IMG/VR virus record: IMGVR_UViG_3300042391_001376
Span: 1 to 64,000 of that record
Source: a virus
Length of the DNA: 64,000 nucleotides
Reading direction: 5' to 3' (one strand)
Shown here: one piece after another, positions 1 to 64,000 of the stretch
Layout of the letters: each line of letters starts with the position of its first letter
Position numbering within the stretch: position 1 is the first letter of the stretch
Notes under the pieces: generated by a model
What the model was told of the DNA's origin: nothing
The model's input: only the letters and a program-made list of their open reading frames with translations
The model's database searches: none
Position numbers and translations under genes: made by a program

Positions 1-349
1 CTGTAGATGTGGAATAGGACAGGTTCTGGGTAGTCGCTTCTTGGCCTTCGTACAACTGCTGTTCTCGCGTGTAGTCCTTGTCGGTTACATAGGAGTAGGA
101 ACTATTGGATGCGGAGTCGGTGCCGGTCATCGTGTATGGACCAATCCCCTGCTTGCCCAGAACCTTGCATTGGGTTCGGCTTGCCAACGAACCTAGGGTC
201 ACCTTTGCTGCCGCAGTTGACTCAAAAACCGGAGACAGTGCTTGGGCTGGACTGGAAACTGGGACAAAAGATCCTATCAAAAATAATGGAACAAAAATCC
301 ATGCTGCTTTGCGCGTAAAAGCATATTTCAATCGATTAATCATACTCAT
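1..349 (-). CDS. Secreted protein, N-terminal part (runs off the left edge)
   Basis: The gene is open from an ATG at 347-349 to the window edge. A second in-frame ATG at 341-343 sits 9 bases after a strong GGAGGG ribosome site and is the likelier start. The product begins with basic residues (INRLKYAFTRKAA), then a hydrophobic stretch (WIFVPLFLIGSFVPV) and a likely signal-peptidase site at SPAQA|LSP. The exported part seen so far is Ser/Thr/Tyr-rich with one Cys, and I recognise no domain. Hand counting gives about 53 % GC over bases 1-240, against a visibly AT-rich remainder, with GC-ending codons such as ACC, CTG and AAG. This suggests a recently acquired gene or a highly expressed one. Function is unknown. 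It could be a surface or host-modifying moron protein (inference). Confidence 0.7.
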   Translation of the reverse strand, partial: MSMINRLKYAFTRKAAWIFVPLFLIGSFVPVSSPAQALSPVFESTAAAKVTLGSLASRTQCKVLGKQGIGPYTMTGTDSASNSSYSYVTDKDYTREQQLYEGQEATTQNLSYSTST

Positions 350-395
350 TTGCCCTCCGCAAATAATAGTAATGACTGGATAATAAATATTTTGA

Positions 396-2412
396 TTAAT
401 CTATACCAAGAAGCCAAGAATTAAAAGAATTTTTCTTTCCTGTTTCCATATAAGAAGTTAAATCACTAAGTTCTTTTAGCGCTCTAGTTTCAGCTTGTGC
501 CTGTGATGGTTTGCTTCCGCTTTCTGAAAAAACACCATACTTTTTGAACCAATTAACCAACACATTAAAAGCTATATTAACATCTGCCCCTTGTTTCCAA
601 GTATTTTCTCCACTGATATTCCATGGGTTAAACAAAAATCCTACGCCCCTAACATTCCAAGGTTTATCTATTTTTTTCATAATCGACACTTGAGGTATAT
701 ACGGAAGTTGAATGTTTGTAAGTTGTTTTTCTAAATAATTAGAAGGCAAACTAAATTTAGATTTCATCATCCAAACTTGGTTAGCCGGTATCCTCGCCCA
801 GTCAGCTAAATACGAAGCCGCATTTTTTCTATCAGCAACGTTGTATTCACCTTCAAAAGCTGGCGTGTTTGCATTGATCAAAGCAAGTGCAGAATTTTTA
901 GAAGACTTCGAGGAACTAGACGCTTTGCCCTTGATGTCCTTTATAATATTTTCATTTTTTATAAAAGCTTCCCATGCGTACTTTTTATTATTTTTTGCAA
1001 GATCTGCTTCTCCGCTTACAGCATAAGGGACTGACCAAAGCATTGACGTTCCAAGCCATCCATTTTTGGGATCAAAACTACTCGTATCTTCTGGCTTACA
1101 TCTTATTTGCAAAAATCCTAAATGCTCAGAACCATTTGCAGTTCCTATAGCTATTTTATTTTCACCCAAATTTCCTTCTCTAGAAGCAATAGCTGTAAAG
1201 ACAGCCGCCAAACCAAAAGAAAAGTTTCCGACTAATGGATGAATCATCATTTCAAAAAATTCATCGTAAGTTAAAAAATCACCTGGATCAGATGAACCAT
1301 TATATGGTTTAGCTACTTTAAATATTTTAGGGGAAAGACCATCTAAATTTTTCAGGCTAGGAAGCACTGTGAATTTACCGCTAGTTACTGTTGCTTGTCT
1401 GCCAAAAGCACCACCTCCTGTTTGAAATGGTGTTGAACTTTTGCGTGCAGGAGCATCAAAATCTATATTAGAATTGATACTTTCATTGATAATATTTGGT
1501 TTTACCGAAAGATTAGTTAAGGCTGGCGTTGAACTTACTTTTTTTGTTGCGCTAACTATGTTTGGATTAACTTTATTTAAAACTTGTTTAATAGTTGAAG
1601 CTTTTTTGAGATCTTCCATTTTACTTATAACCAAGGGGGTAGCAAGAGCTACTATGTAATATGTTATATGCCATTGATCATCAGGCAGGCTCTCTCTTGA
1701 CCAACCATACTGCAACATGTTATTGGCCATCCAATCAATAGCTTTTTTGTTACTAAAAATATCTTGATGCAAATCTACAGATATACCCCAGCCATGGTTT
1801 GACATCCCAGGGGTTGCACCAGGTGGGTCTCCAACTTTAGAATAATTCTGTTTTTTATACCACCATTTTCCACTATCATTAGGGTACAAAGAATTTGGCC
1901 ACCAATACTTTATGTAATCATTACCAACAAAACTCCCACCATATGCAGAAGAATATCGGCTGACACCATCTTCAAGTACAGGGTTAGCCGCCACTGTCGG
2001 GAACTCATGGTTGTTAATAAATAGTTTTCCGTTACGCCTCCATTCAGGTTTATCAGCAAAATACGCTGGGTATCTTCTATCGTATTTTCTAGACCATGCA
2101 GTTGGTGAATACTTTTGTTTAAAGTTTTTTACTGCGTTATTTAAATCTCTAAAAGCTGAAGTGACTCTTAGTTTATATTTTGTTGCGGCATACAGGTCGT
2201 CTGCCATTATTTTGAAAGATGTTGCAGCTGTTCCGAGACAGTTTAAAACTTTCTCCAAGACCAAAGCTTTGAAGGGTTGGGCTAAAGTGGGAAGCTACCC
2301 CATTTTCATTAGGTATGTATAGGCCAGAACTCTTATCGTAATGAGTCCATGTTTCAAATGGGTCTCTACCTAGTTGTCTTATAGGCCAATCATCTTTTGT
2401 TTTTAAACTCAT
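396..2412 (-). CDS. M15 peptidase plus lysozyme-like cell-wall hydrolase, broken by a +1 frameshift
   Basis: Translation starts at ATG 2410-2412, which overlaps the previous gene's stop as ATGA. The reading frame then breaks between about 2260 and 2294. Removing one base, for example from AAA at 2263-2265 or TTT at 2268-2270, gives a 671-residue protein. Residues about 200-255 carry a D-Ala-D-Ala carboxypeptidase/VanY-type M15 site: SNHGWGISVDL (zinc His and Asp) and DDQWHITYY (second His). Residues about 375-670 resemble the lysozyme/transglycosylase-like domain of the tail lysin at 61779-63938, sharing AAVFTAIASRE and a GFLQI-type motif. It probably degrades peptidoglycan, either in the tail tip during entry or at lysis. 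The C-terminal part alone also has a TTG start at 2264, but no ribosome site supports that start. Confidence 0.8.
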
Positions 2413-5400
2413 TGTGATTTATACACTCCCCTTGCACCATCCAAACTAAAGCCTATCGGTGTTATAAATTTAGCTGAAGCTTTTCTTTCTTTAACATTTG
2501 TTTTTTCTGATTCAGGGCCAGAGTATCTAACGTAATTTCTTGTAGCATCAATGTTGAGATAGTCTGACGGAACAAAAATTTTACCTAAAGGATATGTCCT
2601 TCTTAAAGTTTTATTCCAAACCATTCCATACCACCAGTTGCCATTTATAATAAATGTATTTGGATTATCGAAGATTGCAGCCTGAGCAATGTTTAAGGTC
2701 GCAGAAGCTATTTGGAACCACTCTAAACCATTCCACATATATATTTTATCTGTATCAGTTTCATATATTGTTTCAGAAAATCCTGGTGCCACAGGTCTCG
2801 CCGTAGACAAACACTTGTATGTAACATTATATTCTTGTGTTTGCGATTCCGACAAAGAAACTCTGAATTCAAAAGAGTCACCATTTCTCCAAATTAATTT
2901 GTTCCTCAAAGATAAACCAGGACCATGATCCGTCACCCTATTCTCACAGGGTGCCTGCCTGTATCTATCGACTGCTAACTCAGGAATAGATTTCATCCCA
3001 CCATACATAGAAAAGAAACACACCGCCAAAGATTCTGTTTCTCCAGTGCATTTAGGTGCGTCCCTCTCTAAACCTATTTTTCCGATATTCTTTACCACTC
3101 CCGCATCATCTGATATATTAAATTCTAAAATCCAAGAAGTGTGTGAAGCTATTTGAGATATAATTAAATCTTGTTTTAATGATTTAAATTTTGTTCCAGC
3201 AAACTCAGCGTCGCGTGCCCATAGACCGTCGTTAGATTGAAGCGTTGTTTCGTTCTTTACTGGATCATTGATAACTATTACGCTATCAGTAGGTGGTTGA
3301 ACTGTTTCATTTGGTGGAGTTACCTCTGGGCTTCCAGGGATTACTGGAGCTGGCTTTGGCGGCGTGACTCCTGGAGTTGGATTTGGGTTTACTGGTTTAG
3401 GTTTTGTTGGCTTAGGTTTTGGAGCCGGCGTTGGAGAAGGTGCTGGAGCCACTGGAGCTACTGGCGTATTTGGATCAGGTATAGTTGTGAACGTTATGCT
3501 ATCCCACTTACCTGCGTTACCAGACCAAGATTTGCCGGCAGAAGACTTAAGAACATGAGCCCCAATAAAAACACTTATATCTGTGTTATAAGGCAAAACA
3601 TTTTTAGGCGTAATAGTTATACTGTTATAGTCCAAGAAAGAAACTTCAGAACTAAATATATCTATTTTAGCTAAAGCTTTAGTAGTATTTTTTTTGTAGA
3701 AGAAAATAGACCCGCTATTTCTTACCATAGACAAATCAAAATTTAATGTTAACTTAACATCTATGTTAACTTTTTGATTATCATTTTCAGGAGTTATTGA
3801 AGTCACCGAATATGATAAGAATTTTGGTTCAGGAACTATTGGTCTCAAGGGGACAGTTGTTGCGGGAGGTGCAACTCCATCTCTTTGATCTGGGATGGTT
3901 ATCTTAGGCATAGGGACTGTTGTGACCGGCACCGTTGTAACAACCGTACTAGACGGTGACCCGTTTGCTGGCGGCGTAGTAGTGGATGGCGTAACCACTG
4001 TTGTAGTTGTAACCCCATTCGCAACAATTGTAGTCGTAGTTGATTCGCCATCTGGAGCAACTGTCGTAGAAGTGCTAGGTATATATGGTGGTAACATCGG
4101 TATTTTTGGCGGGAAAACAGTAGTCGTAGTAGTTGTAGAGCCGTTAGGGTTAGTGGTAACAGTTGTCGTCGATTGAGGCGTAGTCGTAGTGCTGGTAGTT
4201 GGACTCTGCGGCGGCCTTGGAGCACCAATACCAGCTGCTCCAGCTCCAGGTCTTGCGCCCGGTGCAGCTGGGATATATGTTGTTACAGTTGTCGGAGACG
4301 ATGGCAACGAAGTAGTAGTCGTCCCAATTTGTATTGTAGTTGGAGTCGTTGAAGAACTAGGTGGCACGTTAATAGGAGCAGTCGGGATGCCGTTTATCAA
4401 ACCGTCTACAATGCTAATATAATTAGGCGGATGTATTCCATCGCCAGGAGCGTTAAAATCTCCAACAAATATAAATCCATATTTTTTACAAAGCATCTCT
4501 AGCTTGAGATTAAAATATGTTCCGGGATACTTATCGTTCAATTGTTTAGATATTCCCATAACATAAACTAAAGCAACTAGTTTTCTATCTGTAAAAACTT
4601 TTATTTGATCAAACTGTGTTTTTGCTTGATTTAAAGCACTAGCTACATCGCTGGCTTTTTTTATGTTATTTGATGCACCAGTAGATAGCCATAATATCCT
4701 GTTGTTTAACTGCTTATCTTTCTGATCTATGTATTTAAGAACGTTATTTATTCTCCTTGAGACTTCGTACATGTTATCCCCGACTTTATGATGATACCCA
4801 TCCCAAACGCAAAACTGGCTGTATAAACCACTCGACTTAGGAAAATAAGTTTCATTCTGACAAGCAGAAGGGTCGTTAAGAAAAACGTTTGGCACAACTT
4901 GTGAAGTTTCCACTCCTGGATTCAAAGAATCATATCTATCAGATAATCCTACTGCAATACTGTCACCAATTATAATTGGTACCTTATTGGTTATCGTTGT
5001 TACATTTGATGGGGTGATTGTTGTTGTTGGGGACAGACCATCTCTTTGATCTGGGAAAACTATTTTAGGAGCAACAGTTGTAGTAGTAGACTTTGGCGGG
5101 ACAGTTGTTGTTGTTGACTTCTTTGGCACTGTTGTTGTGGTAGTAGCTTTAGGTATTGTTGTGCTAGTTGTAGGTTTTGCCGGGATAGTGGTTGTTGGAG
5201 AAGAGGGAACGGTTGTCGCTACTGGGATATCTTTTCTAATATTTGGATTTCTTAATATTTCATCTATTTTTTGTCTTTCCTTGATAACGTTAGACTGTAA
5301 ATACCCACCAATATCTCCAATCTCATTGCCGATAAGTGGGAACCAAGATGGAACGCTAAAAGCAGGCAACCCCCTAATAACTTGATTGATTTCTTCTTTT

Positions 5401-7338
5401 TGCAAAATACTTTCTGTTCCAAGAATAAACATTATATTAAATGGCGAAATGGTTGTAACTGAAAGTTTTACTGGATAAACTTTGTTATCCAGCCTAGTAA
5501 CACGAGCCCAATGATTTGTTGGCTTGTTATCTGGAGTTGGCATTCCTGAAGGCCATTTCTCAACTTTTTTAAATGCGTCAACAATATTTTTAGTTCCACT
5601 CAATGCCGCATTAAAAGGGAAAGTAGAGCCTGGCTTAATTGAATAATAAGAATTATTAAATGTAAACTCTCTAGTCAAAAGTTTGTTATACACATAATCT
5701 AGGTCATTTAAAATTACAACTTTTCCGTTTTGCATTACATCTGCTAAAGCAGCAGGTGCTTGTTTTAAATTGTATTTATATAATGAATCTTTTTGATGCA
5801 CGGTTAAGGTAGATGTATTTAATATTCTTCCGTTAAGCTTATCCAACAATAAAACAAAATTTTTTTCTACATAATTTTTATATTCAGGTAAATAGTATAT
5901 TGTAGAATTATACGGTGCATTACCTGGTTCATATTTGTCTATGCCCAAAGGATTGTCTGATACATTCCCATTGGAAGTTGTATACGAGACTATTTCCGTG
6001 TAGTTCACTGCACTAACGTTTTGTATTTTTTCTACTGCCGTATTTCCTGGAGTACTCTCGTGAGAAACTATAGAATTTTTTAAGTTTTCTGAGTATAATA
6101 CGTTTTTATTTTTGTTTAAAATTTCTTTTCTTAAACCCCATATGTAATTAAAAAGTCTGATTACGTTACTAGCTGTTGGTTGTTCTCCAACGCTATCTTC
6201 TTTAGCAATTGTTTTTTTTGTAACGACTGCTGGACCCTTTATTCCAATATAGCTTAAAGTATTGGCAATACTCGCTGCATAGCCAGAAAGAGTGGTGGTG
6301 TTAACTACCAATACCGTTGGACCATTAATTGTAGGAATAATATTATTATCCCAAGGAGAAGACCCAATTGGTTTAACGGGTGTAACAGTAGTCGTTTTTG
6401 TTGTTGAATCTGGCACAATCGCCCAACGGCCTGTATCTCCAGTTTTACCACTAATTATTGTGGGAGTTTCAGCTGTTTTACCAGTCACTGGATCAATGCC
6501 AGTTATTGCATTGCCGCCGCCTTTATCTACTCTATCTGGAACCCATACTTGTTTTTGCCCTGGACCAGGAGCACCTTTTGGCGTTGGAGTAGGCTTAAAG
6601 CCATCTATCTCCTGCATAGATCTATCTCTGTATTTGCTAGGCTTGCTACCTGCGGCATAATAAACTAATATATTTTGAAAATCTGGATCAGTTGTAGGCA
6701 CGTCACTACACCAGCTCCAGCCATAGCTCGCGCCATTTGTTTTAATAAAATTAATTACTTTATCATTATTATTTGTTATCCTAATACAAAGACCAGTTCC
6801 AAAAATACTAAATCCAGGCATCGGGTTATACGATGTTATGGTTGTTGGATACCACTTCACACCTGCATAGGTCCTTCCGTTTTTTACCTCTGGAATACTA
6901 GAAGCTCTAGATACATTAGTTGGGGTCTTGCTATTTTTTGTTTTAAACTCTTGCTCTTGAAGAGCTAAAGTTTTATATATAGTTGTATATTGTATTGTTA
7001 TGCCCTGTTTTTTTGCAGCGGCAGCCATGTCTTGCAGCGTCCACGCCGGAGTGAAAGGGAGCTTAATAGATGGCTTATAAAAATATTTTTCTGGCAGAGC
7101 CCCATTAAAAGCTCCATAACTTTTTGTGCCAGAAGTATAAAGATATTTTAATAATTCACCAAAATATAAAACCCTTGGTTTTCCGAGCCGCAACCCATGC
7201 GGCATATGACCCTGATTCAGTCGTTGAAGGTATAGGTAAGTTGATAAAATTATCTGGAAGCCTGGCAGATCCACCAGGCAGATTATACTCAAGAGCGTTC
7301 TTTGGCAGACTAGCTATATTGACCTTTGTTACGCCCAT
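2409..7338 (-). CDS. Giant multidomain surface/tail protein with SGNH hydrolase and Ig-like domain, N-terminal +1 frameshift
   Basis: The first about 52 codons (start ATG 7336-7338) are in one frame and the rest in another. Dropping one base from TTTT at 7179-7182 joins them into a 1642-residue protein. About 97-228 look like an M15 peptidase fold that has lost its zinc ligands (SIFGTGLCIRI where active enzymes have SxHxxGxAxD). Two Thr/Pro/Val-rich linkers (about 706-770 and 990-1163) flank an SGNH/GDSL hydrolase domain with GDSIAVGL, an Asn in STGASNN and a terminal GDGIHP (Ser, Asn, Asp-His). About 1172-1286 resemble an SbsA-type Ig-like domain, followed by a Pro/Lys linker and a C-terminal domain of unknown fold. 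TTTTV linkers of this kind are typical of actinobacterial exported proteins. The likely role is binding or deacylating host surface polymer from the virion (inference). Confidence 0.75.
3840..4375 (-). repeat. Thr/Val-codon low-complexity tract
   Basis: This run of ACN/GTN codons encodes the long TTT/TTV linker of the giant protein. The degenerate triplet repetition also opens long false Val-rich frames on the plus strand. Its codons are mixed (ACA, ACT, ACG, ACC), so it is maintained at protein level rather than as a simple DNA satellite. Confidence 0.7.
5015..5225 (-). repeat. Second Thr/Pro/Lys-codon low-complexity tract
   Basis: This shorter copy of the same linker type encodes repeats of (K)STTTTVPPK. 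It lies just before the SGNH domain and is closely followed by a DQRDG motif like the one in the other linker. Confidence 0.7.
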
Positions 7339-7398
7339 AGAAAATAAACCTTAATTTAATAGTTTAGATATACTAATAGTAACTAAGAGAAGCTTATG

Positions 7399-8151
7399 CT
7401 ATCTAAAATTCTTACGAACCCAATCAGGATACGTATCGTCTACCTCATAGTATTTTAGCGGGAACCTATCAAATGGATCCATACCCTCACTTATTCTACG
7501 AAGTATCTCTTTATCATCTTTAAATTCTTCTAAATTGTATTCAGTATGAGCAAAAGATTCTATCTTATTTTTTATGTTTTCAATGTCTGTGAAAAAAGAA
7601 AAATGCCAGCCAGCGTCAGGTATCGTATACCAGGTTCCAGCTCTCAACTCTTGGCAAGATTGAGCCTCTAAATCTTTAAATCTAGCAGCAATCGGTCTGG
7701 CCCCCTGATTGCAGTGTTCCGGAACTTGCCAGTTATAATTCCAAAAATATTGTTTAACATCTAATCTAGCCGGGGTTTCAACTAACTTTAATTGATTAAT
7801 AATATTTGAGCTAATTATTTCATCCGCGTCAGAAATGATTACAATGTCATCTGCTTCCGCTTTATCTAGGCCAAAGCGAATAGCGTTGCGTTGGTAATGC
7901 TCTCTTTCCCAAGGTGACTGAACGGTAGAAAGATCTGGAGAATTGAAATGTATTTTAATTCTAATTATTTTATCTTCCCATTTTTTAGCCCAATCAGGCA
8001 ATTGGTCAAGATAAAATGGTTTTTCTTTTCCAGTAAATGTTTCGGATGCTTCAACTATAACAAAGTGATCAACAATATCACCAAGCTCTTCAAATCTTAC
8101 GCGCAGCATCTCTTCTTCGTTAAAGAAGGTAAAGCAATCAAATATTTTCAT
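7399..8151 (-). CDS. Glycosyltransferase family 17-like
   Basis: The product starts KIFDCFTFFNEEEML and continues with RFEELGDIVDHFVIVEA, a WEREHYQRNAI segment and a DDIVIISDADEI motif. This is the order seen in GT17 (beta-1,4-N-acetylglucosaminyltransferase type) proteins, in which the DAD/DxD-like acidic triplet binds the metal-sugar nucleotide. The start is placed at the fifth codon of the open frame (ATG at 8149-8151) because homologues begin MKIFDxF. The upstream gene's stop overlaps this start by a few bases. It is the last of five sugar/methyl-transfer genes. The target could be phage DNA, virion protein or host surface glycan, and nothing in the sequence decides which. Confidence 0.8.
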   Translation of the reverse strand: MKIFDCFTFFNEEEMLRVRFEELGDIVDHFVIVEASETFTGKEKPFYLDQLPDWAKKWEDKIIRIKIHFNSPDLSTVQSPWEREHYQRNAIRFGLDKAEADDIVIISDADEIISSNIINQLKLVETPARLDVKQYFWNYNWQVPEHCNQGARPIAARFKDLEAQSCQELRAGTWYTIPDAGWHFSFFTDIENIKNKIESFAHTEYNLEEFKDDKEILRRISEGMDPFDRFPLKYYEVDDTYPDWVRKNFR

Positions 8152-8599
8152 ATACGTAAACATCTTTATCAGTAAATAGTGAATATCTTTTTATTTCTTT
8201 TTCGATCTGCGAATCTGCGATAAATTCAGACTCAAGATTAGATGCCCACTTACCCGGGTTTACCGCCAAAATAAAACCACCTGGCTTTAAAACTCTTTTA
8301 ATTTCTTGAGCTACTTGATCATAATTGTTGTTAAATATTTCTGGGTCATAATTAATTGAAATAAATAAATCAACACAATCATCAGAAAATAACATCGGAT
8401 TTAAACCAGCTGGCCAATAGTAATTATTCTCGCTATTTTCCAATGCAGCCTCAAGTGCACTCCACAGTCTCATAGCACCAATGCCGTGTTCTGCGGTGTA
8501 GAGAGTCTCGGACAAATCCAAGCCTTCTTGATAGCAAACAGTAAAAGAGTTATTTTTAAAAATGTCTCTTATTATATGTGCTACATGATTCCAGTTCAT
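8138..8599 (-). CDS. SAM-dependent methyltransferase-like protein (short)
   Basis: This 153-residue protein has the late part of a class I methyltransferase fold: an acidic strand (CVDLFISINYDPEIF) followed by QEIKRVLKPGGFILAV. The usual glycine-rich SAM loop near the N-terminus is not obvious, so the protein may be truncated or divergent. It abuts the next methyltransferase gene (its ATG lies just after that gene's stop) and overlaps the GT17 gene, so the three are probably translationally coupled. Enzymatic activity is uncertain. Confidence 0.6.
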   Translation of the reverse strand: MNWNHVAHIIRDIFKNNSFTVCYQEGLDLSETLYTAEHGIGAMRLWSALEAALENSENNYYWPAGLNPMLFSDDCVDLFISINYDPEIFNNNYDQVAQEIKRVLKPGGFILAVNPGKWASNLESEFIADSQIEKEIKRYSLFTDKDVYVYENI

Positions 8600-9139
8600 T
8601 TACTTGACAGGCTTAACTGCGTCCACCTTAAGCCAACCCCATTCATCTCCACGTTTAACATCTAATATTTCAAAACCCATTCTCTCAAAATCATCTTGGA
8701 GCATTCTATGAGTTAAGCCCACAAAATGAAAATCAAAAGGATTCAGTTGTTCAGCAAAAAAGATCTGTTGCATTCTTCTATCGCCATCAAGGGAGTCCAT
8801 TTCAAGTATCTGATTGCAGGCCAACAAGAAGTCTGGAACTTCAATTCTAATCATCCCACCAGGCTTAACTATTCTGCACCATTCGGCCAGAACAGCTTGA
8901 TATTCTTTCCACGGAAAGTGTTCAAGACACTCTGAGTTATAAACTATGTCTGCAAAATTGTCTGGAAGATTAATCTTGCGAGCATCGCAGACTACATCGA
9001 CTGGAACATAGGTTTTGTTAGCGTGATCGTACAACGGCGTTGGATCTATATCAATATGAATCCAGTCTGGACCAAGATATGTTCTAGTGCCAATTACAAC
9101 TTTTGTGCCCGCACCCTTAGGTATTGTCTCTAGTCTCAT
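8600..9139 (-). CDS. SAM-dependent methyltransferase (type 11-like)
   Basis: This 179-residue protein contains VVIGTRTYLGPDWIHIDID in place of the standard SAM loop. It also has VVCDARKINLPDNFADIVYNSECLEHF, matching the motif II/III region of type 11 methyltransferases, then EWCRIVKPGGMIRIEVPDF and a C-terminal RMGFEILDVKRGDEWGW. The VxSxxxLEH pattern is typical of methyltransferases found inside glycan clusters. It abuts the glycosyltransferase upstream. A likely job is methylating a sugar made or transferred by its neighbours (inference). Confidence 0.82.
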   Translation of the reverse strand: MRLETIPKGAGTKVVIGTRTYLGPDWIHIDIDPTPLYDHANKTYVPVDVVCDARKINLPDNFADIVYNSECLEHFPWKEYQAVLAEWCRIVKPGGMIRIEVPDFLLACNQILEMDSLDGDRRMQQIFFAEQLNPFDFHFVGLTHRMLQDDFERMGFEILDVKRGDEWGWLKVDAVKPVK

Positions 9140-10015
9140 TTAAATTATTCTTCCTCTATATAAGTGTTGCCAACGTGGAACTTTTATTAAATCTACTTCT
9201 CTACCCAAAGCTGATACATAGACTGTCTCAGGGTTATCATTTATCCCTCTAAGCTCTGGTTGTTGCTGATACCATTCTTCCAAGTATATCGCATTCCAGT
9301 CTTCAAATCTAGTTACATTTGGACTATGGTAGGTGACATGGGGCCCAACATAATACTTATTCCATTTATTAACCCAATTAATCACACCTTGATTAATTCT
9401 TTCTTGTGCTTCAGGATTACGCGTACTTGTTGCATCATGAGCAACTAAAACTGTTGGGTCAGCTACTATTCTCCAGCCACCTAATCTTATTCTTGTCTGA
9501 AAATCAACTTCTTCTTGATGACCAATTTCTGTATCAAATCCACCAATCTCTTTATATCTTTGACGATTTAAAATCCAACAAAAACCAACACCCCATAATA
9601 TTTCTAAATATCTTGGACGTTGCATAGGATACGCCCCTCCATTCGGAAACGCCATTGCAACTTCGTGGTTACCTTCAAGATAGGAGGCTAATTTTAGATC
9701 CCATCCTGGAGTCATAATATAGGCGTCATTATCTATATAGCCTACGTTATTAGTTTCTGCCCACTCAAGAATATGATTAACAGCACCAGTATATCTTACG
9801 TTTTTAGTTAATTGTTTAATAACAACTCTTGGATCTTCCGCAGCGTGTTTTTGGGCGACCTTTATTGTTTCTGGATCTTCTGAGGCGTTCTCTAACACTA
9901 AGAGTCTCCAATCACAATGAGTGTTCTGCCTAAAAGCAGTTATAGACCTATCTAATTTGTCCGGATTATTATAGCTAGATACTCCAAAATCAATTCTCAC
10001 GGCTTTGTCCACCAC
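9140..10015 (-). CDS. Glycosyltransferase family 2
   Basis: The product shows the GT-A/GT2 pattern: DFGVSSYNNPDKLDRSI, WRLLVLENASEDPE, and NVGYIDNDAYIMTPGWD with the acidic DxD-type metal site. Later come GGFDTEIGHQEEVDFQTRI (acceptor-side ED motif) and RIVADPTVLVAHDA. The length of 291 residues is normal. Its start overlaps the end of the upstream methyltransferase by 19 bases. It belongs to the 7.4-10.7 kb sugar-transfer cassette. Confidence 0.88.
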   Translation of the reverse strand: MVDKAVRIDFGVSSYNNPDKLDRSITAFRQNTHCDWRLLVLENASEDPETIKVAQKHAAEDPRVVIKQLTKNVRYTGAVNHILEWAETNNVGYIDNDAYIMTPGWDLKLASYLEGNHEVAMAFPNGGAYPMQRPRYLEILWGVGFCWILNRQRYKEIGGFDTEIGHQEEVDFQTRIRLGGWRIVADPTVLVAHDATSTRNPEAQERINQGVINWVNKWNKYYVGPHVTYHSPNVTRFEDWNAIYLEEWYQQQPELRGINDNPETVYVSALGREVDLIKVPRWQHLYRGRII

Positions 10016-10734
10016 TGCTTATTTTCGTGCAAAACAAAACCAATGCTTTGCAATAGTGGAAACCACTCTGTTTCATATTTATTATTTACAGCCAAGTGCA
10101 TGGGTATAGAGTTTCCGTGTTCAATATCTCCAATCGCAAATGCATTTTGTGCAATAAACACGCCGCCTTTCTTAAGGGTGTCATAAACAGCTTTTGCCCA
10201 TTCTTCAACATTAACGACGTGTTCAAAAAAATCTAGCGCAACAACTGCATCGAACAATCTATCGCCTAGTTTAGGCTCAAAAGTATTTGTGAATAATGTG
10301 TTGATAACAAGCTTTTCTTCAAGGCTAAATCTGTACTGTGCGAAGTTAGCTGTTTTGCCACCTTCCAAATCATGGTAAGTTGCCTCTAAACCCTCTTGGG
10401 CCAATCTTATACTTAAAGAGCCTATCCCGTCACCTAATGAAAGAACCTTGTTTTTGCCCGAATGTCTCAATCCAAGAGCTATACCTTCGCACATCCCTGA
10501 ATAGTTAAAACCTTGATCCAGATGATAAGCTGACAATTCCCAAATATACGCATCTGTGTTCCTATACCAATTTAAAAGAGAATCAGCGTTGTCGACATTT
10601 GTTCTGGCATCGTTAAAATCATTTGCTACTTCATGATGATTATAATGAAACCCTTTTTCTAATCTTTGCTTAGCATATCCTTCTGGTACTTTCAGGAATT
10701 CGGATATTTCTTTTGCACGCTTATCTACACTCAT
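9997..10734 (-). CDS. SAM-dependent methyltransferase
   Basis: The start at ATG 10732-10734 is preferred over one nine codons upstream because GGAGAG lies 4 bases before it and the promoter at 10766 would leave a short leader. The fold is class I: NKVLSLGDGIGSLSIRLAQ (SAM-binding GxG loop), TYHDLEGG (acidic end of strand 2), and FDAVVALDFFEHVVNVEEW with DTLKKGGVFIAQ. An N-terminal region of about 90 residues precedes the methyltransferase domain. It is the first gene of the cassette and probably defines its transcript. Confidence 0.85.
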   Translation of the reverse strand: MSVDKRAKEISEFLKVPEGYAKQRLEKGFHYNHHEVANDFNDARTNVDNADSLLNWYRNTDAYIWELSAYHLDQGFNYSGMCEGIALGLRHSGKNKVLSLGDGIGSLSIRLAQEGLEATYHDLEGGKTANFAQYRFSLEEKLVINTLFTNTFEPKLGDRLFDAVVALDFFEHVVNVEEWAKAVYDTLKKGGVFIAQNAFAIGDIEHGNSIPMHLAVNNKYETEWFPLLQSIGFVLHENKQWWTKP

Positions 10735-10765
10735 TTGCTCTCCATCGTTGATCGGACACAATTAA

Positions 10766-10774
10766 ATTGTATCA
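10766..10774 (-). promoter_or_regulatory. Extended -10 promoter of the sugar-transfer cassette
   Basis: On the minus strand the sequence is TGATACAAT, an extended -10 (TGnTAnnnT) with no good -35 box. The expected start of transcription is near 10759, giving a leader of about 25 bases before the GGAGAG site of the first gene. Confidence 0.5.
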
Positions 10775-10850
10775 TGTTTTATTTTAATTTTTCTATATAG
10801 GGTAAAATTGGGAAAAAAATTTTAAGGCCAAATTGGTTTTTGACTTTTTT

Positions 10851-11633
10851 CTAATAGCCGGAAAAAGTAGTTGTAATAACACTACCATCTCTTTGATCAA
10901 GAGGTGGCAACTCTTTTCTGACCAAGACTCTTTGCACCCACCTATCAGTCCCATCGTATCTTGGCTGAAAAGGTTTTCTGCCATGAATTGTTTTTCTATT
11001 ATCTATAACTAATAGATCACCTGTTTTTAATACGATCTCTTTTGTGCATTTTTTAATTGCATCTTCAAGTTCTTCAAGAACTAATCTAGCCAAATAGTCA
11101 TTCGGCTTCATGACAGTTGCATCGTATGTAAAGGTTAACATCCCGTCAGCTTCTCCAATTATAGAAGTAGGTATCTGCTGATCTTCTTCCCCATTTGTCC
11201 TAAAGCTAAGATCTATTCCTGTTGTAAACATTTTTGACTTCAACATATGTTTAGTCTCTATCCTAATATGCTTGAGTATGTCAGACAAATTAGCGTACGT
11301 GGTTACTGCCTGAGGATCGCCCCTAAGGCAAAACAAAACTACATAGTCTGGCTTGTAAGGATGAAATGCAGTCTCTGTGTGAAGAGCTAGTTCAGTTTTA
11401 GATGAAGTAGATATCTGCTGATACTCAGTCTTGTGGACTGGAACTATGTTCTGTATTATTTGACCGTTTTGTTCCTGAATATAACCAATCGGATGGCCAT
11501 ATTTTTTAACATGATCAAGAAGAATCAGAGTGCTTTCTTTGGAGCTGGCGTGCTTGGGGGAACTGATGATCGGTGTAGCTGGAGTTGGAGGCACATATCC
11601 AACATCTAAATTCTCGTAAAGAAAAATTCCCAT
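10851..11633 (-). CDS. Fe(II)/2-oxoglutarate oxygenase (TauD / clavaminate synthase-like)
   Basis: This 260-residue protein fits the clavaminate synthase/TauD group. LALHTETAFHPY supplies the HxE iron ligands, DYVVLFCLRGD follows as in arginine or asparagine hydroxylases, and TIHGRKPFQPRYDG supplies the distal His and the Arg that binds 2-oxoglutarate. Such enzymes hydroxylate small molecules or side chains. In phages their substrates are mostly unknown. It sits directly upstream of the methyl/glycosyl cassette, so it might make a hydroxyl group that is then glycosylated (inference). The C-terminus carries a DQRDG motif identical at DNA level to two in the giant protein gene. Confidence 0.8.
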   Translation of the reverse strand: MGIFLYENLDVGYVPPTPATPIISSPKHASSKESTLILLDHVKKYGHPIGYIQEQNGQIIQNIVPVHKTEYQQISTSSKTELALHTETAFHPYKPDYVVLFCLRGDPQAVTTYANLSDILKHIRIETKHMLKSKMFTTGIDLSFRTNGEEDQQIPTSIIGEADGMLTFTYDATVMKPNDYLARLVLEELEDAIKKCTKEIVLKTGDLLVIDNRKTIHGRKPFQPRYDGTDRWVQRVLVRKELPPLDQRDGSVITTTFSGY

Positions 11634-11642
11634 AAAATACCT

Positions 11643-11852
11643 TTAAGACGACAAAACCTTTAGTATCAAAAAGAATACTTTGCTCAGGTTATCAGGGGCA
11701 ATACTAAAAACATGTTCTTTTTCAAGCGTTTTAATCGTAACGCAATGTACGTTTACTAAATCCCCATTTGAAGTTATAGAAGCTGTAAGTTTAGATATGG
11801 AAATATCAGTAATAGTTGGCATAAAGCCATCGAACATACCATTATTTTCCAT
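11643..11852 (-). CDS. Small hypothetical protein
   Basis: This 69-residue protein begins ENNGMFDGFMP. Beta-rich segments (ISKLTASITSNGDLVNVHCVTIKT) lead into a hydrophobic C-terminus. I recognise no family. A strong extended -10 lies 5 bases before the ATG, so the message is probably leaderless. A second ATG five codons in (11835-11837) follows a GGAAAA stretch and could be used instead. It lies 9 bases upstream of the oxygenase gene and is probably co-transcribed with it. Confidence 0.6.
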   Translation of the reverse strand: MENNGMFDGFMPTITDISISKLTASITSNGDLVNVHCVTIKTLEKEHVFSIAPDNLSKVFFLILKVLSS

Positions 11853-11857
11853 GCTAC

Positions 11858-11866
11858 ATTATAGCA
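11858..11866 (-). promoter_or_regulatory. Extended -10 promoter, probably leaderless
   Basis: On the minus strand TGCTATAAT is followed by only 5 bases (GTAGC) and then the ATG of the 11643-11852 gene. Transcription would start at or beside the start codon. Confidence 0.65.
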
Positions 11867-11870
11867 CAAA

Positions 11871-12035
11871 TTACTTTTTTTTCTTCGCTGCTCTCATATT
11901 GTCTATCAAGTTTGGATAGGGGCGACCAGCAGCTTTTGCAGACGCTTTAGCTGAAGCCTTGGCCTTAGACGAAAGCTTCTTTGGCTTCTTACTTGGACTC
12001 GGGCTGTCCCAAACGGCTACTTTTTTTGCAGCCAT
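11871..12035 (-). CDS. Small histone-H1-like basic protein
   Basis: This 54-residue protein begins MAAKKVAVWDSPSPSKKPKK, continues with an alternating Lys/Ala/Ser stretch and ends in AAKKKK. The SPSPSKKPKK segment resembles SPKK DNA-minor-groove motifs. The start codon overlaps the upstream stop as TAATG. It is one of about eight short basic proteins in this region. DNA binding or packaging with the genome is inferred from composition only. Confidence 0.7.
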   Translation of the reverse strand: MAAKKVAVWDSPSPSKKPKKLSSKAKASAKASAKAAGRPYPNLIDNMRAAKKKK

Positions 12036-12238
12036 TACGATATCTTTAATATGAGATATATTTGGACTGCGTGAAGAGCGAAGTAGACACAGTTTAATCC
12101 CCAGCCCTTAAAAGAATTTTTGTTTATATGCCAGTGCATGTCGTGAGGGTTGTGGCCTTGACCCATATTAGCTCCAGAAGAAGCATTATTACATGAATCA
12201 CCGTTATCAACGTGATGATTTATATTTGTGCAGTTCAT
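12035..12238 (-). CDS. Small His/Asn-rich protein with hydrophobic tail
   Basis: This 67-residue protein is rich in His, Asn and Gly over the first 40 residues (GQGHNPHDMHWHINK) and ends in a hydrophobic segment (VYFALHAVQIYLILKIS) that could be a membrane anchor. No family is recognised. It is packed against its neighbours: its stop overlaps the next ATG, and its own start follows the preceding stop by two bases. That packing supports a real gene despite the odd composition. The cluster of His could bind metal (inference). Confidence 0.55.
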   Translation of the reverse strand: MNCTNINHHVDNGDSCNNASSGANMGQGHNPHDMHWHINKNSFKGWGLNCVYFALHAVQIYLILKIS

Positions 12239-12240
12239 AA

Positions 12241-12441
12241 TTATTTTTTCCTGTTAATCTTTCTAAGTGTTTTAGCAAGGTTTGCTTGCTTTACCGTTAA
12301 CGGGCTGTATTTATCTGGATTCTTGGTAACAGCTGATGCCATCCCAGCCACAGATTTGCCGGCTTTTTTAGCTTTTGCGGTAAAAGCTCCAGGCCTTTTG
12401 ATCGCACCCTGTATCCATTTCTTATCTTTTTTTGCTGCCAT
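12241..12441 (-). CDS. Conserved small basic phage protein
   Basis: This 66-residue, strongly basic protein has the pattern DKKWIQGAIKRPGAFTAKAK followed by YSPLTVKQANLAKTLRK. Similar WIxxAIKxPGA proteins occur in many tailed phages without assigned function, often near virion genes. Its start overlaps the end of the holin-like gene by 20 bases. Confidence 0.75.
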   Translation of the reverse strand: MAAKKDKKWIQGAIKRPGAFTAKAKKAGKSVAGMASAVTKNPDKYSPLTVKQANLAKTLRKINRKK

Positions 12442-12712
12442 TATTATCTCGCGCTGCTTTAACTTTTTCTCCTGTTTTAAATTTTAGATTTTCTAAATTA
12501 AACTGGTTAGTAATATGATTATTAAGATGTGTGTCTATCTTAGCTTCTATATGCGATATATCATCATCTATATCTGCAATGTCTTCTTTTATAGAATCTA
12601 AGCGATCTTTGACAAAGCCGTGGTCACGAACATTCTCACGACGCCCCTTCTCTATGAGAAGCATCAAAACGCCAAACGCGCCAGTAACAGCGGAAGCCCA
12701 TACGATTTCCAT
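12422..12712 (-). CDS. Holin-like membrane protein with coiled coil
   Basis: This 96-residue protein has one N-terminal membrane span (VWASAVTGAFGVLMLLIE) and then a charged, probably coiled-coil region (DRLDSIKEDIADIDDDISHIEAKIDTHL) and a basic tail. Its ATG overlaps the stop of the endolysin gene as TAATG. The single span, coiled coil and position next to an endolysin fit a class III-like holin or a spanin-type accessory. The sequence alone does not prove holin activity. Confidence 0.6.
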   Translation of the reverse strand: MEIVWASAVTGAFGVLMLLIEKGRRENVRDHGFVKDRLDSIKEDIADIDDDISHIEAKIDTHLNNHITNQFNLENLKFKTGEKVKAARDNNGSKKR

Positions 12713-13473
12713 TAAAGACCAAGCAGTTCTTTGACCTTTGGTCCAACAACTGAATCGGCAGTAAGTTTATTAGCTACCTTGAAAGCTTTTACAGCTGCAT
12801 CTGTTGCTGCATCTTTTTGACCATTAATTTCACCCTTGTAAAATCCTTTTATCTTAAGCGCTTCCTGAAGCTTCGCTATATCATTGCCACCACCTGCGGC
12901 TGGAGCAGCAGAACCTGCTGGTTTTTCCCAGTTGTTCTTTGCCATCCACTCAGCTACTGCTGGAGGAGGTGTATCTCCATTTACATATCTAAGATGCCAT
13001 GGCTCTGAAGGGACAACTTCCCATGAAAAACCAAACTTCTTTACATTCGCAATCATCCAATTGAGGCGCTTTGGTTCTGATGCATTAGCAATGTCAACCG
13101 CCAAGCCGAGATTATGCTGCGACTTACCAGGAGTAGCCAACATAGCCATGCCTTTTTTAAGATACCATGTCTTACCTTCAAAAGTCTTTGTGCTAGTTCC
13201 AACTACTGGTTCAAGCTGGTATCTTTGTTTAAAGCCAGCAAGCTGACTCTCATAACTTCTATATGTATCGCCTGCTGATGTAGGCTTAAGCTCAACGCCT
13301 TCAGCTTTTGCTGCTTCGTCCATGGCGTTGTAAGCTGCGGCTGCAAGCCAGTGCATCTTTCCGCCAGCTTCGATAGGACGCAAGAGGTGTGCAGGCAACT
13401 TACCTGGCTCAATACCCTTAAGATCTTTTGGTAATACTACTGGAACTATATAATCCCAAGCAACTTTACTCAT
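12712..13473 (-). CDS. Endolysin: M15 peptidase with peptidoglycan-binding domain
   Basis: The start at ATG 13471-13473 follows AGAGGAAAGC. An upstream in-frame start would cover the regulatory hairpin. The protein has 253 residues. The N-terminal two thirds show M15/VanY catalytic motifs: TYRSYESQLAGF, KSQHNLGLAVDIA (zinc His and Asp) and SEPWHLRY (second His). After an Ala/Gly-rich linker comes a PG_binding_1 domain (IAKLQEALKIKGFYKGEING and KAFKVANKLTADSVVGPKV). It cleaves stem peptides of peptidoglycan at lysis. The holin-like gene follows immediately, making a compact lysis pair. Confidence 0.9.
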   Translation of the reverse strand: MSKVAWDYIVPVVLPKDLKGIEPGKLPAHLLRPIEAGGKMHWLAAAAYNAMDEAAKAEGVELKPTSAGDTYRSYESQLAGFKQRYQLEPVVGTSTKTFEGKTWYLKKGMAMLATPGKSQHNLGLAVDIANASEPKRLNWMIANVKKFGFSWEVVPSEPWHLRYVNGDTPPPAVAEWMAKNNWEKPAGSAAPAAGGGNDIAKLQEALKIKGFYKGEINGQKDAATDAAVKAFKVANKLTADSVVGPKVKELLGL

Positions 13474-13491
13474 AATGCTTTCCTCTCGTGT

Positions 13492-13544
13492 CCTGTTATA
13501 AATATAACAACAGGCCAATCAATTAAGAAAGACCTGTTGTTATA
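13492..13544 (-). promoter_or_regulatory. Nested inverted repeats in front of the endolysin
   Basis: TATAACAACAGG at 13503-13514 is exactly complementary to CCTGTTGTTATA at 13533-13544 (12-bp stem, 18-base loop). A third partial arm, CCTGTTATA at 13492-13500, could pair instead with 13509-13514. The two hairpins exclude each other. This arrangement could act as an attenuator or as a repressor operator controlling lysis. No U-tract follows, so a simple terminator is unlikely. Confidence 0.5.
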
Positions 13545-13556
13545 ATAATTTAGATG

Positions 13557-13793
13557 CTACTTCTTACCTTTGCCGGAACCAATTTTGCCAAGCACCTTGA
13601 TTGGGCGCTGTGCCATTTTCATTTGGCCCGATGTTACCGCTGGCTTAGGTGCTGTTGTGCCCTTGCCGCCGGTTGCAACATTCTTTAAAGTTGCAGGGTT
13701 TTTTACTGAACGCTGTGCCATCTTCATCTGACCGCTTGAAGCGGTTGGTTCTGGCGCACTAACGCCTTTACCTTTTGACTTTTTCATAGCCAT
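13557..13793 (-). CDS. Small basic protein with duplicated SGQMKMAQR unit
   Basis: This 78-residue protein is built from two copies of a unit: KGKGVSAPEPTASSGQMKMA and KGTTAPKPAVTSGQMKMAQR. It begins MAMKK, like two neighbours, and ends GKGKK. The ribosome site is GGAGAA inside the end of the upstream gene. No known domain is recognised. It is a member of the basic protein array. Confidence 0.7.
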   Translation of the reverse strand: MAMKKSKGKGVSAPEPTASSGQMKMAQRSVKNPATLKNVATGGKGTTAPKPAVTSGQMKMAQRPIKVLGKIGSGKGKK

Positions 13794-13796
13794 GAT

Positions 13797-13907
13797 TTAT
13801 TTCTCCTTAGTTTTTTTGCTAGCTTTTTTTGGGGCAGTTTTTTTTGCTGTCCTCTTAACCGGTTCCTGTTTTTCAACAGGCATAACGTTTTGTACGTACT
13901 TAGACAT
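13797..13907 (-). CDS. Tiny Lys-rich protein
   Basis: This 36-codon protein begins MSKYVQNVMPVEKQEP, followed by a tail of Lys/Ala/Thr (KRTAKKTAPKKASKK). It ends 4 bases before the next ATG and its last codons contain that gene's GGAGAA site. Its composition matches histone-like tails. Confidence 0.55.
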   Translation of the reverse strand: MSKYVQNVMPVEKQEPVKRTAKKTAPKKASKKTKEK

Positions 13908-13939
13908 AGTAATAATAATCCTTGGTTTATTTCATTTTT

Positions 13940-14131
13940 CTATTTATATGTACGCGCTGATTTCTTAGGAGCATTATCCGCATTATAAGAGCCCATCTTC
14001 TTTTTAGGACGATTCTTTGTTCCGTCAAAAGTTGGGGTAGTCATACCCTTTTGCATCAAGCCAGTAAGCTTTTGCTTCTTGGAAGCAGCAGCTGCTGGGT
14101 CTCCTTTACTAGTCTTTTTTTTCATAGCCAT
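13940..14131 (-). CDS. Small basic protein of the MAMKK family
   Basis: This 63-residue protein begins MAMKKKTSKGDPAAAASKK. It has a central MQKGMTTPTFDGTKNRPKKK segment and a basic end. No recognised domain. It shares its first residues with the genes at 13557 and 14136. Confidence 0.65.
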   Translation of the reverse strand: MAMKKKTSKGDPAAAASKKQKLTGLMQKGMTTPTFDGTKNRPKKKMGSYNADNAPKKSARTYK

Positions 14132-14135
14132 TATA

Positions 14136-14264
14136 TTATTTCTTCTTCTTCTTAGCTATAGCTGCCTGGATAAATGGTGGAAGCTTCTTTTGAGCGGCGG
14201 TCATGCCAGCTTTTGCTGCTGGAGCCTTTTTTGCTGCTGCTGGTGCTTTCTTTTTCATTGCCAT
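14136..14264 (-). CDS. Small Lys/Ala-rich protein of the MAMKK family
   Basis: This 42-residue protein begins MAMKKKAPAAAKKAPAAKAG, continues MTAAQKKLPPFIQAAIAKK and ends in a Lys run. It is preceded by GGAGAAAAC as a ribosome site. The Ala/Pro/Lys repeats look like a bacterial H1-type tail. Confidence 0.65.
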   Translation of the reverse strand: MAMKKKAPAAAKKAPAAKAGMTAAQKKLPPFIQAAIAKKKKK

Positions 14265-14299
14265 TGTTTTCTCCTATTTGTTTAGTGTTATGTTAAATA

Positions 14300-14563
14300 T
14301 TAGCAGTCCCACTTGCGTAAAGCAAGTGCTTTGCGTGTTGGTTTGCCATTTGGCTTCTTCATCGCCCCCGGCATGCCGCCCATACGCGCACAAAAAGACT
14401 TACGCCTTGCAGCGGACTTAGGTGATTTTTTTGCCTGCTTGGATGACACTGGCGGCTTTAGTGTGCCACCAGTCTGGGCCTTGTATGAAGCACGGCCTTT
14501 AGCGTTCAAACCACCAGCAGGGTTCTTACCTTCCTTGCGTTGCCATGCAGCGGTTTTAGCCAT
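14300..14563 (-). CDS. DUF6321-type conserved phage protein
   Basis: This 87-residue protein matches a widely distributed phage family: AAWQRKEGKNPAGGLNAKGR, YKAQTGGTLKPPV and AARRKSFCARMGGMPGAMKK, ending PTRKALALRKWDC. I recognise the family from these motifs, particularly the RRKSFCARM core and the RKW(D/N)C end. Function is not known. In other phages it lies near virion or nucleoid-type genes. The ATG overlaps the stop of the upstream small gene as TAATG. Confidence 0.85.
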   Translation of the reverse strand: MAKTAAWQRKEGKNPAGGLNAKGRASYKAQTGGTLKPPVSSKQAKKSPKSAARRKSFCARMGGMPGAMKKPNGKPTRKALALRKWDC

Positions 14564-14703
14564 TATTTTTTCTTCCTTGTTTTACTCTTGCTAACTTTTG
14601 AAGATTTAACTTTTTTCGAGGCTTTACCTATTTCAATGCCGTACATAGAATTATTTTGACCCATTCTAGGACCAGCTATATAAATTTTATTTTTTATTAC
14701 CAT
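14563..14703 (-). CDS. Small basic protein
   Basis: This 46-residue protein begins MVIKNKIYIAGPRMGQNNSM, followed by GIEIGKASKK and a Lys/Ser tail. Its stop overlaps the DUF6321 gene's start (TAATG). The ribosome site is poor (AAAGAAAGAAA), so it may depend on translation of the short upstream frame at 14687-14767. Confidence 0.55.
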   Translation of the reverse strand: MVIKNKIYIAGPRMGQNNSMYGIEIGKASKKVKSSKVSKSKTRKKK

Positions 14704-14767
14704 TTTCTTTCTTTCTGTCCATAGCTTCTGCTATATCATAAAGTCTAAAAACCAAATGCCAAAACAT
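14687..14767 (-). CDS. Possible 26-residue leader peptide
   Basis: This very short frame begins MFWHLVFRLYDIAEAMDRKK and ends in basic residues. It overlaps the start of the next gene and might provide translational coupling. Support is only position and composition, so it may be spurious. Confidence 0.3.
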   Translation of the reverse strand: MFWHLVFRLYDIAEAMDRKKENGNKK

Positions 14768-14783
14768 ACTTGTTAAACTAAAT

Positions 14784-14912
14784 TTATTTTTGGTCATTTT
14801 TTTTATCTTTCGTTTCAGGATCTTTTTTAGTTCCAGAATCTAGTGGGTCACCCAATTTTTTTTTGAGTGACACCCCACCTTTAGATACTTTTCTAAACTT
14901 AGCTAAGGACAT
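14784..14912 (-). CDS. Tiny Lys/Asp-rich protein
   Basis: This 42-residue protein has MSLAKFRKVSKGGVSLKKKL followed by GDPLDSGTKKDPETKDKK. It lies between two basic protein genes on the same strand. No family is recognised. Confidence 0.5.
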   Translation of the reverse strand: MSLAKFRKVSKGGVSLKKKLGDPLDSGTKKDPETKDKKNDQK

Positions 14913-14927
14913 AGTAACGAAAAATAA

Positions 14928-15221
14928 TTACTTAGTTGTCTTTTTTGAACTACCCTTTTTTGCACCCGCTGTTTTGCTAGGAGCTTTTGCTGAAGGCTTC
15001 TTTGTTGCCTTAGAGGCATCTTTGACTGCCTTAGCTGCTTCTTTCTTAGCGTCCTTAACGATGTTTTCTGCGGCCTGCACTGCAATGTCAGCGACAGCAT
15101 CTGCTTGATCGGCAAATTGGTCGATTAACTTAGCTTGCGCTTTAGCCATGGCACTATCTGCTTTGATATTTTGTGCCTTGAAAAGGACTGACTTTATTTT
15201 ATTCGCTATGTTCTTAAACAT
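14928..15221 (-). CDS. Histone-like Ala/Lys-rich protein
   Basis: In this 97-residue protein the first half is probably helical (FKNIANKIKSVLFKAQNIK, then FADQADAVADIAVQAAENI). The second half is an Ala/Lys/Ser tail (KDASKATKKPSAKAPSKTAG) ending SSKKTTK. That layout resembles bacterial Hc1/H1-type proteins. The ribosome site is AGAGGGTAAA, and a consensus-like promoter lies 38 bases further upstream. It is the first gene of the basic protein array, so this promoter probably drives the whole set down to the lysis genes. Confidence 0.7.
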   Translation of the reverse strand: MFKNIANKIKSVLFKAQNIKADSAMAKAQAKLIDQFADQADAVADIAVQAAENIVKDAKKEAAKAVKDASKATKKPSAKAPSKTAGAKKGSSKKTTK

Positions 15222-15258
15222 TTTACCCTCTATTTTTCTCTTGTGTTAATATAGTAAT

Positions 15259-15287
15259 ATTATATATTATATAATGATAATTTACAA
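15259..15287 (-). promoter_or_regulatory. Sigma70-type promoter of the basic-protein array
   Basis: On the minus strand TTGTAA, 17 bases, then TATAAT, followed by an AT-rich leader of about 35 bases and a good ribosome site. The spacing is ideal and the -10 box is perfect. Confidence 0.7.
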
Positions 15288-15294
15288 TTAATGT

Positions 15295-15621
15295 CTATTT
15301 ATTTCCCTGTTGTGATTCTTTAATTAAAGAGTATCTATCACCAGTTTCTTTAGAAACAACAGCAAACCCGTACGCAGCTGCATCTTCTATAGCCAATCTA
15401 AGGCCTTCTTTATCCTCAAACGAGGCGTTTGGCAGTGGTATAGTTACCGCGGCGTAGACGTCAATGTTCTCAAAATTCCCAATGTTTATTTTTCTGTTTA
15501 CCCCACAAATAAAGACTGGCGATGTCGTGATAGCCAAGTCTGCGGAAACAGAATTCATTACATTGTCTATGGGAGAATCAAATGAAGATGATTCTTGGGC
15601 ACTTTTATTAATCTTAGGCAT
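15295..15621 (-). CDS. Conserved hypothetical phage protein
   Basis: In this 108-residue protein the core RKINIGNFENIDVYAAVTIP resembles a small protein seen in several actinophage and cyanophage genomes next to replication genes. The function is unsettled. A polar N-terminus precedes it and a helical C-terminus (DKEGLRLAIEDAAAYGFAVV) follows. Its start overlaps the end of the kinase gene by 8 bases. Confidence 0.6.
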   Translation of the reverse strand: MPKINKSAQESSSFDSPIDNVMNSVSADLAITTSPVFICGVNRKINIGNFENIDVYAAVTIPLPNASFEDKEGLRLAIEDAAAYGFAVVSKETGDRYSLIKESQQGNK

Positions 15622-16393
15622 TGCTCTTGATTCCTATTCCGAGGCACTCTAGTGTTGCCGCAACTTGTTGTTCCAAATTCATATTGTTTGTATCTATAAC
15701 GGCAGAGGCTACTTGCTTAACTTCTTCTGCTTCCATCTCTGAACTATGTCCAGACTGTTCGCCACTCATTATAGCACCATCTCGCTTCAAAATGCGTTGA
15801 TCAAGAATTTCTTTATCTGCATCAAAACTTATGACAAATCCATTTGGCTGCTTAAGAATGTTCTTGGCTTCGTTTAAATAACGCACATCAGACACTATAA
15901 TGCACAGGGGATTAACACTGTCCTCATCATGATTCTTTAAATAATTTCTATATATTTTATTTGCTTTTATAATCGCCCAGTTTGCAAAACAGTTTTCGTC
16001 GTACTCCCTACAAATATCACCGGCTTTTTGCAGGAACGTTCTAGGCTTGATGCCCTCTTCTTCCACTGGGGTATTGTAGATCTGCTTTACTTTTTCGATA
16101 AGGGTATCGTAGTGAGGCATGTTGCCTATAGAGGATCCTCCATAGACCTCATATAAAACTTCGTGAAGAGAAAAAAGTTTTCTTGATTCTTCATTAAAGC
16201 CTATTATGTTTTTCTTTATTGATGCCATCTCATAAAGTGGAAGAGCATAAAAAATATGATCCCAATTTATTCCAAACTTTACAGTTTCCATTGAACCTTT
16301 TGGTATTATTGATTCCGCTACAGAAGTTTTTCCACTTCCAGCTTTACCGGATAGGCCAAGTATTATTGGTTGGTTGTTAACAAATTTTTTCAT
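15614..16393 (-). CDS. Deoxynucleoside monophosphate kinase-like
   Basis: This 259-residue P-loop protein has LGLSGKAGSGKTSVAESI as Walker A near the N-terminus. It continues with a LQKAGDICREYDENCFANWA segment and IIVSDVRYLNEAKNIL, the latter typical of the T4 gp1/dNMP kinase-like group, where it contacts the nucleotide. It would phosphorylate dNMPs for phage DNA synthesis and fits with ThyX and NrdJ in this window. An extended -10 lies 6 bases before the ATG. Confidence 0.8.
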   Translation of the reverse strand: MKKFVNNQPIILGLSGKAGSGKTSVAESIIPKGSMETVKFGINWDHIFYALPLYEMASIKKNIIGFNEESRKLFSLHEVLYEVYGGSSIGNMPHYDTLIEKVKQIYNTPVEEEGIKPRTFLQKAGDICREYDENCFANWAIIKANKIYRNYLKNHDEDSVNPLCIIVSDVRYLNEAKNILKQPNGFVISFDADKEILDQRILKRDGAIMSGEQSGHSSEMEAEEVKQVASAVIDTNNMNLEQQVAATLECLGIGIKSNA

Positions 16394-16399
16394 TCAACA

Positions 16400-16408
16400 A
16401 GTATAGCA
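16400..16408 (-). promoter_or_regulatory. Extended -10 promoter, probably leaderless
   Basis: On the minus strand TGCTATACT is followed by 6 bases (TGTTGA) and then the ATG of the dNMP kinase gene. This has the same geometry as the thyX promoter. Confidence 0.6.
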
Positions 16409-16413
16409 GAAAA

Positions 16414-16842
16414 TTATTGCATTTTTTGATTTCTGATTTCTAATTCGTCCAGAAAAGCATTGGCCAACGCATCGGGTTCCCAGACAAAAGATCTTGGGAC
16501 TTGAATCACTCTGAAATTATACTCTGATTTTATTTCCTCGATGGTCATCAACAAGGGTAGCAACAGCCTGTTCTTGCATTCCCACTTGCCATTTATTTGG
16601 TTTGCGACCACAGCTGAATCAGTATAAATAATAGGGTCAGATAAATCAGCCATAGCGGATATTAGTAAGCCAGCTATAACAGCTTCGTATTCAGCTTCGT
16701 TATTTGTTCTTGGGCCAAGACCCCTAGAAAATTGTGCTATTTTTTTTCTGTTCTTGTATACAACTACCGAGCAGGCGGCTTCACCAGTTTTCTTTTGCCC
16801 TTGCCCCCTTGAGGCCCCATCGCAAAAAACTTCAAAGTTCAT
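16414..16842 (-). CDS. Ribonuclease HI-like protein
   Basis: This 142-residue protein shows the RNase H carboxylate set in order: FCDGASRG (Asp), NNEAEYEAVIAGL (Glu), IIYTDSAVVANQINGKW (Asp) and EPDALANAFLDE (late Asp). The family removes RNA from RNA-DNA hybrids, here probably primers laid by the phage primase. It overlaps the next gene upstream by one base. Confidence 0.85.
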   Translation of the reverse strand: MNFEVFCDGASRGQGQKKTGEAACSVVVYKNRKKIAQFSRGLGPRTNNEAEYEAVIAGLLISAMADLSDPIIYTDSAVVANQINGKWECKNRLLLPLLMTIEEIKSEYNFRVIQVPRSFVWEPDALANAFLDELEIRNQKMQ

Positions 16843-17051
16843 TAATCTACTTCGATATCATAGGGGATGCCCAATTCAATGGCTCTATTTTTAATATTGT
16901 TTTCCTGGCTACCCCCAGAAATAGTATGAGTAGATACTAATAGGTATCTTTCTTTCTTATATTCAACTTGAGTAGGAAAATCTAATTTTTTTCTTTTATT
17001 AGAATAAAATTCTTTAGCTTTATCGACAGCTCTGTAATGGCCTATAAACAT
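16842..17051 (-). CDS. Small hypothetical protein
   Basis: This 69-residue protein is basic in its first half (AVDKAKEFYSNKRKKLDFPT), followed by RYLLVSTHTISGGSQENNIK. No known family. It is tightly packed between the RNase H and 17063 genes, and a GGAGGCAAAT ribosome site supports the start. Confidence 0.55.
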   Translation of the reverse strand: MFIGHYRAVDKAKEFYSNKRKKLDFPTQVEYKKERYLLVSTHTISGGSQENNIKNRAIELGIPYDIEVD

Positions 17052-17062
17052 ATTTGCCTCCT

Positions 17063-17578
17063 TTAGTAGGTAGTAAAATCACTTTCAAGATAATGACCTT
17101 TACTTTCTCTGGATGCAGCGATCTGCATAGACTGCACTTTGTCCATTAACTTTCTAGCTGACTCTGAAGATATTCGAGCAGCACTCTCCATTGACTCAGC
17201 TAGGCTCATGACGGCTTCGCATGTGATCAGGGCTGAGTATTCGTCCTCTGCTGCCTCCATGGCTGCTGCTTCTCTCTCCGCCTCATTCTTGCCAACTCTA
17301 GAAGACTTATATTTCTTTTTATATTTACCTTCCATTATTTTATAGTTGGCTCGGGCCATGCCAGCAAATCTTGCTGCTCTACCGTACACGTTAGATGTCT
17401 TGGCTACAAGTGAAGCCATGTTTTCGATGCCCAAGTCAACAGTATCTTCGTCCGGTATCTCTATAAAGTATTTATTATTTTTTGTTACATCAACATAAGA
17501 ATTAATTACCTCCTGGATTTGTGGTCCAAGAAAATCTGAAAGTAGTTGTTGGAGTTTTTCTAAACTCTGATTATTCAT
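17063..17578 (-). CDS. Hypothetical helical protein (DNA-metabolism operon)
   Basis: This 171-residue protein is strongly helical and Ala/Glu/Lys-rich, with a segment NVYGRAARFAGMARANYKIM and a YKSSRVGKNEAEREAAAMEA stretch. Comparable proteins in other phages lie beside sigma-like or recombination genes without assigned function. It overlaps the sigma-like gene end by 8 bases. Confidence 0.55.
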   Translation of the reverse strand: MNNQSLEKLQQLLSDFLGPQIQEVINSYVDVTKNNKYFIEIPDEDTVDLGIENMASLVAKTSNVYGRAARFAGMARANYKIMEGKYKKKYKSSRVGKNEAEREAAAMEAAEDEYSALITCEAVMSLAESMESAARISSESARKLMDKVQSMQIAASRESKGHYLESDFTTY

Positions 17579-18448
17579 TTTTATCCTTTTTGATTAAACC
17601 AAATTGTTTTAATAGTGGTTGCAATTCTTCATCAGTTTTAATTATTGAAACTATTTTTTCTCTTATTTCCTTTAGATGTTCCCTAACAGTATTAGGATGT
17701 TCATTGATTTTTAAAGATATATCACTGGACCTTTTGCCATCTACATACCTCCATTTTATCAGCTGCCTCTCCTGTATTGTCAACTTATCGAAAGGAGGAA
17801 AATTATTTTCTCCGACCACCCAAGCTTCATCTATATCCTCTGCGGACAAAATTGATTCTAAAGAATACTCTCTAGGCTCTGCCTTAAATCCTGTTTGAAA
17901 ATTTTCACTTTCCGGGTCAGTGTCTGCGTCATCGTCTATTAGTGGAAACGTTTTTCTTCCTAGCTGGTCTATCAAAAATGTATCAACGTTTTTCTTTAGC
18001 AAGTAAAAAAAGTAGCTATACAAGAATCCGGCTAAAAGGTATTGGCCCCTTAGCTGACTCTTTCTTTTCGTACCTGGCAATGCATTGAAAGAATGTCGTG
18101 TCTATCGTTTGGCGTATGTCTTCTTCGTCTCCATATCTTTTAGCCATGTAAACTATGCCGGCCCATTATTTCTGATACGTCTTTATGATCTTTTTTTACT
18201 AATTTATTTTTCATTAATGCCATACGAGTGTAAGGATTTTTAACAAACAAACCAATGAACCTTCTTATGTCATAGTCCGCTAGATTATATCTGCCGTGGT
18301 ATAGCAATGCTACGTACTTGCTTAAGAAATTATTAAAAACTTTTAACAACTCCTGCTTTGCAGCGTGGCTTCCGGACTTAGCTTGAGCTATTAGCTCTTG
18401 CATTTCATTTTCTTCTAGATTATAATATTGTTCTTTATAAGCGGCCAT
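17571..18448 (-). CDS. Phage RNA polymerase sigma-like factor, broken by two +1 frameshifts
   Basis: Three consecutive frames on the same strand together make one sigma-70-like protein of about 291 residues. Frame 1 (from 18448) carries a region-2-like helix set (ENEMQELIAQAKSGSHAAKQ). After removing one G from GGG (CCC at 18162-18164) it joins MAGIVYMAKRYGDEEDIRQT and TFFQCIARYEKK. A second extra base between 18034 and 18049 separates KGPIP from LYSYFFYLLKKNVDTFLIDQ. The C-terminus has a region-4 helix-turn-helix (KLTIQERQLIKWRYVDGK and HPNTVREHLKEI). It probably redirects host polymerase to late phage promoters. If the breaks are real, no active factor is made. I think they are more likely insertions in the assembly. 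Confidence 0.7.
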
Positions 18449-19014
18449 TATTTTCCTTCCCAGTAAATTATATTTTCTGAGTATTCTGATCTTATGTCTT
18501 CGTAGTAAACTATATTAGGTACACCTAATTCGTTTAAGAATTCAACAGCGTCCTTAGCGTACTTGCTGATGATGCACGTGAACTTTTCAAATTCTTTTGG
18601 GTAATATCTTTTAAATCTTTTTATTTTTGTTTTACTTTTTGGGTCTAAGTACCCTTTCATCTCAACCCATTCATCAGTTGCACATAAATAAAAGTCGGGC
18701 GTATAACCTTTAACTCCTTTTTTAATTGGAAAAGAAAAAACAGTAGGTTCAAATTCATGTTTAATTTTATATGCATTTAAGATGCGTACAAAATTAGCTT
18801 CCCAATTAGATCTTACATTTAAATCAATATCTTTTCTGTATCCAGTTTTGGTATGCTTGTAAGCATTGCCTGTCCTTGGAGGTTTCTTAACCTCATCAGA
18901 AATTATTTCTTCCGCAATTTTATTGCCGTTAATCTTTTTAAAATTTGGATGGTTTTTCATTTTTGATCTAGAAATAAAAAAGTCTGCGGACTTGACAACG
19001 ATGCTCTTAACCAT
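18448..19014 (-). CDS. PD-(D/E)XK endonuclease
   Basis: This 188-residue protein has RSNWEANFVRILNAYKIKHE, then GYTPDFYLCATDEWVEMKGY. This is the E...PDFYL...EMKG arrangement of PD-(D/E)XK nucleases related to phage T7 endonuclease I, VSR and transposon TnsA types. It may act as a Holliday-junction or recombination nuclease. It starts the right-to-left transcript through the sigma-like and RNase H genes, and has a promoter and an AGAGG ribosome site upstream. Confidence 0.75.
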   Translation of the reverse strand: MVKSIVVKSADFFISRSKMKNHPNFKKINGNKIAEEIISDEVKKPPRTGNAYKHTKTGYRKDIDLNVRSNWEANFVRILNAYKIKHEFEPTVFSFPIKKGVKGYTPDFYLCATDEWVEMKGYLDPKSKTKIKRFKRYYPKEFEKFTCIISKYAKDAVEFLNELGVPNIVYYEDIRSEYSENIIYWEGK

Positions 19015-19046
19015 GTAACCTCTACTCTGTTATATCCACTAAGTAT

Positions 19047-19075
19047 ATTATACTTTAAATAAATGTAAAAAACAA
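19047..19075 (-). promoter_or_regulatory. Sigma70-type promoter for the 19.0-15.3 kb operon
   Basis: On the minus strand TTGTTT, 17 bases, then TATAAT. The leader of about 30 bases ends in AGAGG, 6 bases before the ATG of the nuclease gene. The -10 lies within the near-palindrome AGTATATTATACT, which could bind a dimeric regulator. Confidence 0.65.
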
Positions 19076-19087
19076 GCGGCTTTAAAG

Positions 19088-19116
19088 TTGCGAAACCACA
19101 GAGGAATAGGTAGAAT
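19088..19116 (+). promoter_or_regulatory. Promoter of the lone plus-strand gene, leaderless geometry
   Basis: TTGCGA, 17 bases, then TAGAAT, followed by 6 bases and the ATG at 19123. The box-to-ATG distance equals that of the thyX and dNMP kinase promoters, so a leaderless message is likely. Confidence 0.55.
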
Positions 19117-19122
19117 ACAATT

Positions 19123-19296
19123 ATGACAAATACAACAACAACAAGAACCCTATTGGACAGCATGCACCAGGCAGCTAATGAAGAGGCGATTGATGCCTTG
19201 GTTAATAACTACGGTTTTAACCACGAAACAGCTATCAAGCTCGTAACTGAGTTTGACGGCAATGACTTCGAACTTAGCTCTGAAGCTTCTTTCTAA
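19123..19296 (+). CDS. Small acidic protein, the only clear plus-strand gene
   Basis: This 57-residue protein has a Thr-rich start (MTNTTTTRTLLD) and a compact helical body (NEEAIDALVNNYGFNHETAI, then KLVTEFDGNDFEL). The YGFNHETAIKLVTEF pattern resembles a three-helix UBA-like or CUE-like fold, but this is only a resemblance. It has its own promoter and a very strong terminator and is divergent from the operon to its left. Single counter-transcribed small genes between phage operons are often regulators or host-takeover factors (inference). Confidence 0.75.
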   Translation: MTNTTTTRTLLDSMHQAANEEAIDALVNNYGFNHETAIKLVTEFDGNDFELSSEASF

Positions 19297-19307
19297 TAGT
19301 TAAATAT

Positions 19308-19347
19308 AAAAACCCCCCCGTTGGTATATCCAGCGGGGGGGTTTTTT
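19308..19347. terminator. Strong bidirectional intrinsic terminator
   Basis: This near-perfect hairpin has AAAAA plus seven C on the left arm and seven G plus TTTTTT on the right arm, with loop TATAT and a stem of about 17 pairs including one wobble. The A-tract on one side and T-tract on the other let it stop transcription from both the plus-strand gene and the converging minus-strand operon that ends at 19365. Confidence 0.92.
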
Positions 19348-19364
19348 GTATACCTAATAACGCT

Positions 19365-20166
19365 TTATGCGCTCCAATGATTCTTTTTATTTCTAAACAC
19401 ACCAACGCCACATTCGCCAGACTTAGCGTGGTCACAGTATGAGCAGGCTCTTACGTTGCTTGTAGCCGCAAAAGAATTGTCATTGACTATATCTTTAATT
19501 AAAGATAACAATCTTACCTTCACATCTTCCAGATCTTCTTTAGTAAAGAGGTGACCTTTTCTTTTGCCAGATCTTAGGTAATGTAGCTCGGCATAGATTT
19601 CTTTTTCTGGCATCATTATAGATGCAGCTAACGCATAGATTCCCAGCTGTAGGTTTTGCGCTATACCCTTTTGGGTGACTTCCCATTTGCCAGTTTTATA
19701 GTCAATAATATTGACTCTATCCCCTACGACATCTATTCTATCTATATAACCTATCATTGAATAGTTACCTATAATAAAACTAAAGGCATGTTCTTTATCA
19801 TATACGTCAAAAGTTGTGTCTAAGTTTTGATCGTAAAATTCATTTATAAGATTTCTTCCAACAGAAATTAATTCCTGAGATATTTTATTATCTGGATCTA
19901 ACTTTTGTTTGCTTGCCTCAAACTCATCAACCATCTCTTGATGGTCTAATGGCTTTTCTTTATCAACTACTTTTTCTAATACTGCGTGGACTATATTTCC
20001 GAAGCGTTGCGGCTTCTCCAAATAGTCTAGGTTCTTTTTGTATATAAGAATAAAAATATTTTGATGGGCATTGCGCGTAAGTATCCAACCTTGAGTACGA
20101 AAAATCCAAGAGCGATAGCTTTTGTAGCGGATCTAAGTCTTCTATTTTTTTTATAGCTATTGACAT
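19365..20166 (-). CDS. Cas4/AddB-like PD-(D/E)XK nuclease with Fe-S Cys set, broken by a +1 frameshift
   Basis: Residues 1-44 (SYSRLDTYAQCPSKYFYSYI) are in one frame and the rest in another. Taking one A out of the A5 run (TTTTT at 20035-20039 on the plus strand) joins them as QKNLDYLEKPQRFGNIVHAV, giving 266 residues. The N-terminal Cys (QCPSKYF), GNIVHAVLE, GYIDRIDVVGDRVNIIDYKT (nuclease D and DxK) and the C-terminal CSYCDHAKSGECG are all where Cas4/RecB-family nucleases place them. The four Cys would bind a 4Fe-4S cluster. It probably resects DNA ends during phage recombination. The fusion fits the family so well that the break is probably a sequence error. Confidence 0.82.
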
Positions 20167-20169
20167 TTA

Positions 20170-20340
20170 TTAATCTTCCGTGTTGTGTTCTGTGACAAGC
20201 AATCCGTTTGGATCATATTCTTTACCGTCTTGATCTATGGTGTGACCAGTTTTGATATTGACATATCTATCATGTCCAACTGAAACCCACCCGGTCTCAC
20301 CCATCTCCATAAAATCACCTTCAATATAAGGCCAAGGCAT
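20170..20340 (-). CDS. Small hypothetical protein
   Basis: This 56-residue protein begins MPWPYIEGDFMEMGETGWVS, contains YVNIKTGHTIDQDGKEYDP and is mostly beta-type. AGGAGA lies 6 bases before the ATG. It ends just before the Cas4-like gene. No family is recognised. Confidence 0.6.
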   Translation of the reverse strand: MPWPYIEGDFMEMGETGWVSVGHDRYVNIKTGHTIDQDGKEYDPNGLLVTEHNTED

Positions 20341-20349
20341 GACTGTCTC

Positions 20350-20559
20350 CTATCCTACAGATATAACTGTATTGTTTATTGAATCTATGTTGAAATAGTA
20401 ATTTAATAAACCATATATATCACGCAACTCTGCCTTGGAGGCATTAAAACCCATCATGCCAAGCTGGAGAAAAAAGGTTTCGTCAGACCCAGGTGGGGCT
20501 TCATACTCTATGATCTGTGCATCGTTGAGCAGCATTCTTCCGTTTTCGTTCTTAAACAT
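20350..20559 (-). CDS. Small hypothetical protein
   Basis: This 69-residue protein begins MFKNENGRMLLNDAQIIEYE, with a helical second half (GFNASKAELRDIYGLLNYYF). It lies directly downstream of the zinc-ribbon-like gene in the replication operon. No family is recognised. Confidence 0.55.
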   Translation of the reverse strand: MFKNENGRMLLNDAQIIEYEAPPGSDETFFLQLGMMGFNASKAELRDIYGLLNYYFNIDSINNTVISVG

Positions 20560-20931
20560 TTAATCCTCATCTACTATTGTTATAGGGTTCCATGTTGGGT
20601 CATTCATCTTTTCTCTCATATCTGAGACGTATGAATCCCAATCTCGTTCATCTTCTGATTTTTTTTCATATGTTACTTTTGCTTTAAAAGGATTACTTTT
20701 AAATTTTACTATAAAACTTTTTCCACCATTCTTAGGTGTCCAACGAAGATTGCCATTCTTGCAATCGCAATAATCATCATTGTTTATATCTATCATCCCC
20801 TTTGGGTCAAATCTACCGCTGCACCCATTGCACGCTGTATAGCGTCCTTTGTCAGCACATCTACTGCACGATGAGCAGTACGACCAGCATGGTCTTTCTG
20901 CGGGGTTCTTATAGCTTCCTGGCAGGGCCAT
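20560..20931 (-). CDS. Cys-rich zinc-ribbon-like protein
   Basis: In this 123-residue protein the first half carries many Cys (CWSYCSSCSRCADKGRYTAC followed by NGCSG) and a later YCDCKNG, enough for two zinc sites. A lysine-rich beta segment and an acidic C-terminus follow. The resemblance to J-domain-type or rubredoxin-like zinc knuckles is generic. It is immediately downstream of DnaE (GGAGATATAAATG), so it may be a polymerase or replisome accessory (inference). Confidence 0.6.
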   Translation of the reverse strand: MALPGSYKNPAERPCWSYCSSCSRCADKGRYTACNGCSGRFDPKGMIDINNDDYCDCKNGNLRWTPKNGGKSFIVKFKSNPFKAKVTYEKKSEDERDWDSYVSDMREKMNDPTWNPITIVDED

Positions 20932-23900
20932 TTATATCTCCAATTCTAATATTTTATTAAGAGAATCCACAATTTTTCCTGATGCAAGTATATCAAATTT
21001 GTAAACAAATTTTCGATTATTATCAATAATTTCTAAAAATACTGGTCTGTTTCCTTTGTTGCTAGAAACCAAATCATATATCTTTTCAAAGGTGCCTTGT
21101 GACAAACCGTCTTTAACAGTTAAGGATATTGGTTTGCCACCGGAAAATATTTTAGAATCTATTTTTTCAGATGAATTATAAAACAATTTAACAACAGAAT
21201 TCTCATCGTCATTCTCTCTGTTTAAAAATGCGCTTATTACAAATATATCTCCAGAGTTAAAATAATCGTCACTTATATCTTTTGCATTCTTAGGAAAGAT
21301 TATAACTTCTATGCTAGAGCTGATGTCTTCTATTTCTAGCTTGTACATCTTTTGACCTTTTTTAGTGGTCATCTTTTTATTTGACACTATAATGCCACCA
21401 ACCTTAACTGCTGTTCCACCTGGGCAGTCTGAAAGATCTATTACTTCGTGAGTAATTTGATTTTTAAGTATATCCCAGATACCAAGAACTGGATGGTTGG
21501 TTACATAAATTCCTAGTTGTTCTCTCTCTTTTTCTAGAACTTCTAATTCTATTCTTCTGCTCAATTCCATATTCTGATCTTCAACTAATTCATCTAAGGC
21601 CCCAGAAAAACCTAAATTTTCTAAAGTAGATTTCTTTAACACCGATGGATCACATCTTCTATAAAAATCATACAGAGAGGTATACGGCTTATCTTGGTCT
21701 CTGCAGTTGACTATGGAGTCTGCGATAGACAAGCCGATCCCATCTATAGCTGATAGACCAAAAATTATAGAGTTTGTATTAACTACTTCAAAATCAACCC
21801 CAGAATAATTTACTGAAGGAGGAAGAACTTCTAGGTTTAACTTTCTGCAGTCTGAAAGATACAAAGCCTGTTTATCTTTATTGCCAACTACCGAGGTCAT
21901 TAAAGCCGCCATATACTCAACCGTGTAATTAGCCTTTAGGTATGCAGTTGTGTAAGAGATCATTGCGTAACTTGCAGCGTGTGCTCTGTTGAAACCATAA
22001 CCACCGAAGTATTCGATGTCCGAATAAATCTTATTTGCTTTATCATCAGTTATATCGGAAACTTTTACGCAGCCTTCTACAAACTTTTTTCTGAATAAAG
22101 AAATCTTGTCCATTTGCTTTTTACCAATGGCTTTACGCAAGTCGTCTGCTTCAGCGGAGCTAAACCCAGCAAGCTCTCTAGCAACACCAAGCACGTCTTC
22201 CTGGTATAGCATGATACCAAGTGACGGTCCCAAGACTTTTTCAAGCTTAGGATGATCATATGATACTCTGGACTTTCCATTTTTTCTGTCTATATAAAGC
22301 TTATCCATCCCAGATCCCATTGGGCCAGGTCTGTACAAGGATATCAAAGCCATTATGTCTTCTATGTTTTGCGGCTGCATTTGGACCATCAACTGTCTCA
22401 TGCCAGAAGATTCTAACTGAAACACTCCAGCTGAATTTCCCTTACATAATTCTTCATAAGTTTTTGGGTCATCTAGTGGGATAAATTCTATGTCGATAAC
22501 TTCTTTTGTGTTTTTTTCTATAAGTTTTAAACATGAATCTATGACACCAAGGTTTCTTAAACCCAGGAAGTCAATTTTTAACAGACCGCATTGTTCCACT
22601 CTGCCCATGTCCCACTGTGTAACCAGTGGTGCATCAACCCCTTTTTTCATCACAGGAAGGTAGTCTGTCAAAGGGCCCTTGGATATCACTACGCCAGCTG
22701 CGTGTATACCAGTCTGTCTAACCAAACCCTCTAAGCCAATAGCCGTATCTACTATTAGCTTTGAGTCACTACTTAAAGTGTATTCTGTTTTAAACTCTTG
22801 GACTTCCATACACTCTGCTAAGTTTTTTGACACTCCAAGAATAGGCGCAGGGACGAGTTTTGCTATTTTATCTCCAGATATAAAATCGTAGCCTAAAGCT
22901 CTGGCAGCGTCGCGCAAAGATTGTCTAGCACCAGTTCTATTGAACGTGCATATATGCGCAACTCTATCATCGCCATATTTAGTTCTTGCATATTCGATAA
23001 CTCTATCTCTGTGTCTATCGTCAAAGTCAAGGTCGATGTCGGGCATTGACTTTCTTCCCTCAACCAAAAATCTTTCAAACATCAAACCAAATCTAATTGG
23101 ATCTAGATTAGTAATATCAAATGCATAGGATAGAACGCTGCCAGCCGCAGATCCTCTACCCCATCCAACTCTTATATGATTATCCTTCGCCCACTTAACT
23201 AAATCAGAAACTACCAAGAAGTATTCCGAAAATCCCATTTCTTTTACTACTTTTATTTCATGGTTAGCTCTATCGACTATATTTTGCGGAACAGGATCTC
23301 CATATCTTTTCTTTAAACCATCCCAAGCTAATCTTTCAAAGTAATCAGTTGAGTTTTCTTTTGTCGGTATAGGAAAATCAGGGAAGTGAATCTCTCCAAA
23401 GTTTAAGTTAACATCTATCATATCGTTAACATGCATGGTGTTCTTTAACCATTCATCAGAAAATACAGAAGCCATATCTTCGTATGATTGAAGATAAAAT
23501 TTATCGCCTGAAAAAGAAAATCTATTAGGAGTATGTACGTTACAGTTTGTTGCTACGCATAGCATTATGTCATGAGCCTTGGCGTCATGTTGATGTACAT
23601 AATGGCAGTCTCCGGTTGGGATTATCTTAGCGCCTATTGTATTTGCTATCTTAATCAGATCTGGAATAATTTTCTTTTGCTCATCTAAATCATGATTTTG
23701 CACTTCTATGAAATAGTTCTCTTTGCCGACTATTGACTGCATGGTAGCAGCATGCTTTAATGCCGTGTTGTAATCATTCCTAAGCAGGGCTTGAGATACT
23801 TCACCGTTCAGACACCCAGACAGCACTATAACGCCCTCTGAGTGCATGGATATGAGTTCATGATCCAATCTAGGCTTAACATAATACCCATCTATAAATG

Positions 23901-24255
23901 ATTCAGAAGACATTTTAATAATATTATGATACCCAATATTATTTTTTGCCAATATAGTGATATGATAAGGCCCTCTTTGTTCCCACTCATTTTTGGATGG
24001 GCCAGATCTTTCCTCTTCATCTCTATCAAATCTAGTTTTTCTAGCCTGATAAAATTCAGAACCCAATATTGGCTTGACTCCAACAGCTTTCCCAGCGTCA
24101 TAAAAATCTAGCCAAGAATGTATGTTACCGTGGTCGGTAGTAGCTATGCCAGTCATCCCTAGCAGCTTAGCTCTTTCTAGATATTCTTCGACTCTACCGT
24201 GCCCGTCAAGCATTGAGAAGACTGTATGATTATGAAGGTTGGTCCAATTTTTCAT
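20932..24255 (-). CDS. dnaE: DNA polymerase III alpha subunit (family C)
   Basis: At 1107 residues this is close to bacterial DnaE length. The N-terminal PHP domain begins NLHNHTVFSMLDG and has ATTDHGNIHSWLDFY. The palm catalytic acidic pair is in MPDIDLDFDDRHRDRVIEY (about 403-412). Finger and tandem HhH regions follow (GGYGFNRAHAASYAMISY), then an OB-fold at about 970-1050 (AVKVGGIIVSNKKMTTKKGQ). It copies the phage genome. It lacks a separate exonuclease gene here, so proofreading may come from the PHP domain, as in some actinobacterial DnaE1 (established for that family, inferred here). Family C polymerases are less common in phages than family A or B. Confidence 0.96.
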   Translation of the reverse strand: MKNWTNLHNHTVFSMLDGHGRVEEYLERAKLLGMTGIATTDHGNIHSWLDFYDAGKAVGVKPILGSEFYQARKTRFDRDEEERSGPSKNEWEQRGPYHITILAKNNIGYHNIIKMSSESFIDGYYVKPRLDHELISMHSEGVIVLSGCLNGEVSQALLRNDYNTALKHAATMQSIVGKENYFIEVQNHDLDEQKKIIPDLIKIANTIGAKIIPTGDCHYVHQHDAKAHDIMLCVATNCNVHTPNRFSFSGDKFYLQSYEDMASVFSDEWLKNTMHVNDMIDVNLNFGEIHFPDFPIPTKENSTDYFERLAWDGLKKRYGDPVPQNIVDRANHEIKVVKEMGFSEYFLVVSDLVKWAKDNHIRVGWGRGSAAGSVLSYAFDITNLDPIRFGLMFERFLVEGRKSMPDIDLDFDDRHRDRVIEYARTKYGDDRVAHICTFNRTGARQSLRDAARALGYDFISGDKIAKLVPAPILGVSKNLAECMEVQEFKTEYTLSSDSKLIVDTAIGLEGLVRQTGIHAAGVVISKGPLTDYLPVMKKGVDAPLVTQWDMGRVEQCGLLKIDFLGLRNLGVIDSCLKLIEKNTKEVIDIEFIPLDDPKTYEELCKGNSAGVFQLESSGMRQLMVQMQPQNIEDIMALISLYRPGPMGSGMDKLYIDRKNGKSRVSYDHPKLEKVLGPSLGIMLYQEDVLGVARELAGFSSAEADDLRKAIGKKQMDKISLFRKKFVEGCVKVSDITDDKANKIYSDIEYFGGYGFNRAHAASYAMISYTTAYLKANYTVEYMAALMTSVVGNKDKQALYLSDCRKLNLEVLPPSVNYSGVDFEVVNTNSIIFGLSAIDGIGLSIADSIVNCRDQDKPYTSLYDFYRRCDPSVLKKSTLENLGFSGALDELVEDQNMELSRRIELEVLEKEREQLGIYVTNHPVLGIWDILKNQITHEVIDLSDCPGGTAVKVGGIIVSNKKMTTKKGQKMYKLEIEDISSSIEVIIFPKNAKDISDDYFNSGDIFVISAFLNRENDDENSVVKLFYNSSEKIDSKIFSGGKPISLTVKDGLSQGTFEKIYDLVSSNKGNRPVFLEIIDNNRKFVYKFDILASGKIVDSLNKILELEI

Positions 24256-24268
24256 TATAATTTACTAA

Positions 24269-24472
24269 TTAAATTCCTCGTTTATTTTTGGAATCTTTAA
24301 TGGAACTATCTCTTTCTTCCCTATAAACAATTGCTACAACTCCCCCACAGTACTTGCATGGGACTACTTTCCCGTCCTGGGCGAATGGGCTCTTGTACAT
24401 ATAGGCCATAGGCTGATCGGATTCACACTCCGTGCAAACTCCAATCACATCATCTTCGTTTTCAACTGGCAT
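24269..24472 (-). CDS. Small zinc-ribbon protein
   Basis: This 67-residue protein has two Cys pairs (GVCTECESDQ and VPCKYCGGVV) forming a typical four-Cys zinc ribbon, and a basic C-terminus. It overlaps the end of the primase gene by 11 bases and precedes dnaE, so it probably works in replication, perhaps as a primase or polymerase adaptor (inference). Confidence 0.7.
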   Translation of the reverse strand: MPVENEDDVIGVCTECESDQPMAYMYKSPFAQDGKVVPCKYCGGVVAIVYREERDSSIKDSKNKRGI

Positions 24473-25664
24473 TGTTTCTGTCTCCTTTTTGTTTATACGC
24501 GAATCTTATTGGTGATGGTGAGAGCTCTTCAGTGCTCTCAATATATTTATTCCCAACAGTAATCCATTTTTTCTTCTTTTCTAAATGACAATCTCCACAC
24601 CCAACGCCAGCAGAATTAGCTCGGTCACAAGTGTACGGTCTGCCACCTATGCCTATCTGTCTTCTTTTTATCCAATCGTTAATATGGCTTGTGGATTTTT
24701 CATAATTAAAATCATCACACAGACTAAGTATACTATACAAAAACTTTATTGATTCTTCATTGTAGGTAAGTATTGAACAGAGAAACAATCTTGCTTCATG
24801 CTCTAACTTTTTATTAACTTTTGCCTGCTCAATTAGTCTTGTGATAGCACTGCAGTTTTTTAATAGTTCTTTTGGAGTAAATTCTTTTTCATTTAAATTT
24901 ATCTCCTTGAAAGCAGACGACCCATGCTTATTGAAGTGTTCAAGAAAGTTTGAAGACCTACCCTTATCTAGCTCCATGTCGTAAGTAAATTCCCTAAACC
25001 ACTCATTTGCTTTCAGGTTAAACTCTTGATCTTCAACAAGATTATCTGCCTCTACCTTGCAGAAATCAACTACAGCATCCAGTCCTGAATTAAGTATTTC
25101 TTTAGGAATAAGATTTTTATATAGACCGGTTTCCTGATGTTTGCTACCAGCAAGACGCCACATTCTTCTGGGGTCATAGACACTAAAGTCTATTGATTCA
25201 ATGTTTAGATTTTTTTTAATCTTAGTGGCTATGTATCTGAATATGTTAGGAAGCGCGTTGGACGGATTGATGCCTAGAGCTATGGCTTCACATTCTATGT
25301 GAAAACCTTTTTTGCCAGTAAAATAAACTAACAAAGATTTTTCTGGGACGTACTGCTCTAAGTATTCAACCAACTTTTTGCATTCTTCGTAAGATATGTT
25401 CGGGTCTTTATTATCCAAGTCAAAATAAAGAGAACCTAGTCTGACAGCTTTTTCAATATCCATGGAATTATAATGCCAAATAGAAGTATACAAACCATTG
25501 TTGCTATGTTGCTTTCTAAAATTTTCTATATTAAATATAGAAATAAACTTAGGATTGTCCCCATCTTTGTCTCTTATGATTCTAGACAAGGAAGGAACAT
25601 ATCTAGCCGTCTCAACTAATTGCCAAGAGTTTAGATATTTTTCTGTATCATTTGGTATCTTCAT
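24462..25664 (-). CDS. Archaeo-eukaryotic-type primase (AEP / PriS-like)
   Basis: This 400-residue protein has the AEP catalytic motifs in order: LYFDLDN (D82, D84), GKKGFHIE (basic/His motif, H122) and IDFSVYDPRRMWRLAGSKH (third acidic residue and nucleotide-binding Arg/His). The C-terminal part is helical and ends with a Cys set (YTCDRANSAGVGCGDC) that could bind zinc or an Fe-S cluster, as in large primase subunits. It makes primers for DnaE. Pairing an AEP primase with a DnaB-like helicase and DnaE, rather than DnaG, is unusual. ATGA overlap couples it to the small gene upstream. Confidence 0.88.
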   Translation of the reverse strand: MKIPNDTEKYLNSWQLVETARYVPSLSRIIRDKDGDNPKFISIFNIENFRKQHSNNGLYTSIWHYNSMDIEKAVRLGSLYFDLDNKDPNISYEECKKLVEYLEQYVPEKSLLVYFTGKKGFHIECEAIALGINPSNALPNIFRYIATKIKKNLNIESIDFSVYDPRRMWRLAGSKHQETGLYKNLIPKEILNSGLDAVVDFCKVEADNLVEDQEFNLKANEWFREFTYDMELDKGRSSNFLEHFNKHGSSAFKEINLNEKEFTPKELLKNCSAITRLIEQAKVNKKLEHEARLFLCSILTYNEESIKFLYSILSLCDDFNYEKSTSHINDWIKRRQIGIGGRPYTCDRANSAGVGCGDCHLEKKKKWITVGNKYIESTEELSPSPIRFAYKQKGDRNNAS

Positions 25665-25828
25665 AAAATAACTTTTTTGTTTTCAATATTATTAATATTT
25701 CCAATAACTACTTTATCCGACTCTACGATGTTCTTACTGTTGTTTCTGTAGTATACAGATTCTGCTATTATTTTATCTATGTTTTTAATTAGATAATATC
25801 TTTTTTTAATTCTTTGTTCCAAATCCAT
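25661..25828 (-). CDS. Small hypothetical protein between HD hydrolase and primase
   Basis: This 55-residue, basic and Asn-rich protein begins MDLEQRIKKRYYLIKNIDKI and continues IAESVYYRNN. The start lies 22 bases inside the end of the HD gene and the stop overlaps the primase ATG (ATGA). Double overlap makes it a credible gene. Function unknown. Confidence 0.65.
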   Translation of the reverse strand: MDLEQRIKKRYYLIKNIDKIIAESVYYRNNSKNIVESDKVVIGNINNIENKKVIL

Positions 25829-26495
25829 CTTTTCTCCATTTTGGATTTATCAAATCACTATCTTCAATAATCAAATGTACTTTTGAAGCAATGTTATCAG
25901 ATAAATGAACTATATAATCTAAATAAGTTATCGGATAAGTTTCTGGTATTGGTGACCACGGGCCAAGATGGCATCTAACCAATCTAAGTATTGATTGGAC
26001 AATGTCTTCTGACAAGAATAGGGTAGACGATTCTGATTCACTAGCAAACTTCTTATCTTTTTCTTGGCATGAGGAAATAAAATTACCTACCGTGTACGGG
26101 TGCATTGGGTCGTACCTACAATCGTCGGAACCACCTTCGTGCACACCCTTGCACAGGTCATGGAGAAGACACGCAGCTATGACTATATCTTTTTCCTCTT
26201 GCGAAAGAGAATATGATTCACTCATATACCATGCTATTCTAACCACTCTTTTAGTATGGAGAACATTGCCACCTTCTCCATGCTCATCTGAAGGATGATA
26301 CTTTCCAGAAAAACTTGATGGAATTTTCCAAAATAAATCATTCCTAATTAAGATAGATCTAACAAAAGATTTTATGGATTCATCAACTATAAGATTAATT
26401 TCATCTAGCAATGTAGAAAGAACTTCATTTTCTTTCCCCATTGAAGAAGCGTTCTTTTCTTCTATAAGAATATCATCTAATATACTTTTACCCAT
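25806..26495 (-). CDS. HD-domain phosphohydrolase
   Basis: The start at ATG 26493-26495 overlaps the end of the upstream nuclease gene by 8 bases. The protein has 229 residues. The HD signature is NVLHTKRVVRIAWYM, then AACLLHDLCKGVHEGG (HD), MHPYTVGNFI and CHLGPWSP, supplying the usual metal-binding His and Asp residues. Relatives include YqeK-like and KH-HD phosphohydrolases acting on nucleotides or RNA. The substrate is unknown. The position between Cas4-like and primase genes suggests nucleotide or nucleic acid turnover. Confidence 0.8.
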   Translation of the reverse strand: MGKSILDDILIEEKNASSMGKENEVLSTLLDEINLIVDESIKSFVRSILIRNDLFWKIPSSFSGKYHPSDEHGEGGNVLHTKRVVRIAWYMSESYSLSQEEKDIVIAACLLHDLCKGVHEGGSDDCRYDPMHPYTVGNFISSCQEKDKKFASESESSTLFLSEDIVQSILRLVRCHLGPWSPIPETYPITYLDYIVHLSDNIASKVHLIIEDSDLINPKWRKDGFGTKN

Positions 26496-27279
26496 TTTTA
26501 TCTTCTTTCTTCCAGTCGTTCCAATTTGAACAAGGTTCATCAAACGGACATTTTTTACAATAAGATATCAGCCCTCTTTTAGGTACTAAAACCTCGGTGT
26601 TTAACATTTTGTTGCACCAGTAATCGTAATACTGGAGATCTTCATTTCTTATTTGGAATTCATTAAAACCTATATTCTGACTCAATGGATCTATGAAACC
26701 AAATTTAGTATTTGCCATTCTTTCTGGGTGCCTATTGTGGTAAGCCTTATACAAGGTACAAAAATCTGTTCGATACAAATCTCTATTGCTAAACTTATAC
26801 CCAAATATAATTTTGGTTACAAAATATTGTTTCTTATAAAAGAATATAATATCAAAAGTATCCTGTAGATTAAGATTACCTATCGGCATGTTGTACTCTT
26901 CGCTTATGGCCACAGGTATATATGGAGATTCCGAATAGGTTTCGTGGAATCCCAGTAGGATGCCAGCTGCTTTAGAGGTCAAGCTGGCGGTGTTCCCGTA
27001 TGCGGTCTCGTGTTGTTCTGTCACGATATCGTATGAGTTAGTATTCTTAGGAAACCAAATCTTTTCCCATCTATTTAATAGAGATGAATAAGATGGAATT
27101 ATCCCACCTTGTTTTTTGAAAAAGAAAAAATACATTATACTCTTAATAGTTGATTCAAACTTTTCGGTATGTATGTCTCTTGCATATATCTTTTCTGGCA
27201 ACTTTTGCTGATGCCTATAATCAAATAGGCGTTCACATAGTTGAAAATCTTTTAAAGATTGTACTGATACAGGTTCCAT
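26488..27279 (-). CDS. Second Cas4/RecB-like PD-(D/E)XK nuclease
   Basis: This 263-residue protein begins EPVSVQSLKDFQLCERLFDY, the N-terminal Cys-containing helix of Cas4-like nucleases, and ends with YCKKCPFDEPCSNW, the matching three-Cys cluster. The central active-site motifs are degenerate: PIGNLNLQDTFDIIFFY and YFVTKIIFGYKF stand where DxxD and ExK motifs normally lie, without a clear ExK. It may be a structural or weakly active paralogue of the 19365-20166 nuclease. Its stop overlaps the HD gene start, and its ATG abuts the helicase stop. Confidence 0.72.
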   Translation of the reverse strand: MEPVSVQSLKDFQLCERLFDYRHQQKLPEKIYARDIHTEKFESTIKSIMYFFFFKKQGGIIPSYSSLLNRWEKIWFPKNTNSYDIVTEQHETAYGNTASLTSKAAGILLGFHETYSESPYIPVAISEEYNMPIGNLNLQDTFDIIFFYKKQYFVTKIIFGYKFSNRDLYRTDFCTLYKAYHNRHPERMANTKFGFIDPLSQNIGFNEFQIRNEDLQYYDYWCNKMLNTEVLVPKRGLISYCKKCPFDEPCSNWNDWKKEDKNG

Positions 27280-28742
27280 TAATGAAAATCCTTTCCACTT
27301 AATAAGTCATCTAATAAAGATGATGAAGACGTATACGAGCTATCGGTAACTGGATCATAATCTTCGTAGGTTTTCTTGTAGTCAACATACTTGACTAAGG
27401 GCGGATCATACAAAAATGCTGAACCAGTAATTCTATTCTTGGGAATCTGAAGCTGCATTATATTTTCATCTTCAGTTTCATCGTTTGTTGCTAATCTTTT
27501 TTCTGTAATAAAAATTGTTACTGCACACTTTTGCTGAATAGCTAAGGAGCCACCAGTGTCAGACTGTTGGACTACCTCACGCTTTTCCTTCATTCTGTTT
27601 GAATTTTCCTGTGCTGTAATTATTAAAGCGCAATTCATATCTCTTGCAAGCTTTTCTAAACGCACCATCATTTCTTCAAACTCACCCCAACGTGGCTTGC
27701 CCTTACCCCCACCCTTAGTGAACATAGACTGGATTGTATCTATTATAACTATGTCTGGCATGTTGATGTTCTGCCCAATTATATCTCTTAACCAAAATTC
27801 TAGGTCTTCAAAGTACGGAGTATCCGGGTCATGTCTAACCATAAGACGGTCACCCCACTTAGCCAGTCGGGCCTTAAAGGTATTCAGGTGTTTATTCTTT
27901 TCTTCTTCTGACCACTTTGATGACTCTAGGTAAACATTCTTTTCTATTATCTGTGTCATTAAGATTCTCTCCCAGTGACCAGTAGCTTCTTCAAAGTTTA
28001 CATATAAAACTCTATAACCGTTATCTAACCAATTGTTTGCTAGGCACTTGACGAACGTGCTCTTGCCCTTGCCTGATGCGGCGATGACTGCGTGCACAGC
28101 CCCCCTAAAGAAGCCGCCCTCGTCCGTGTACCCCATGGCCCTATTAAGTGCCTTAAATTGAGTAGGTAAGAAGTTCGGTATATCTAATAGCGAATCTACT
28201 CTGCTAGCTATTTCGTCAGCAGTTGTTATTTTATCTAGTGGATTATATCTTATTTGATTTTCTAATTCTCTTATTTCAGAAGTAAGAGTTTGGATTCTAG
28301 ATATATCATCTTCAGTCTTTTGTCCTTTTTGAGATATTATAGATTGAAGTTCTTGTAAATAGTTAATCTGTTTTCTTTTATTAGCTTTATACTTTACTAA
28401 TTCAGAAACAGATTCTTGCGTTGACAGTTCGGCAGACATTAATAAATCAACCATGACGCCGACCCCAGCGTTACCACCAAGAGCTTCGTGTATATCCGTT
28501 TCTGTTTGTAGCCAAGACTTAAAAGCTATTGGGTCAACAATATCAAGTTGTGTAGCATTCTCAAAAGCTAGAAGAGCCTTATAGAATTCATTTATTCCTT
28601 TTTCCCCATGTATGGAACCAACAATTTCTTCTGGAAGATTTTCCTTGAAGTAATTAATCGCTCCATTTTTTCTAAGTGAGAGAGCAAAGATCTGGTACTC
28701 TAGTGGAATGTTATCCTCTACCTTTTCATTTGCTTGTGTCAT
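27279..28742 (-). CDS. dnaB: Replicative DNA helicase (DnaB-like)
   Basis: This 487-residue protein has an N-terminal DnaB-like helical domain (PLEYQIFALSLRKNGAINYF), a linker, and then a RecA-type ATPase: VIAASGKGKSTFVKC (Walker A, about 220), VLYVNFEEATGHW, IVIIDTIQSMFTKGGGKGKP (Walker B, about 331), CALIITAQEN (sensor) and QQSDTGGSLAIQQKC. It unwinds the fork ahead of DnaE and loads the primase. ATGA-type overlap links it to the nuclease gene upstream. Confidence 0.9.
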   Translation of the reverse strand: MTQANEKVEDNIPLEYQIFALSLRKNGAINYFKENLPEEIVGSIHGEKGINEFYKALLAFENATQLDIVDPIAFKSWLQTETDIHEALGGNAGVGVMVDLLMSAELSTQESVSELVKYKANKRKQINYLQELQSIISQKGQKTEDDISRIQTLTSEIRELENQIRYNPLDKITTADEIASRVDSLLDIPNFLPTQFKALNRAMGYTDEGGFFRGAVHAVIAASGKGKSTFVKCLANNWLDNGYRVLYVNFEEATGHWERILMTQIIEKNVYLESSKWSEEEKNKHLNTFKARLAKWGDRLMVRHDPDTPYFEDLEFWLRDIIGQNINMPDIVIIDTIQSMFTKGGGKGKPRWGEFEEMMVRLEKLARDMNCALIITAQENSNRMKEKREVVQQSDTGGSLAIQQKCAVTIFITEKRLATNDETEDENIMQLQIPKNRITGSAFLYDPPLVKYVDYKKTYEDYDPVTDSSYTSSSSLLDDLLSGKDFH

Positions 28743-29377
28743 TGTTTCTTTTTCTCTTTTATAGATCGGTAAATTTTTTTCTTGTACTCTGAATTTTTCT
28801 TCTTAATACTTCTGTAAGCTTCGGAGGACGTCGTAGTATTTTTCTTCTTCTCTTTGGGCTTATAAGGGTTTGATCTAATCGCTTCGAGCAATCTGTCGAA
28901 CACTGATTGTTCCGTTAAGCTATCATTATAGCGGAAGACAATCAATGCCACACCATTATCTATGCACCATTGTTCTTTTTTTTCGTCTCTCTTAATAGCT
29001 TCTTCAAAATCATATTTAGATTCAAAAAATCTACTGGTGTAATAATAGTGCTGTCTTCCATGAAATTCTGCAGCTATCTCATACTTAGGGCAGTAAACAT
29101 CTAGCTTTAATTTATCGCCTATATGATATTCGTTTATAATTTTTTCTCCTGGAAGGAGCTTTTGCAGTGCTGACGTTAAAGCTGTCTGACCTCTAGACAT
29201 TTTTTTTCTACTGTCTTTTAACCACGTTAACCCAATAGAGTTAATCTTCTTATTTACCTGTGGTATAGTCCAGCCTAATTCTTTTGCTATTTCAGAAATA
29301 GATAAAGAAGTTTCCAATAATAGATCTTTTAGAAAATCAATATCGTCTTGGTCTTTGTCTACTTTTTTACCATGCAT
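28739..29377 (-). CDS. HTH plus PD-(D/E)XK (VSR/DUF559-like) endonuclease
   Basis: In this 212-residue protein the N-terminal part is a helix-turn-helix (SLSISEIAKELGWTIPQVNK). The catalytic part has KLKLDVYCPKYEIAAEFHGR (D...E-x-H/K) and QHYYYTSRFFESKYDFEEAI, as in VSR-like very short patch or mobile endonucleases. A basic tail completes it. The HTH plus nuclease layout is common in free-standing homing-type endonucleases inserted among phage replication genes. A replication or repair nuclease is the alternative. Confidence 0.7.
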   Translation of the reverse strand: MHGKKVDKDQDDIDFLKDLLLETSLSISEIAKELGWTIPQVNKKINSIGLTWLKDSRKKMSRGQTALTSALQKLLPGEKIINEYHIGDKLKLDVYCPKYEIAAEFHGRQHYYYTSRFFESKYDFEEAIKRDEKKEQWCIDNGVALIVFRYNDSLTEQSVFDRLLEAIRSNPYKPKEKKKNTTTSSEAYRSIKKKNSEYKKKIYRSIKEKKKQ

Positions 29378-29378
29378 T

Positions 29379-30008
29379 TCACTCAGCCGTGTTATATGTT
29401 TTTGAATAACTAATAGTTTTACCCAAATCTATAATCGACATGTTTAGCTTGTTCCAAATTGAATTTGATAAAGCTAATCCCAAAGAAGAGCAATCTAAAA
29501 TACAATAATCTATCTTACCTTCTAAGGCAGCAATTTTCTCGAAGGTATCTTCTAGTCTAGAAAAATAATTGTTGAAAGGAACACTAATTACATTTGTTTT
29601 AAATCCCATAAATTTATATATAGTTTTTTTATCATGAAAAGAAACTACTGCCGTATTAGTATTCTTAATATAAAAGTTAAAAATTGAATTATATACTTCT
29701 CTATTATTTTCGTAGTAGTACTCAAACAGATTAGGGCTATAGAACTTGCCATCATCAACCAGGCCAATGCCAGAATGCTTTGAAGCAACCACTTCTTCGA
29801 CAAGTGATTCAGGTATGCTCTTTATAATTCTACTGTCGGACAAATTAATCGATCTAATAATTTCTTTATTAAAACGAGAAGGTGTACCATCCGCATTTTT
29901 CTTGCTTAAAGAAACTATTGAAGACTTTGCTATATTTAAGAAAGCAAACTTTTCCTTTGAGTTCATCAGCTTAGTTAATTCTATTGAAGCTTGTATTTGA
30001 TTTTTCAT
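29379..30008 (-). CDS. Hypothetical protein, possible GT-D-type fold
   Basis: This 209-residue protein has a late segment DYCILDCSSLGLALSNSIWN followed by NMSIIDLGKTISYSK. It resembles the end of GT-D/DUF1792-type sugar transferases, which also finish with a Leu-Gly strand and an IDLG motif. The N-terminal sugar-nucleotide motifs of that family are not clear, so this is tentative. It has an AAGGAG ribosome site and lies next to a GT2 gene, which supports a sugar-related role. Confidence 0.4.
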   Translation of the reverse strand: MKNQIQASIELTKLMNSKEKFAFLNIAKSSIVSLSKKNADGTPSRFNKEIIRSINLSDSRIIKSIPESLVEEVVASKHSGIGLVDDGKFYSPNLFEYYYENNREVYNSIFNFYIKNTNTAVVSFHDKKTIYKFMGFKTNVISVPFNNYFSRLEDTFEKIAALEGKIDYCILDCSSLGLALSNSIWNKLNMSIIDLGKTISYSKTYNTAE

Positions 30009-30017
30009 TTGTACTCC

Positions 30018-30731
30018 TTAAATTCCAAAGTTCCCCCAGTTAATTAAAACTGGGTTTGGATCTACGATTGAATTGATATGATTTAACGCGTGGAATTCTC
30101 CACCATCTATAGTTGAATATCTCTCATACTTTGATTGCTTGTCTTCATCTTTTATGTATCCAAGATGTTGCATGATCAAATTTGAATTAACAAAATAATT
30201 TCTTTGGTTTATTAAATCTAAAACATACGTTGGTTCAGATCCACAAGCTAGTGCTCTATCTCTAAACATAGCACCAGACATAAATCTAAATATTCTACTG
30301 CTGTTATTTGGTGCCCAAAGTTTGTCCACTCTATACTGAGTATCATTCCACATGTGGTAGAACCTAACATTAACAACATCTTTTTCTGATGAATTTAATA
30401 TCTGTCTAATATCGGTTTTTGTTATATCGGAAGAGTCATAAAGCATTTCATCGCAGTCTATGGCGATGATCCAGTCGCCTTCTGTGGCATGATTCTCAAG
30501 ATTCAACCAAGCGTATCTGCGTAGTCTTCCTTCATGCGTGGTGAACATTGGCTTAGGCGTCTTGTAAACATTGGCGTACTTAGACGCTATTTCTGCGGTG
30601 TTATCATCAGAGCAATCGTCTGTAAAAACAATTTCATCTACTTGGCTTTTTAATCTTTCCAACACCTCTGGAAGATATTTGTTGGCTTCATTTCGGCCTA
30701 CCATTTGGGCTATTACTTTTGGTTGTGACAT
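30018..30731 (-). CDS. Glycosyltransferase family 2
   Basis: This 237-residue protein has VIAQMVGRNEANKYLPEVLE, EIVFTDDCSDDNTAEIASKY (nucleotide-sugar binding) and GDWIIAIDCDEMLYD (DxD-type metal site), as in the WaaE/KdtX group of GT2 enzymes. It begins 25 bases after a hairpin, so it may have an independent 5' end. The acceptor is unknown. Confidence 0.85.
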   Translation of the reverse strand: MSQPKVIAQMVGRNEANKYLPEVLERLKSQVDEIVFTDDCSDDNTAEIASKYANVYKTPKPMFTTHEGRLRRYAWLNLENHATEGDWIIAIDCDEMLYDSSDITKTDIRQILNSSEKDVVNVRFYHMWNDTQYRVDKLWAPNNSSRIFRFMSGAMFRDRALACGSEPTYVLDLINQRNYFVNSNLIMQHLGYIKDEDKQSKYERYSTIDGGEFHALNHINSIVDPNPVLINWGNFGI

Positions 30732-30755
30732 TTTTACTCACTTGTATAAGAAGAA

Positions 30756-30786
30756 GAACAACGGCAGGGAGGGCCTGCCGTTGTTC
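30756..30786 (-). terminator. Perfect 13-bp hairpin between two genes
   Basis: GAACAACGGCAGG pairs exactly with CCTGCCGTTGTTC around the loop GAGGG. On the minus strand it is followed by TTCTTCTTCTTA, a pyrimidine-rich but not pure U-tract. It separates the 30806-31000 gene from the glycosyltransferase and probably terminates or attenuates. Confidence 0.75.
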
Positions 30787-30805
30787 AAATGGATAAAACT
30801 ATTTA

Positions 30806-31000
30806 TTAACTCTCTAGTTGTTCGCGAGCTTTTACTGCTGTAATTCTTTCAACATCAACATCTTTGAAAAGAAGTTCTCCAGATACCCCAGATACTGTTC
30901 TGCGATTACCACTAGCAATCTTCTCTGCTTCTGTCATATTTGAAGCTTTGACAATCGATGTAGTTGTAACTGTAAAATACTTGAATTTATTTTCAGCCAT
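30806..31000 (-). CDS. Small domain protein shared with the metallophosphoesterase N-terminus
   Basis: The start at ATG 30998-31000 is chosen because AAGGAATAC precedes it and a strong promoter lies just upstream. The protein has 64 residues. FTVTTTSIVKASNMTEAEKI, followed by VSGVSGELLFKDVDVERITA, lines up with FVVTNKHIVRAPNIAQAKNV and VLGESSSVEEIS at the N-terminus of the 57945-59195 protein. Having its own promoter and a hairpin behind it, it seems to be an abundantly made single-gene unit. Function unknown. Confidence 0.7.
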   Translation of the reverse strand: MAENKFKYFTVTTTSIVKASNMTEAEKIASGNRRTVSGVSGELLFKDVDVERITAVKAREQLES

Positions 31001-31047
31001 TGTATTCCTTTTTTTAGTGGCACTTTGCCAATTTATGTAACACACTT

Positions 31048-31076
31048 ATTATATCATGTGCGATATGCTAGATCAA
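31048..31076 (-). promoter_or_regulatory. Strong promoter with both -35 and extended -10
   Basis: On the minus strand TTGATC, 17 bases, TATAAT, with TG one base before the -10. It gives a leader of about 42 bases to the 30806-31000 gene. It is the best-matched promoter in the window. Confidence 0.78.
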
Positions 31077-31088
31077 ACCTAGTAAAGT

Positions 31089-31499
31089 TTATCTTTTTGA
31101 AGGATAAGTTTTAGCTATATATTCAATAGCCTCTTCTAAAGAAGAAGTTATTTTTGTTGACAAGAAATTAAGATAGACTCTTGACTGATATGAATCGTCT
31201 GCGAATACAACTACTGGTTGGTTGTTAAAATGAGCCCAGGTTATTTCAAAATCTGTACCGATATAAGCTCTACCCGGTATCGTATACTCTACTAAAAGTA
31301 TGTCACAATTTTTTTGTAAAAATATATTCTTATCTACTATCTCTTTTGGTTCACAATCGGTTTCTTCCAAAGCGTAATCCATTGGATTGACAGCTTCAAA
31401 ACCCCTATCGGCTAATAGTTTTACGGCTTTATTTCTCCAACCGTGTGCGAATATGCCAACTTCTTCTATTGCTCCAGATAAAAAAACTTTAGTTTGCAT
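31089..31499 (-). CDS. Nucleoside 2-deoxyribosyltransferase-like protein
   Basis: This 136-residue protein has VFLSGAIEEVGIFAHGWRNK, VNPMDYALEE, CDILLVEYTIPGRAYIGTDF and EITWAHFNNQPVVVF. This is the NDT fold, with a GTxxEi/A-type catalytic Glu motif. Family members exchange bases on deoxynucleosides or hydrolyse nucleotides, and phages use related enzymes in base modification and salvage. It overlaps the next gene upstream by 11 bases. Confidence 0.8.
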   Translation of the reverse strand: MQTKVFLSGAIEEVGIFAHGWRNKAVKLLADRGFEAVNPMDYALEETDCEPKEIVDKNIFLQKNCDILLVEYTIPGRAYIGTDFEITWAHFNNQPVVVFADDSYQSRVYLNFLSTKITSSLEEAIEYIAKTYPSKR

Positions 31500-31914
31500 T
31501 GATTATTTCCTTAGATGGCCAATAATATTCTAGATTTATATCTTCATCAAAATATTGAGAATAGTATGCGTAGTCTTTGCGCAGTAGATTTGATCTATGC
31601 GACCTATGAAATTGATCTAAGCCAAACCATGGTGGCATAACCACTTCAATTGGATCAAACTCTTCAAAAAGCATTGTATTTTTATAACCTCTATCTATCC
31701 ATTCTTGGATAGTATAATTCTGGTAAAGCTGTAAAGCGGACTCGTACCCAGCCCACATTAGTGTGACCGGATGATTACGCCAACCTTTTGCAGGGGTCCT
31801 ATCAAGAAGGATGTTCAAAACTTGGAAAGTTTCTACTCGTTGCTTCCCAAGTCTACGGTAATCTAATACCCGAACTGATTCCTTAAGATCTGAATATGGT
31901 AAAAATGTTTGCAT
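31489..31914 (-). CDS. Pyrimidine-dimer DNA glycosylase family (MSMEG_6728-like)
   Basis: This 141-residue protein starts MQTFLPYSDLKESVRVLDYR and continues RLGKQRVETFQVLNILL, GWRNHPVTLMWAGYESALQL and PPWFGLDQFHRSHRSNLLRK. These motifs are characteristic of the actinobacterial MSMEG_6728 / endonuclease V-type (T4 DenV-related) group that excises UV-induced pyrimidine dimers. It fits a phage of sunlit water. Its ATG abuts the nuclease stop. Confidence 0.85.
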   Translation of the reverse strand: MQTFLPYSDLKESVRVLDYRRLGKQRVETFQVLNILLDRTPAKGWRNHPVTLMWAGYESALQLYQNYTIQEWIDRGYKNTMLFEEFDPIEVVMPPWFGLDQFHRSHRSNLLRKDYAYYSQYFDEDINLEYYWPSKEIINAN

Positions 31915-32315
31915 TACGCTTTCTTAAATTCCTCAAAAGTTTTGTCACCTACACCAAAGTATTCTCTAGCTAGTCCAGCCTTAACAATTTCCGTATTAAG
32001 GCATTCGCCAGCTTCGTTCCATACTCTAGCTAAAATTCTGCCATACTTTTCATTCTTGTCTAAAATAGTTTCAATCTTTACTTTATTATTAGCTTTCTTG
32101 ATCCATTGATCAGTAAACTCTTTTGCAGCAAGACCCATCTTCTTTTCTTCCAAGTTTGTGGTGCGGCTCTCTGGTGTATTAACACCGTATAATCTTACGC
32201 TCTTTGGCCCAATGTGGACTTCAAAGCCAAGATCTATCTTAATCTTGAATGTATCTCCGTCAACTATCTTAACTACTTCTGCATTATACAAATAAACATT
32301 AAACTTATCTGACAT
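31914..32315 (-). CDS. Thermonuclease-like (staphylococcal nuclease) protein
   Basis: This 133-residue SNase OB-fold protein has VVKIVDGDTFKIKI (calcium Asp), VRLYGVNTPESR (catalytic Arg and Glu) and DKNEKYGRILARVW (second Arg), followed by LNTEIVKAGLAREY. There is no signal peptide, so it probably acts inside the cell, perhaps on host DNA or RNA. Its neighbours are DNA repair and nucleotide salvage genes. Confidence 0.9.
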   Translation of the reverse strand: MSDKFNVYLYNAEVVKIVDGDTFKIKIDLGFEVHIGPKSVRLYGVNTPESRTTNLEEKKMGLAAKEFTDQWIKKANNKVKIETILDKNEKYGRILARVWNEAGECLNTEIVKAGLAREYFGVGDKTFEEFKKA

Positions 32316-32316
32316 T

Positions 32317-33126
32317 TTAATCTCTTTCTATTCCTATGAAATCGCATGCATTGCGAAATATTTTTTGACTTACTGTGAACTGTGCATCGGCGTGGCTATA
32401 ACCTTCGCCCGGTTTGGGGGAAGAGGCATGCCAGCTGTGACCAATCGACACACTACCATCATACACCACATTGTACCCAAGATGACGAGCGAAATATGAA
32501 CACCAAGTTTCCTCATAATAGTGTGGAGTTGGCAAGAAAGCTCCTTCTGCGTTTGGATACATTTGTTTATACTTTTCATCGTTGGTCATTGCGTTCCACA
32601 CCTCTCTTCTTATAAAATAAGCTGAACCAGAAACCGTAACACAATTAACTCTATCTTTAAAGAGTAAATCTTCAGGATCTTTTTCTCTCCACCCACGATG
32701 TTTTGGCGCTGTGTTGGTTCCGACTATGCCAGCATGTGTTATGAGCCCATTCTCGTCTCTTTGTTTTGGGCCCAGAATATGTATCTCTGGATTATCGTCG
32801 AATATCTTTTGTACTTTGATAAGGTCACTGGTTGTCATCCAAACGTCGGCATTGAGTAGGCAAATGATGTCAGAAAAAGAATGCTTTGCCATCATATTAC
32901 ATGCAGCGGAGTACCCTATGTTTTCATTTTTCCAAGCTCTAGCAACGTAGTACTTGTTCACATTAGCCTCTAGCCATTCCCAGCTATCATCGGCTGAGCC
33001 ATTATCGCATATGTTTAAGTACCAAGCCTGATCGGTTCCAGCAACATCGCTATGGAGTGTGTCAAGAAATCTTTGGAGCATCGGTCTAGTGTTATAATTG
33101 ACAACGCATAAGTCTATCATTTTCAA
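32317..33126 (-). CDS. Glycosyltransferase family 2
   Basis: This 269-residue protein shows LCVVNYNTRPMLQRFLDTL, YLNICDNGSADDSWEWLE, NIGYSAACNMMAKHSFSDII, CLLNADVWM (DxD) and ILGPKQRDENGLITHAGIVG. This is a rhamnosyl/WcaA-like GT2 pattern. It is the fourth recognisable sugar transferase of the window and is separated from the 7-10 kb cassette. ATGA overlap couples it with the small gene after it. Confidence 0.85.
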   Translation of the reverse strand: MKMIDLCVVNYNTRPMLQRFLDTLHSDVAGTDQAWYLNICDNGSADDSWEWLEANVNKYYVARAWKNENIGYSAACNMMAKHSFSDIICLLNADVWMTTSDLIKVQKIFDDNPEIHILGPKQRDENGLITHAGIVGTNTAPKHRGWREKDPEDLLFKDRVNCVTVSGSAYFIRREVWNAMTNDEKYKQMYPNAEGAFLPTPHYYEETWCSYFARHLGYNVVYDGSVSIGHSWHASSPKPGEGYSHADAQFTVSQKIFRNACDFIGIERD

Positions 33127-33368
33127 AATCTTTCTATACTGGATTCTTGTATAACCATCGCAAAGGCATCTTCTGCGTTTATTCCGTGATCCATGAACTC
33201 ACACATGCTTTGCATTTTTCTATTCACGTCTTCTTCTAAAAAGAATTCTTTTAACCTATTTTTATATTGATCAAGGGAAGTTTTATTTTGGATCTGCTTT
33301 ATACTTTGCCTACTGAAAAAACAAGATGCGGCGGCGACAGTCAATAAACCCAATATGAATGGCTTCAT
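33123..33368 (-). CDS. Small membrane-anchored protein
   Basis: The start at ATG 33366-33368 is chosen since the product then begins with a membrane/signal segment (MKPFILGLLTVAAASCFFSR). An earlier in-frame ATG overlaps the gene before. The protein has 81 residues. A helical, charged exterior part follows (SLDQYKNRLKEFFLEEDVNR, then MDHGINAEDAFAMVI). No family is recognised. Cys16 could be a lipid-attachment site but lacks a proper lipobox. Confidence 0.55.
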   Translation of the reverse strand: MKPFILGLLTVAAASCFFSRQSIKQIQNKTSLDQYKNRLKEFFLEEDVNRKMQSMCEFMDHGINAEDAFAMVIQESSIERF

Positions 33369-33369
33369 A

Positions 33370-33606
33370 TTACCATTCGTCTTCATCTTTTACATCTCCC
33401 GTGTACTTGTTCTCGGCAATTGCTTTAGTGGCTTCTTCGCTAATCTTTAAAATCTCTAAACGTTCTTTATCGTCTTTGATAGTTGAAGCTAGGTGTATCA
33501 AAGCTGTCGACACCTTGAACATTTCCTCAGCGTCTAGTACCAAGTAAGTTTGTCCAGACAGAAGCTTAATATTAATCTTTTTTTTATCTATTTGTTTCTT
33601 AGCCAT
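33370..33606 (-). CDS. Small hypothetical protein
   Basis: This 78-residue protein begins AKKQIDKKKINIKLLSGQTY, then LVLDAEEMFKVSTALIHLAS, with a helical and acidic C-terminus. No family is recognised. It lies between two small genes of the repair/nucleotide operon. Confidence 0.55.
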   Translation of the reverse strand: MAKKQIDKKKINIKLLSGQTYLVLDAEEMFKVSTALIHLASTIKDDKERLEILKISEEATKAIAENKYTGDVKDEDEW

Positions 33607-33610
33607 ATTG

Positions 33611-33874
33611 TTATTTATCTTTTTTTGCTACTCTTTTTAGTTTGTCTGGTTTATCATCTATATCGTAACCGCCTAATTCAGAATGCGAACCAGAGTATTT
33701 ATATAAACAAATGTTATCTGAATCTGGTTCAAAGGTTACAAAAAATATATTTTTATCTTCTTCAGTTAAGCCTTCTGGCGGCGATGATTCTAAAGCTATC
33801 TTAGGGTTAGAGCAACCATAAACTTGACTGTGATTCTTATAAACAACAATATAATTTAATTTAGAAGCTGGCAT
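33611..33874 (-). CDS. Small hypothetical protein
   Basis: This 87-residue, beta-rich protein has LNYIVVYKNHSQVYGCSNPK and IFFVTFEPDSDNICLYKY, then a charged Lys/Asp tail. Its ATG overlaps the preceding stop (TAATG). No family is recognised. Confidence 0.55.
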   Translation of the reverse strand: MPASKLNYIVVYKNHSQVYGCSNPKIALESSPPEGLTEEDKNIFFVTFEPDSDNICLYKYSGSHSELGGYDIDDKPDKLKRVAKKDK

Positions 33875-34044
33875 TACAAACCTAATATAACTATGTAGCC
33901 AGCAGCAAATGCTGATATAACTGCTACTACGCTGGAAATAATCTTTACGTTTTTATTTTTTGATACTTGATTTAGCATCTGCATACCTATGCTCCAGTTA
34001 ATCAGTGCAGAAAAAATAATACAAAAAAACAAATTTTTAAACAT
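33874..34044 (-). CDS. 56-residue two-span membrane protein
   Basis: The sequence begins MFKNLFFCIIFSALINWSIG (first span), has a Lys/Asn turn (NQVSKNKNVK), then IISSVVAVISAFAAGYIVIL (second span). TAATG overlap at its end and 8-base overlap with thyX at its start support a real gene. Two spans, a short basic loop and tiny size are compatible with a holin or with a membrane regulator. No sequence family is recognised. Confidence 0.65.
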   Translation of the reverse strand: MFKNLFFCIIFSALINWSIGMQMLNQVSKNKNVKIISSVVAVISAFAAGYIVILGL

Positions 34045-34741
34045 TTCTAATATCTACCAATCCACCAATGCTAATAGGAAATTCGGGCTGTATCAATGAT
34101 AGCACAGCTCTAGCGTAATCTCTAATCTCTACTTGCGAACCTTCATCTAATCTTTGATTTAAAAACAATGCAATAGACTGTAAGCTGCAGGTCCACCTAT
34201 ATACAACGTACATCCCATAGGCCGGCAAAAACAATCTAGCTTGCTCTGCGGCGACACCATTGTCCATTGCCATTGTGTACAGAGCCTCACCCTGCTCTAT
34301 GTATCTAATTAGCTCCGCGGTCAACACAGAGCCAATCCAAGGACCTATGGGGCCACCTGAGCCCTGCTTCTTGTTATCTGGCGCTAAACGCCACTCATCT
34401 ACAGCTGGCACATAAAACTCTGGTTCAATTGTTATGTATCTTCTAGAAGACTCATTCCAAGAATCCATTGTATGGTCAGACCCGACAACATATTTCCAGT
34501 GTTGGCGGGCCACCATCAAAGGTGCCTTGAATTCAAATGTAGCAAAAGCATGCCTAAAAGGAGACATGTGATTTTCTCTAATTAAAAAATCTATAAGATG
34601 GACATCTTTTTGATCCAGCTCTAAAGATTCTTTAGCAAAAGATGCACGAGCTGCGTTAACAACAGATAGATCACTACCCATTGTGTCAACAAGTCTTACG
34701 TAACCCTTATCAAGAACTTGAATTGTATTTTTTAAATTCAT
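34037..34741 (-). CDS. thyX: Flavin-dependent thymidylate synthase
   Basis: This 234-residue protein has SVVNAARASFAKES, LIDFLIRENHMSPFRHAFAT, FEFKAPLMVARQHWKYVVGS and MDSWNESSRRYITIEPEFY, the ThyX motif region (RxH...S...NExSxRY) with a small insertion. The C-terminus has YDYARAVLSLIQPEF-like helices. It converts dUMP to dTMP using FAD. The ATG lies 6 bases after a perfect extended -10, so the message is probably leaderless. Confidence 0.93.
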   Translation of the reverse strand: MNLKNTIQVLDKGYVRLVDTMGSDLSVVNAARASFAKESLELDQKDVHLIDFLIRENHMSPFRHAFATFEFKAPLMVARQHWKYVVGSDHTMDSWNESSRRYITIEPEFYVPAVDEWRLAPDNKKQGSGGPIGPWIGSVLTAELIRYIEQGEALYTMAMDNGVAAEQARLFLPAYGMYVVYRWTCSLQSIALFLNQRLDEGSQVEIRDYARAVLSLIQPEFPISIGGLVDIRNV

Positions 34742-34747
34742 AGATAT

Positions 34748-34756
34748 ATTATATCA
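34748..34756 (-). promoter_or_regulatory. Extended -10 promoter of thyX, leaderless
   Basis: On the minus strand TGATATAAT, then ATATCT, then ATG. There is no clear -35 box. Transcription should begin on the A of the start codon. Confidence 0.7.
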
Positions 34757-34764
34757 CCAGATAA

Positions 34765-36870
34765 TTACTTATTGTTATCCTTTATGAATTTAATTTCACA
34801 TGCGTCTGTAGTGCAGTATCTTTCGCCTATTGCGTCTGCTGCCATTCCTGCATATACACCAGTTAAATCTATTGGGAATAGTTTTAACCCTGCTTCTGCA
34901 TACTCTTCTTCTGTTATTTGAGTATAAGGCATTTGAGGATAGGTATCATTACCGCTCGGCAAGAATGAAACAGTTTTTAGCTGACCATCATACATGTGAA
35001 GAACGGTGCCAACATGCTGTGCTTCTGTGTCCTTATCAAATGATATAGTCACAGATACAGAGTTGTCTGACCAATATCTCTGTGCAGTTGCCGCTAACGA
35101 CATCTTCTCAAAGATCGTAACATCACGCTCTGCTCTTGCAGCTTGTGATTTAATTGGGAAATAAACTACAGAAGTTGTATCCGGAGATTCAGAAGCTGGT
35201 TCTACTTTATAATTAGCCATTCTAAACAACGGAAGCATAGGGTCATCATTAGAGAACCTAATAGTTCTATTAAAGTACTTGCCACCTGGAGTCCAGTGAA
35301 CGCCTGGTGATTCACCAGCAAGAATAGATACGGTTCCAGATGGTTTGATTGTCGTCATCTTAATTGATTCACGAATTCCAAGCCATTCAGAATAAACATT
35401 GTCATAACGCTGAATTGTCTTGTAACCTTGGTCCATCCATTCGCGCAATGCAGGAACTCCAACACGGTCAGCAAAGTTTGCTACACCTGACATAGAAGCC
35501 CCGATGCGACGATTGCGTTGCATGATAGCATTAGTTTCTTCCCAGTGTGTCGGCAGCAGGGTTACTGTCTTTGCATAAAGATACGCAAACTTTAATGTGC
35601 GTTTGTAATCCTCTAGGCTATCGTGCCTATTAAGATAGGTCTCTACAAGAGTACAACACTCATAGGACTCTAGGGATTGCTCTGCGCACGGGTTGTACCC
35701 TGCCACTCTGTGATCCTTGTTATTTGGTGGATCAGCTAATCTTCCATACTTGCGTGACATATCCATCCATAAAACACCTGGCTCACCATTGAGTGAAATG
35801 CCCTCAACGATGCTAGAAAGATCCACGCCAACAGATGTTTCTATTGAGTTGTTAGACATCCAAGCCCAACCTGGATTGTTTCTATCGTAAGAGTTTCTTT
35901 CGGGGAACACTGCGGCATTCTTAAGATTGAGGAAGTTGTCATCTTCTAAGCGGCCGATAAGTAACTCGGCTGATCTACGGACGTTGCCAGAAACCACACA
36001 GACGCCTATGACGTTGCCTATGTCTGCAATATCAACACGGGTAAGCTTCTCTCCCTTACGGCCACTAAACATCTTTACAATGTGCTTGTGGAGCTTCTCT
36101 AGTGGCTCATGGCCTGCAGCTACACCACCAAATGTTTTAATCGGTGTGCCAAGTGGTCTTATCAAAGAGTAATCAAATTGAATTAATTCTTGATCTGGCT
36201 TTAGATATGAGTTCAGCAGCAGTGCCATCGAATCAACCCAGCCCTCTCTAGTATCCGCAATCACCAAAGGAGTACTGCCGTCAACAGTTTTTGGTTCATA
36301 GATTGTAAAATCTTTATCTGCTCCCTTATCATCAAATCCTACCCCAACTCCAAGCATTGATGCTTCCATCAAGAACGCAAATGGTTTTGCTGGATTAAAC
36401 TTATTCATTTCTCCAGTAGAAACAAATGCACAGTTCTGTAGTGCTGCGGAATTCTTTTGAACGTTAACAATGTTTGTGCCCATTGCCCATAAGCCTCGTC
36501 CAGGAGGTGTCCACTTAAGATTAAACAGTCTGTCAAAAGCTTCTTTAGCCGAAGCTTGTGCCTTGGCATCGTTCCAAGGTAAACGGTTCTTCTTGCAGTG
36601 ATCTTTCTGAAGAGAATACATTCCATTTATTACGCGCTCGCAAACATCGGACCAAGATTCTTTTGTGCCATCTTCTTTTAGTCTAGAGTATGTACGTAAA
36701 AATGTTATTTCCCCAACTGAGTTACCGCCAGCATCCCTATACCCAAATGGGGCAACAGCATTTTTGTAACCTGATACAAAATCATCTGTTAACTTAAAAG
36801 AAAACATTGATGGTATTCTGTTTGGGATTGGGGTTAAGTCTGGGTTACCGTTTTCAATTTCTTCTGGCAT
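34765..36870 (-). CDS. nrdJ: Adenosylcobalamin-dependent ribonucleotide reductase, class II
   Basis: At 701 residues this is the size of the monomeric Lactobacillus-type enzyme (RTPR). Visible motifs are WTPPGRGLWAMGTNIV, ALQNCAFVSTG (first redox Cys), MLGVGVGFDDKG, SGNVRRSAELLIG, NPCAEQSLESYECCTLVETY (active-site Cys and Glu region), IKPSGTVSILAGESPGVHW and a C-terminal CTTDAC pair that re-reduces the active site. It makes dNTPs from NTPs without oxygen but needs B12 from the host. It lies upstream of thyX in the same direction. Confidence 0.95.
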   Translation of the reverse strand: MPEEIENGNPDLTPIPNRIPSMFSFKLTDDFVSGYKNAVAPFGYRDAGGNSVGEITFLRTYSRLKEDGTKESWSDVCERVINGMYSLQKDHCKKNRLPWNDAKAQASAKEAFDRLFNLKWTPPGRGLWAMGTNIVNVQKNSAALQNCAFVSTGEMNKFNPAKPFAFLMEASMLGVGVGFDDKGADKDFTIYEPKTVDGSTPLVIADTREGWVDSMALLLNSYLKPDQELIQFDYSLIRPLGTPIKTFGGVAAGHEPLEKLHKHIVKMFSGRKGEKLTRVDIADIGNVIGVCVVSGNVRRSAELLIGRLEDDNFLNLKNAAVFPERNSYDRNNPGWAWMSNNSIETSVGVDLSSIVEGISLNGEPGVLWMDMSRKYGRLADPPNNKDHRVAGYNPCAEQSLESYECCTLVETYLNRHDSLEDYKRTLKFAYLYAKTVTLLPTHWEETNAIMQRNRRIGASMSGVANFADRVGVPALREWMDQGYKTIQRYDNVYSEWLGIRESIKMTTIKPSGTVSILAGESPGVHWTPGGKYFNRTIRFSNDDPMLPLFRMANYKVEPASESPDTTSVVYFPIKSQAARAERDVTIFEKMSLAATAQRYWSDNSVSVTISFDKDTEAQHVGTVLHMYDGQLKTVSFLPSGNDTYPQMPYTQITEEEYAEAGLKLFPIDLTGVYAGMAADAIGERYCTTDACEIKFIKDNNK

Positions 36871-36878
36871 CTTTGCTC

Positions 36879-37577
36879 CTAATTGCTAATTTTTTTTATA
36901 TATTTAGAATTTGTTTTTTCAATCTCTGTGTTTTTAATTTTTAGAATATCCTGTAAAGAGTATACCTTGTGTATTTCTCTTTCAAAGAAATAACCGCTTC
37001 TCCAATTAAAAACATTGTTAACATTTTTCTTATGATTAACAAACATGTTACAGACTACAGCACCGCCATAGGATTTAACGATGTTTGATAACTTAATCTT
37101 TAACCCCTCTACGTTCAGAGTGTCTAAGTCTTCATTTTCTCTAGCCTTTTCATAAAGCCAATTAAATGCTTGTCTACCTAAAGGAGATATATCTATTGGA
37201 TCTATGACTCCTAATAGTATTGCTTTATTTCTATTCTTTGCTATATCAATATCTTCTTTAACAACTTTTTTAAAAATATCAAACCAATCTTTTTCATTAA
37301 ACTGGACCCAAGCTGTGCACCAAAACAAAAGATTTTCTGGAGGAGATGGGACTTGGCTTTTTTCGGTGTAAGGTAAGAGCACTGCGCAGCTGATGGCTCT
37401 CTTCATGAAAGCTTTTCTTGAATCTACATCTTTAGATTTGGAACCTGATATTTCCCAAAGTTTATTTATATTCTTTTTCCAATCTGTTGGGCCTAAAAAT
37501 ATGTTTAGATATCTTTCTGCAACCTCCAGTGGGATGGTGTCTTCCTGAATAACTTTTTCTAGAATATCTAAAGACAT
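36879..37577 (-). CDS. Hypothetical protein upstream of nrdJ
   Basis: This 232-residue protein is helical, with LEVAERYLNIFLGPTDWKKN, FWCTAWVQFNEKDWFDIFKK and SYGGAVVCNMFVNHKKNVNN. No family is recognised. It is 8 bases from nrdJ and the first gene after the terminator at 37628-37657, so its start lies near the 5' end of the nucleotide metabolism transcript. A promoter must lie in the AT-rich 37578-37620 segment, but no box stands out. Confidence 0.55.
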   Translation of the reverse strand: MSLDILEKVIQEDTIPLEVAERYLNIFLGPTDWKKNINKLWEISGSKSKDVDSRKAFMKRAISCAVLLPYTEKSQVPSPPENLLFWCTAWVQFNEKDWFDIFKKVVKEDIDIAKNRNKAILLGVIDPIDISPLGRQAFNWLYEKARENEDLDTLNVEGLKIKLSNIVKSYGGAVVCNMFVNHKKNVNNVFNWRSGYFFEREIHKVYSLQDILKIKNTEIEKTNSKYIKKISN

Positions 37578-37627
37578 TTATAATCCTTTATAAAACTACT
37601 AAAACTCATAAAAGAACCGTATAAAAA

Positions 37628-37657
37628 GATCATCCCGCTCGAAAGAGCGGGATGATC
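37628..37657 (-). terminator. Intrinsic terminator of the 37742-38374 gene
   Basis: GATCATCCCGCTC and GAGCGGGATGATC form a perfect 13-bp stem with a GAAA loop (TTTC on the minus strand). On the minus strand TTTTTAT follows at once. The structural gene upstream therefore forms its own transcription unit. Confidence 0.9.
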
Positions 37658-37741
37658 CTTAACGCACTAGTGAGCGTCGGTTTCCGTGATACTGATTATA
37701 TCACAGTAGCCGTGCGGCTCATGCTATGTTATTCAATTTTA

Positions 37742-38374
37742 TTACAATGCTTTTGCTGATGGAACACCTTTGTATTCTTTTGGATGTGCTCTACCATAAA
37801 TTGTGGTATCGTTAGCTTGCCCATAATTGGCAGTAAATACTTTTGTGCTAGCAACACCTTGGACATCGAACGGTCTAAACAAACCAAACGATGCTGGCGC
37901 ACCTTCTGCGTCAGTTCTTGGTGCATGACCGTATGTTGCTGGCATAACATTTGCCGATGTAACACCGTCAAAAATAAAGTTGCTATACGAACCGTAGTAC
38001 AAGCTTCTCTTAGCGTGACCACCGTCGAGAGCTTTTGCTCCAGCGATGCCCTTGTATTCAAGCGGGCGGTATCTTGCGCCTGCGTATGTTGCTGTACCGT
38101 CTGCGAATGTTCCGGCCAAAGGTGTAGTGCCAACATAAAGTGTTGAGCCAGTGAACAATTGCGACAGAAGAACGTTACCAGGACGAGCTCCAGATCCAGG
38201 AGTATACGCATTATCTGGTGCGCCTGTAAGTAACTGGCTGGTATTGCGCAGTGGGTAGTACGAGTATGTGCCTTTGCCTTTTGCTTTGCCAGTGAGAGTG
38301 TAATATGGGTTCACCATATCATTGGTGTTTTGGCCTCTCAAAACAGGTCTTGGACCAACGTAGAATGTAGCCAT
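37742..38374 (-). CDS. Repeat-containing structural-type protein, separately transcribed
   Basis: This 210-residue Gly/Ala/Tyr/Thr-rich protein has degenerate repeats with a core of (Y/V)xGV(A/P)SAKxh: EYKGIAGAKAL, DVQGVASTKVF, FDGVTSANVM and EYKGVPSAKAL, most followed by a Y-G pair. It has AAGGAG before the ATG, a promoter, a strong terminator and somewhat GC-richer codons than its neighbours. High expression of a virion protein, such as a capsid decoration or tail sheath accessory, seems likely. No known family is recognised. Confidence 0.7.
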   Translation of the reverse strand: MATFYVGPRPVLRGQNTNDMVNPYYTLTGKAKGKGTYSYYPLRNTSQLLTGAPDNAYTPGSGARPGNVLLSQLFTGSTLYVGTTPLAGTFADGTATYAGARYRPLEYKGIAGAKALDGGHAKRSLYYGSYSNFIFDGVTSANVMPATYGHAPRTDAEGAPASFGLFRPFDVQGVASTKVFTANYGQANDTTIYGRAHPKEYKGVPSAKAL

Positions 38375-38417
38375 TATGTAATCTCCTTATAGAACCTTGA
38401 TGCCTATATAGTAAAAT

Positions 38418-38447
38418 TGTATATGATTTTTCGAACTTTTATTTCAA
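38418..38447 (-). promoter_or_regulatory. Promoter of the repeat-containing structural gene
   Basis: On the minus strand TTGAAA, 18 bases, then TATACA. A leader of about 35 bases ends in AAGGAG. A second weak -10 (TATATA) lies a few bases downstream. Confidence 0.5.
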
Positions 38448-38456
38448 AAATAAAAA

Positions 38457-39746
38457 TTAAGCTTGGTCCAAAGTATCATAATCGATAATCAGATCCGACA
38501 ATACTGGAGCTGTTTTATCCTCAAGCATGTTAAGAGTAATTTCTATCCAGACTTCTGTTGAAGCACCGGGGTTAGATGTGCTGTAAGCGGCGTCTATAAG
38601 CTCGTTACCGCCGTCAAAAGGGTAGATGACTCTGTAAGAGAAGGCTTGAGAAACTAGCGACCTAGGGACGTTATATATAACCGGGTCAACGCTATTTATC
38701 GAACCTATAAGTTTGCCAACTGGAGCTTTAAAATTAATTATTGTCTTACCAGAAGAAGCGAACTTATCGTACCTTACATCTAGGTCCGACAAACCATATG
38801 TATATACATACTTGTCGAGTTCTTTAAAGTAATTTTGTTGACGCAAAACTATTCTTACGGCTGTCATATCTAAGTCTGAAAAATAGAAGCACAGGGGACC
38901 AGAATTTCTGATCTCATCCGACCCATCCACTACCCATGCCCCAGGAGGAACATTCCCAATAGCTTCAGTCTCCCCATCGTACAGGGAATTGAAGTTAAGT
39001 GGGGTCCAACCATCTGCTGAAGATAACGTAGGGTTTGCTTTATTTGTATACTCTATGGAATAAACATTAACAGAATGCATTGGATAAGGGTTTAGTTTTA
39101 TGCAGTTTGTTTTTAATGATCCAGTAAACTCTGCGGATATTTTGCAGTAGAAGGTTAGCTGAGCTACCCCCAGCCCATTGCTATCAGCCACTATAGTTCT
39201 ACTCCAAACCTTGGTGGGATCATCTAAGATGGCGTTATAGATCGGAGTTGTATTAACAATAGCTCCAGGTGTATCTACACCGCCTAGATTATTCTCTATA
39301 TTCGTTTTGAATAGATCTGATATAAGTTGACCAACTGAAGAATTGTAAAATTTTACCTTTGAACTTGAAGCGTTAGGTACTTTGGGTAGCGTAATTACGT
39401 TGTAGTGGGGATCAATGGTGAGTAGATCTGTTGGCCCTATGGAGAAATCTGTACCGTTAAACTTACTGTATTCTATTTGATTAAACGAATGTATAGAAGT
39501 TTTGCCGCCGCCAGCTTCAAGTGCCGATATTCTATCGCTTAAATCATCCACGGCATTAGCCAACATTGACTGGTCTTTTAGTACTCTCTCGAAAGCTTGT
39601 TCTAACCTTGCGTCAATAACGTTTGCTTTATTATAAAGATAGAGAAGGTCTTGATAGTTTTCTTCTATTCTAGAATTATAATCGTTGCTATCTGTTGGAC
39701 CACCATACTGGATGTTCCTCTTTTTAGTGTTCAATATGTCAGCCAT
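38457..39746 (-). CDS. Virion protein, coiled coil plus beta domains
   Basis: In this 429-residue protein the N-terminus is a coiled coil (NYQDLLYLYNKANVIDARLE, then MLANAVDDLSDRISALE) and the rest beta-rich. ALCFYFSDLDMTAVRIVLRQ-type wording, QNYFKELDKYVYTYGLSDLD and the segment after it correspond to a module also found in the proteins at 40172, 42289 and 44221. It is the last gene of the tail/baseplate block. Probably a baseplate wedge or tail-fibre attachment protein (inference from context). Confidence 0.65.
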   Translation of the reverse strand: MADILNTKKRNIQYGGPTDSNDYNSRIEENYQDLLYLYNKANVIDARLEQAFERVLKDQSMLANAVDDLSDRISALEAGGGKTSIHSFNQIEYSKFNGTDFSIGPTDLLTIDPHYNVITLPKVPNASSSKVKFYNSSVGQLISDLFKTNIENNLGGVDTPGAIVNTTPIYNAILDDPTKVWSRTIVADSNGLGVAQLTFYCKISAEFTGSLKTNCIKLNPYPMHSVNVYSIEYTNKANPTLSSADGWTPLNFNSLYDGETEAIGNVPPGAWVVDGSDEIRNSGPLCFYFSDLDMTAVRIVLRQQNYFKELDKYVYTYGLSDLDVRYDKFASSGKTIINFKAPVGKLIGSINSVDPVIYNVPRSLVSQAFSYRVIYPFDGGNELIDAAYSTSNPGASTEVWIEITLNMLEDKTAPVLSDLIIDYDTLDQA

Positions 39747-39747
39747 T

Positions 39748-40152
39748 TTATCTACCGTTCTCTAATCTAATTACTTTTTTTTCGATCCTTGAAAGCACAG
39801 CCGATAATCTATTGGCTTTACTCAAAACTAGATTCTTTTCCGAAGCGGTGTTTAAACCGCTCATATCTTTATAGTAAACTTTTATTGGCGTTAAATCATA
39901 AGATAAGCCATCATTGGATATGTCAAAGTCTGATAAGTTGTTTAAGTTTCCTATAAAATTACCTTCAATATTATCTATAGTTTCTTCTATATCTGATAAT
40001 GAATTGTTTATTTTATTGATATCTATTAAAAAGAAATTTAATTCCCTATTTTCTGCGATGCTACTTCTATACCCTCTATATATTTGTCTAAACCTATTAA
40101 AGAATGGTTGGAACAATTTGTTTTTAGCGTTGCTTGCGTAGGTCATTGGCAT
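39748..40152 (-). CDS. Small virion-operon protein, helical
   Basis: This 134-residue protein has a basic start (NAKNKLFQPFFNRFRQIYRG), a coiled-coil-like middle (DINKINNSLSDIEETIDNIE) and a helical end (LSKANRLSAVLSRIEKKVIR). It lies one base after the upstream genes' block and one base before the 429-residue protein. It may connect or chaperone the large proteins around it. No family is recognised. Confidence 0.55.
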   Translation of the reverse strand: MPMTYASNAKNKLFQPFFNRFRQIYRGYRSSIAENRELNFFLIDINKINNSLSDIEETIDNIEGNFIGNLNNLSDFDISNDGLSYDLTPIKVYYKDMSGLNTASEKNLVLSKANRLSAVLSRIEKKVIRLENGR

Positions 40153-40171
40153 AAGGTCACTCCGGTAATGT

Positions 40172-42292
40172 CTATAAGTCTTTGTGCTTAAACTTAATTT
40201 TTAAAGAATCAACTTTTGGACTAGCAAAAGGGTTTTCAAATCTGGTTAAATCTATTCTGTATCTTATGCTTGAAGGAGCAGTTGCTTTATTCGATAGATA
40301 AGAGAATCTAGACAACCCATTTGTAGGTGCAGATGCTAGTATTTCTTTTCTACCAAAAGGATTATCTATAGTAAAATATAAGTTGTCATTCATATTTCTA
40401 TTTCTAAAATCAAAACTATTTAAATAGAAAAAGTAATCAGTAAATATAGTGCCATAAGTAGACAGGTCCGTTCCATCTGTTAGCGTGAAAGAAACGGCCC
40501 CCGTGCCTGGCTTATTGTAAGTTATGACAAGATCATTTATTCCACTTAAAAAATTCCACTCAATAGTTTCATTTAGCTTACCCGATGGTAGATCTGCTAT
40601 TCTAACTCCGTTTAAATATACAGCTAAATCAAATGTGGTTATAGATTTTTTGATGTTATTGATAACTGTATTTTCTGTTTCGCAAGAAATCTTTGTTTGT
40701 ATATACCCATAGCTTGGGGAAGTAATGCCAGTTGATATTGTCCCCAGATTTTGCACTAGAACATTGCTTAACAAGTTATTATCTACGTTGTTGATTTCAC
40801 TAACCCAATAATTAACATCTTTATATACTTGAGACTCACTACCCAGGTAATAATAATGCTTAAATGAATTTAGATTACCTAATAGCATTGGCATTATATG
40901 ATCTTCGCTCTGGTCCAATGCAGCTACTCTGTAAACTTTTTTGTCTTGATATATTCTAGAGTTAGGGTTCAGGTCATTTATATTTTTAGAGCTTTCATTT
41001 ATTGGTATCAATTGCAACTGCTCTGAATTCGGAGAAGAAGAAATGTATTTAACATTCTTTAAAGACCCATCAAAATTAACTATGTTTTTAAAACCAATAT
41101 TTTGTGATCCGGAAGGAGAAATTGGTGTCCAATTAAAGTCATATATCGAAGTTGCATTCGGGTTATCTACTGCAACAAAATAAGATATGGAGCCATCAGT
41201 TATATATTGCTCCTGGACATCTAAAGACACTGAGTCTATAACCATTTGGCTGTTTGTGCTGACTGGGAGTGCTATAGGTTTTGAAACTATAGTACCATTC
41301 TTAGATCTGGTCACTGAACCTATTATAAGATCCCTTAGCCCTATCCTATAGACGTATGGGGAAGGTGATTCCTTGTCTATATAATCCGGTTCATTTTTAA
41401 ATAGTGTTATTTCAACAGAAGAATAGTTTTTTGGTTTTATAGAAAAACTAAAAACATCATAATCTAAATTAGAATTTTTGATGAACACTTCTTGGGGCGA
41501 ACCATCTGAATAATTAACTTTTAGTTGAGTTAAAATTGGGGAAGAAGTTAATACATAGCCTTCTACTTTTGATAAAATAATATTTCTATTTATAGGCATA
41601 TTCATGACTAAAGAAACAGGGACAGGAGATTGAGTCCTGTGCTCATACATCCAGTAGGTGTCGTTCAGACCATCAAAAACATTGCCGAATGTGTCGACGT
41701 CAATATTGTTTGACACCAACTCCCCATTTTCATATAGAGAGATTGTTGGCCTTATACCAGAAACATTATCTAAAGCAAATGCAGAATACCTATCTGAATT
41801 TTCTGAACTTATTACCGCTGAACCGTTTGACGTATCAACAAACCCAGTGGTAAATGGTATATCTATTTTATCTGCGGAAGAAAAATTCTCAGTATAAGAA
41901 TAAAAATATCCGTCTGCGTTATTATTAACAAATAAAAGATTGTCTACTTTTGATTCAAGTAATTTTCTTTTTGTTTTTAAGTTTTCAATTTTTTTGTTTA
42001 AAGTTGTTGCGACTTTAAAAAGCTCGTCATTATTTTCTAAAATAGTATCATACAAAACATCTAGATTGAACAAGCTGTTGATCATCAGTTCATTTAAAAT
42101 ATCAACATTAGTTTTATCTGTTCCGTTAAGTGCAGCATAATCTATCGGCAAAGGGAAGCCTGCTTTGTTTACCGAAAAATAGTCACTAAACGCATTTAAT
42201 ATTTGCTGCTCTGTTGGCTTGGTGCCATTAGAATAATATAACTTATATATATTTTCTAAAAATCTTCTTTTTTGTATTGTTGATATGTTCAT
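40172..42292 (-). CDS. Large virion protein of the four-member family
   Basis: This 706-residue protein has a helical N-terminus (TIQKRRFLENIYKLYYSNGT, then a coiled coil TTLNKKIENLKTKRKLLESK), followed by jelly-roll-like beta domains. A segment PYVYRIGLRDLIIGSVTRSK matches GIRDVALAYQEY in the next gene. A C-terminal IRYRIDLTRFENPFASPKVD strand set closes it. The start overlaps the upstream stop as ATGA. Likely a baseplate or tail-fibre protein. Confidence 0.65.
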   Translation of the reverse strand: MNISTIQKRRFLENIYKLYYSNGTKPTEQQILNAFSDYFSVNKAGFPLPIDYAALNGTDKTNVDILNELMINSLFNLDVLYDTILENNDELFKVATTLNKKIENLKTKRKLLESKVDNLLFVNNNADGYFYSYTENFSSADKIDIPFTTGFVDTSNGSAVISSENSDRYSAFALDNVSGIRPTISLYENGELVSNNIDVDTFGNVFDGLNDTYWMYEHRTQSPVPVSLVMNMPINRNIILSKVEGYVLTSSPILTQLKVNYSDGSPQEVFIKNSNLDYDVFSFSIKPKNYSSVEITLFKNEPDYIDKESPSPYVYRIGLRDLIIGSVTRSKNGTIVSKPIALPVSTNSQMVIDSVSLDVQEQYITDGSISYFVAVDNPNATSIYDFNWTPISPSGSQNIGFKNIVNFDGSLKNVKYISSSPNSEQLQLIPINESSKNINDLNPNSRIYQDKKVYRVAALDQSEDHIMPMLLGNLNSFKHYYYLGSESQVYKDVNYWVSEINNVDNNLLSNVLVQNLGTISTGITSPSYGYIQTKISCETENTVINNIKKSITTFDLAVYLNGVRIADLPSGKLNETIEWNFLSGINDLVITYNKPGTGAVSFTLTDGTDLSTYGTIFTDYFFYLNSFDFRNRNMNDNLYFTIDNPFGRKEILASAPTNGLSRFSYLSNKATAPSSIRYRIDLTRFENPFASPKVDSLKIKFKHKDL

Positions 42293-44211
42293 ACTTGCTT
42301 AACCTTTGCTGCCAATTTATAAGAGTAGACAACTGGTGTAACGTTAGATGAACCCTTAACTATTCTGATCTTAACTAGAATATTTTTTACCTGGCTTGGA
42401 ACGGAATATTCAATTTTATTTATTGTTGTCTTTGGATAATTAAGGTATTGGACACCAGGCAACTTAAAACCCACGGCTATGTTTTGGTTGAAAGCTAGTA
42501 TCTCAGGGATTGATATGTTAGATGTTTTGCTTACAGTAAAACCGTATTGCACTGGTGCAATTTCTATCCACTTTTCTCCACCGTCCAAAGATACATAGCT
42601 CTGTATGTACCCGCCCGATCCTGAAATTTCGTTATAGTTACTTTCAATATCTAGCATCAGCGACTCTATGGGGGTATCAAATAAATACGGTTTTGAAATT
42701 ATATCTGCAGACAACTCATACTCCTGGTAGGCAAGAGCTACATCCCTAATGCCTATTGACATTCTTTTTGCCGGCAGAACTTCGTTTGAAATTTTTAATG
42801 GAATAGTAAAATTCTCTTCAGTCAAACCGGCTGAATCAGATTCATTTGAAGTTTTAATCACAACATTTAAATTTTGACTTAAACTATTATCTTTTTTAAA
42901 AACATTAGGGTTAGTCAACGTTGGTACTGTCGCGGATTTATTGTAAATAGTTTTAGTATATAGATCTTTATCAATCATTTCTGGGTTAAATCTATTGATT
43001 CCATAAAAAGGGCTGTTGTCTGCATTAGCAGATTCGTAATTTGTTTCCCAATAGGTATGCAATACTTCTACGTCTTGATAGTATGGTTGTTCAAGAACTA
43101 TTCTGCATTCTTTTACTCTTCTTTCTGAAAAGAAAAAAACTGCTGAGTTTAGAGAGTAATTATTTAAAGATTCCTTAGTAAGATTTTCTAAAGATAAACC
43201 TATAAAAAATTCTTTCTTTAATATGTTTTCTGTATTCCCGGCTAGATCTGTTAAGTGTATCTCTTTTACTTTAACTATTTTAGATGAATCAAAATATGGA
43301 GTTATATTTATTGAATTTGCTTTTTGAGCTGTATTAGATTTAATTGTGAAATCAAATATCAAAGGCTCATTTATGTCGTGGTCGGCCCAATTAATTAATG
43401 AGTTCTGTTCTGCACTAACTATGCTAGGGTCATTGACGATATAGCTAAATTCTTCTTCGCTCCTATACACATCATCAGTTGGAGTAACCCTTAAGGCTTC
43501 ATAGACAAAATATGTAGCCGGGTTAGAATCAATTAAGCTGTTAACATTTGAAGAACTTGGAGAGTTAACAAAACTGTATTCATAATTTATGCCAGAAATA
43601 TCATTTTGTTTTTTTACAGCCAAGTTGTTATTGCCTATAAAGCCATTGGAACGGTTAATGTTTACTCTGCTTGGCAGCCATTTAATTGGCCTGTCTTTTA
43701 TCCTTAGTGAAGCAAAACCGTTTGTTATCATCGGGTTTTGATTTACTTGAACTTTTTGCCAATCAATATAGTCTCCGTTTTCAAAAGAATCACCATTGTA
43801 AATTAAATCGTTTGAAGGACTAAGGCTGTACATCTGCAGGACTTTTGTCTTTGAAAGTATTCTTTCTGAATACTTTTTTTCATTTTCTATCTCTGAAGTG
43901 AAAAGGTTAAACAAACTAACTGCTTTGGCATTCAAAAAATCAAGCTGCTTAGCGGAAACATTTATATCATCTCTTATTGAATTTATAAATTTATTCATCT
44001 TAGTAGACGAAGGGGGCTCACTCTTGGTGAATAGTTCTAGAGAAGTTTGCGGCGAATTAATCTTATCGTATATATCTTTTAGATTTTTATTGAAATCTTC
44101 TAGAACATCTTGCTTAGTTACATAGTCCCCAGCAGCCTGCTTCTTAAGCATGTTTGCAATACTTAAAGCGATCTGATCATAGACTAAAGTTATTGGAGAA
44201 AGTTGTGTCAT
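42289..44211 (-). CDS. Large virion protein of the four-member family
   Basis: This 640-residue protein has an N-terminal helical region (IALSIANMLKKQAAGDYVTK), coiled coil, then beta domains. RRVKECRIVLEQPYYQDVEV is followed about 110 residues later by KRMSIGIRDVALAYQEYELS, and the C-terminus has KNILVKIRIVKGSSNVTPVV. The Q-P-x-Y and G-(I/L)-(R/S)-D motifs recur in its neighbours at the same relative order. A beta-sandwich, carbohydrate-binding fold is plausible (inference). Confidence 0.65.
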   Translation of the reverse strand: MTQLSPITLVYDQIALSIANMLKKQAAGDYVTKQDVLEDFNKNLKDIYDKINSPQTSLELFTKSEPPSSTKMNKFINSIRDDINVSAKQLDFLNAKAVSLFNLFTSEIENEKKYSERILSKTKVLQMYSLSPSNDLIYNGDSFENGDYIDWQKVQVNQNPMITNGFASLRIKDRPIKWLPSRVNINRSNGFIGNNNLAVKKQNDISGINYEYSFVNSPSSSNVNSLIDSNPATYFVYEALRVTPTDDVYRSEEEFSYIVNDPSIVSAEQNSLINWADHDINEPLIFDFTIKSNTAQKANSINITPYFDSSKIVKVKEIHLTDLAGNTENILKKEFFIGLSLENLTKESLNNYSLNSAVFFFSERRVKECRIVLEQPYYQDVEVLHTYWETNYESANADNSPFYGINRFNPEMIDKDLYTKTIYNKSATVPTLTNPNVFKKDNSLSQNLNVVIKTSNESDSAGLTEENFTIPLKISNEVLPAKRMSIGIRDVALAYQEYELSADIISKPYLFDTPIESLMLDIESNYNEISGSGGYIQSYVSLDGGEKWIEIAPVQYGFTVSKTSNISIPEILAFNQNIAVGFKLPGVQYLNYPKTTINKIEYSVPSQVKNILVKIRIVKGSSNVTPVVYSYKLAAKVKQV

Positions 44212-44220
44212 AATTTTTCT

Positions 44221-46869
44221 TTAATTACTAGAAATTGCTTTAGTTAGCTTATCATAATAAGGGTCATAGTTCTTTGTTTTTGCTTTAAGCATGACGAGAT
44301 CTACGGCTCCAGAATAGCTTGTGTCTGGGACGTTCTTTCTCATGACCAATCTGAACCTAATAGTATCGGCCAAGTAGTCATAAAAAACAACTATTTCTCC
44401 CGCTACCTCTTTATCAAAGATAATATTTTTACCGTTTTGTATAAAATAATACAATGAATTAGAATCCCTAAATTGAGGGAAGTCTTTAGTCCCAGTGTAA
44501 TTTGTGAGGTTGATAGCCAAAGAGCCGTCTGGCATTTGAATCTTGATTGGGGCGTACCCTGTCTGACTGCCCTGGAATATAGTCCCTATTAAAGGACTGT
44601 AGATAGCACTATTTATATCTTTATTGTTAATATGCGGTATATTCTGTAGTTGTATTCTGTTGAGTGCGTCGGTGCCACCAAAAGTTTCATTAGAATAACC
44701 ATTGCTAGATGATGACTTTAGGGTTTCATCTAGTAAATTCAACCTAAAAAAATCAACATAATCTACGTTATAAAGTGACAGGTCTATTTGGTAAGCACAG
44801 GAGTATATTGAATTTTTTTCTAATTTAAAAACACTAATAGAATTATTGTCAGATATTTTGTAGTCAGATGGCTTTAGGGTCATACCATTTTTGTACAATA
44901 CAAATGCATTACCCTTAAAAGGGAACCTGGTATTGGCCTGGTAAGTTTGTTCATCAAAAAATAAAACTTCTGAATCTATTTTTTCAACACCAGATTCAAC
45001 TATAGGTGTCCAATCCGTTTCTGAAAAAGGAATATCTTTATTTGATATAGATAGTTCATAAGAAATTGGATATTTTAAATCTAATTTAGAATCTAGAATA
45101 TTGAATTCATTATCATTTTTTATTATCTTAGATTTAATTGCTAAAGGATACCCATTAAAGTTTATTTTCTTACTCATAAAACAAGACTTAAGAGATTGGC
45201 TAGGTTGAGTTTCGCAAAAATCTATGCTTTGTAGCGAGAAACTGTACTCATAAGCATCCGATATTTCCTGAGTCACCAACTCTTTTAAGGTTCTATTCTT
45301 CCAAGCAAAGCTATTCTCTGCCCCAATTTCTCCATTAATTATGTTATTGTTTGAATTTTGTGTCGGCAAGAACATTGGTTTAGTAAAGTTGAATATTGAA
45401 TTTACATTACTGTCGGTATTGACAAACACTGGGTTGTCAAATATCTCTCCCCTATCGCCAATCGCATTGATGAAGATGCTTCTAAATAAATTAGTTATAA
45501 GATTGTTTGGAAGAACATGAACTAAATCAGCTGAGAATTTTTCATTGATATAATTATTTTGATAGTTTGAGGACAATATATTATCATTTATAATTGGATA
45601 TTTATATGAATAATAATCATTAATCCTATTGTAAGGATTCTTTGAAGTCTGCCTAAAGCTATTCTTTTTTAAGAATAGATTATAAACTAAACTTTGAAGT
45701 TTATCTGTATTTTTATTTTTTATTTCTTTTACAAATTTAGCTGTGTTATATAAATTTTTCGAATTTATTTCTGTTGCAATTGGCAGGTTTTCTGTCCTGG
45801 TATATGTTGGTTGATTAAATATCAGGATAACTTTGTTAACATTCTTTTTTGTAAATGAAATTTCCGTTGACCCCTCTATCAATCTAGGAGAAGACAGGAC
45901 TCCGTATTCAGTTGATGTGTCAGAAGGTACCGGCATAATCGTGACAATTTCATCGAATTCTTCTGAGTAATTATTTACCGAGAATTTACTTTCATCCAGA
46001 TTAGAGAACAACACCACCTGTAGCAGCTGTAGTCCATTGCCATGACCGCCATCTATCAGTATGGAATCCATTGTCTGAGGGAAAGCAAACTGTAACTCGA
46101 CAGCTGTTTGAGCCCCAAAAATATTTGCAGTAGAATAAGCAATATACTTAGAGTAGTTAGACAATTTTGAAGTAATAACTACAGGCGATTTAGCCGTTAC
46201 GCTCCATGAGTCTGTGTAAACATTATTTATTGCAGAAGAAAAATCAGTATCAGTGGTTATATAATCGGCATAGTTAGATGTTATAGAGTAGCTTTGAATA
46301 AAATCTAAAGAATTTTTTGTATAAGTTTTTTCTCCTATTTTAAACAAGCCTAATTTAGTATCTATAAACCCATTCCCAGATTCATTAAAATTAATTCCAT
46401 CCCTGTCTGGCAAGGGCAAGACATATCCGTCTGCCCTGTAATCGTTCATAAAATTATCAAATTTTTCTACATAATTAGAATTAAATAAATCATCTTTGCC
46501 AGATATATATTCATAGTTATCTATATAAGATTCTAAAGCTTGAATATCTTTTTCTATTTTTTGTATCTCTGAAGAAAAAACATCTATTATAGAATTAATA
46601 AACAAGTTAACCACATTGACAGACGAGTAATAAGACTTAGTCCTTAGGTCTGCATCTCTAAATATATCTATGAAGACTTGTTTATTCATTTCTGAAAGAG
46701 CGCCGAAGTTAGCCGGAGAAAAGTTTGCATCAGCTCTAAAGGAATTAAGCCTTGATATAAGTGAAGAAATATCTTGTTTACTTGTTTTTATTTCTTTTAT
46801 TATAGAACCTATAGCTGATTGGGAATTGTTTGATAAAGTATTAATCATCGATGGAAGAAATCTATTCAT
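44221..46869 (-). CDS. Large virion protein of the four-member family
   Basis: This 882-residue protein has a coiled coil near the N-terminus (IGSIIKEIKTSKQDISSLIS) and beta domains with NKVILIFNQPTYTRTENLPI and EYSFSLQSIDFCET, paralleling the QPxY...GhRD pairs of the two following proteins. A unique C-terminal part has GTIFQGSQTGYAPIKIQMPD and RFRLVMRKNVPDTSYSGAVD. The gene overlaps the upstream giant gene by 8 bases. Confidence 0.65.
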   Translation of the reverse strand: MNRFLPSMINTLSNNSQSAIGSIIKEIKTSKQDISSLISRLNSFRADANFSPANFGALSEMNKQVFIDIFRDADLRTKSYYSSVNVVNLFINSIIDVFSSEIQKIEKDIQALESYIDNYEYISGKDDLFNSNYVEKFDNFMNDYRADGYVLPLPDRDGINFNESGNGFIDTKLGLFKIGEKTYTKNSLDFIQSYSITSNYADYITTDTDFSSAINNVYTDSWSVTAKSPVVITSKLSNYSKYIAYSTANIFGAQTAVELQFAFPQTMDSILIDGGHGNGLQLLQVVLFSNLDESKFSVNNYSEEFDEIVTIMPVPSDTSTEYGVLSSPRLIEGSTEISFTKKNVNKVILIFNQPTYTRTENLPIATEINSKNLYNTAKFVKEIKNKNTDKLQSLVYNLFLKKNSFRQTSKNPYNRINDYYSYKYPIINDNILSSNYQNNYINEKFSADLVHVLPNNLITNLFRSIFINAIGDRGEIFDNPVFVNTDSNVNSIFNFTKPMFLPTQNSNNNIINGEIGAENSFAWKNRTLKELVTQEISDAYEYSFSLQSIDFCETQPSQSLKSCFMSKKINFNGYPLAIKSKIIKNDNEFNILDSKLDLKYPISYELSISNKDIPFSETDWTPIVESGVEKIDSEVLFFDEQTYQANTRFPFKGNAFVLYKNGMTLKPSDYKISDNNSISVFKLEKNSIYSCAYQIDLSLYNVDYVDFFRLNLLDETLKSSSSNGYSNETFGGTDALNRIQLQNIPHINNKDINSAIYSPLIGTIFQGSQTGYAPIKIQMPDGSLAINLTNYTGTKDFPQFRDSNSLYYFIQNGKNIIFDKEVAGEIVVFYDYLADTIRFRLVMRKNVPDTSYSGAVDLVMLKAKTKNYDPYYDKLTKAISSN

Positions 46870-49800
46870 AAGTCTTTGTCCTCCAAGCTACACCATCTAA
46901 GTTTTGGATCTCGAACCCAACACCCGCAGTAATGTTCCTATTAACTATATCATATATTTCTTCTATAGATTTAAAATTGTCTTTAACTGCGTCAGGAATC
47001 CTTATTATCACATAACCGCCCTTAGGATATGTTGTAGGGTTCATCGAATAAATGTCCCAGTAAGAATTAACTCCATTGATTTGTCTTAATTCAGAGTAAG
47101 AAGTGACATCTGAAACAACGCCACCACCCTTGACCCTAACGTCATTTATGTTCACAGAAGAATTTTGATCAGAATTTGTTATATAAACAACGCCTATAGG
47201 TAAAGCTATAGGATCATATCTATGAGAAAGCTTATTGAACATATTTTTATCAGAAGTAAAATGAACTGGATAAGAATTTGCATATTCAGATACTGCAATC
47301 TTCTTGTTAATAGACGGTTGATTGACTGGCCCCTCATACATTGTGTGGACTGGGTTACTTAATACATCTATCTTTGTCGGCATAAGGTATATGTATAGTG
47401 GTTTATTATCATCTATTTTATCATAATTCAAGAAAGGATTAAGCGGCACTTCTTCGCCCTCTACTTGGTAAATCCAAACCGTATTATCGACTATGGTGTA
47501 ATCAACTTTTATCAAGTCAGAAGAAGCAACTATTGCTGATTTGAATTCTATGATGCCACTGTTCGAATCAATATCTTTAACTTCGCTGTATGGAAGCTCA
47601 AGCCAAGTGGAAGATGTATCTGCCCTTACATAGACTGTTAAGGCTGGAATAATTGCTGGCAATTTAGACTCCACCTGGTCGTCTATCGGCATGGTGTACA
47701 TCAAGAGCGGTGTCCTACGAAGTTTTATTTTCTTCGAGGAAATTACCAAAGGTATTTCATTTTTTATATCTTTATTTTTATGACCAAAAATTCTTGAGAA
47801 ATTGTTGGCAAGAATAGAAGCTGAAGTGTCATACGTACAGCTAAGAACCTGACCAACGTACTTTGCTCTCCAGTCAGAGAAGGCATAATTCCTTGATAGG
47901 AATATGTTTTTATTAAAGGATCCGGCAGTTACCCTCAATGGCCATGGTTCTTTCCTGGTTATCGGGTCTGACATTTCTGTGATCTTTATCGCACTCGAAT
48001 TACGGTACTTGACTGAATAGACAGGAGTGATCATTTTTGGGCTCAAAGATATAGGCTTATAGGTGTTTGTATTTTGTGCCCCGATATAATCTACAGACTG
48101 GTCTAAGTTGCCATCTGCGTCAAATGCCATTGTCGCAACGTAAATATTGTTTACCCCTCTTGAAATAATATCGTTATAAGAAACTAGCTTGCCTATGAAT
48201 TCTTTTTCTTTTCTATCATAGAACCCATAAACCAAACCATCATTTTCATATGTATTATTATTAATTGATACGTAACCATACTTAATATCAAATGTGAAAG
48301 ATGGATCATATTGGGTGGTACTTATTATGTCAGCGCCAACATCCTCAGGAGAAGGCACCCCGACCGGCTTGCCAGAAGAATCACACAAAAGAATTAAACC
48401 ATCATTAACAGTGATCGAATTAACTTTTTCTATAAATTCTCCATCTGTATTAATTAAAGAATATGTATCTATTATATTTTCTTCAGATAAATAAGTATCT
48501 CTACCCGAATAATAAGTGGCAGATGTTTTTATTTTAAATCCACTAGATTTAGGTTGAGTAGGCGTCAAAATATTTGGTACATTTCCATGATAAAACACTG
48601 TGCAAACAGACGAAGGTGTGACGGATTGAGCATTAACTTTTGACGTTACTGAAATTAATTCAACTGATGTACCGTTGTCTATAGAAACAGCAACTGGGTT
48701 TGCAAAGTTGATCGTTATTCCATTATTTTGTATTGTATCTATTGTGTTTGGATCGCTCACAACCTGCTCGTTTAGTAGTGCATTAAGTGAAGTGTCTATT
48801 ATAGGAGTCTGTGATGATAATGTTTTTGAGTAAGATTTTCCTAAATAATTATAGGAAAAACTATCAAGTAATACGTTTTTGCCACTTAAATATCCAACGT
48901 TGTAATCAACACTGTACTCTGACAGTGAAGAAAGATTATCAAAGTTTTCAGTTAAATAAGCTGTTGCACTAATGTATACATCTGTTGTTTGTATCAAATC
49001 TTTATAAACTATACTTCTTTCAACTTCATCTAAATCTAAATTGATTGGATTTATTTCCTGATTCTCATCAGGCGTTGGGTTAAAGAAGGAAATGATATCT
49101 TCTGTCCAATTTTGACTAGCGTTACTCCATACATAAAACTTGTTAGTCAAAGTTGTATATATTAAGTGTCCATCAAGGGAGCTGACAAGTTTATTGCCTG
49201 ACCAAGATAAGTTAACATCCTGGATTCCGTCTTGGTCCAGTAGCCAATAGTTTGCAAGCTCTTCTATTTCTGGCTTGTCTATACTTGGGAAAGCTTGATG
49301 CACCTTATTGTAGTCAAAAGGTGTATCTTCTATAGAATCTTTTGGTGGTTCTGATGTATCTTTGGTTTTTAGATCTGCGGTAATGCCAACGATCCCAAAT
49401 CCTTCCGCAAGACTGCCCCAAGGTCCGCCTAATTGTCTGCCATTGGTTTGTATCCTGACGAACATATTCTTACACGTTGCAGTAGAGACTCCAGCTAAAT
49501 CTATCTCCAAATTATTTCCGACTAAGGTGACCCCATTGGTTGCCTTGTTTACAGCATAAGCCTTAAAGATGGTGTTAGCAGCGAATCTTTTTTGTCCACC
49601 CTGGATTGGATCTTCTGGCGAATAACCATAGCCCACCAACTTAACCTTATTCCACGGAGCGCCTTCTAATTTAATTCTTATCTTATTAACCTTTTGATAA
49701 TTTTCTGGGTTTGGAATAGAAAAGAAAATGAAGTCTTCTATGGTTGAAGGAGAGTTTGAAACATTTCCCGTAAAAGAAATTCTTCTATATGATCCACCAG

Positions 49801-52800
49801 AATTAATTTGTGAAGCTTCAATCTGCTTAAAGACTGACTCAACGAATCTACTTACGTCATGCTCTGCTGCAAGGCTAATTAACCTGTTGTAATATATCGG
49901 CTCATACCTGCTCCAAAACTTTATAACATATGCCATCAAAGATTTTGTTTCACTATCAACAACTCCATCCGGAGGATATAACAGTGGAACTCTTGGCACT
50001 GCGCCAGCCCCTAAAGTCCCTAACTTAACTCTTGTTTGGAATTCTTTAACAGCTGCTGACAAGCCGGCAGTGTACGTCGTATTGTTTTCTGGTTGTTCTT
50101 TTACTTTTGTCTTTGCGTTTACTAGAGTTTTATTCATGTTGTAAAAACCAGCAGCTTGCATAACACATTTAATATACTTGACGTATGGGTGCTTAGCCCC
50201 AACCCTCCAAGTCGCAATGGGGTACCCAGCCGTAGCTGCTTCTATATCCCATGTGTATTCAAAGCTTTTAAAGTTCTGTGCACTTAGTTCGGATATAACC
50301 GGCAGTCTTCCGGACACATCAAGCTGTCTACCGGATACTATGTTGGTACAAGGTACGTCTAAAACATTTTGTCCTTCAATTATAATTGGGTCAGCATCGG
50401 GTGCTGGGTGCGTTATTAGTCTGTTTGTTCCTGCGTAGTTTCTAGTGACAGTACCGACAACTTTTACTGACCTTAATGCCCCTTGTGCTTTATAGGTTAA
50501 ATTAAGTTTTGTTTTTACTGTTCCAGAAAACGCTAATGCTTTTTCTGTGGTTGATATTCTTGAATACTTTACGCCAAATCTAAATGGATATGATTTAAAA
50601 TACGAAGAAGGACTTATCGAACTGTTTAGTTTTTTGTTTCCTCCAACTTTTATCTCACCCATTTCCCTTACCTCATAAGGGCCATATCCTTCTGGTATAT
50701 ATAATTTGTTAGATATCTTTTCTGTAAATGCAAAAATCTTTTGATCTTTATTTAATAGCTTATATAAATAATATGAAGTAGAAAAATTTTCCAGCGTGCT
50801 AGATAGCACTTTTGATTGAACTAATTCATTGGCGGTAAAAGAAGGAGACGAAATAATAATGTCAGGGTTTGTTATTTCAATATAAAAATCTGTGTTATTA
50901 GATACAACGCTTGGACTAATTAACTGTGAAGACAAAGATCCTGGCAATGATTCAGAAACTTTTCTTAAGTAGTACTTTTTTAAAGAATCGTCATTGCCCA
51001 AAAGATCTCTTGCATATTGGACCGTTGATGAACTGTTAGAAATGTTTGTAAAGTATTTTGTCTTTTCATCATCCATCAAAGCTGACTGATCCATTACCCA
51101 AGATGACTCCCAAGGGCCAACAAAATTGTACAGAGAAGGTCTTAAATCTATTTTTCTTGTGGCTTGGCTTCTGGAGTAAAGTGCATACATTAAAGAGTTA
51201 TACAGAAGCTTGAATGGCCCCTCTACAAAGCCAGGCATCGTGCTGTAGTCTAGCTGCTCATAAACAGAAGCTGATGCATTAATGTTTAGGACGTTTGGCT
51301 GATCATTTAGGTGGAATACACTATTGCAATATTCTAAAAATGAGAATGAACAAAAAACTATATTACCTTGAGAAAGCTTATCGCCACTTGAAGTGAAGGT
51401 GAATGTTGCTCCAGCTGGTCTTTTTGCACCTGCAGTTGGGCCGACATTGAAAAAAACTTTACTTTGATCAACGGAAACTATACTTCTATATGTGCCCTTT
51501 TTAACCCCAAAGATTCCATAATCTTCATTATTAAAAATTGTTGAATCAATATTCCATCCACCATTTTTATTTTCATCTAAAATATTTGATTCAAGATATT
51601 CGTAATATGAATCTACGACTTGCGCTTGAAAGCCAGCAACTTGTATATCATTAAATACAAAAGGTTTATCTCCTGGGTACGAAGACGCGTCTACCAGTAA
51701 CGTCCCGTTTTTTAACGTTACATATTCACTAATAAGATTTGTTGCTTTTTGGGTTAAGGCACTCGTAGGACTAAACGAAAGGATATCAAAATCAGCTAAA
51801 CTGTCAACAGACTGTACGTCCACCATCCAATATCTTGCTTCTGATTTACTTGGCTTGCCACCCTCTATCGACTGAATCCAAACCTTAGATTCAACCTCTG
51901 GATTTTCAAAAATATAATTTGACATGTTAAAAGCTGATTTTTGTAATCTATAAAAAACATATGGATTTATATTTTCAAGTGCAGTTGTATCAGTAGAGTC
52001 ATATAGGACTCCGACATTGACTGTCCTTTGCTTTATCTGACCTGACTCTTCTGCGTCTTTTGAGTTGTCCATGATGTCATAGTTGACCGATTGGTTTACT
52101 CTTGCTACTAATCTCCAGTTGAAGACCTCATAGTTTCTATTGTCGAATAAAGCTTTTCTAGGAGCAAAAACTTGATAGCTGTTATAGTCTAGGTTATGAG
52201 AAAATATTTCAGAATATTTTTTATTAAACTTTTTTATAGAATAAATCTTTTTACTATGCTTTGATATAACGGAAGCTTCTTCTGCAACTTCTGAATAGAA
52301 CGGAACAGCATTAATTGTTTCAACGTATCTTAATGTTTGAGATACCACTTCTCCATCCTCATCAAGAATGATTTTATCGTAAACTAACTTTAAGTTTATT
52401 GGATCAGAAGAATCTAAACCGATGAAAACCCTATACGGTATTTCTGTATTTGTAGAATTTGATTCAGTTAAATAAGGATCTAAAAGAATTTTATATTTTT
52501 TTCTTCCAGTATTCTTATCTATATATTCTTGGTTTTGAGAATCTATAACTTTAATATTTATATTCTTGTAATAAGAAGCATCGTGGTAGTCGTCTAGATC
52601 ATTAATGCCATAACCAGACGGAGCTGAAATAAAGTATCTACTAATATAATAGTGATGTAGGAAGTCGTTTTCGTTCACTGAATCGGAATATATTCTTTCA
52701 GTAGTAAAATCTTTAGAAAGAAAAGTATCGCTGATAGTTAAATCAGAGGTGTGGAAATCTGTATTGCCGTCTTTGTCTTGCAGGATCCCCATCTCGTTGG

Positions 52801-53002
52801 CAAAGAATATTTTTGTTTCATCTTGTGAAACAATTTTGTTTTCTGCTATCGTGTCAGATATATCTATAATCTTTAAATTGTCTATTGGGTTTAACGGCTG
52901 ACTGGAAAAATAAGCTAACCCTGCTCCATTGCCTGGGATAAAGTTGCCAATCTTAACGGCTTCTTCATTCCCTATGGTTGTTATATTATTAAATTTTTCC
53001 AT
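46862..53002 (-). CDS. Giant virion protein with an embedded peptidoglycan-binding-like domain
   Basis: This 2046-residue protein is mostly beta-rich, repeated fibronectin/beta-sandwich-like stretches without clear repeats by eye. Mid-protein there is a PG_binding_1-like unit: YIKCVMQAAGFYNMNKTLVN, SAAVKEFQTRVKLG and YPPDGVVDSETKSLMAYVIK. The end has AVKDNFKSIEEIYDIVNRNI and GFEIQNLDGVAWRT. The TAATG junction couples it to the gene upstream. It probably forms a tail/baseplate adhesin that touches the cell wall (inference). Confidence 0.65.
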   Translation of the reverse strand: MEKFNNITTIGNEEAVKIGNFIPGNGAGLAYFSSQPLNPIDNLKIIDISDTIAENKIVSQDETKIFFANEMGILQDKDGNTDFHTSDLTISDTFLSKDFTTERIYSDSVNENDFLHHYYISRYFISAPSGYGINDLDDYHDASYYKNINIKVIDSQNQEYIDKNTGRKKYKILLDPYLTESNSTNTEIPYRVFIGLDSSDPINLKLVYDKIILDEDGEVVSQTLRYVETINAVPFYSEVAEEASVISKHSKKIYSIKKFNKKYSEIFSHNLDYNSYQVFAPRKALFDNRNYEVFNWRLVARVNQSVNYDIMDNSKDAEESGQIKQRTVNVGVLYDSTDTTALENINPYVFYRLQKSAFNMSNYIFENPEVESKVWIQSIEGGKPSKSEARYWMVDVQSVDSLADFDILSFSPTSALTQKATNLISEYVTLKNGTLLVDASSYPGDKPFVFNDIQVAGFQAQVVDSYYEYLESNILDENKNGGWNIDSTIFNNEDYGIFGVKKGTYRSIVSVDQSKVFFNVGPTAGAKRPAGATFTFTSSGDKLSQGNIVFCSFSFLEYCNSVFHLNDQPNVLNINASASVYEQLDYSTMPGFVEGPFKLLYNSLMYALYSRSQATRKIDLRPSLYNFVGPWESSWVMDQSALMDDEKTKYFTNISNSSSTVQYARDLLGNDDSLKKYYLRKVSESLPGSLSSQLISPSVVSNNTDFYIEITNPDIIISSPSFTANELVQSKVLSSTLENFSTSYYLYKLLNKDQKIFAFTEKISNKLYIPEGYGPYEVREMGEIKVGGNKKLNSSISPSSYFKSYPFRFGVKYSRISTTEKALAFSGTVKTKLNLTYKAQGALRSVKVVGTVTRNYAGTNRLITHPAPDADPIIIEGQNVLDVPCTNIVSGRQLDVSGRLPVISELSAQNFKSFEYTWDIEAATAGYPIATWRVGAKHPYVKYIKCVMQAAGFYNMNKTLVNAKTKVKEQPENNTTYTAGLSAAVKEFQTRVKLGTLGAGAVPRVPLLYPPDGVVDSETKSLMAYVIKFWSRYEPIYYNRLISLAAEHDVSRFVESVFKQIEASQINSGGSYRRISFTGNVSNSPSTIEDFIFFSIPNPENYQKVNKIRIKLEGAPWNKVKLVGYGYSPEDPIQGGQKRFAANTIFKAYAVNKATNGVTLVGNNLEIDLAGVSTATCKNMFVRIQTNGRQLGGPWGSLAEGFGIVGITADLKTKDTSEPPKDSIEDTPFDYNKVHQAFPSIDKPEIEELANYWLLDQDGIQDVNLSWSGNKLVSSLDGHLIYTTLTNKFYVWSNASQNWTEDIISFFNPTPDENQEINPINLDLDEVERSIVYKDLIQTTDVYISATAYLTENFDNLSSLSEYSVDYNVGYLSGKNVLLDSFSYNYLGKSYSKTLSSQTPIIDTSLNALLNEQVVSDPNTIDTIQNNGITINFANPVAVSIDNGTSVELISVTSKVNAQSVTPSSVCTVFYHGNVPNILTPTQPKSSGFKIKTSATYYSGRDTYLSEENIIDTYSLINTDGEFIEKVNSITVNDGLILLCDSSGKPVGVPSPEDVGADIISTTQYDPSFTFDIKYGYVSINNNTYENDGLVYGFYDRKEKEFIGKLVSYNDIISRGVNNIYVATMAFDADGNLDQSVDYIGAQNTNTYKPISLSPKMITPVYSVKYRNSSAIKITEMSDPITRKEPWPLRVTAGSFNKNIFLSRNYAFSDWRAKYVGQVLSCTYDTSASILANNFSRIFGHKNKDIKNEIPLVISSKKIKLRRTPLLMYTMPIDDQVESKLPAIIPALTVYVRADTSSTWLELPYSEVKDIDSNSGIIEFKSAIVASSDLIKVDYTIVDNTVWIYQVEGEEVPLNPFLNYDKIDDNKPLYIYLMPTKIDVLSNPVHTMYEGPVNQPSINKKIAVSEYANSYPVHFTSDKNMFNKLSHRYDPIALPIGVVYITNSDQNSSVNINDVRVKGGGVVSDVTSYSELRQINGVNSYWDIYSMNPTTYPKGGYVIIRIPDAVKDNFKSIEEIYDIVNRNITAGVGFEIQNLDGVAWRTKTYE

Positions 53003-56000
53003 TAACTTTCCTCATAACCGACTATATAATTCGGTGTAGCTATAACATTTGGTGTTGAACCGAACAGACCCATTTGGTACTGGTCGTAATAATCAACCGG
53101 CAACCATCTAGGTGGCAACCAATTAAGATTCGGCGTTGCACTTGGCGTTGCCCCAAAGTCTTGTGTAATTAAATTAAATGTAAAGTTTGGAGTAGCTATT
53201 ATGTCTTCATCGTCACTTGTATTAATATAGTACGAAGGCAGTACAGTTTGTTCATCTAAATATTGGATATTATCAAATCTTTCATACCAGTAAGCGACAT
53301 CGCCATACAGCGTATTTGGTGTTGCCGAAGCCACCCCTGCCATATCTGTTTCCACTGAAACAAACCAATACCCTGGGTTATTTCTTGGCTGAGAATAGAA
53401 CGGTCCGACGGAAAACTTGCCGTCTGGAGAAGCATGTGTGTAGCCAGATATATAATTTCTTCCTGGCGATACTGAAGAGGTGCTGTAGTCCACCGTGTTT
53501 AGAACATCATATAAAGTTCTAGCTTTTCTCCAGTATATTACTGGGGTAGAAGAAGGTGGATTGTTGTTTGAATTAATATAGCCATAAATATAATTTTCAC
53601 TTATTCCATCAGACTCTATTATTAGCTTAGAACTAGCAGCTTTAAATTCATAGGCCGAATTATAATTATCTATAAACTCTATATTTGCCCCAGTTATAAA
53701 TGCGCCAGATTCGCTATTAGTATGAGCATTGGCCTGAGGGTATGAAACGCCAGTTACAAGTATAGAAGCATATAGGGCTGCTGTTGGAACACCAGTGAAT
53801 CTTATTTTTGTTTTAGCAAGACCGTATTTGTTCGTTGTGAGATACTCATCTTGCAAATCAAGAAGGTCGCTCGATAGCTGGAACGTTTGATAAGGTTTAA
53901 AGTTGCCAGCTGAATCGTAAGATGTTATTGTTAAATAAATAATATCATCTATATTTTTTGATATTTGTTGCGGAGATATTTCAACAACTGCGGTGCTAAA
54001 ATCGTACTCATCCTTGCTTAGATAAACATAACCTTCTTCTACTGGAATCTCTGCGCCACTTAAATGTAATCCAAGCGGGGTGGATGTTTCCTGCATAGCT
54101 GATTCATATATTATTTCATAAGAGCCAGTAGCTGCACTTGGGGTTGCTGAAAAATAAACTTTTGAATAATATTCATCTTTTGTTTCAGAGTAAACATTTC
54201 TATCCACATAAAAAGCTTGAGACAAAGAATAACTAATGGTGTATTCTCTGCCAGGCACAAGGATACTGCCGCTTGTAGCGACATTGTCATACACTTCTAT
54301 TTTGTTAACCTTATAGGAATACTTGTCTTCACCACTCATTAAATAGTCTGAACTGGAAATGTAGAATTCTCCATCAAGGTAAAGAGGTATTATCCCAGGA
54401 GTTGAATAGTCTGTGCCTATTGACCAAATATAAAATTCTGGATTTAATGGAGATTGTGTTAAAACTTTTCCTGTATAGTTGTCTTTTATTATAATATCTT
54501 TTACATTTAAATGAGAGATGTATAGTGCGCCGTGCTCTGAGCAAACCAATGTTTCTTGGTTGTTAAACACAACCTTACCAGGAGTTGCTGTATCGGAGAA
54601 TGCCATCTCCTCAAGAGTAAAATCCATATCTCCATCTTTAACTGAGATAAGAACTGGGGCTCCCTGCGTTGGCGTCTTAGACAAATCAACATTAAAGAAG
54701 CTACCCTGATACAAGTCAACTATAGGTTTAGCATAAACATAGTTCTGTTCATCGGCTAGATTTAACCACCCTGTGTTCATCGAAATTGGATTTGAGCTTA
54801 TTGAATTTGAAAAAGTATTCTTATAACCTTTATCTAAATTAACATTTATATCAATTGGAGAAAAGTAAAAAGTTTTATCTAAAGAATTATATATTTCTTT
54901 GATAACCTTAGAAGAATCTTGGCTGTATTGAAGCAGTGCGCTATCTTCTCTAAGCACTGTCTCCTGCGAAGCCTCAAGGATTACCTTATCGTTCAATGAT
55001 ACTGGCTTGATTTCCGTTATATAATATTGATTATTTGAATCTGTAGTTAAACCAAAATCTTGTCTATCCAAAGAATAAGTGTCTAAGAATGTATCTCTTT
55101 TATTTTGATCGAATGGGCTATTGCTTTCTTGTGCTACTTCTTCTCTCTTGTAAATGTTTCCAAGATAGTCAGCGTAGCCTCTAATCATTGGAGTTGTTTT
55201 TAGTTCGCCTTCTTCAGTAGGTATCCAAACTGGGCTCTTAAACGGATAGTTTGGTGTCGATTGAAGATTGTTTGTCACGCCCAACACATACGGCAGTGCG
55301 CTGTAATTAAAAGTTGCTGACTCAAAATGATTAGAATAAATAGGTGTTGTAAGTTCTGTTTCTGAATAAGAATTCAAAATTATATTTGGCGAGGAAGGAA
55401 CAAAGTATTTAGTATCCAACATAGGGAAGTAAGACTTACCACCGTAGTTTGGGGAGAAATCAAGCGTAGTAACAGGTTGCCCTGGCTCCCTATAGATTTC
55501 TTCAACTGTGAAAATTGGCTTAGAATCTATTTTAATATTTTCTATGATTAATCTATTAGGGGTTCCACTAGTCGGAATCAACAAATTCTTTGTTAAATCA
55601 GATACAAATATTGTTTCATCTTGTGTCAAATCTGGATCATTATCTTTATTTATTATAATTGAATCTTCAACAACGTTAGAATATTTTATTGTTGGGGTTG
55701 AACCGTAAACTGTTGAACCTATTTTAAAGTTTGCATTTATATAATTAATATTTGGAGTAGCCAACGTTATCGCTGTAAATCCTGGGTTTACTGCTGAAAC
55801 ATTTGATTCATTAAATGTGACTCTATACTCGCCGCCAGGTACGAATGTATACATTTGGGCCTCTGGTGACCATTGAAGCTTATTAACTATCCTTACTGAA
55901 CTTGCTTTCTTTATATCTATAGATGAAGTTCTAGGTGTTGCTAAAGAATTTTCATATTCATAATTATAAGTTTTTTCTTTAAAAATTACATTTTGATTTG

Positions 56001-64000: not shown

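Follow-up and report, generated by a model that had tools for sequence, protein, structure and literature searches.

A row of lysine-rich micro-genes beside the lysis genes of a freshwater phage, proposed to encode internal head proteins

Results

The window, the 64,000 nucleotides analysed here (positions 1 to 64,000 of IMGVR_UViG_3300042391_001376), belongs to a freshwater phage, probably of actinobacteria. Positions 11643-15221 hold a minus-strand row of basic micro-genes for ten proteins of 36-97 aa with net charges of +7 to +21 (Table 1). Counting as "strongly basic" any protein with a net charge of +0.12 or more per residue, 10 of the 14 small genes in this interval qualify, against 1 of the 20 called small genes elsewhere in the window (hypergeometric test, 7e-5). 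Five genes of the interval, at 11643, 12035, 12422 and 14687 together with the VanY endolysin, are not basic micro-genes. The original prediction counted at least eight short basic proteins, which our threshold extends to ten, and its finer observations were borne out: MAMKK opens three proteins (13557, 13940 and 14136) and MAAKK two (11871 and 12241), SGQMKMAQR occurs twice in one 78-aa protein and is recognisable as a duplication in its relatives, and DUF6321 is present. Transcription is unidirectional. Upstream are dNMP kinase and RNase H-like genes, and the array lies between the endolysin and dNMP kinase genes; in this lineage, no recognised head genes adjoin it. T4-type late promoters (TATAAATA) occur at chance level.

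Table 1. Genes of the interval, with the number of loci and pN/pS for each family where available
Gene	Position	Strand	Product and features	Loci	pN/pS
b97	14928..15221	-	97 aa, net +13; amphipathic start MFKNIANKIKSVLFKAQ, Lys/Ala-rich tail	36	0.28
b42b	14784..14912	-	42 aa, basic; core MSLAKFRKVSKG	30	0.40
m36	14687..14797	-	36 aa, weakly basic (+4)	17	0.32
b46	14563..14703	-	46 aa, basic; core YISGPRMGQNNSMYGIEL and Lys tail; at 46/80 wider array loci	37	0.33
DUF6321	14300..14563	-	Stand-alone micro-protein, 87 aa, net +21; confidently predicted helical fold		
b42	14136..14264	-	42 aa, net +13; core TAAQKKLPPFIQAAIAKKKKK; at 54/80 wider array loci	37	0.22
b63	13940..14131	-	63 aa, basic	25	0.29
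b36a	13797..13907	-	36 aa, basic; core MSKYVQN	32	0.39
b78	13557..13793	-	78 aa, basic; SGQMKMAQR doubled, kept in relatives	17	0.17
VanY	12712..13473	-	VanY-type (M15) endolysin with peptidoglycan-binding domain; Pfam VanY 6.3e-17, PG_binding_1 4.8e-11		
holin-like	12422..12712	-	Holin-like membrane protein, coiled tail; neighbour, beside VanY with or without array		
b66	12241..12441	-	66 aa, net +17; core KWIQGAIKRPGAFTAKAKKAGKS; PHROG 20603 9e-19; at 72/80 wider array loci	34	0.10
cys67	12035..12238	-	67 aa, neutral; His/Cys-rich N terminus, hydrophobic tail	24	0.20
b54	11871..12035	-	54 aa, net +14; core AGRPYPNLIDNM; PHROG 34011 1.5e-20	37	0.27

All array frames are under purifying selection. 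Conservation in relatives had been named as the test of these frames, and every family was found there, with pN/pS of 0.10-0.40 against 0.21 for the neighbouring endolysin; b66 is the most constrained. Low-complexity composition in an AT-rich phage could suggest that the Lys-rich frames are spurious and functionless, a reading that conservation has already refuted and to which we give practically no credence: the array is GC-richer than the window, ribosome sites precede several frames, and the conserved cores and synteny are kept.

The shared starts had been taken as a sign of duplication and divergence. Profile-profile comparison by hhalign does not bear this out, and we reject duplication as the origin of the array: the best score among the families was 52% over 19 N-terminal residues (b63-b78; shuffled controls reached 23%), and beyond this weak match no homology between micro-gene families was detected. 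The families are distinct rather than recent duplicates, and the MA(M/A)KK starts are therefore probably convergent.

The DUF6321 (PF19846) match is strong (1.8e-26; score of 93 bits, cut-off 28.5), and the domain occurs once in the phage genome. An AF2 model of this micro-protein has a pLDDT of 91.2 and a pTM of 0.71; no PDB fold match was found for it or for b66, and sequence searches of solved structures gave nothing useful for DUF6321. Against NCBIfam, b97 gave weak coiled or Lys-rich matches only, and b66 scored 17.3 against the Fusellovirus VP2 DNA-binding capsid protein family, under the cut-off of 27. No window protein matches DUF5872 (PF19197); in relatives, the YPSAYAN module scores 20.8 bits, below the cut-off of 27.5, and the WF module of phage P-SCSP2 reaches 53.3. 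The Pfam families DUF6321 and DUF5872 and PHROGs 4689, 34011 and 20603, to which the modules belong directly or match in part, have no assigned function, and our literature search found no paper discussing DUF6321 or the cyanophage family T4-GC119. Hundreds of sequenced phages from marine and fresh waters encode DUF6321 proteins (515 records), and viral proteins include a ferritin/DPS protein fused to DUF6321. A tblastn search of a phage collection with b66, b54 and b42, run with the BLAST low-complexity filter on, returned no match.

The relatives carry the same modules in split or fused form. Those with the same VanY/holin pair and no array encode DUF6321 just once, either as one domain in a protein of ~440-900 aa or in a longer frame. 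In one such genome (G011), an HK97-type prohead protease (Pfam 8.4e-11) and a CWxGY module immediately precede DUF6321; two others (G019 and G013) resemble this fusion. In near-identical relatives, CWxGY, YPSAYAN and WFxQKWV (WF) modules are micro-genes within the array, and in such relatives, as seen in L006, the b54 slot holds three modules in place of b54. A CWxGY profile built exclusively from array micro-genes detected the module in fused cyanophage proteins at 7e-10 (1.3 for the best shuffle), and the WF profile found them at 1e-5, improving to between 2e-7 and 3e-10 after intermediates (best shuffle 0.15). The YPSAYAN profile matched a P-SCSP2 micro-gene at 1e-11 and fused proteins of contigs L113 and L116 at ~1e-26; its match to the WPSAYAS segment of cyanophage T4-GC119 proteins was not significant by hmmsearch and found weak support from hhalign. 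In T4-like cyanophages the modules are fused into one very basic protein: T4-GC119 shares DUF6321, CWxGY and WF with the array lineage, but as a single large protein of 440-850 aa, with a net charge of +47 to +80 in three examples, rather than separate micro-genes. Modules of the array are equivalent to domains of larger basic proteins.

In podophages, DUF6321, in some with other array-type modules, sits between the scaffold and capsid genes; in the Prochlorococcus podophage P-SCSP2, micro-genes for YPSAYAN, WF and DUF6321 separate the scaffold gene from the major capsid gene, and in HTVC022P and KBS-P-1A the corresponding place holds DUF6321 with other basic micro-genes. In L113, three adjacent genes with starts resembling the targeting sequences of T4 internal proteins continue into WF, YPSAYAN plus DUF6321, and CWxGY modules; cleavage between MQTFKQFLE and ACWTGYTAKGMKKKG would release a protein that hardly differs from the array micro-gene product MACWTGYTAKGMKLKGG. 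Among T4-like phages, T4-type capsid-targeting starts were found on 6 of 94 module frames and 5 of 3631 other frames (p 9e-8, with a pattern chosen after the first examples), and all five of the latter flank DUF6321 genes. Internal targeting-like sites were seen in only one of six fused cyanophage proteins. The array proteins of the window phage, whether they start with MAMKK, MAAKK or otherwise, carry no capsid-targeting sequence. Neither prohead protease S78/S77 (PF04586, PF03420) was found in the 204,904-base record, nor a Gp23-type capsid family in the genome, the PF03420 and Gp23 searches having no positive control.

Virion proteomics of homologues gives a patchy picture. The DUF6321 protein of S-CREM2, gp137 (Pfam 3.5e-10), and its basic neighbour gp136 were detected in CsCl-purified virions (PMC10665884), gp137 at 4.1% coverage; this protein is not basic outside its DUF6321 domain. 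The virion list of S-SZBM1 lacks the DUF6321 protein of that phage, and in S-SM1 and Syn9, whose virions have also been analysed by proteomics, the homologues carry no structural label. Such absence is weak evidence, because Lys-rich proteins yield few usable tryptic peptides (0.24-0.60 of residues, against 0.79 for VanY).

Discussion

The array had been described as no standard phage module. It is indeed unusual, but it is not unique to this phage and recurs among aquatic phages as a module without a name. We think it reasonably probable that the array encodes cationic internal head proteins, split over separate genes, which bind the packaged DNA, given the fusion to a prohead protease, the position between scaffold and capsid genes, the capsid-targeting N-termini and the one virion mass-spectrometry match. 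Of the roles originally suggested, DNA condensation in the head and ejection thus fit the relatives best; for the window phage, we infer encapsidation, DNA binding, condensation and ejection. Each micro-gene would yield a small protein whose short conserved core and Lys/Ala-rich tails bind the phosphate backbone, and the set, packed into the prohead, would contribute to neutralising and ordering the DNA inside the head and might be ejected together with the genome. Untagged micro-proteins could enter the prohead by virtue of their small size or an affinity for the core or for DNA. The VanY endolysin is a neighbour outside this mechanism, and a putative holin, judged by its sequence, lies beside it.

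The strong positive charge would also suit proteins that stay in the cell and bind host or phage DNA or RNA, taking over the nucleoid or helping replication or transcription; the single direction of transcription, with nucleotide-metabolism and RNase H-like genes upstream, and the viral ferritin/DPS-DUF6321 fusion are compatible with such a role. We nonetheless consider it unlikely, since the protease fusion, the targeting sequences, the gene positions and the virion detection all point into the head. Slightly less probable again are capsid assembly or packaging factors, that is, core or scaffold partners or terminase helpers that leave the prohead before or during packaging. Modules between scaffold and capsid genes, or between the small and large terminase genes, and the patchy virion detection would be expected of them, and T4 core peptides mostly exit the head after proteolysis (PMC9026906). 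Against this, the extreme charge and Lys tails suit DNA binding better than scaffolding, the scaffolds adjoining the modules are acidic, and the S-CREM2 protein was detected in virions.

The original prediction placed the array around the lysis genes. It does flank VanY and the holin-like gene here, but the link is not obligatory: many relatives have the pair and no array, and VanY is absent within 3 kb at 35 of 80 array loci. This position led us to consider an accessory lysis role, in which cationic peptides would attack the envelope together with endolysin and holin, like disruptin, a lysis peptide described for phage phiKT. Comparable arrays of micro-genes are found close to an M15 peptidase in Lederberg and to an amidase in HTVC033P. 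Even so, we rejected lysis as the primary role and regard it as very improbable. Besides the mutual independence of array and VanY, DUF6321 has no recurrent neighbour from a lysis family across diverse phages, and a disruptin-like peptide calls for a host with an outer membrane; the three WhiB genes in the genome indicate, indirectly, that the host is probably an actinobacterium, which has none.

T4 offers a precedent for such adjacency without a lysis function, as ipII and ipIII are immediate neighbours of the lysozyme gene e; ipI is three genes from the dNMP kinase gene, which recalls the position of the array between endolysin and dNMP kinase genes. IPI, IPII and IPIII, carried in the head with Alt, are small and basic like the array proteins. 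They have a targeting sequence at the N terminus, which also occurs on module proteins of T4-like phages but not on those of the array. The T4 internal proteins share no sequence homology with the array proteins, which are more numerous, smaller and more basic than the mildly basic T4 proteins (+2 to +9). Viral DNA-condensing proteins may be analogous in how they work, among them ascovirus P64, a cationic virion protein that condenses viral DNA (PMC6163548); P64, however, comes from an insect virus and is a single large protein of Arg/Ser repeats, with no homology shown. Histone H1-like proteins have Lys/Ala-rich basic tails in common with the array, but no array protein has a Pfam histone/H1 match, and DUF6321 has its own predicted fold.

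More tentatively, and with rather less confidence than in the head assignment itself, we propose a kind of "phage chromatin": a common stock of at least a dozen cationic modules exchanged among aquatic phages whose head types are unrelated. It would be passed on in some cases as a string of micro-genes and in others as one precursor-like fusion addressed to the prohead, the micro-genes being equivalents of protease-matured pieces. Genes of this kind are easily missed, being tiny, of low complexity and poorly visible to trypsin-based proteomics. The comparison of split and fused forms places the DUF6321 proteins, hitherto without a known function, in the phage head, and turns a set of unexplained micro-genes into a testable system for asking which proteins coat or order packaged DNA and what accompanies it into the cell.

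Results

This phage, whose full IMG/VR record runs to 204,904 bases, encodes ten strongly basic proteins, each 36-97 residues long, between its dNMP kinase and TauD-like dioxygenase genes. They are interspersed with a VanY/PG-binding endolysin, a holin-like protein and a small His/Cys-rich protein, and the array genes share a single direction of transcription on the minus strand. A simple coding-score gene call over the whole window gave 34 proteins of ≤100 aa, 11 with a net charge density of +0.12 or more. The array holds 10 of these 11 (hypergeometric 7e-5), confirming the basic micro-gene array of the original prediction. The conserved 67-aa His/Cys-rich protein, with its N-terminal CTN..HH..C..MHWH and hydrophobic C-terminal helix, looks like a candidate metal-binding membrane micro-protein.

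Scanning with the VanY protein returned 80 related viral loci. By tblastn, the order of the array members is kept in close relatives and shuffled in more distant ones. Codon alignments gave pN/pS of 0.10-0.40 across all array families, lowest for the 66-aa family b66 (0.10), with DUF6321 at 0.19 and the endolysin at 0.21. Absence of conservation in relatives had been named as grounds for rejecting the array; every family proved conserved, and judged by sequence the frames are genuine genes. In each family, variable Lys/Ala-rich stretches flank a short conserved core (see table). Profile comparison among the families did not support a common ancestor, and the proposed origin by duplication and divergence was not borne out. 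Separate arrays of basic micro-genes, including further families (QWSARKAQ, RGLYANIHAKR), lie near peptidoglycan-cutting enzymes in the Pelagibacter phages Lederberg and HTVC033P.

Positions and conserved cores of features in the window, the phage record and related loci
Feature	Position	Strand	Remark
622-aa VanY-domain protein	396-2264	-	Window
TauD-like dioxygenase gene	10851-11633	-	Array border
67-aa His/Cys-rich protein	12035-12238	-	Window
dNMP kinase gene	15614-16393	-	Array border
WhiB-like genes	164701, 177600, 183238		Record, outside window
b42			Core KLPPFIQAAI
b54			Core AGRPYPNLIDNM
b66			Core KWIQGAIKRPGAFTAKAKKAGKS
b46			Core GPRMGQNNSMYG
Oxygenase-like gene	L067:4640-5350		Related locus
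DUF6321 gene, other subtype	L019:4781-5080		Related locus
Pelagibacter phage arrays	L203:2095-3813, L002:3832-5177		Lederberg, HTVC033P

The 87-aa member, DUF6321, is predicted with high confidence to be a compact helical domain (pLDDT 91.2, pTM 0.71), with confident fold matches to viral DUF6321 proteins only and none in the PDB. A search of 84,980 species genomes found it in just 23 contigs, almost all of which carry the label MAG and none of which exceeds 63 kb, and so it is essentially a virus family. One phage protein matching it by fold (BFVD A0A6J5N5R9) is annotated as ferritin/DPS. DPS proteins condense DNA, and this annotation would fit the proposed DNA-condensing role.

Of 20 related genomes tested, 14 have a single DUF6321, and it is single-copy in this phage as well. 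It is a stand-alone micro-gene in array-carrying genomes, whereas in array-less genomes it is a domain within a large frame; in one (G011) the order is HK97-type prohead protease, CWxGY module, DUF6321. In L005 and L006, near-identical relatives of this phage, the stretch between b66 and a 69-aa gene holds YPSAYAN, CWxGY and WFxQKWV (WF) micro-genes; the window has the His/Cys-rich gene and b54 there instead. In T4-like cyanophages a single, very basic protein combines WF, WPSAYAS, CWxGY and DUF6321 modules; its gene lies between those for the small and the large terminase. To avoid circularity, module profiles were made solely from array micro-genes. The CWxGY profile matched the cyanophage proteins at 7e-10 (best shuffle 1.3); that for WF matched one at 1e-5 and, with intermediates added, all five (2e-7 to 3e-10). 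The YPSAYAN profile matched a podophage micro-gene (1e-11) and, at ~1e-26, fused proteins from two contigs; it gave no match to the cyanophage WPSAYAS segment. Four other related phages (G006, G015, G016, G018) have a prohead protease domain inside open frames of ~1,700-3,700 aa, which suggests giant fused head proteins. Among related loci, one array contains a 236-aa 2OG-Fe(II) oxygenase-like gene between b46 and DUF6321, and another has, in the same place, a DUF6321 gene of a different subtype (KAWGASS ending), suggesting allele replacement.

In some other phages such genes lie near those for the head. In P-SCSP2, the interval from the scaffold gene to the major capsid gene holds YPSAYAN, WF, DUF6321 and two more basic micro-genes; HTVC022P and KBS-P-1A have DUF6321 and other basic micro-genes between head-assembly (scaffold) and capsid genes, and in HTVC115P DUF6321 lies two genes away from the capsid gene. 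In the neighbourhood of DUF6321 across 78 diverse contigs, the recognisable families that recurred were terminase and tail sheath; portal and sheath stabiliser each appeared once, and no recurring lysis family was among those listed.

T4 internal head proteins IPII and IPIII begin MKTYQEFIAE|A, a ten-residue sequence that targets proteins to the head interior before being cleaved off (PMC7697877), residues 4 and 7 serving targeting and 8 and 10 cleavage (PMC9026906). S-SZBM1_192 has the start MKTFKQYITE|A and a DUF6321 module at its other end. In contig L113, three adjacent genes start MKSFKQYLQE, MKTLKQFKEE and MQTFKQFLE, running on into WF, YPSAYAN+DUF6321 and CWxGY modules, respectively; without its tag the third protein would be ACWTGYTAKGMKKKG, and the array micro-gene product is (M)ACWTGYTAKGMKLKGG. 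Across 85 loci, targeting-type starts occur in 6 of 94 module frames and in 5 of the 3631 other frames (p 9e-8, an optimistic value because the pattern was fixed after the first examples were known). All five of those others adjoin DUF6321 genes.

Virion data for module proteins are mixed. S-CREM2 gp137, which matches Pfam DUF6321 at 3.5e-10, and its basic neighbour gp136 were detected, by 4 and 8 unique peptides, in virions purified on CsCl (PMC10665884). The S-SZBM1 DUF6321 protein is absent from the published virion list (PMC9146016), and the S-SM1 and Syn9 homologues have no structural label in annotation despite virion proteomics on both phages (PMC3037559). Usable tryptic peptides cover 0.24-0.60 of array-protein residues, compared with 0.79 of VanY.

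Discussion

The lysis-gene setting of the array, part of the original prediction, is seen here but is not obligatory. The same VanY and holin-like genes recur in many relatives that carry few basic micro-genes in their vicinity, or none. A wider scan with one array module found at least 591 related stretches; among the best 80 of these, YPSAYAN is present in 77, b66 in 72, b42 in 54 and VanY in no more than 45. The lysis genes are incidental neighbours of the array. The T4 neighbourhood is alike, in that ipII and ipIII adjoin the lysozyme gene e and ipI is three genes from a dNMP kinase gene. The WhiB family points to an actinobacterial host; with three WhiB-like genes in the record, the host is taken to be actinobacterial, and an outer-membrane-disrupting role for the array proteins is therefore unlikely. 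Elsewhere in the window, a 622-aa protein has both a second VanY domain (Pfam 9.4e-6) and a match to a tape-measure PHROG; it may be a virion-associated lysin.

Among the roles first proposed, DNA condensation in the head, or ejection, is best supported, through the protease fusion, the scaffold-capsid position, the targeting starts and the S-CREM2 virions; of the two, ejection into the host is a hypothetical possibility, unsupported here. We suggest that the micro-proteins would enter the prohead together with the core, bind packaged DNA via their Lys-rich tails and travel in the virion. At the T4-like copy number of 300 each (PMC9026906), the ten would neutralise an estimated ~10% of genome phosphates. 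On the evidence from relatives, the array is a putative new variant, in split form, of the internal head proteins of phages.
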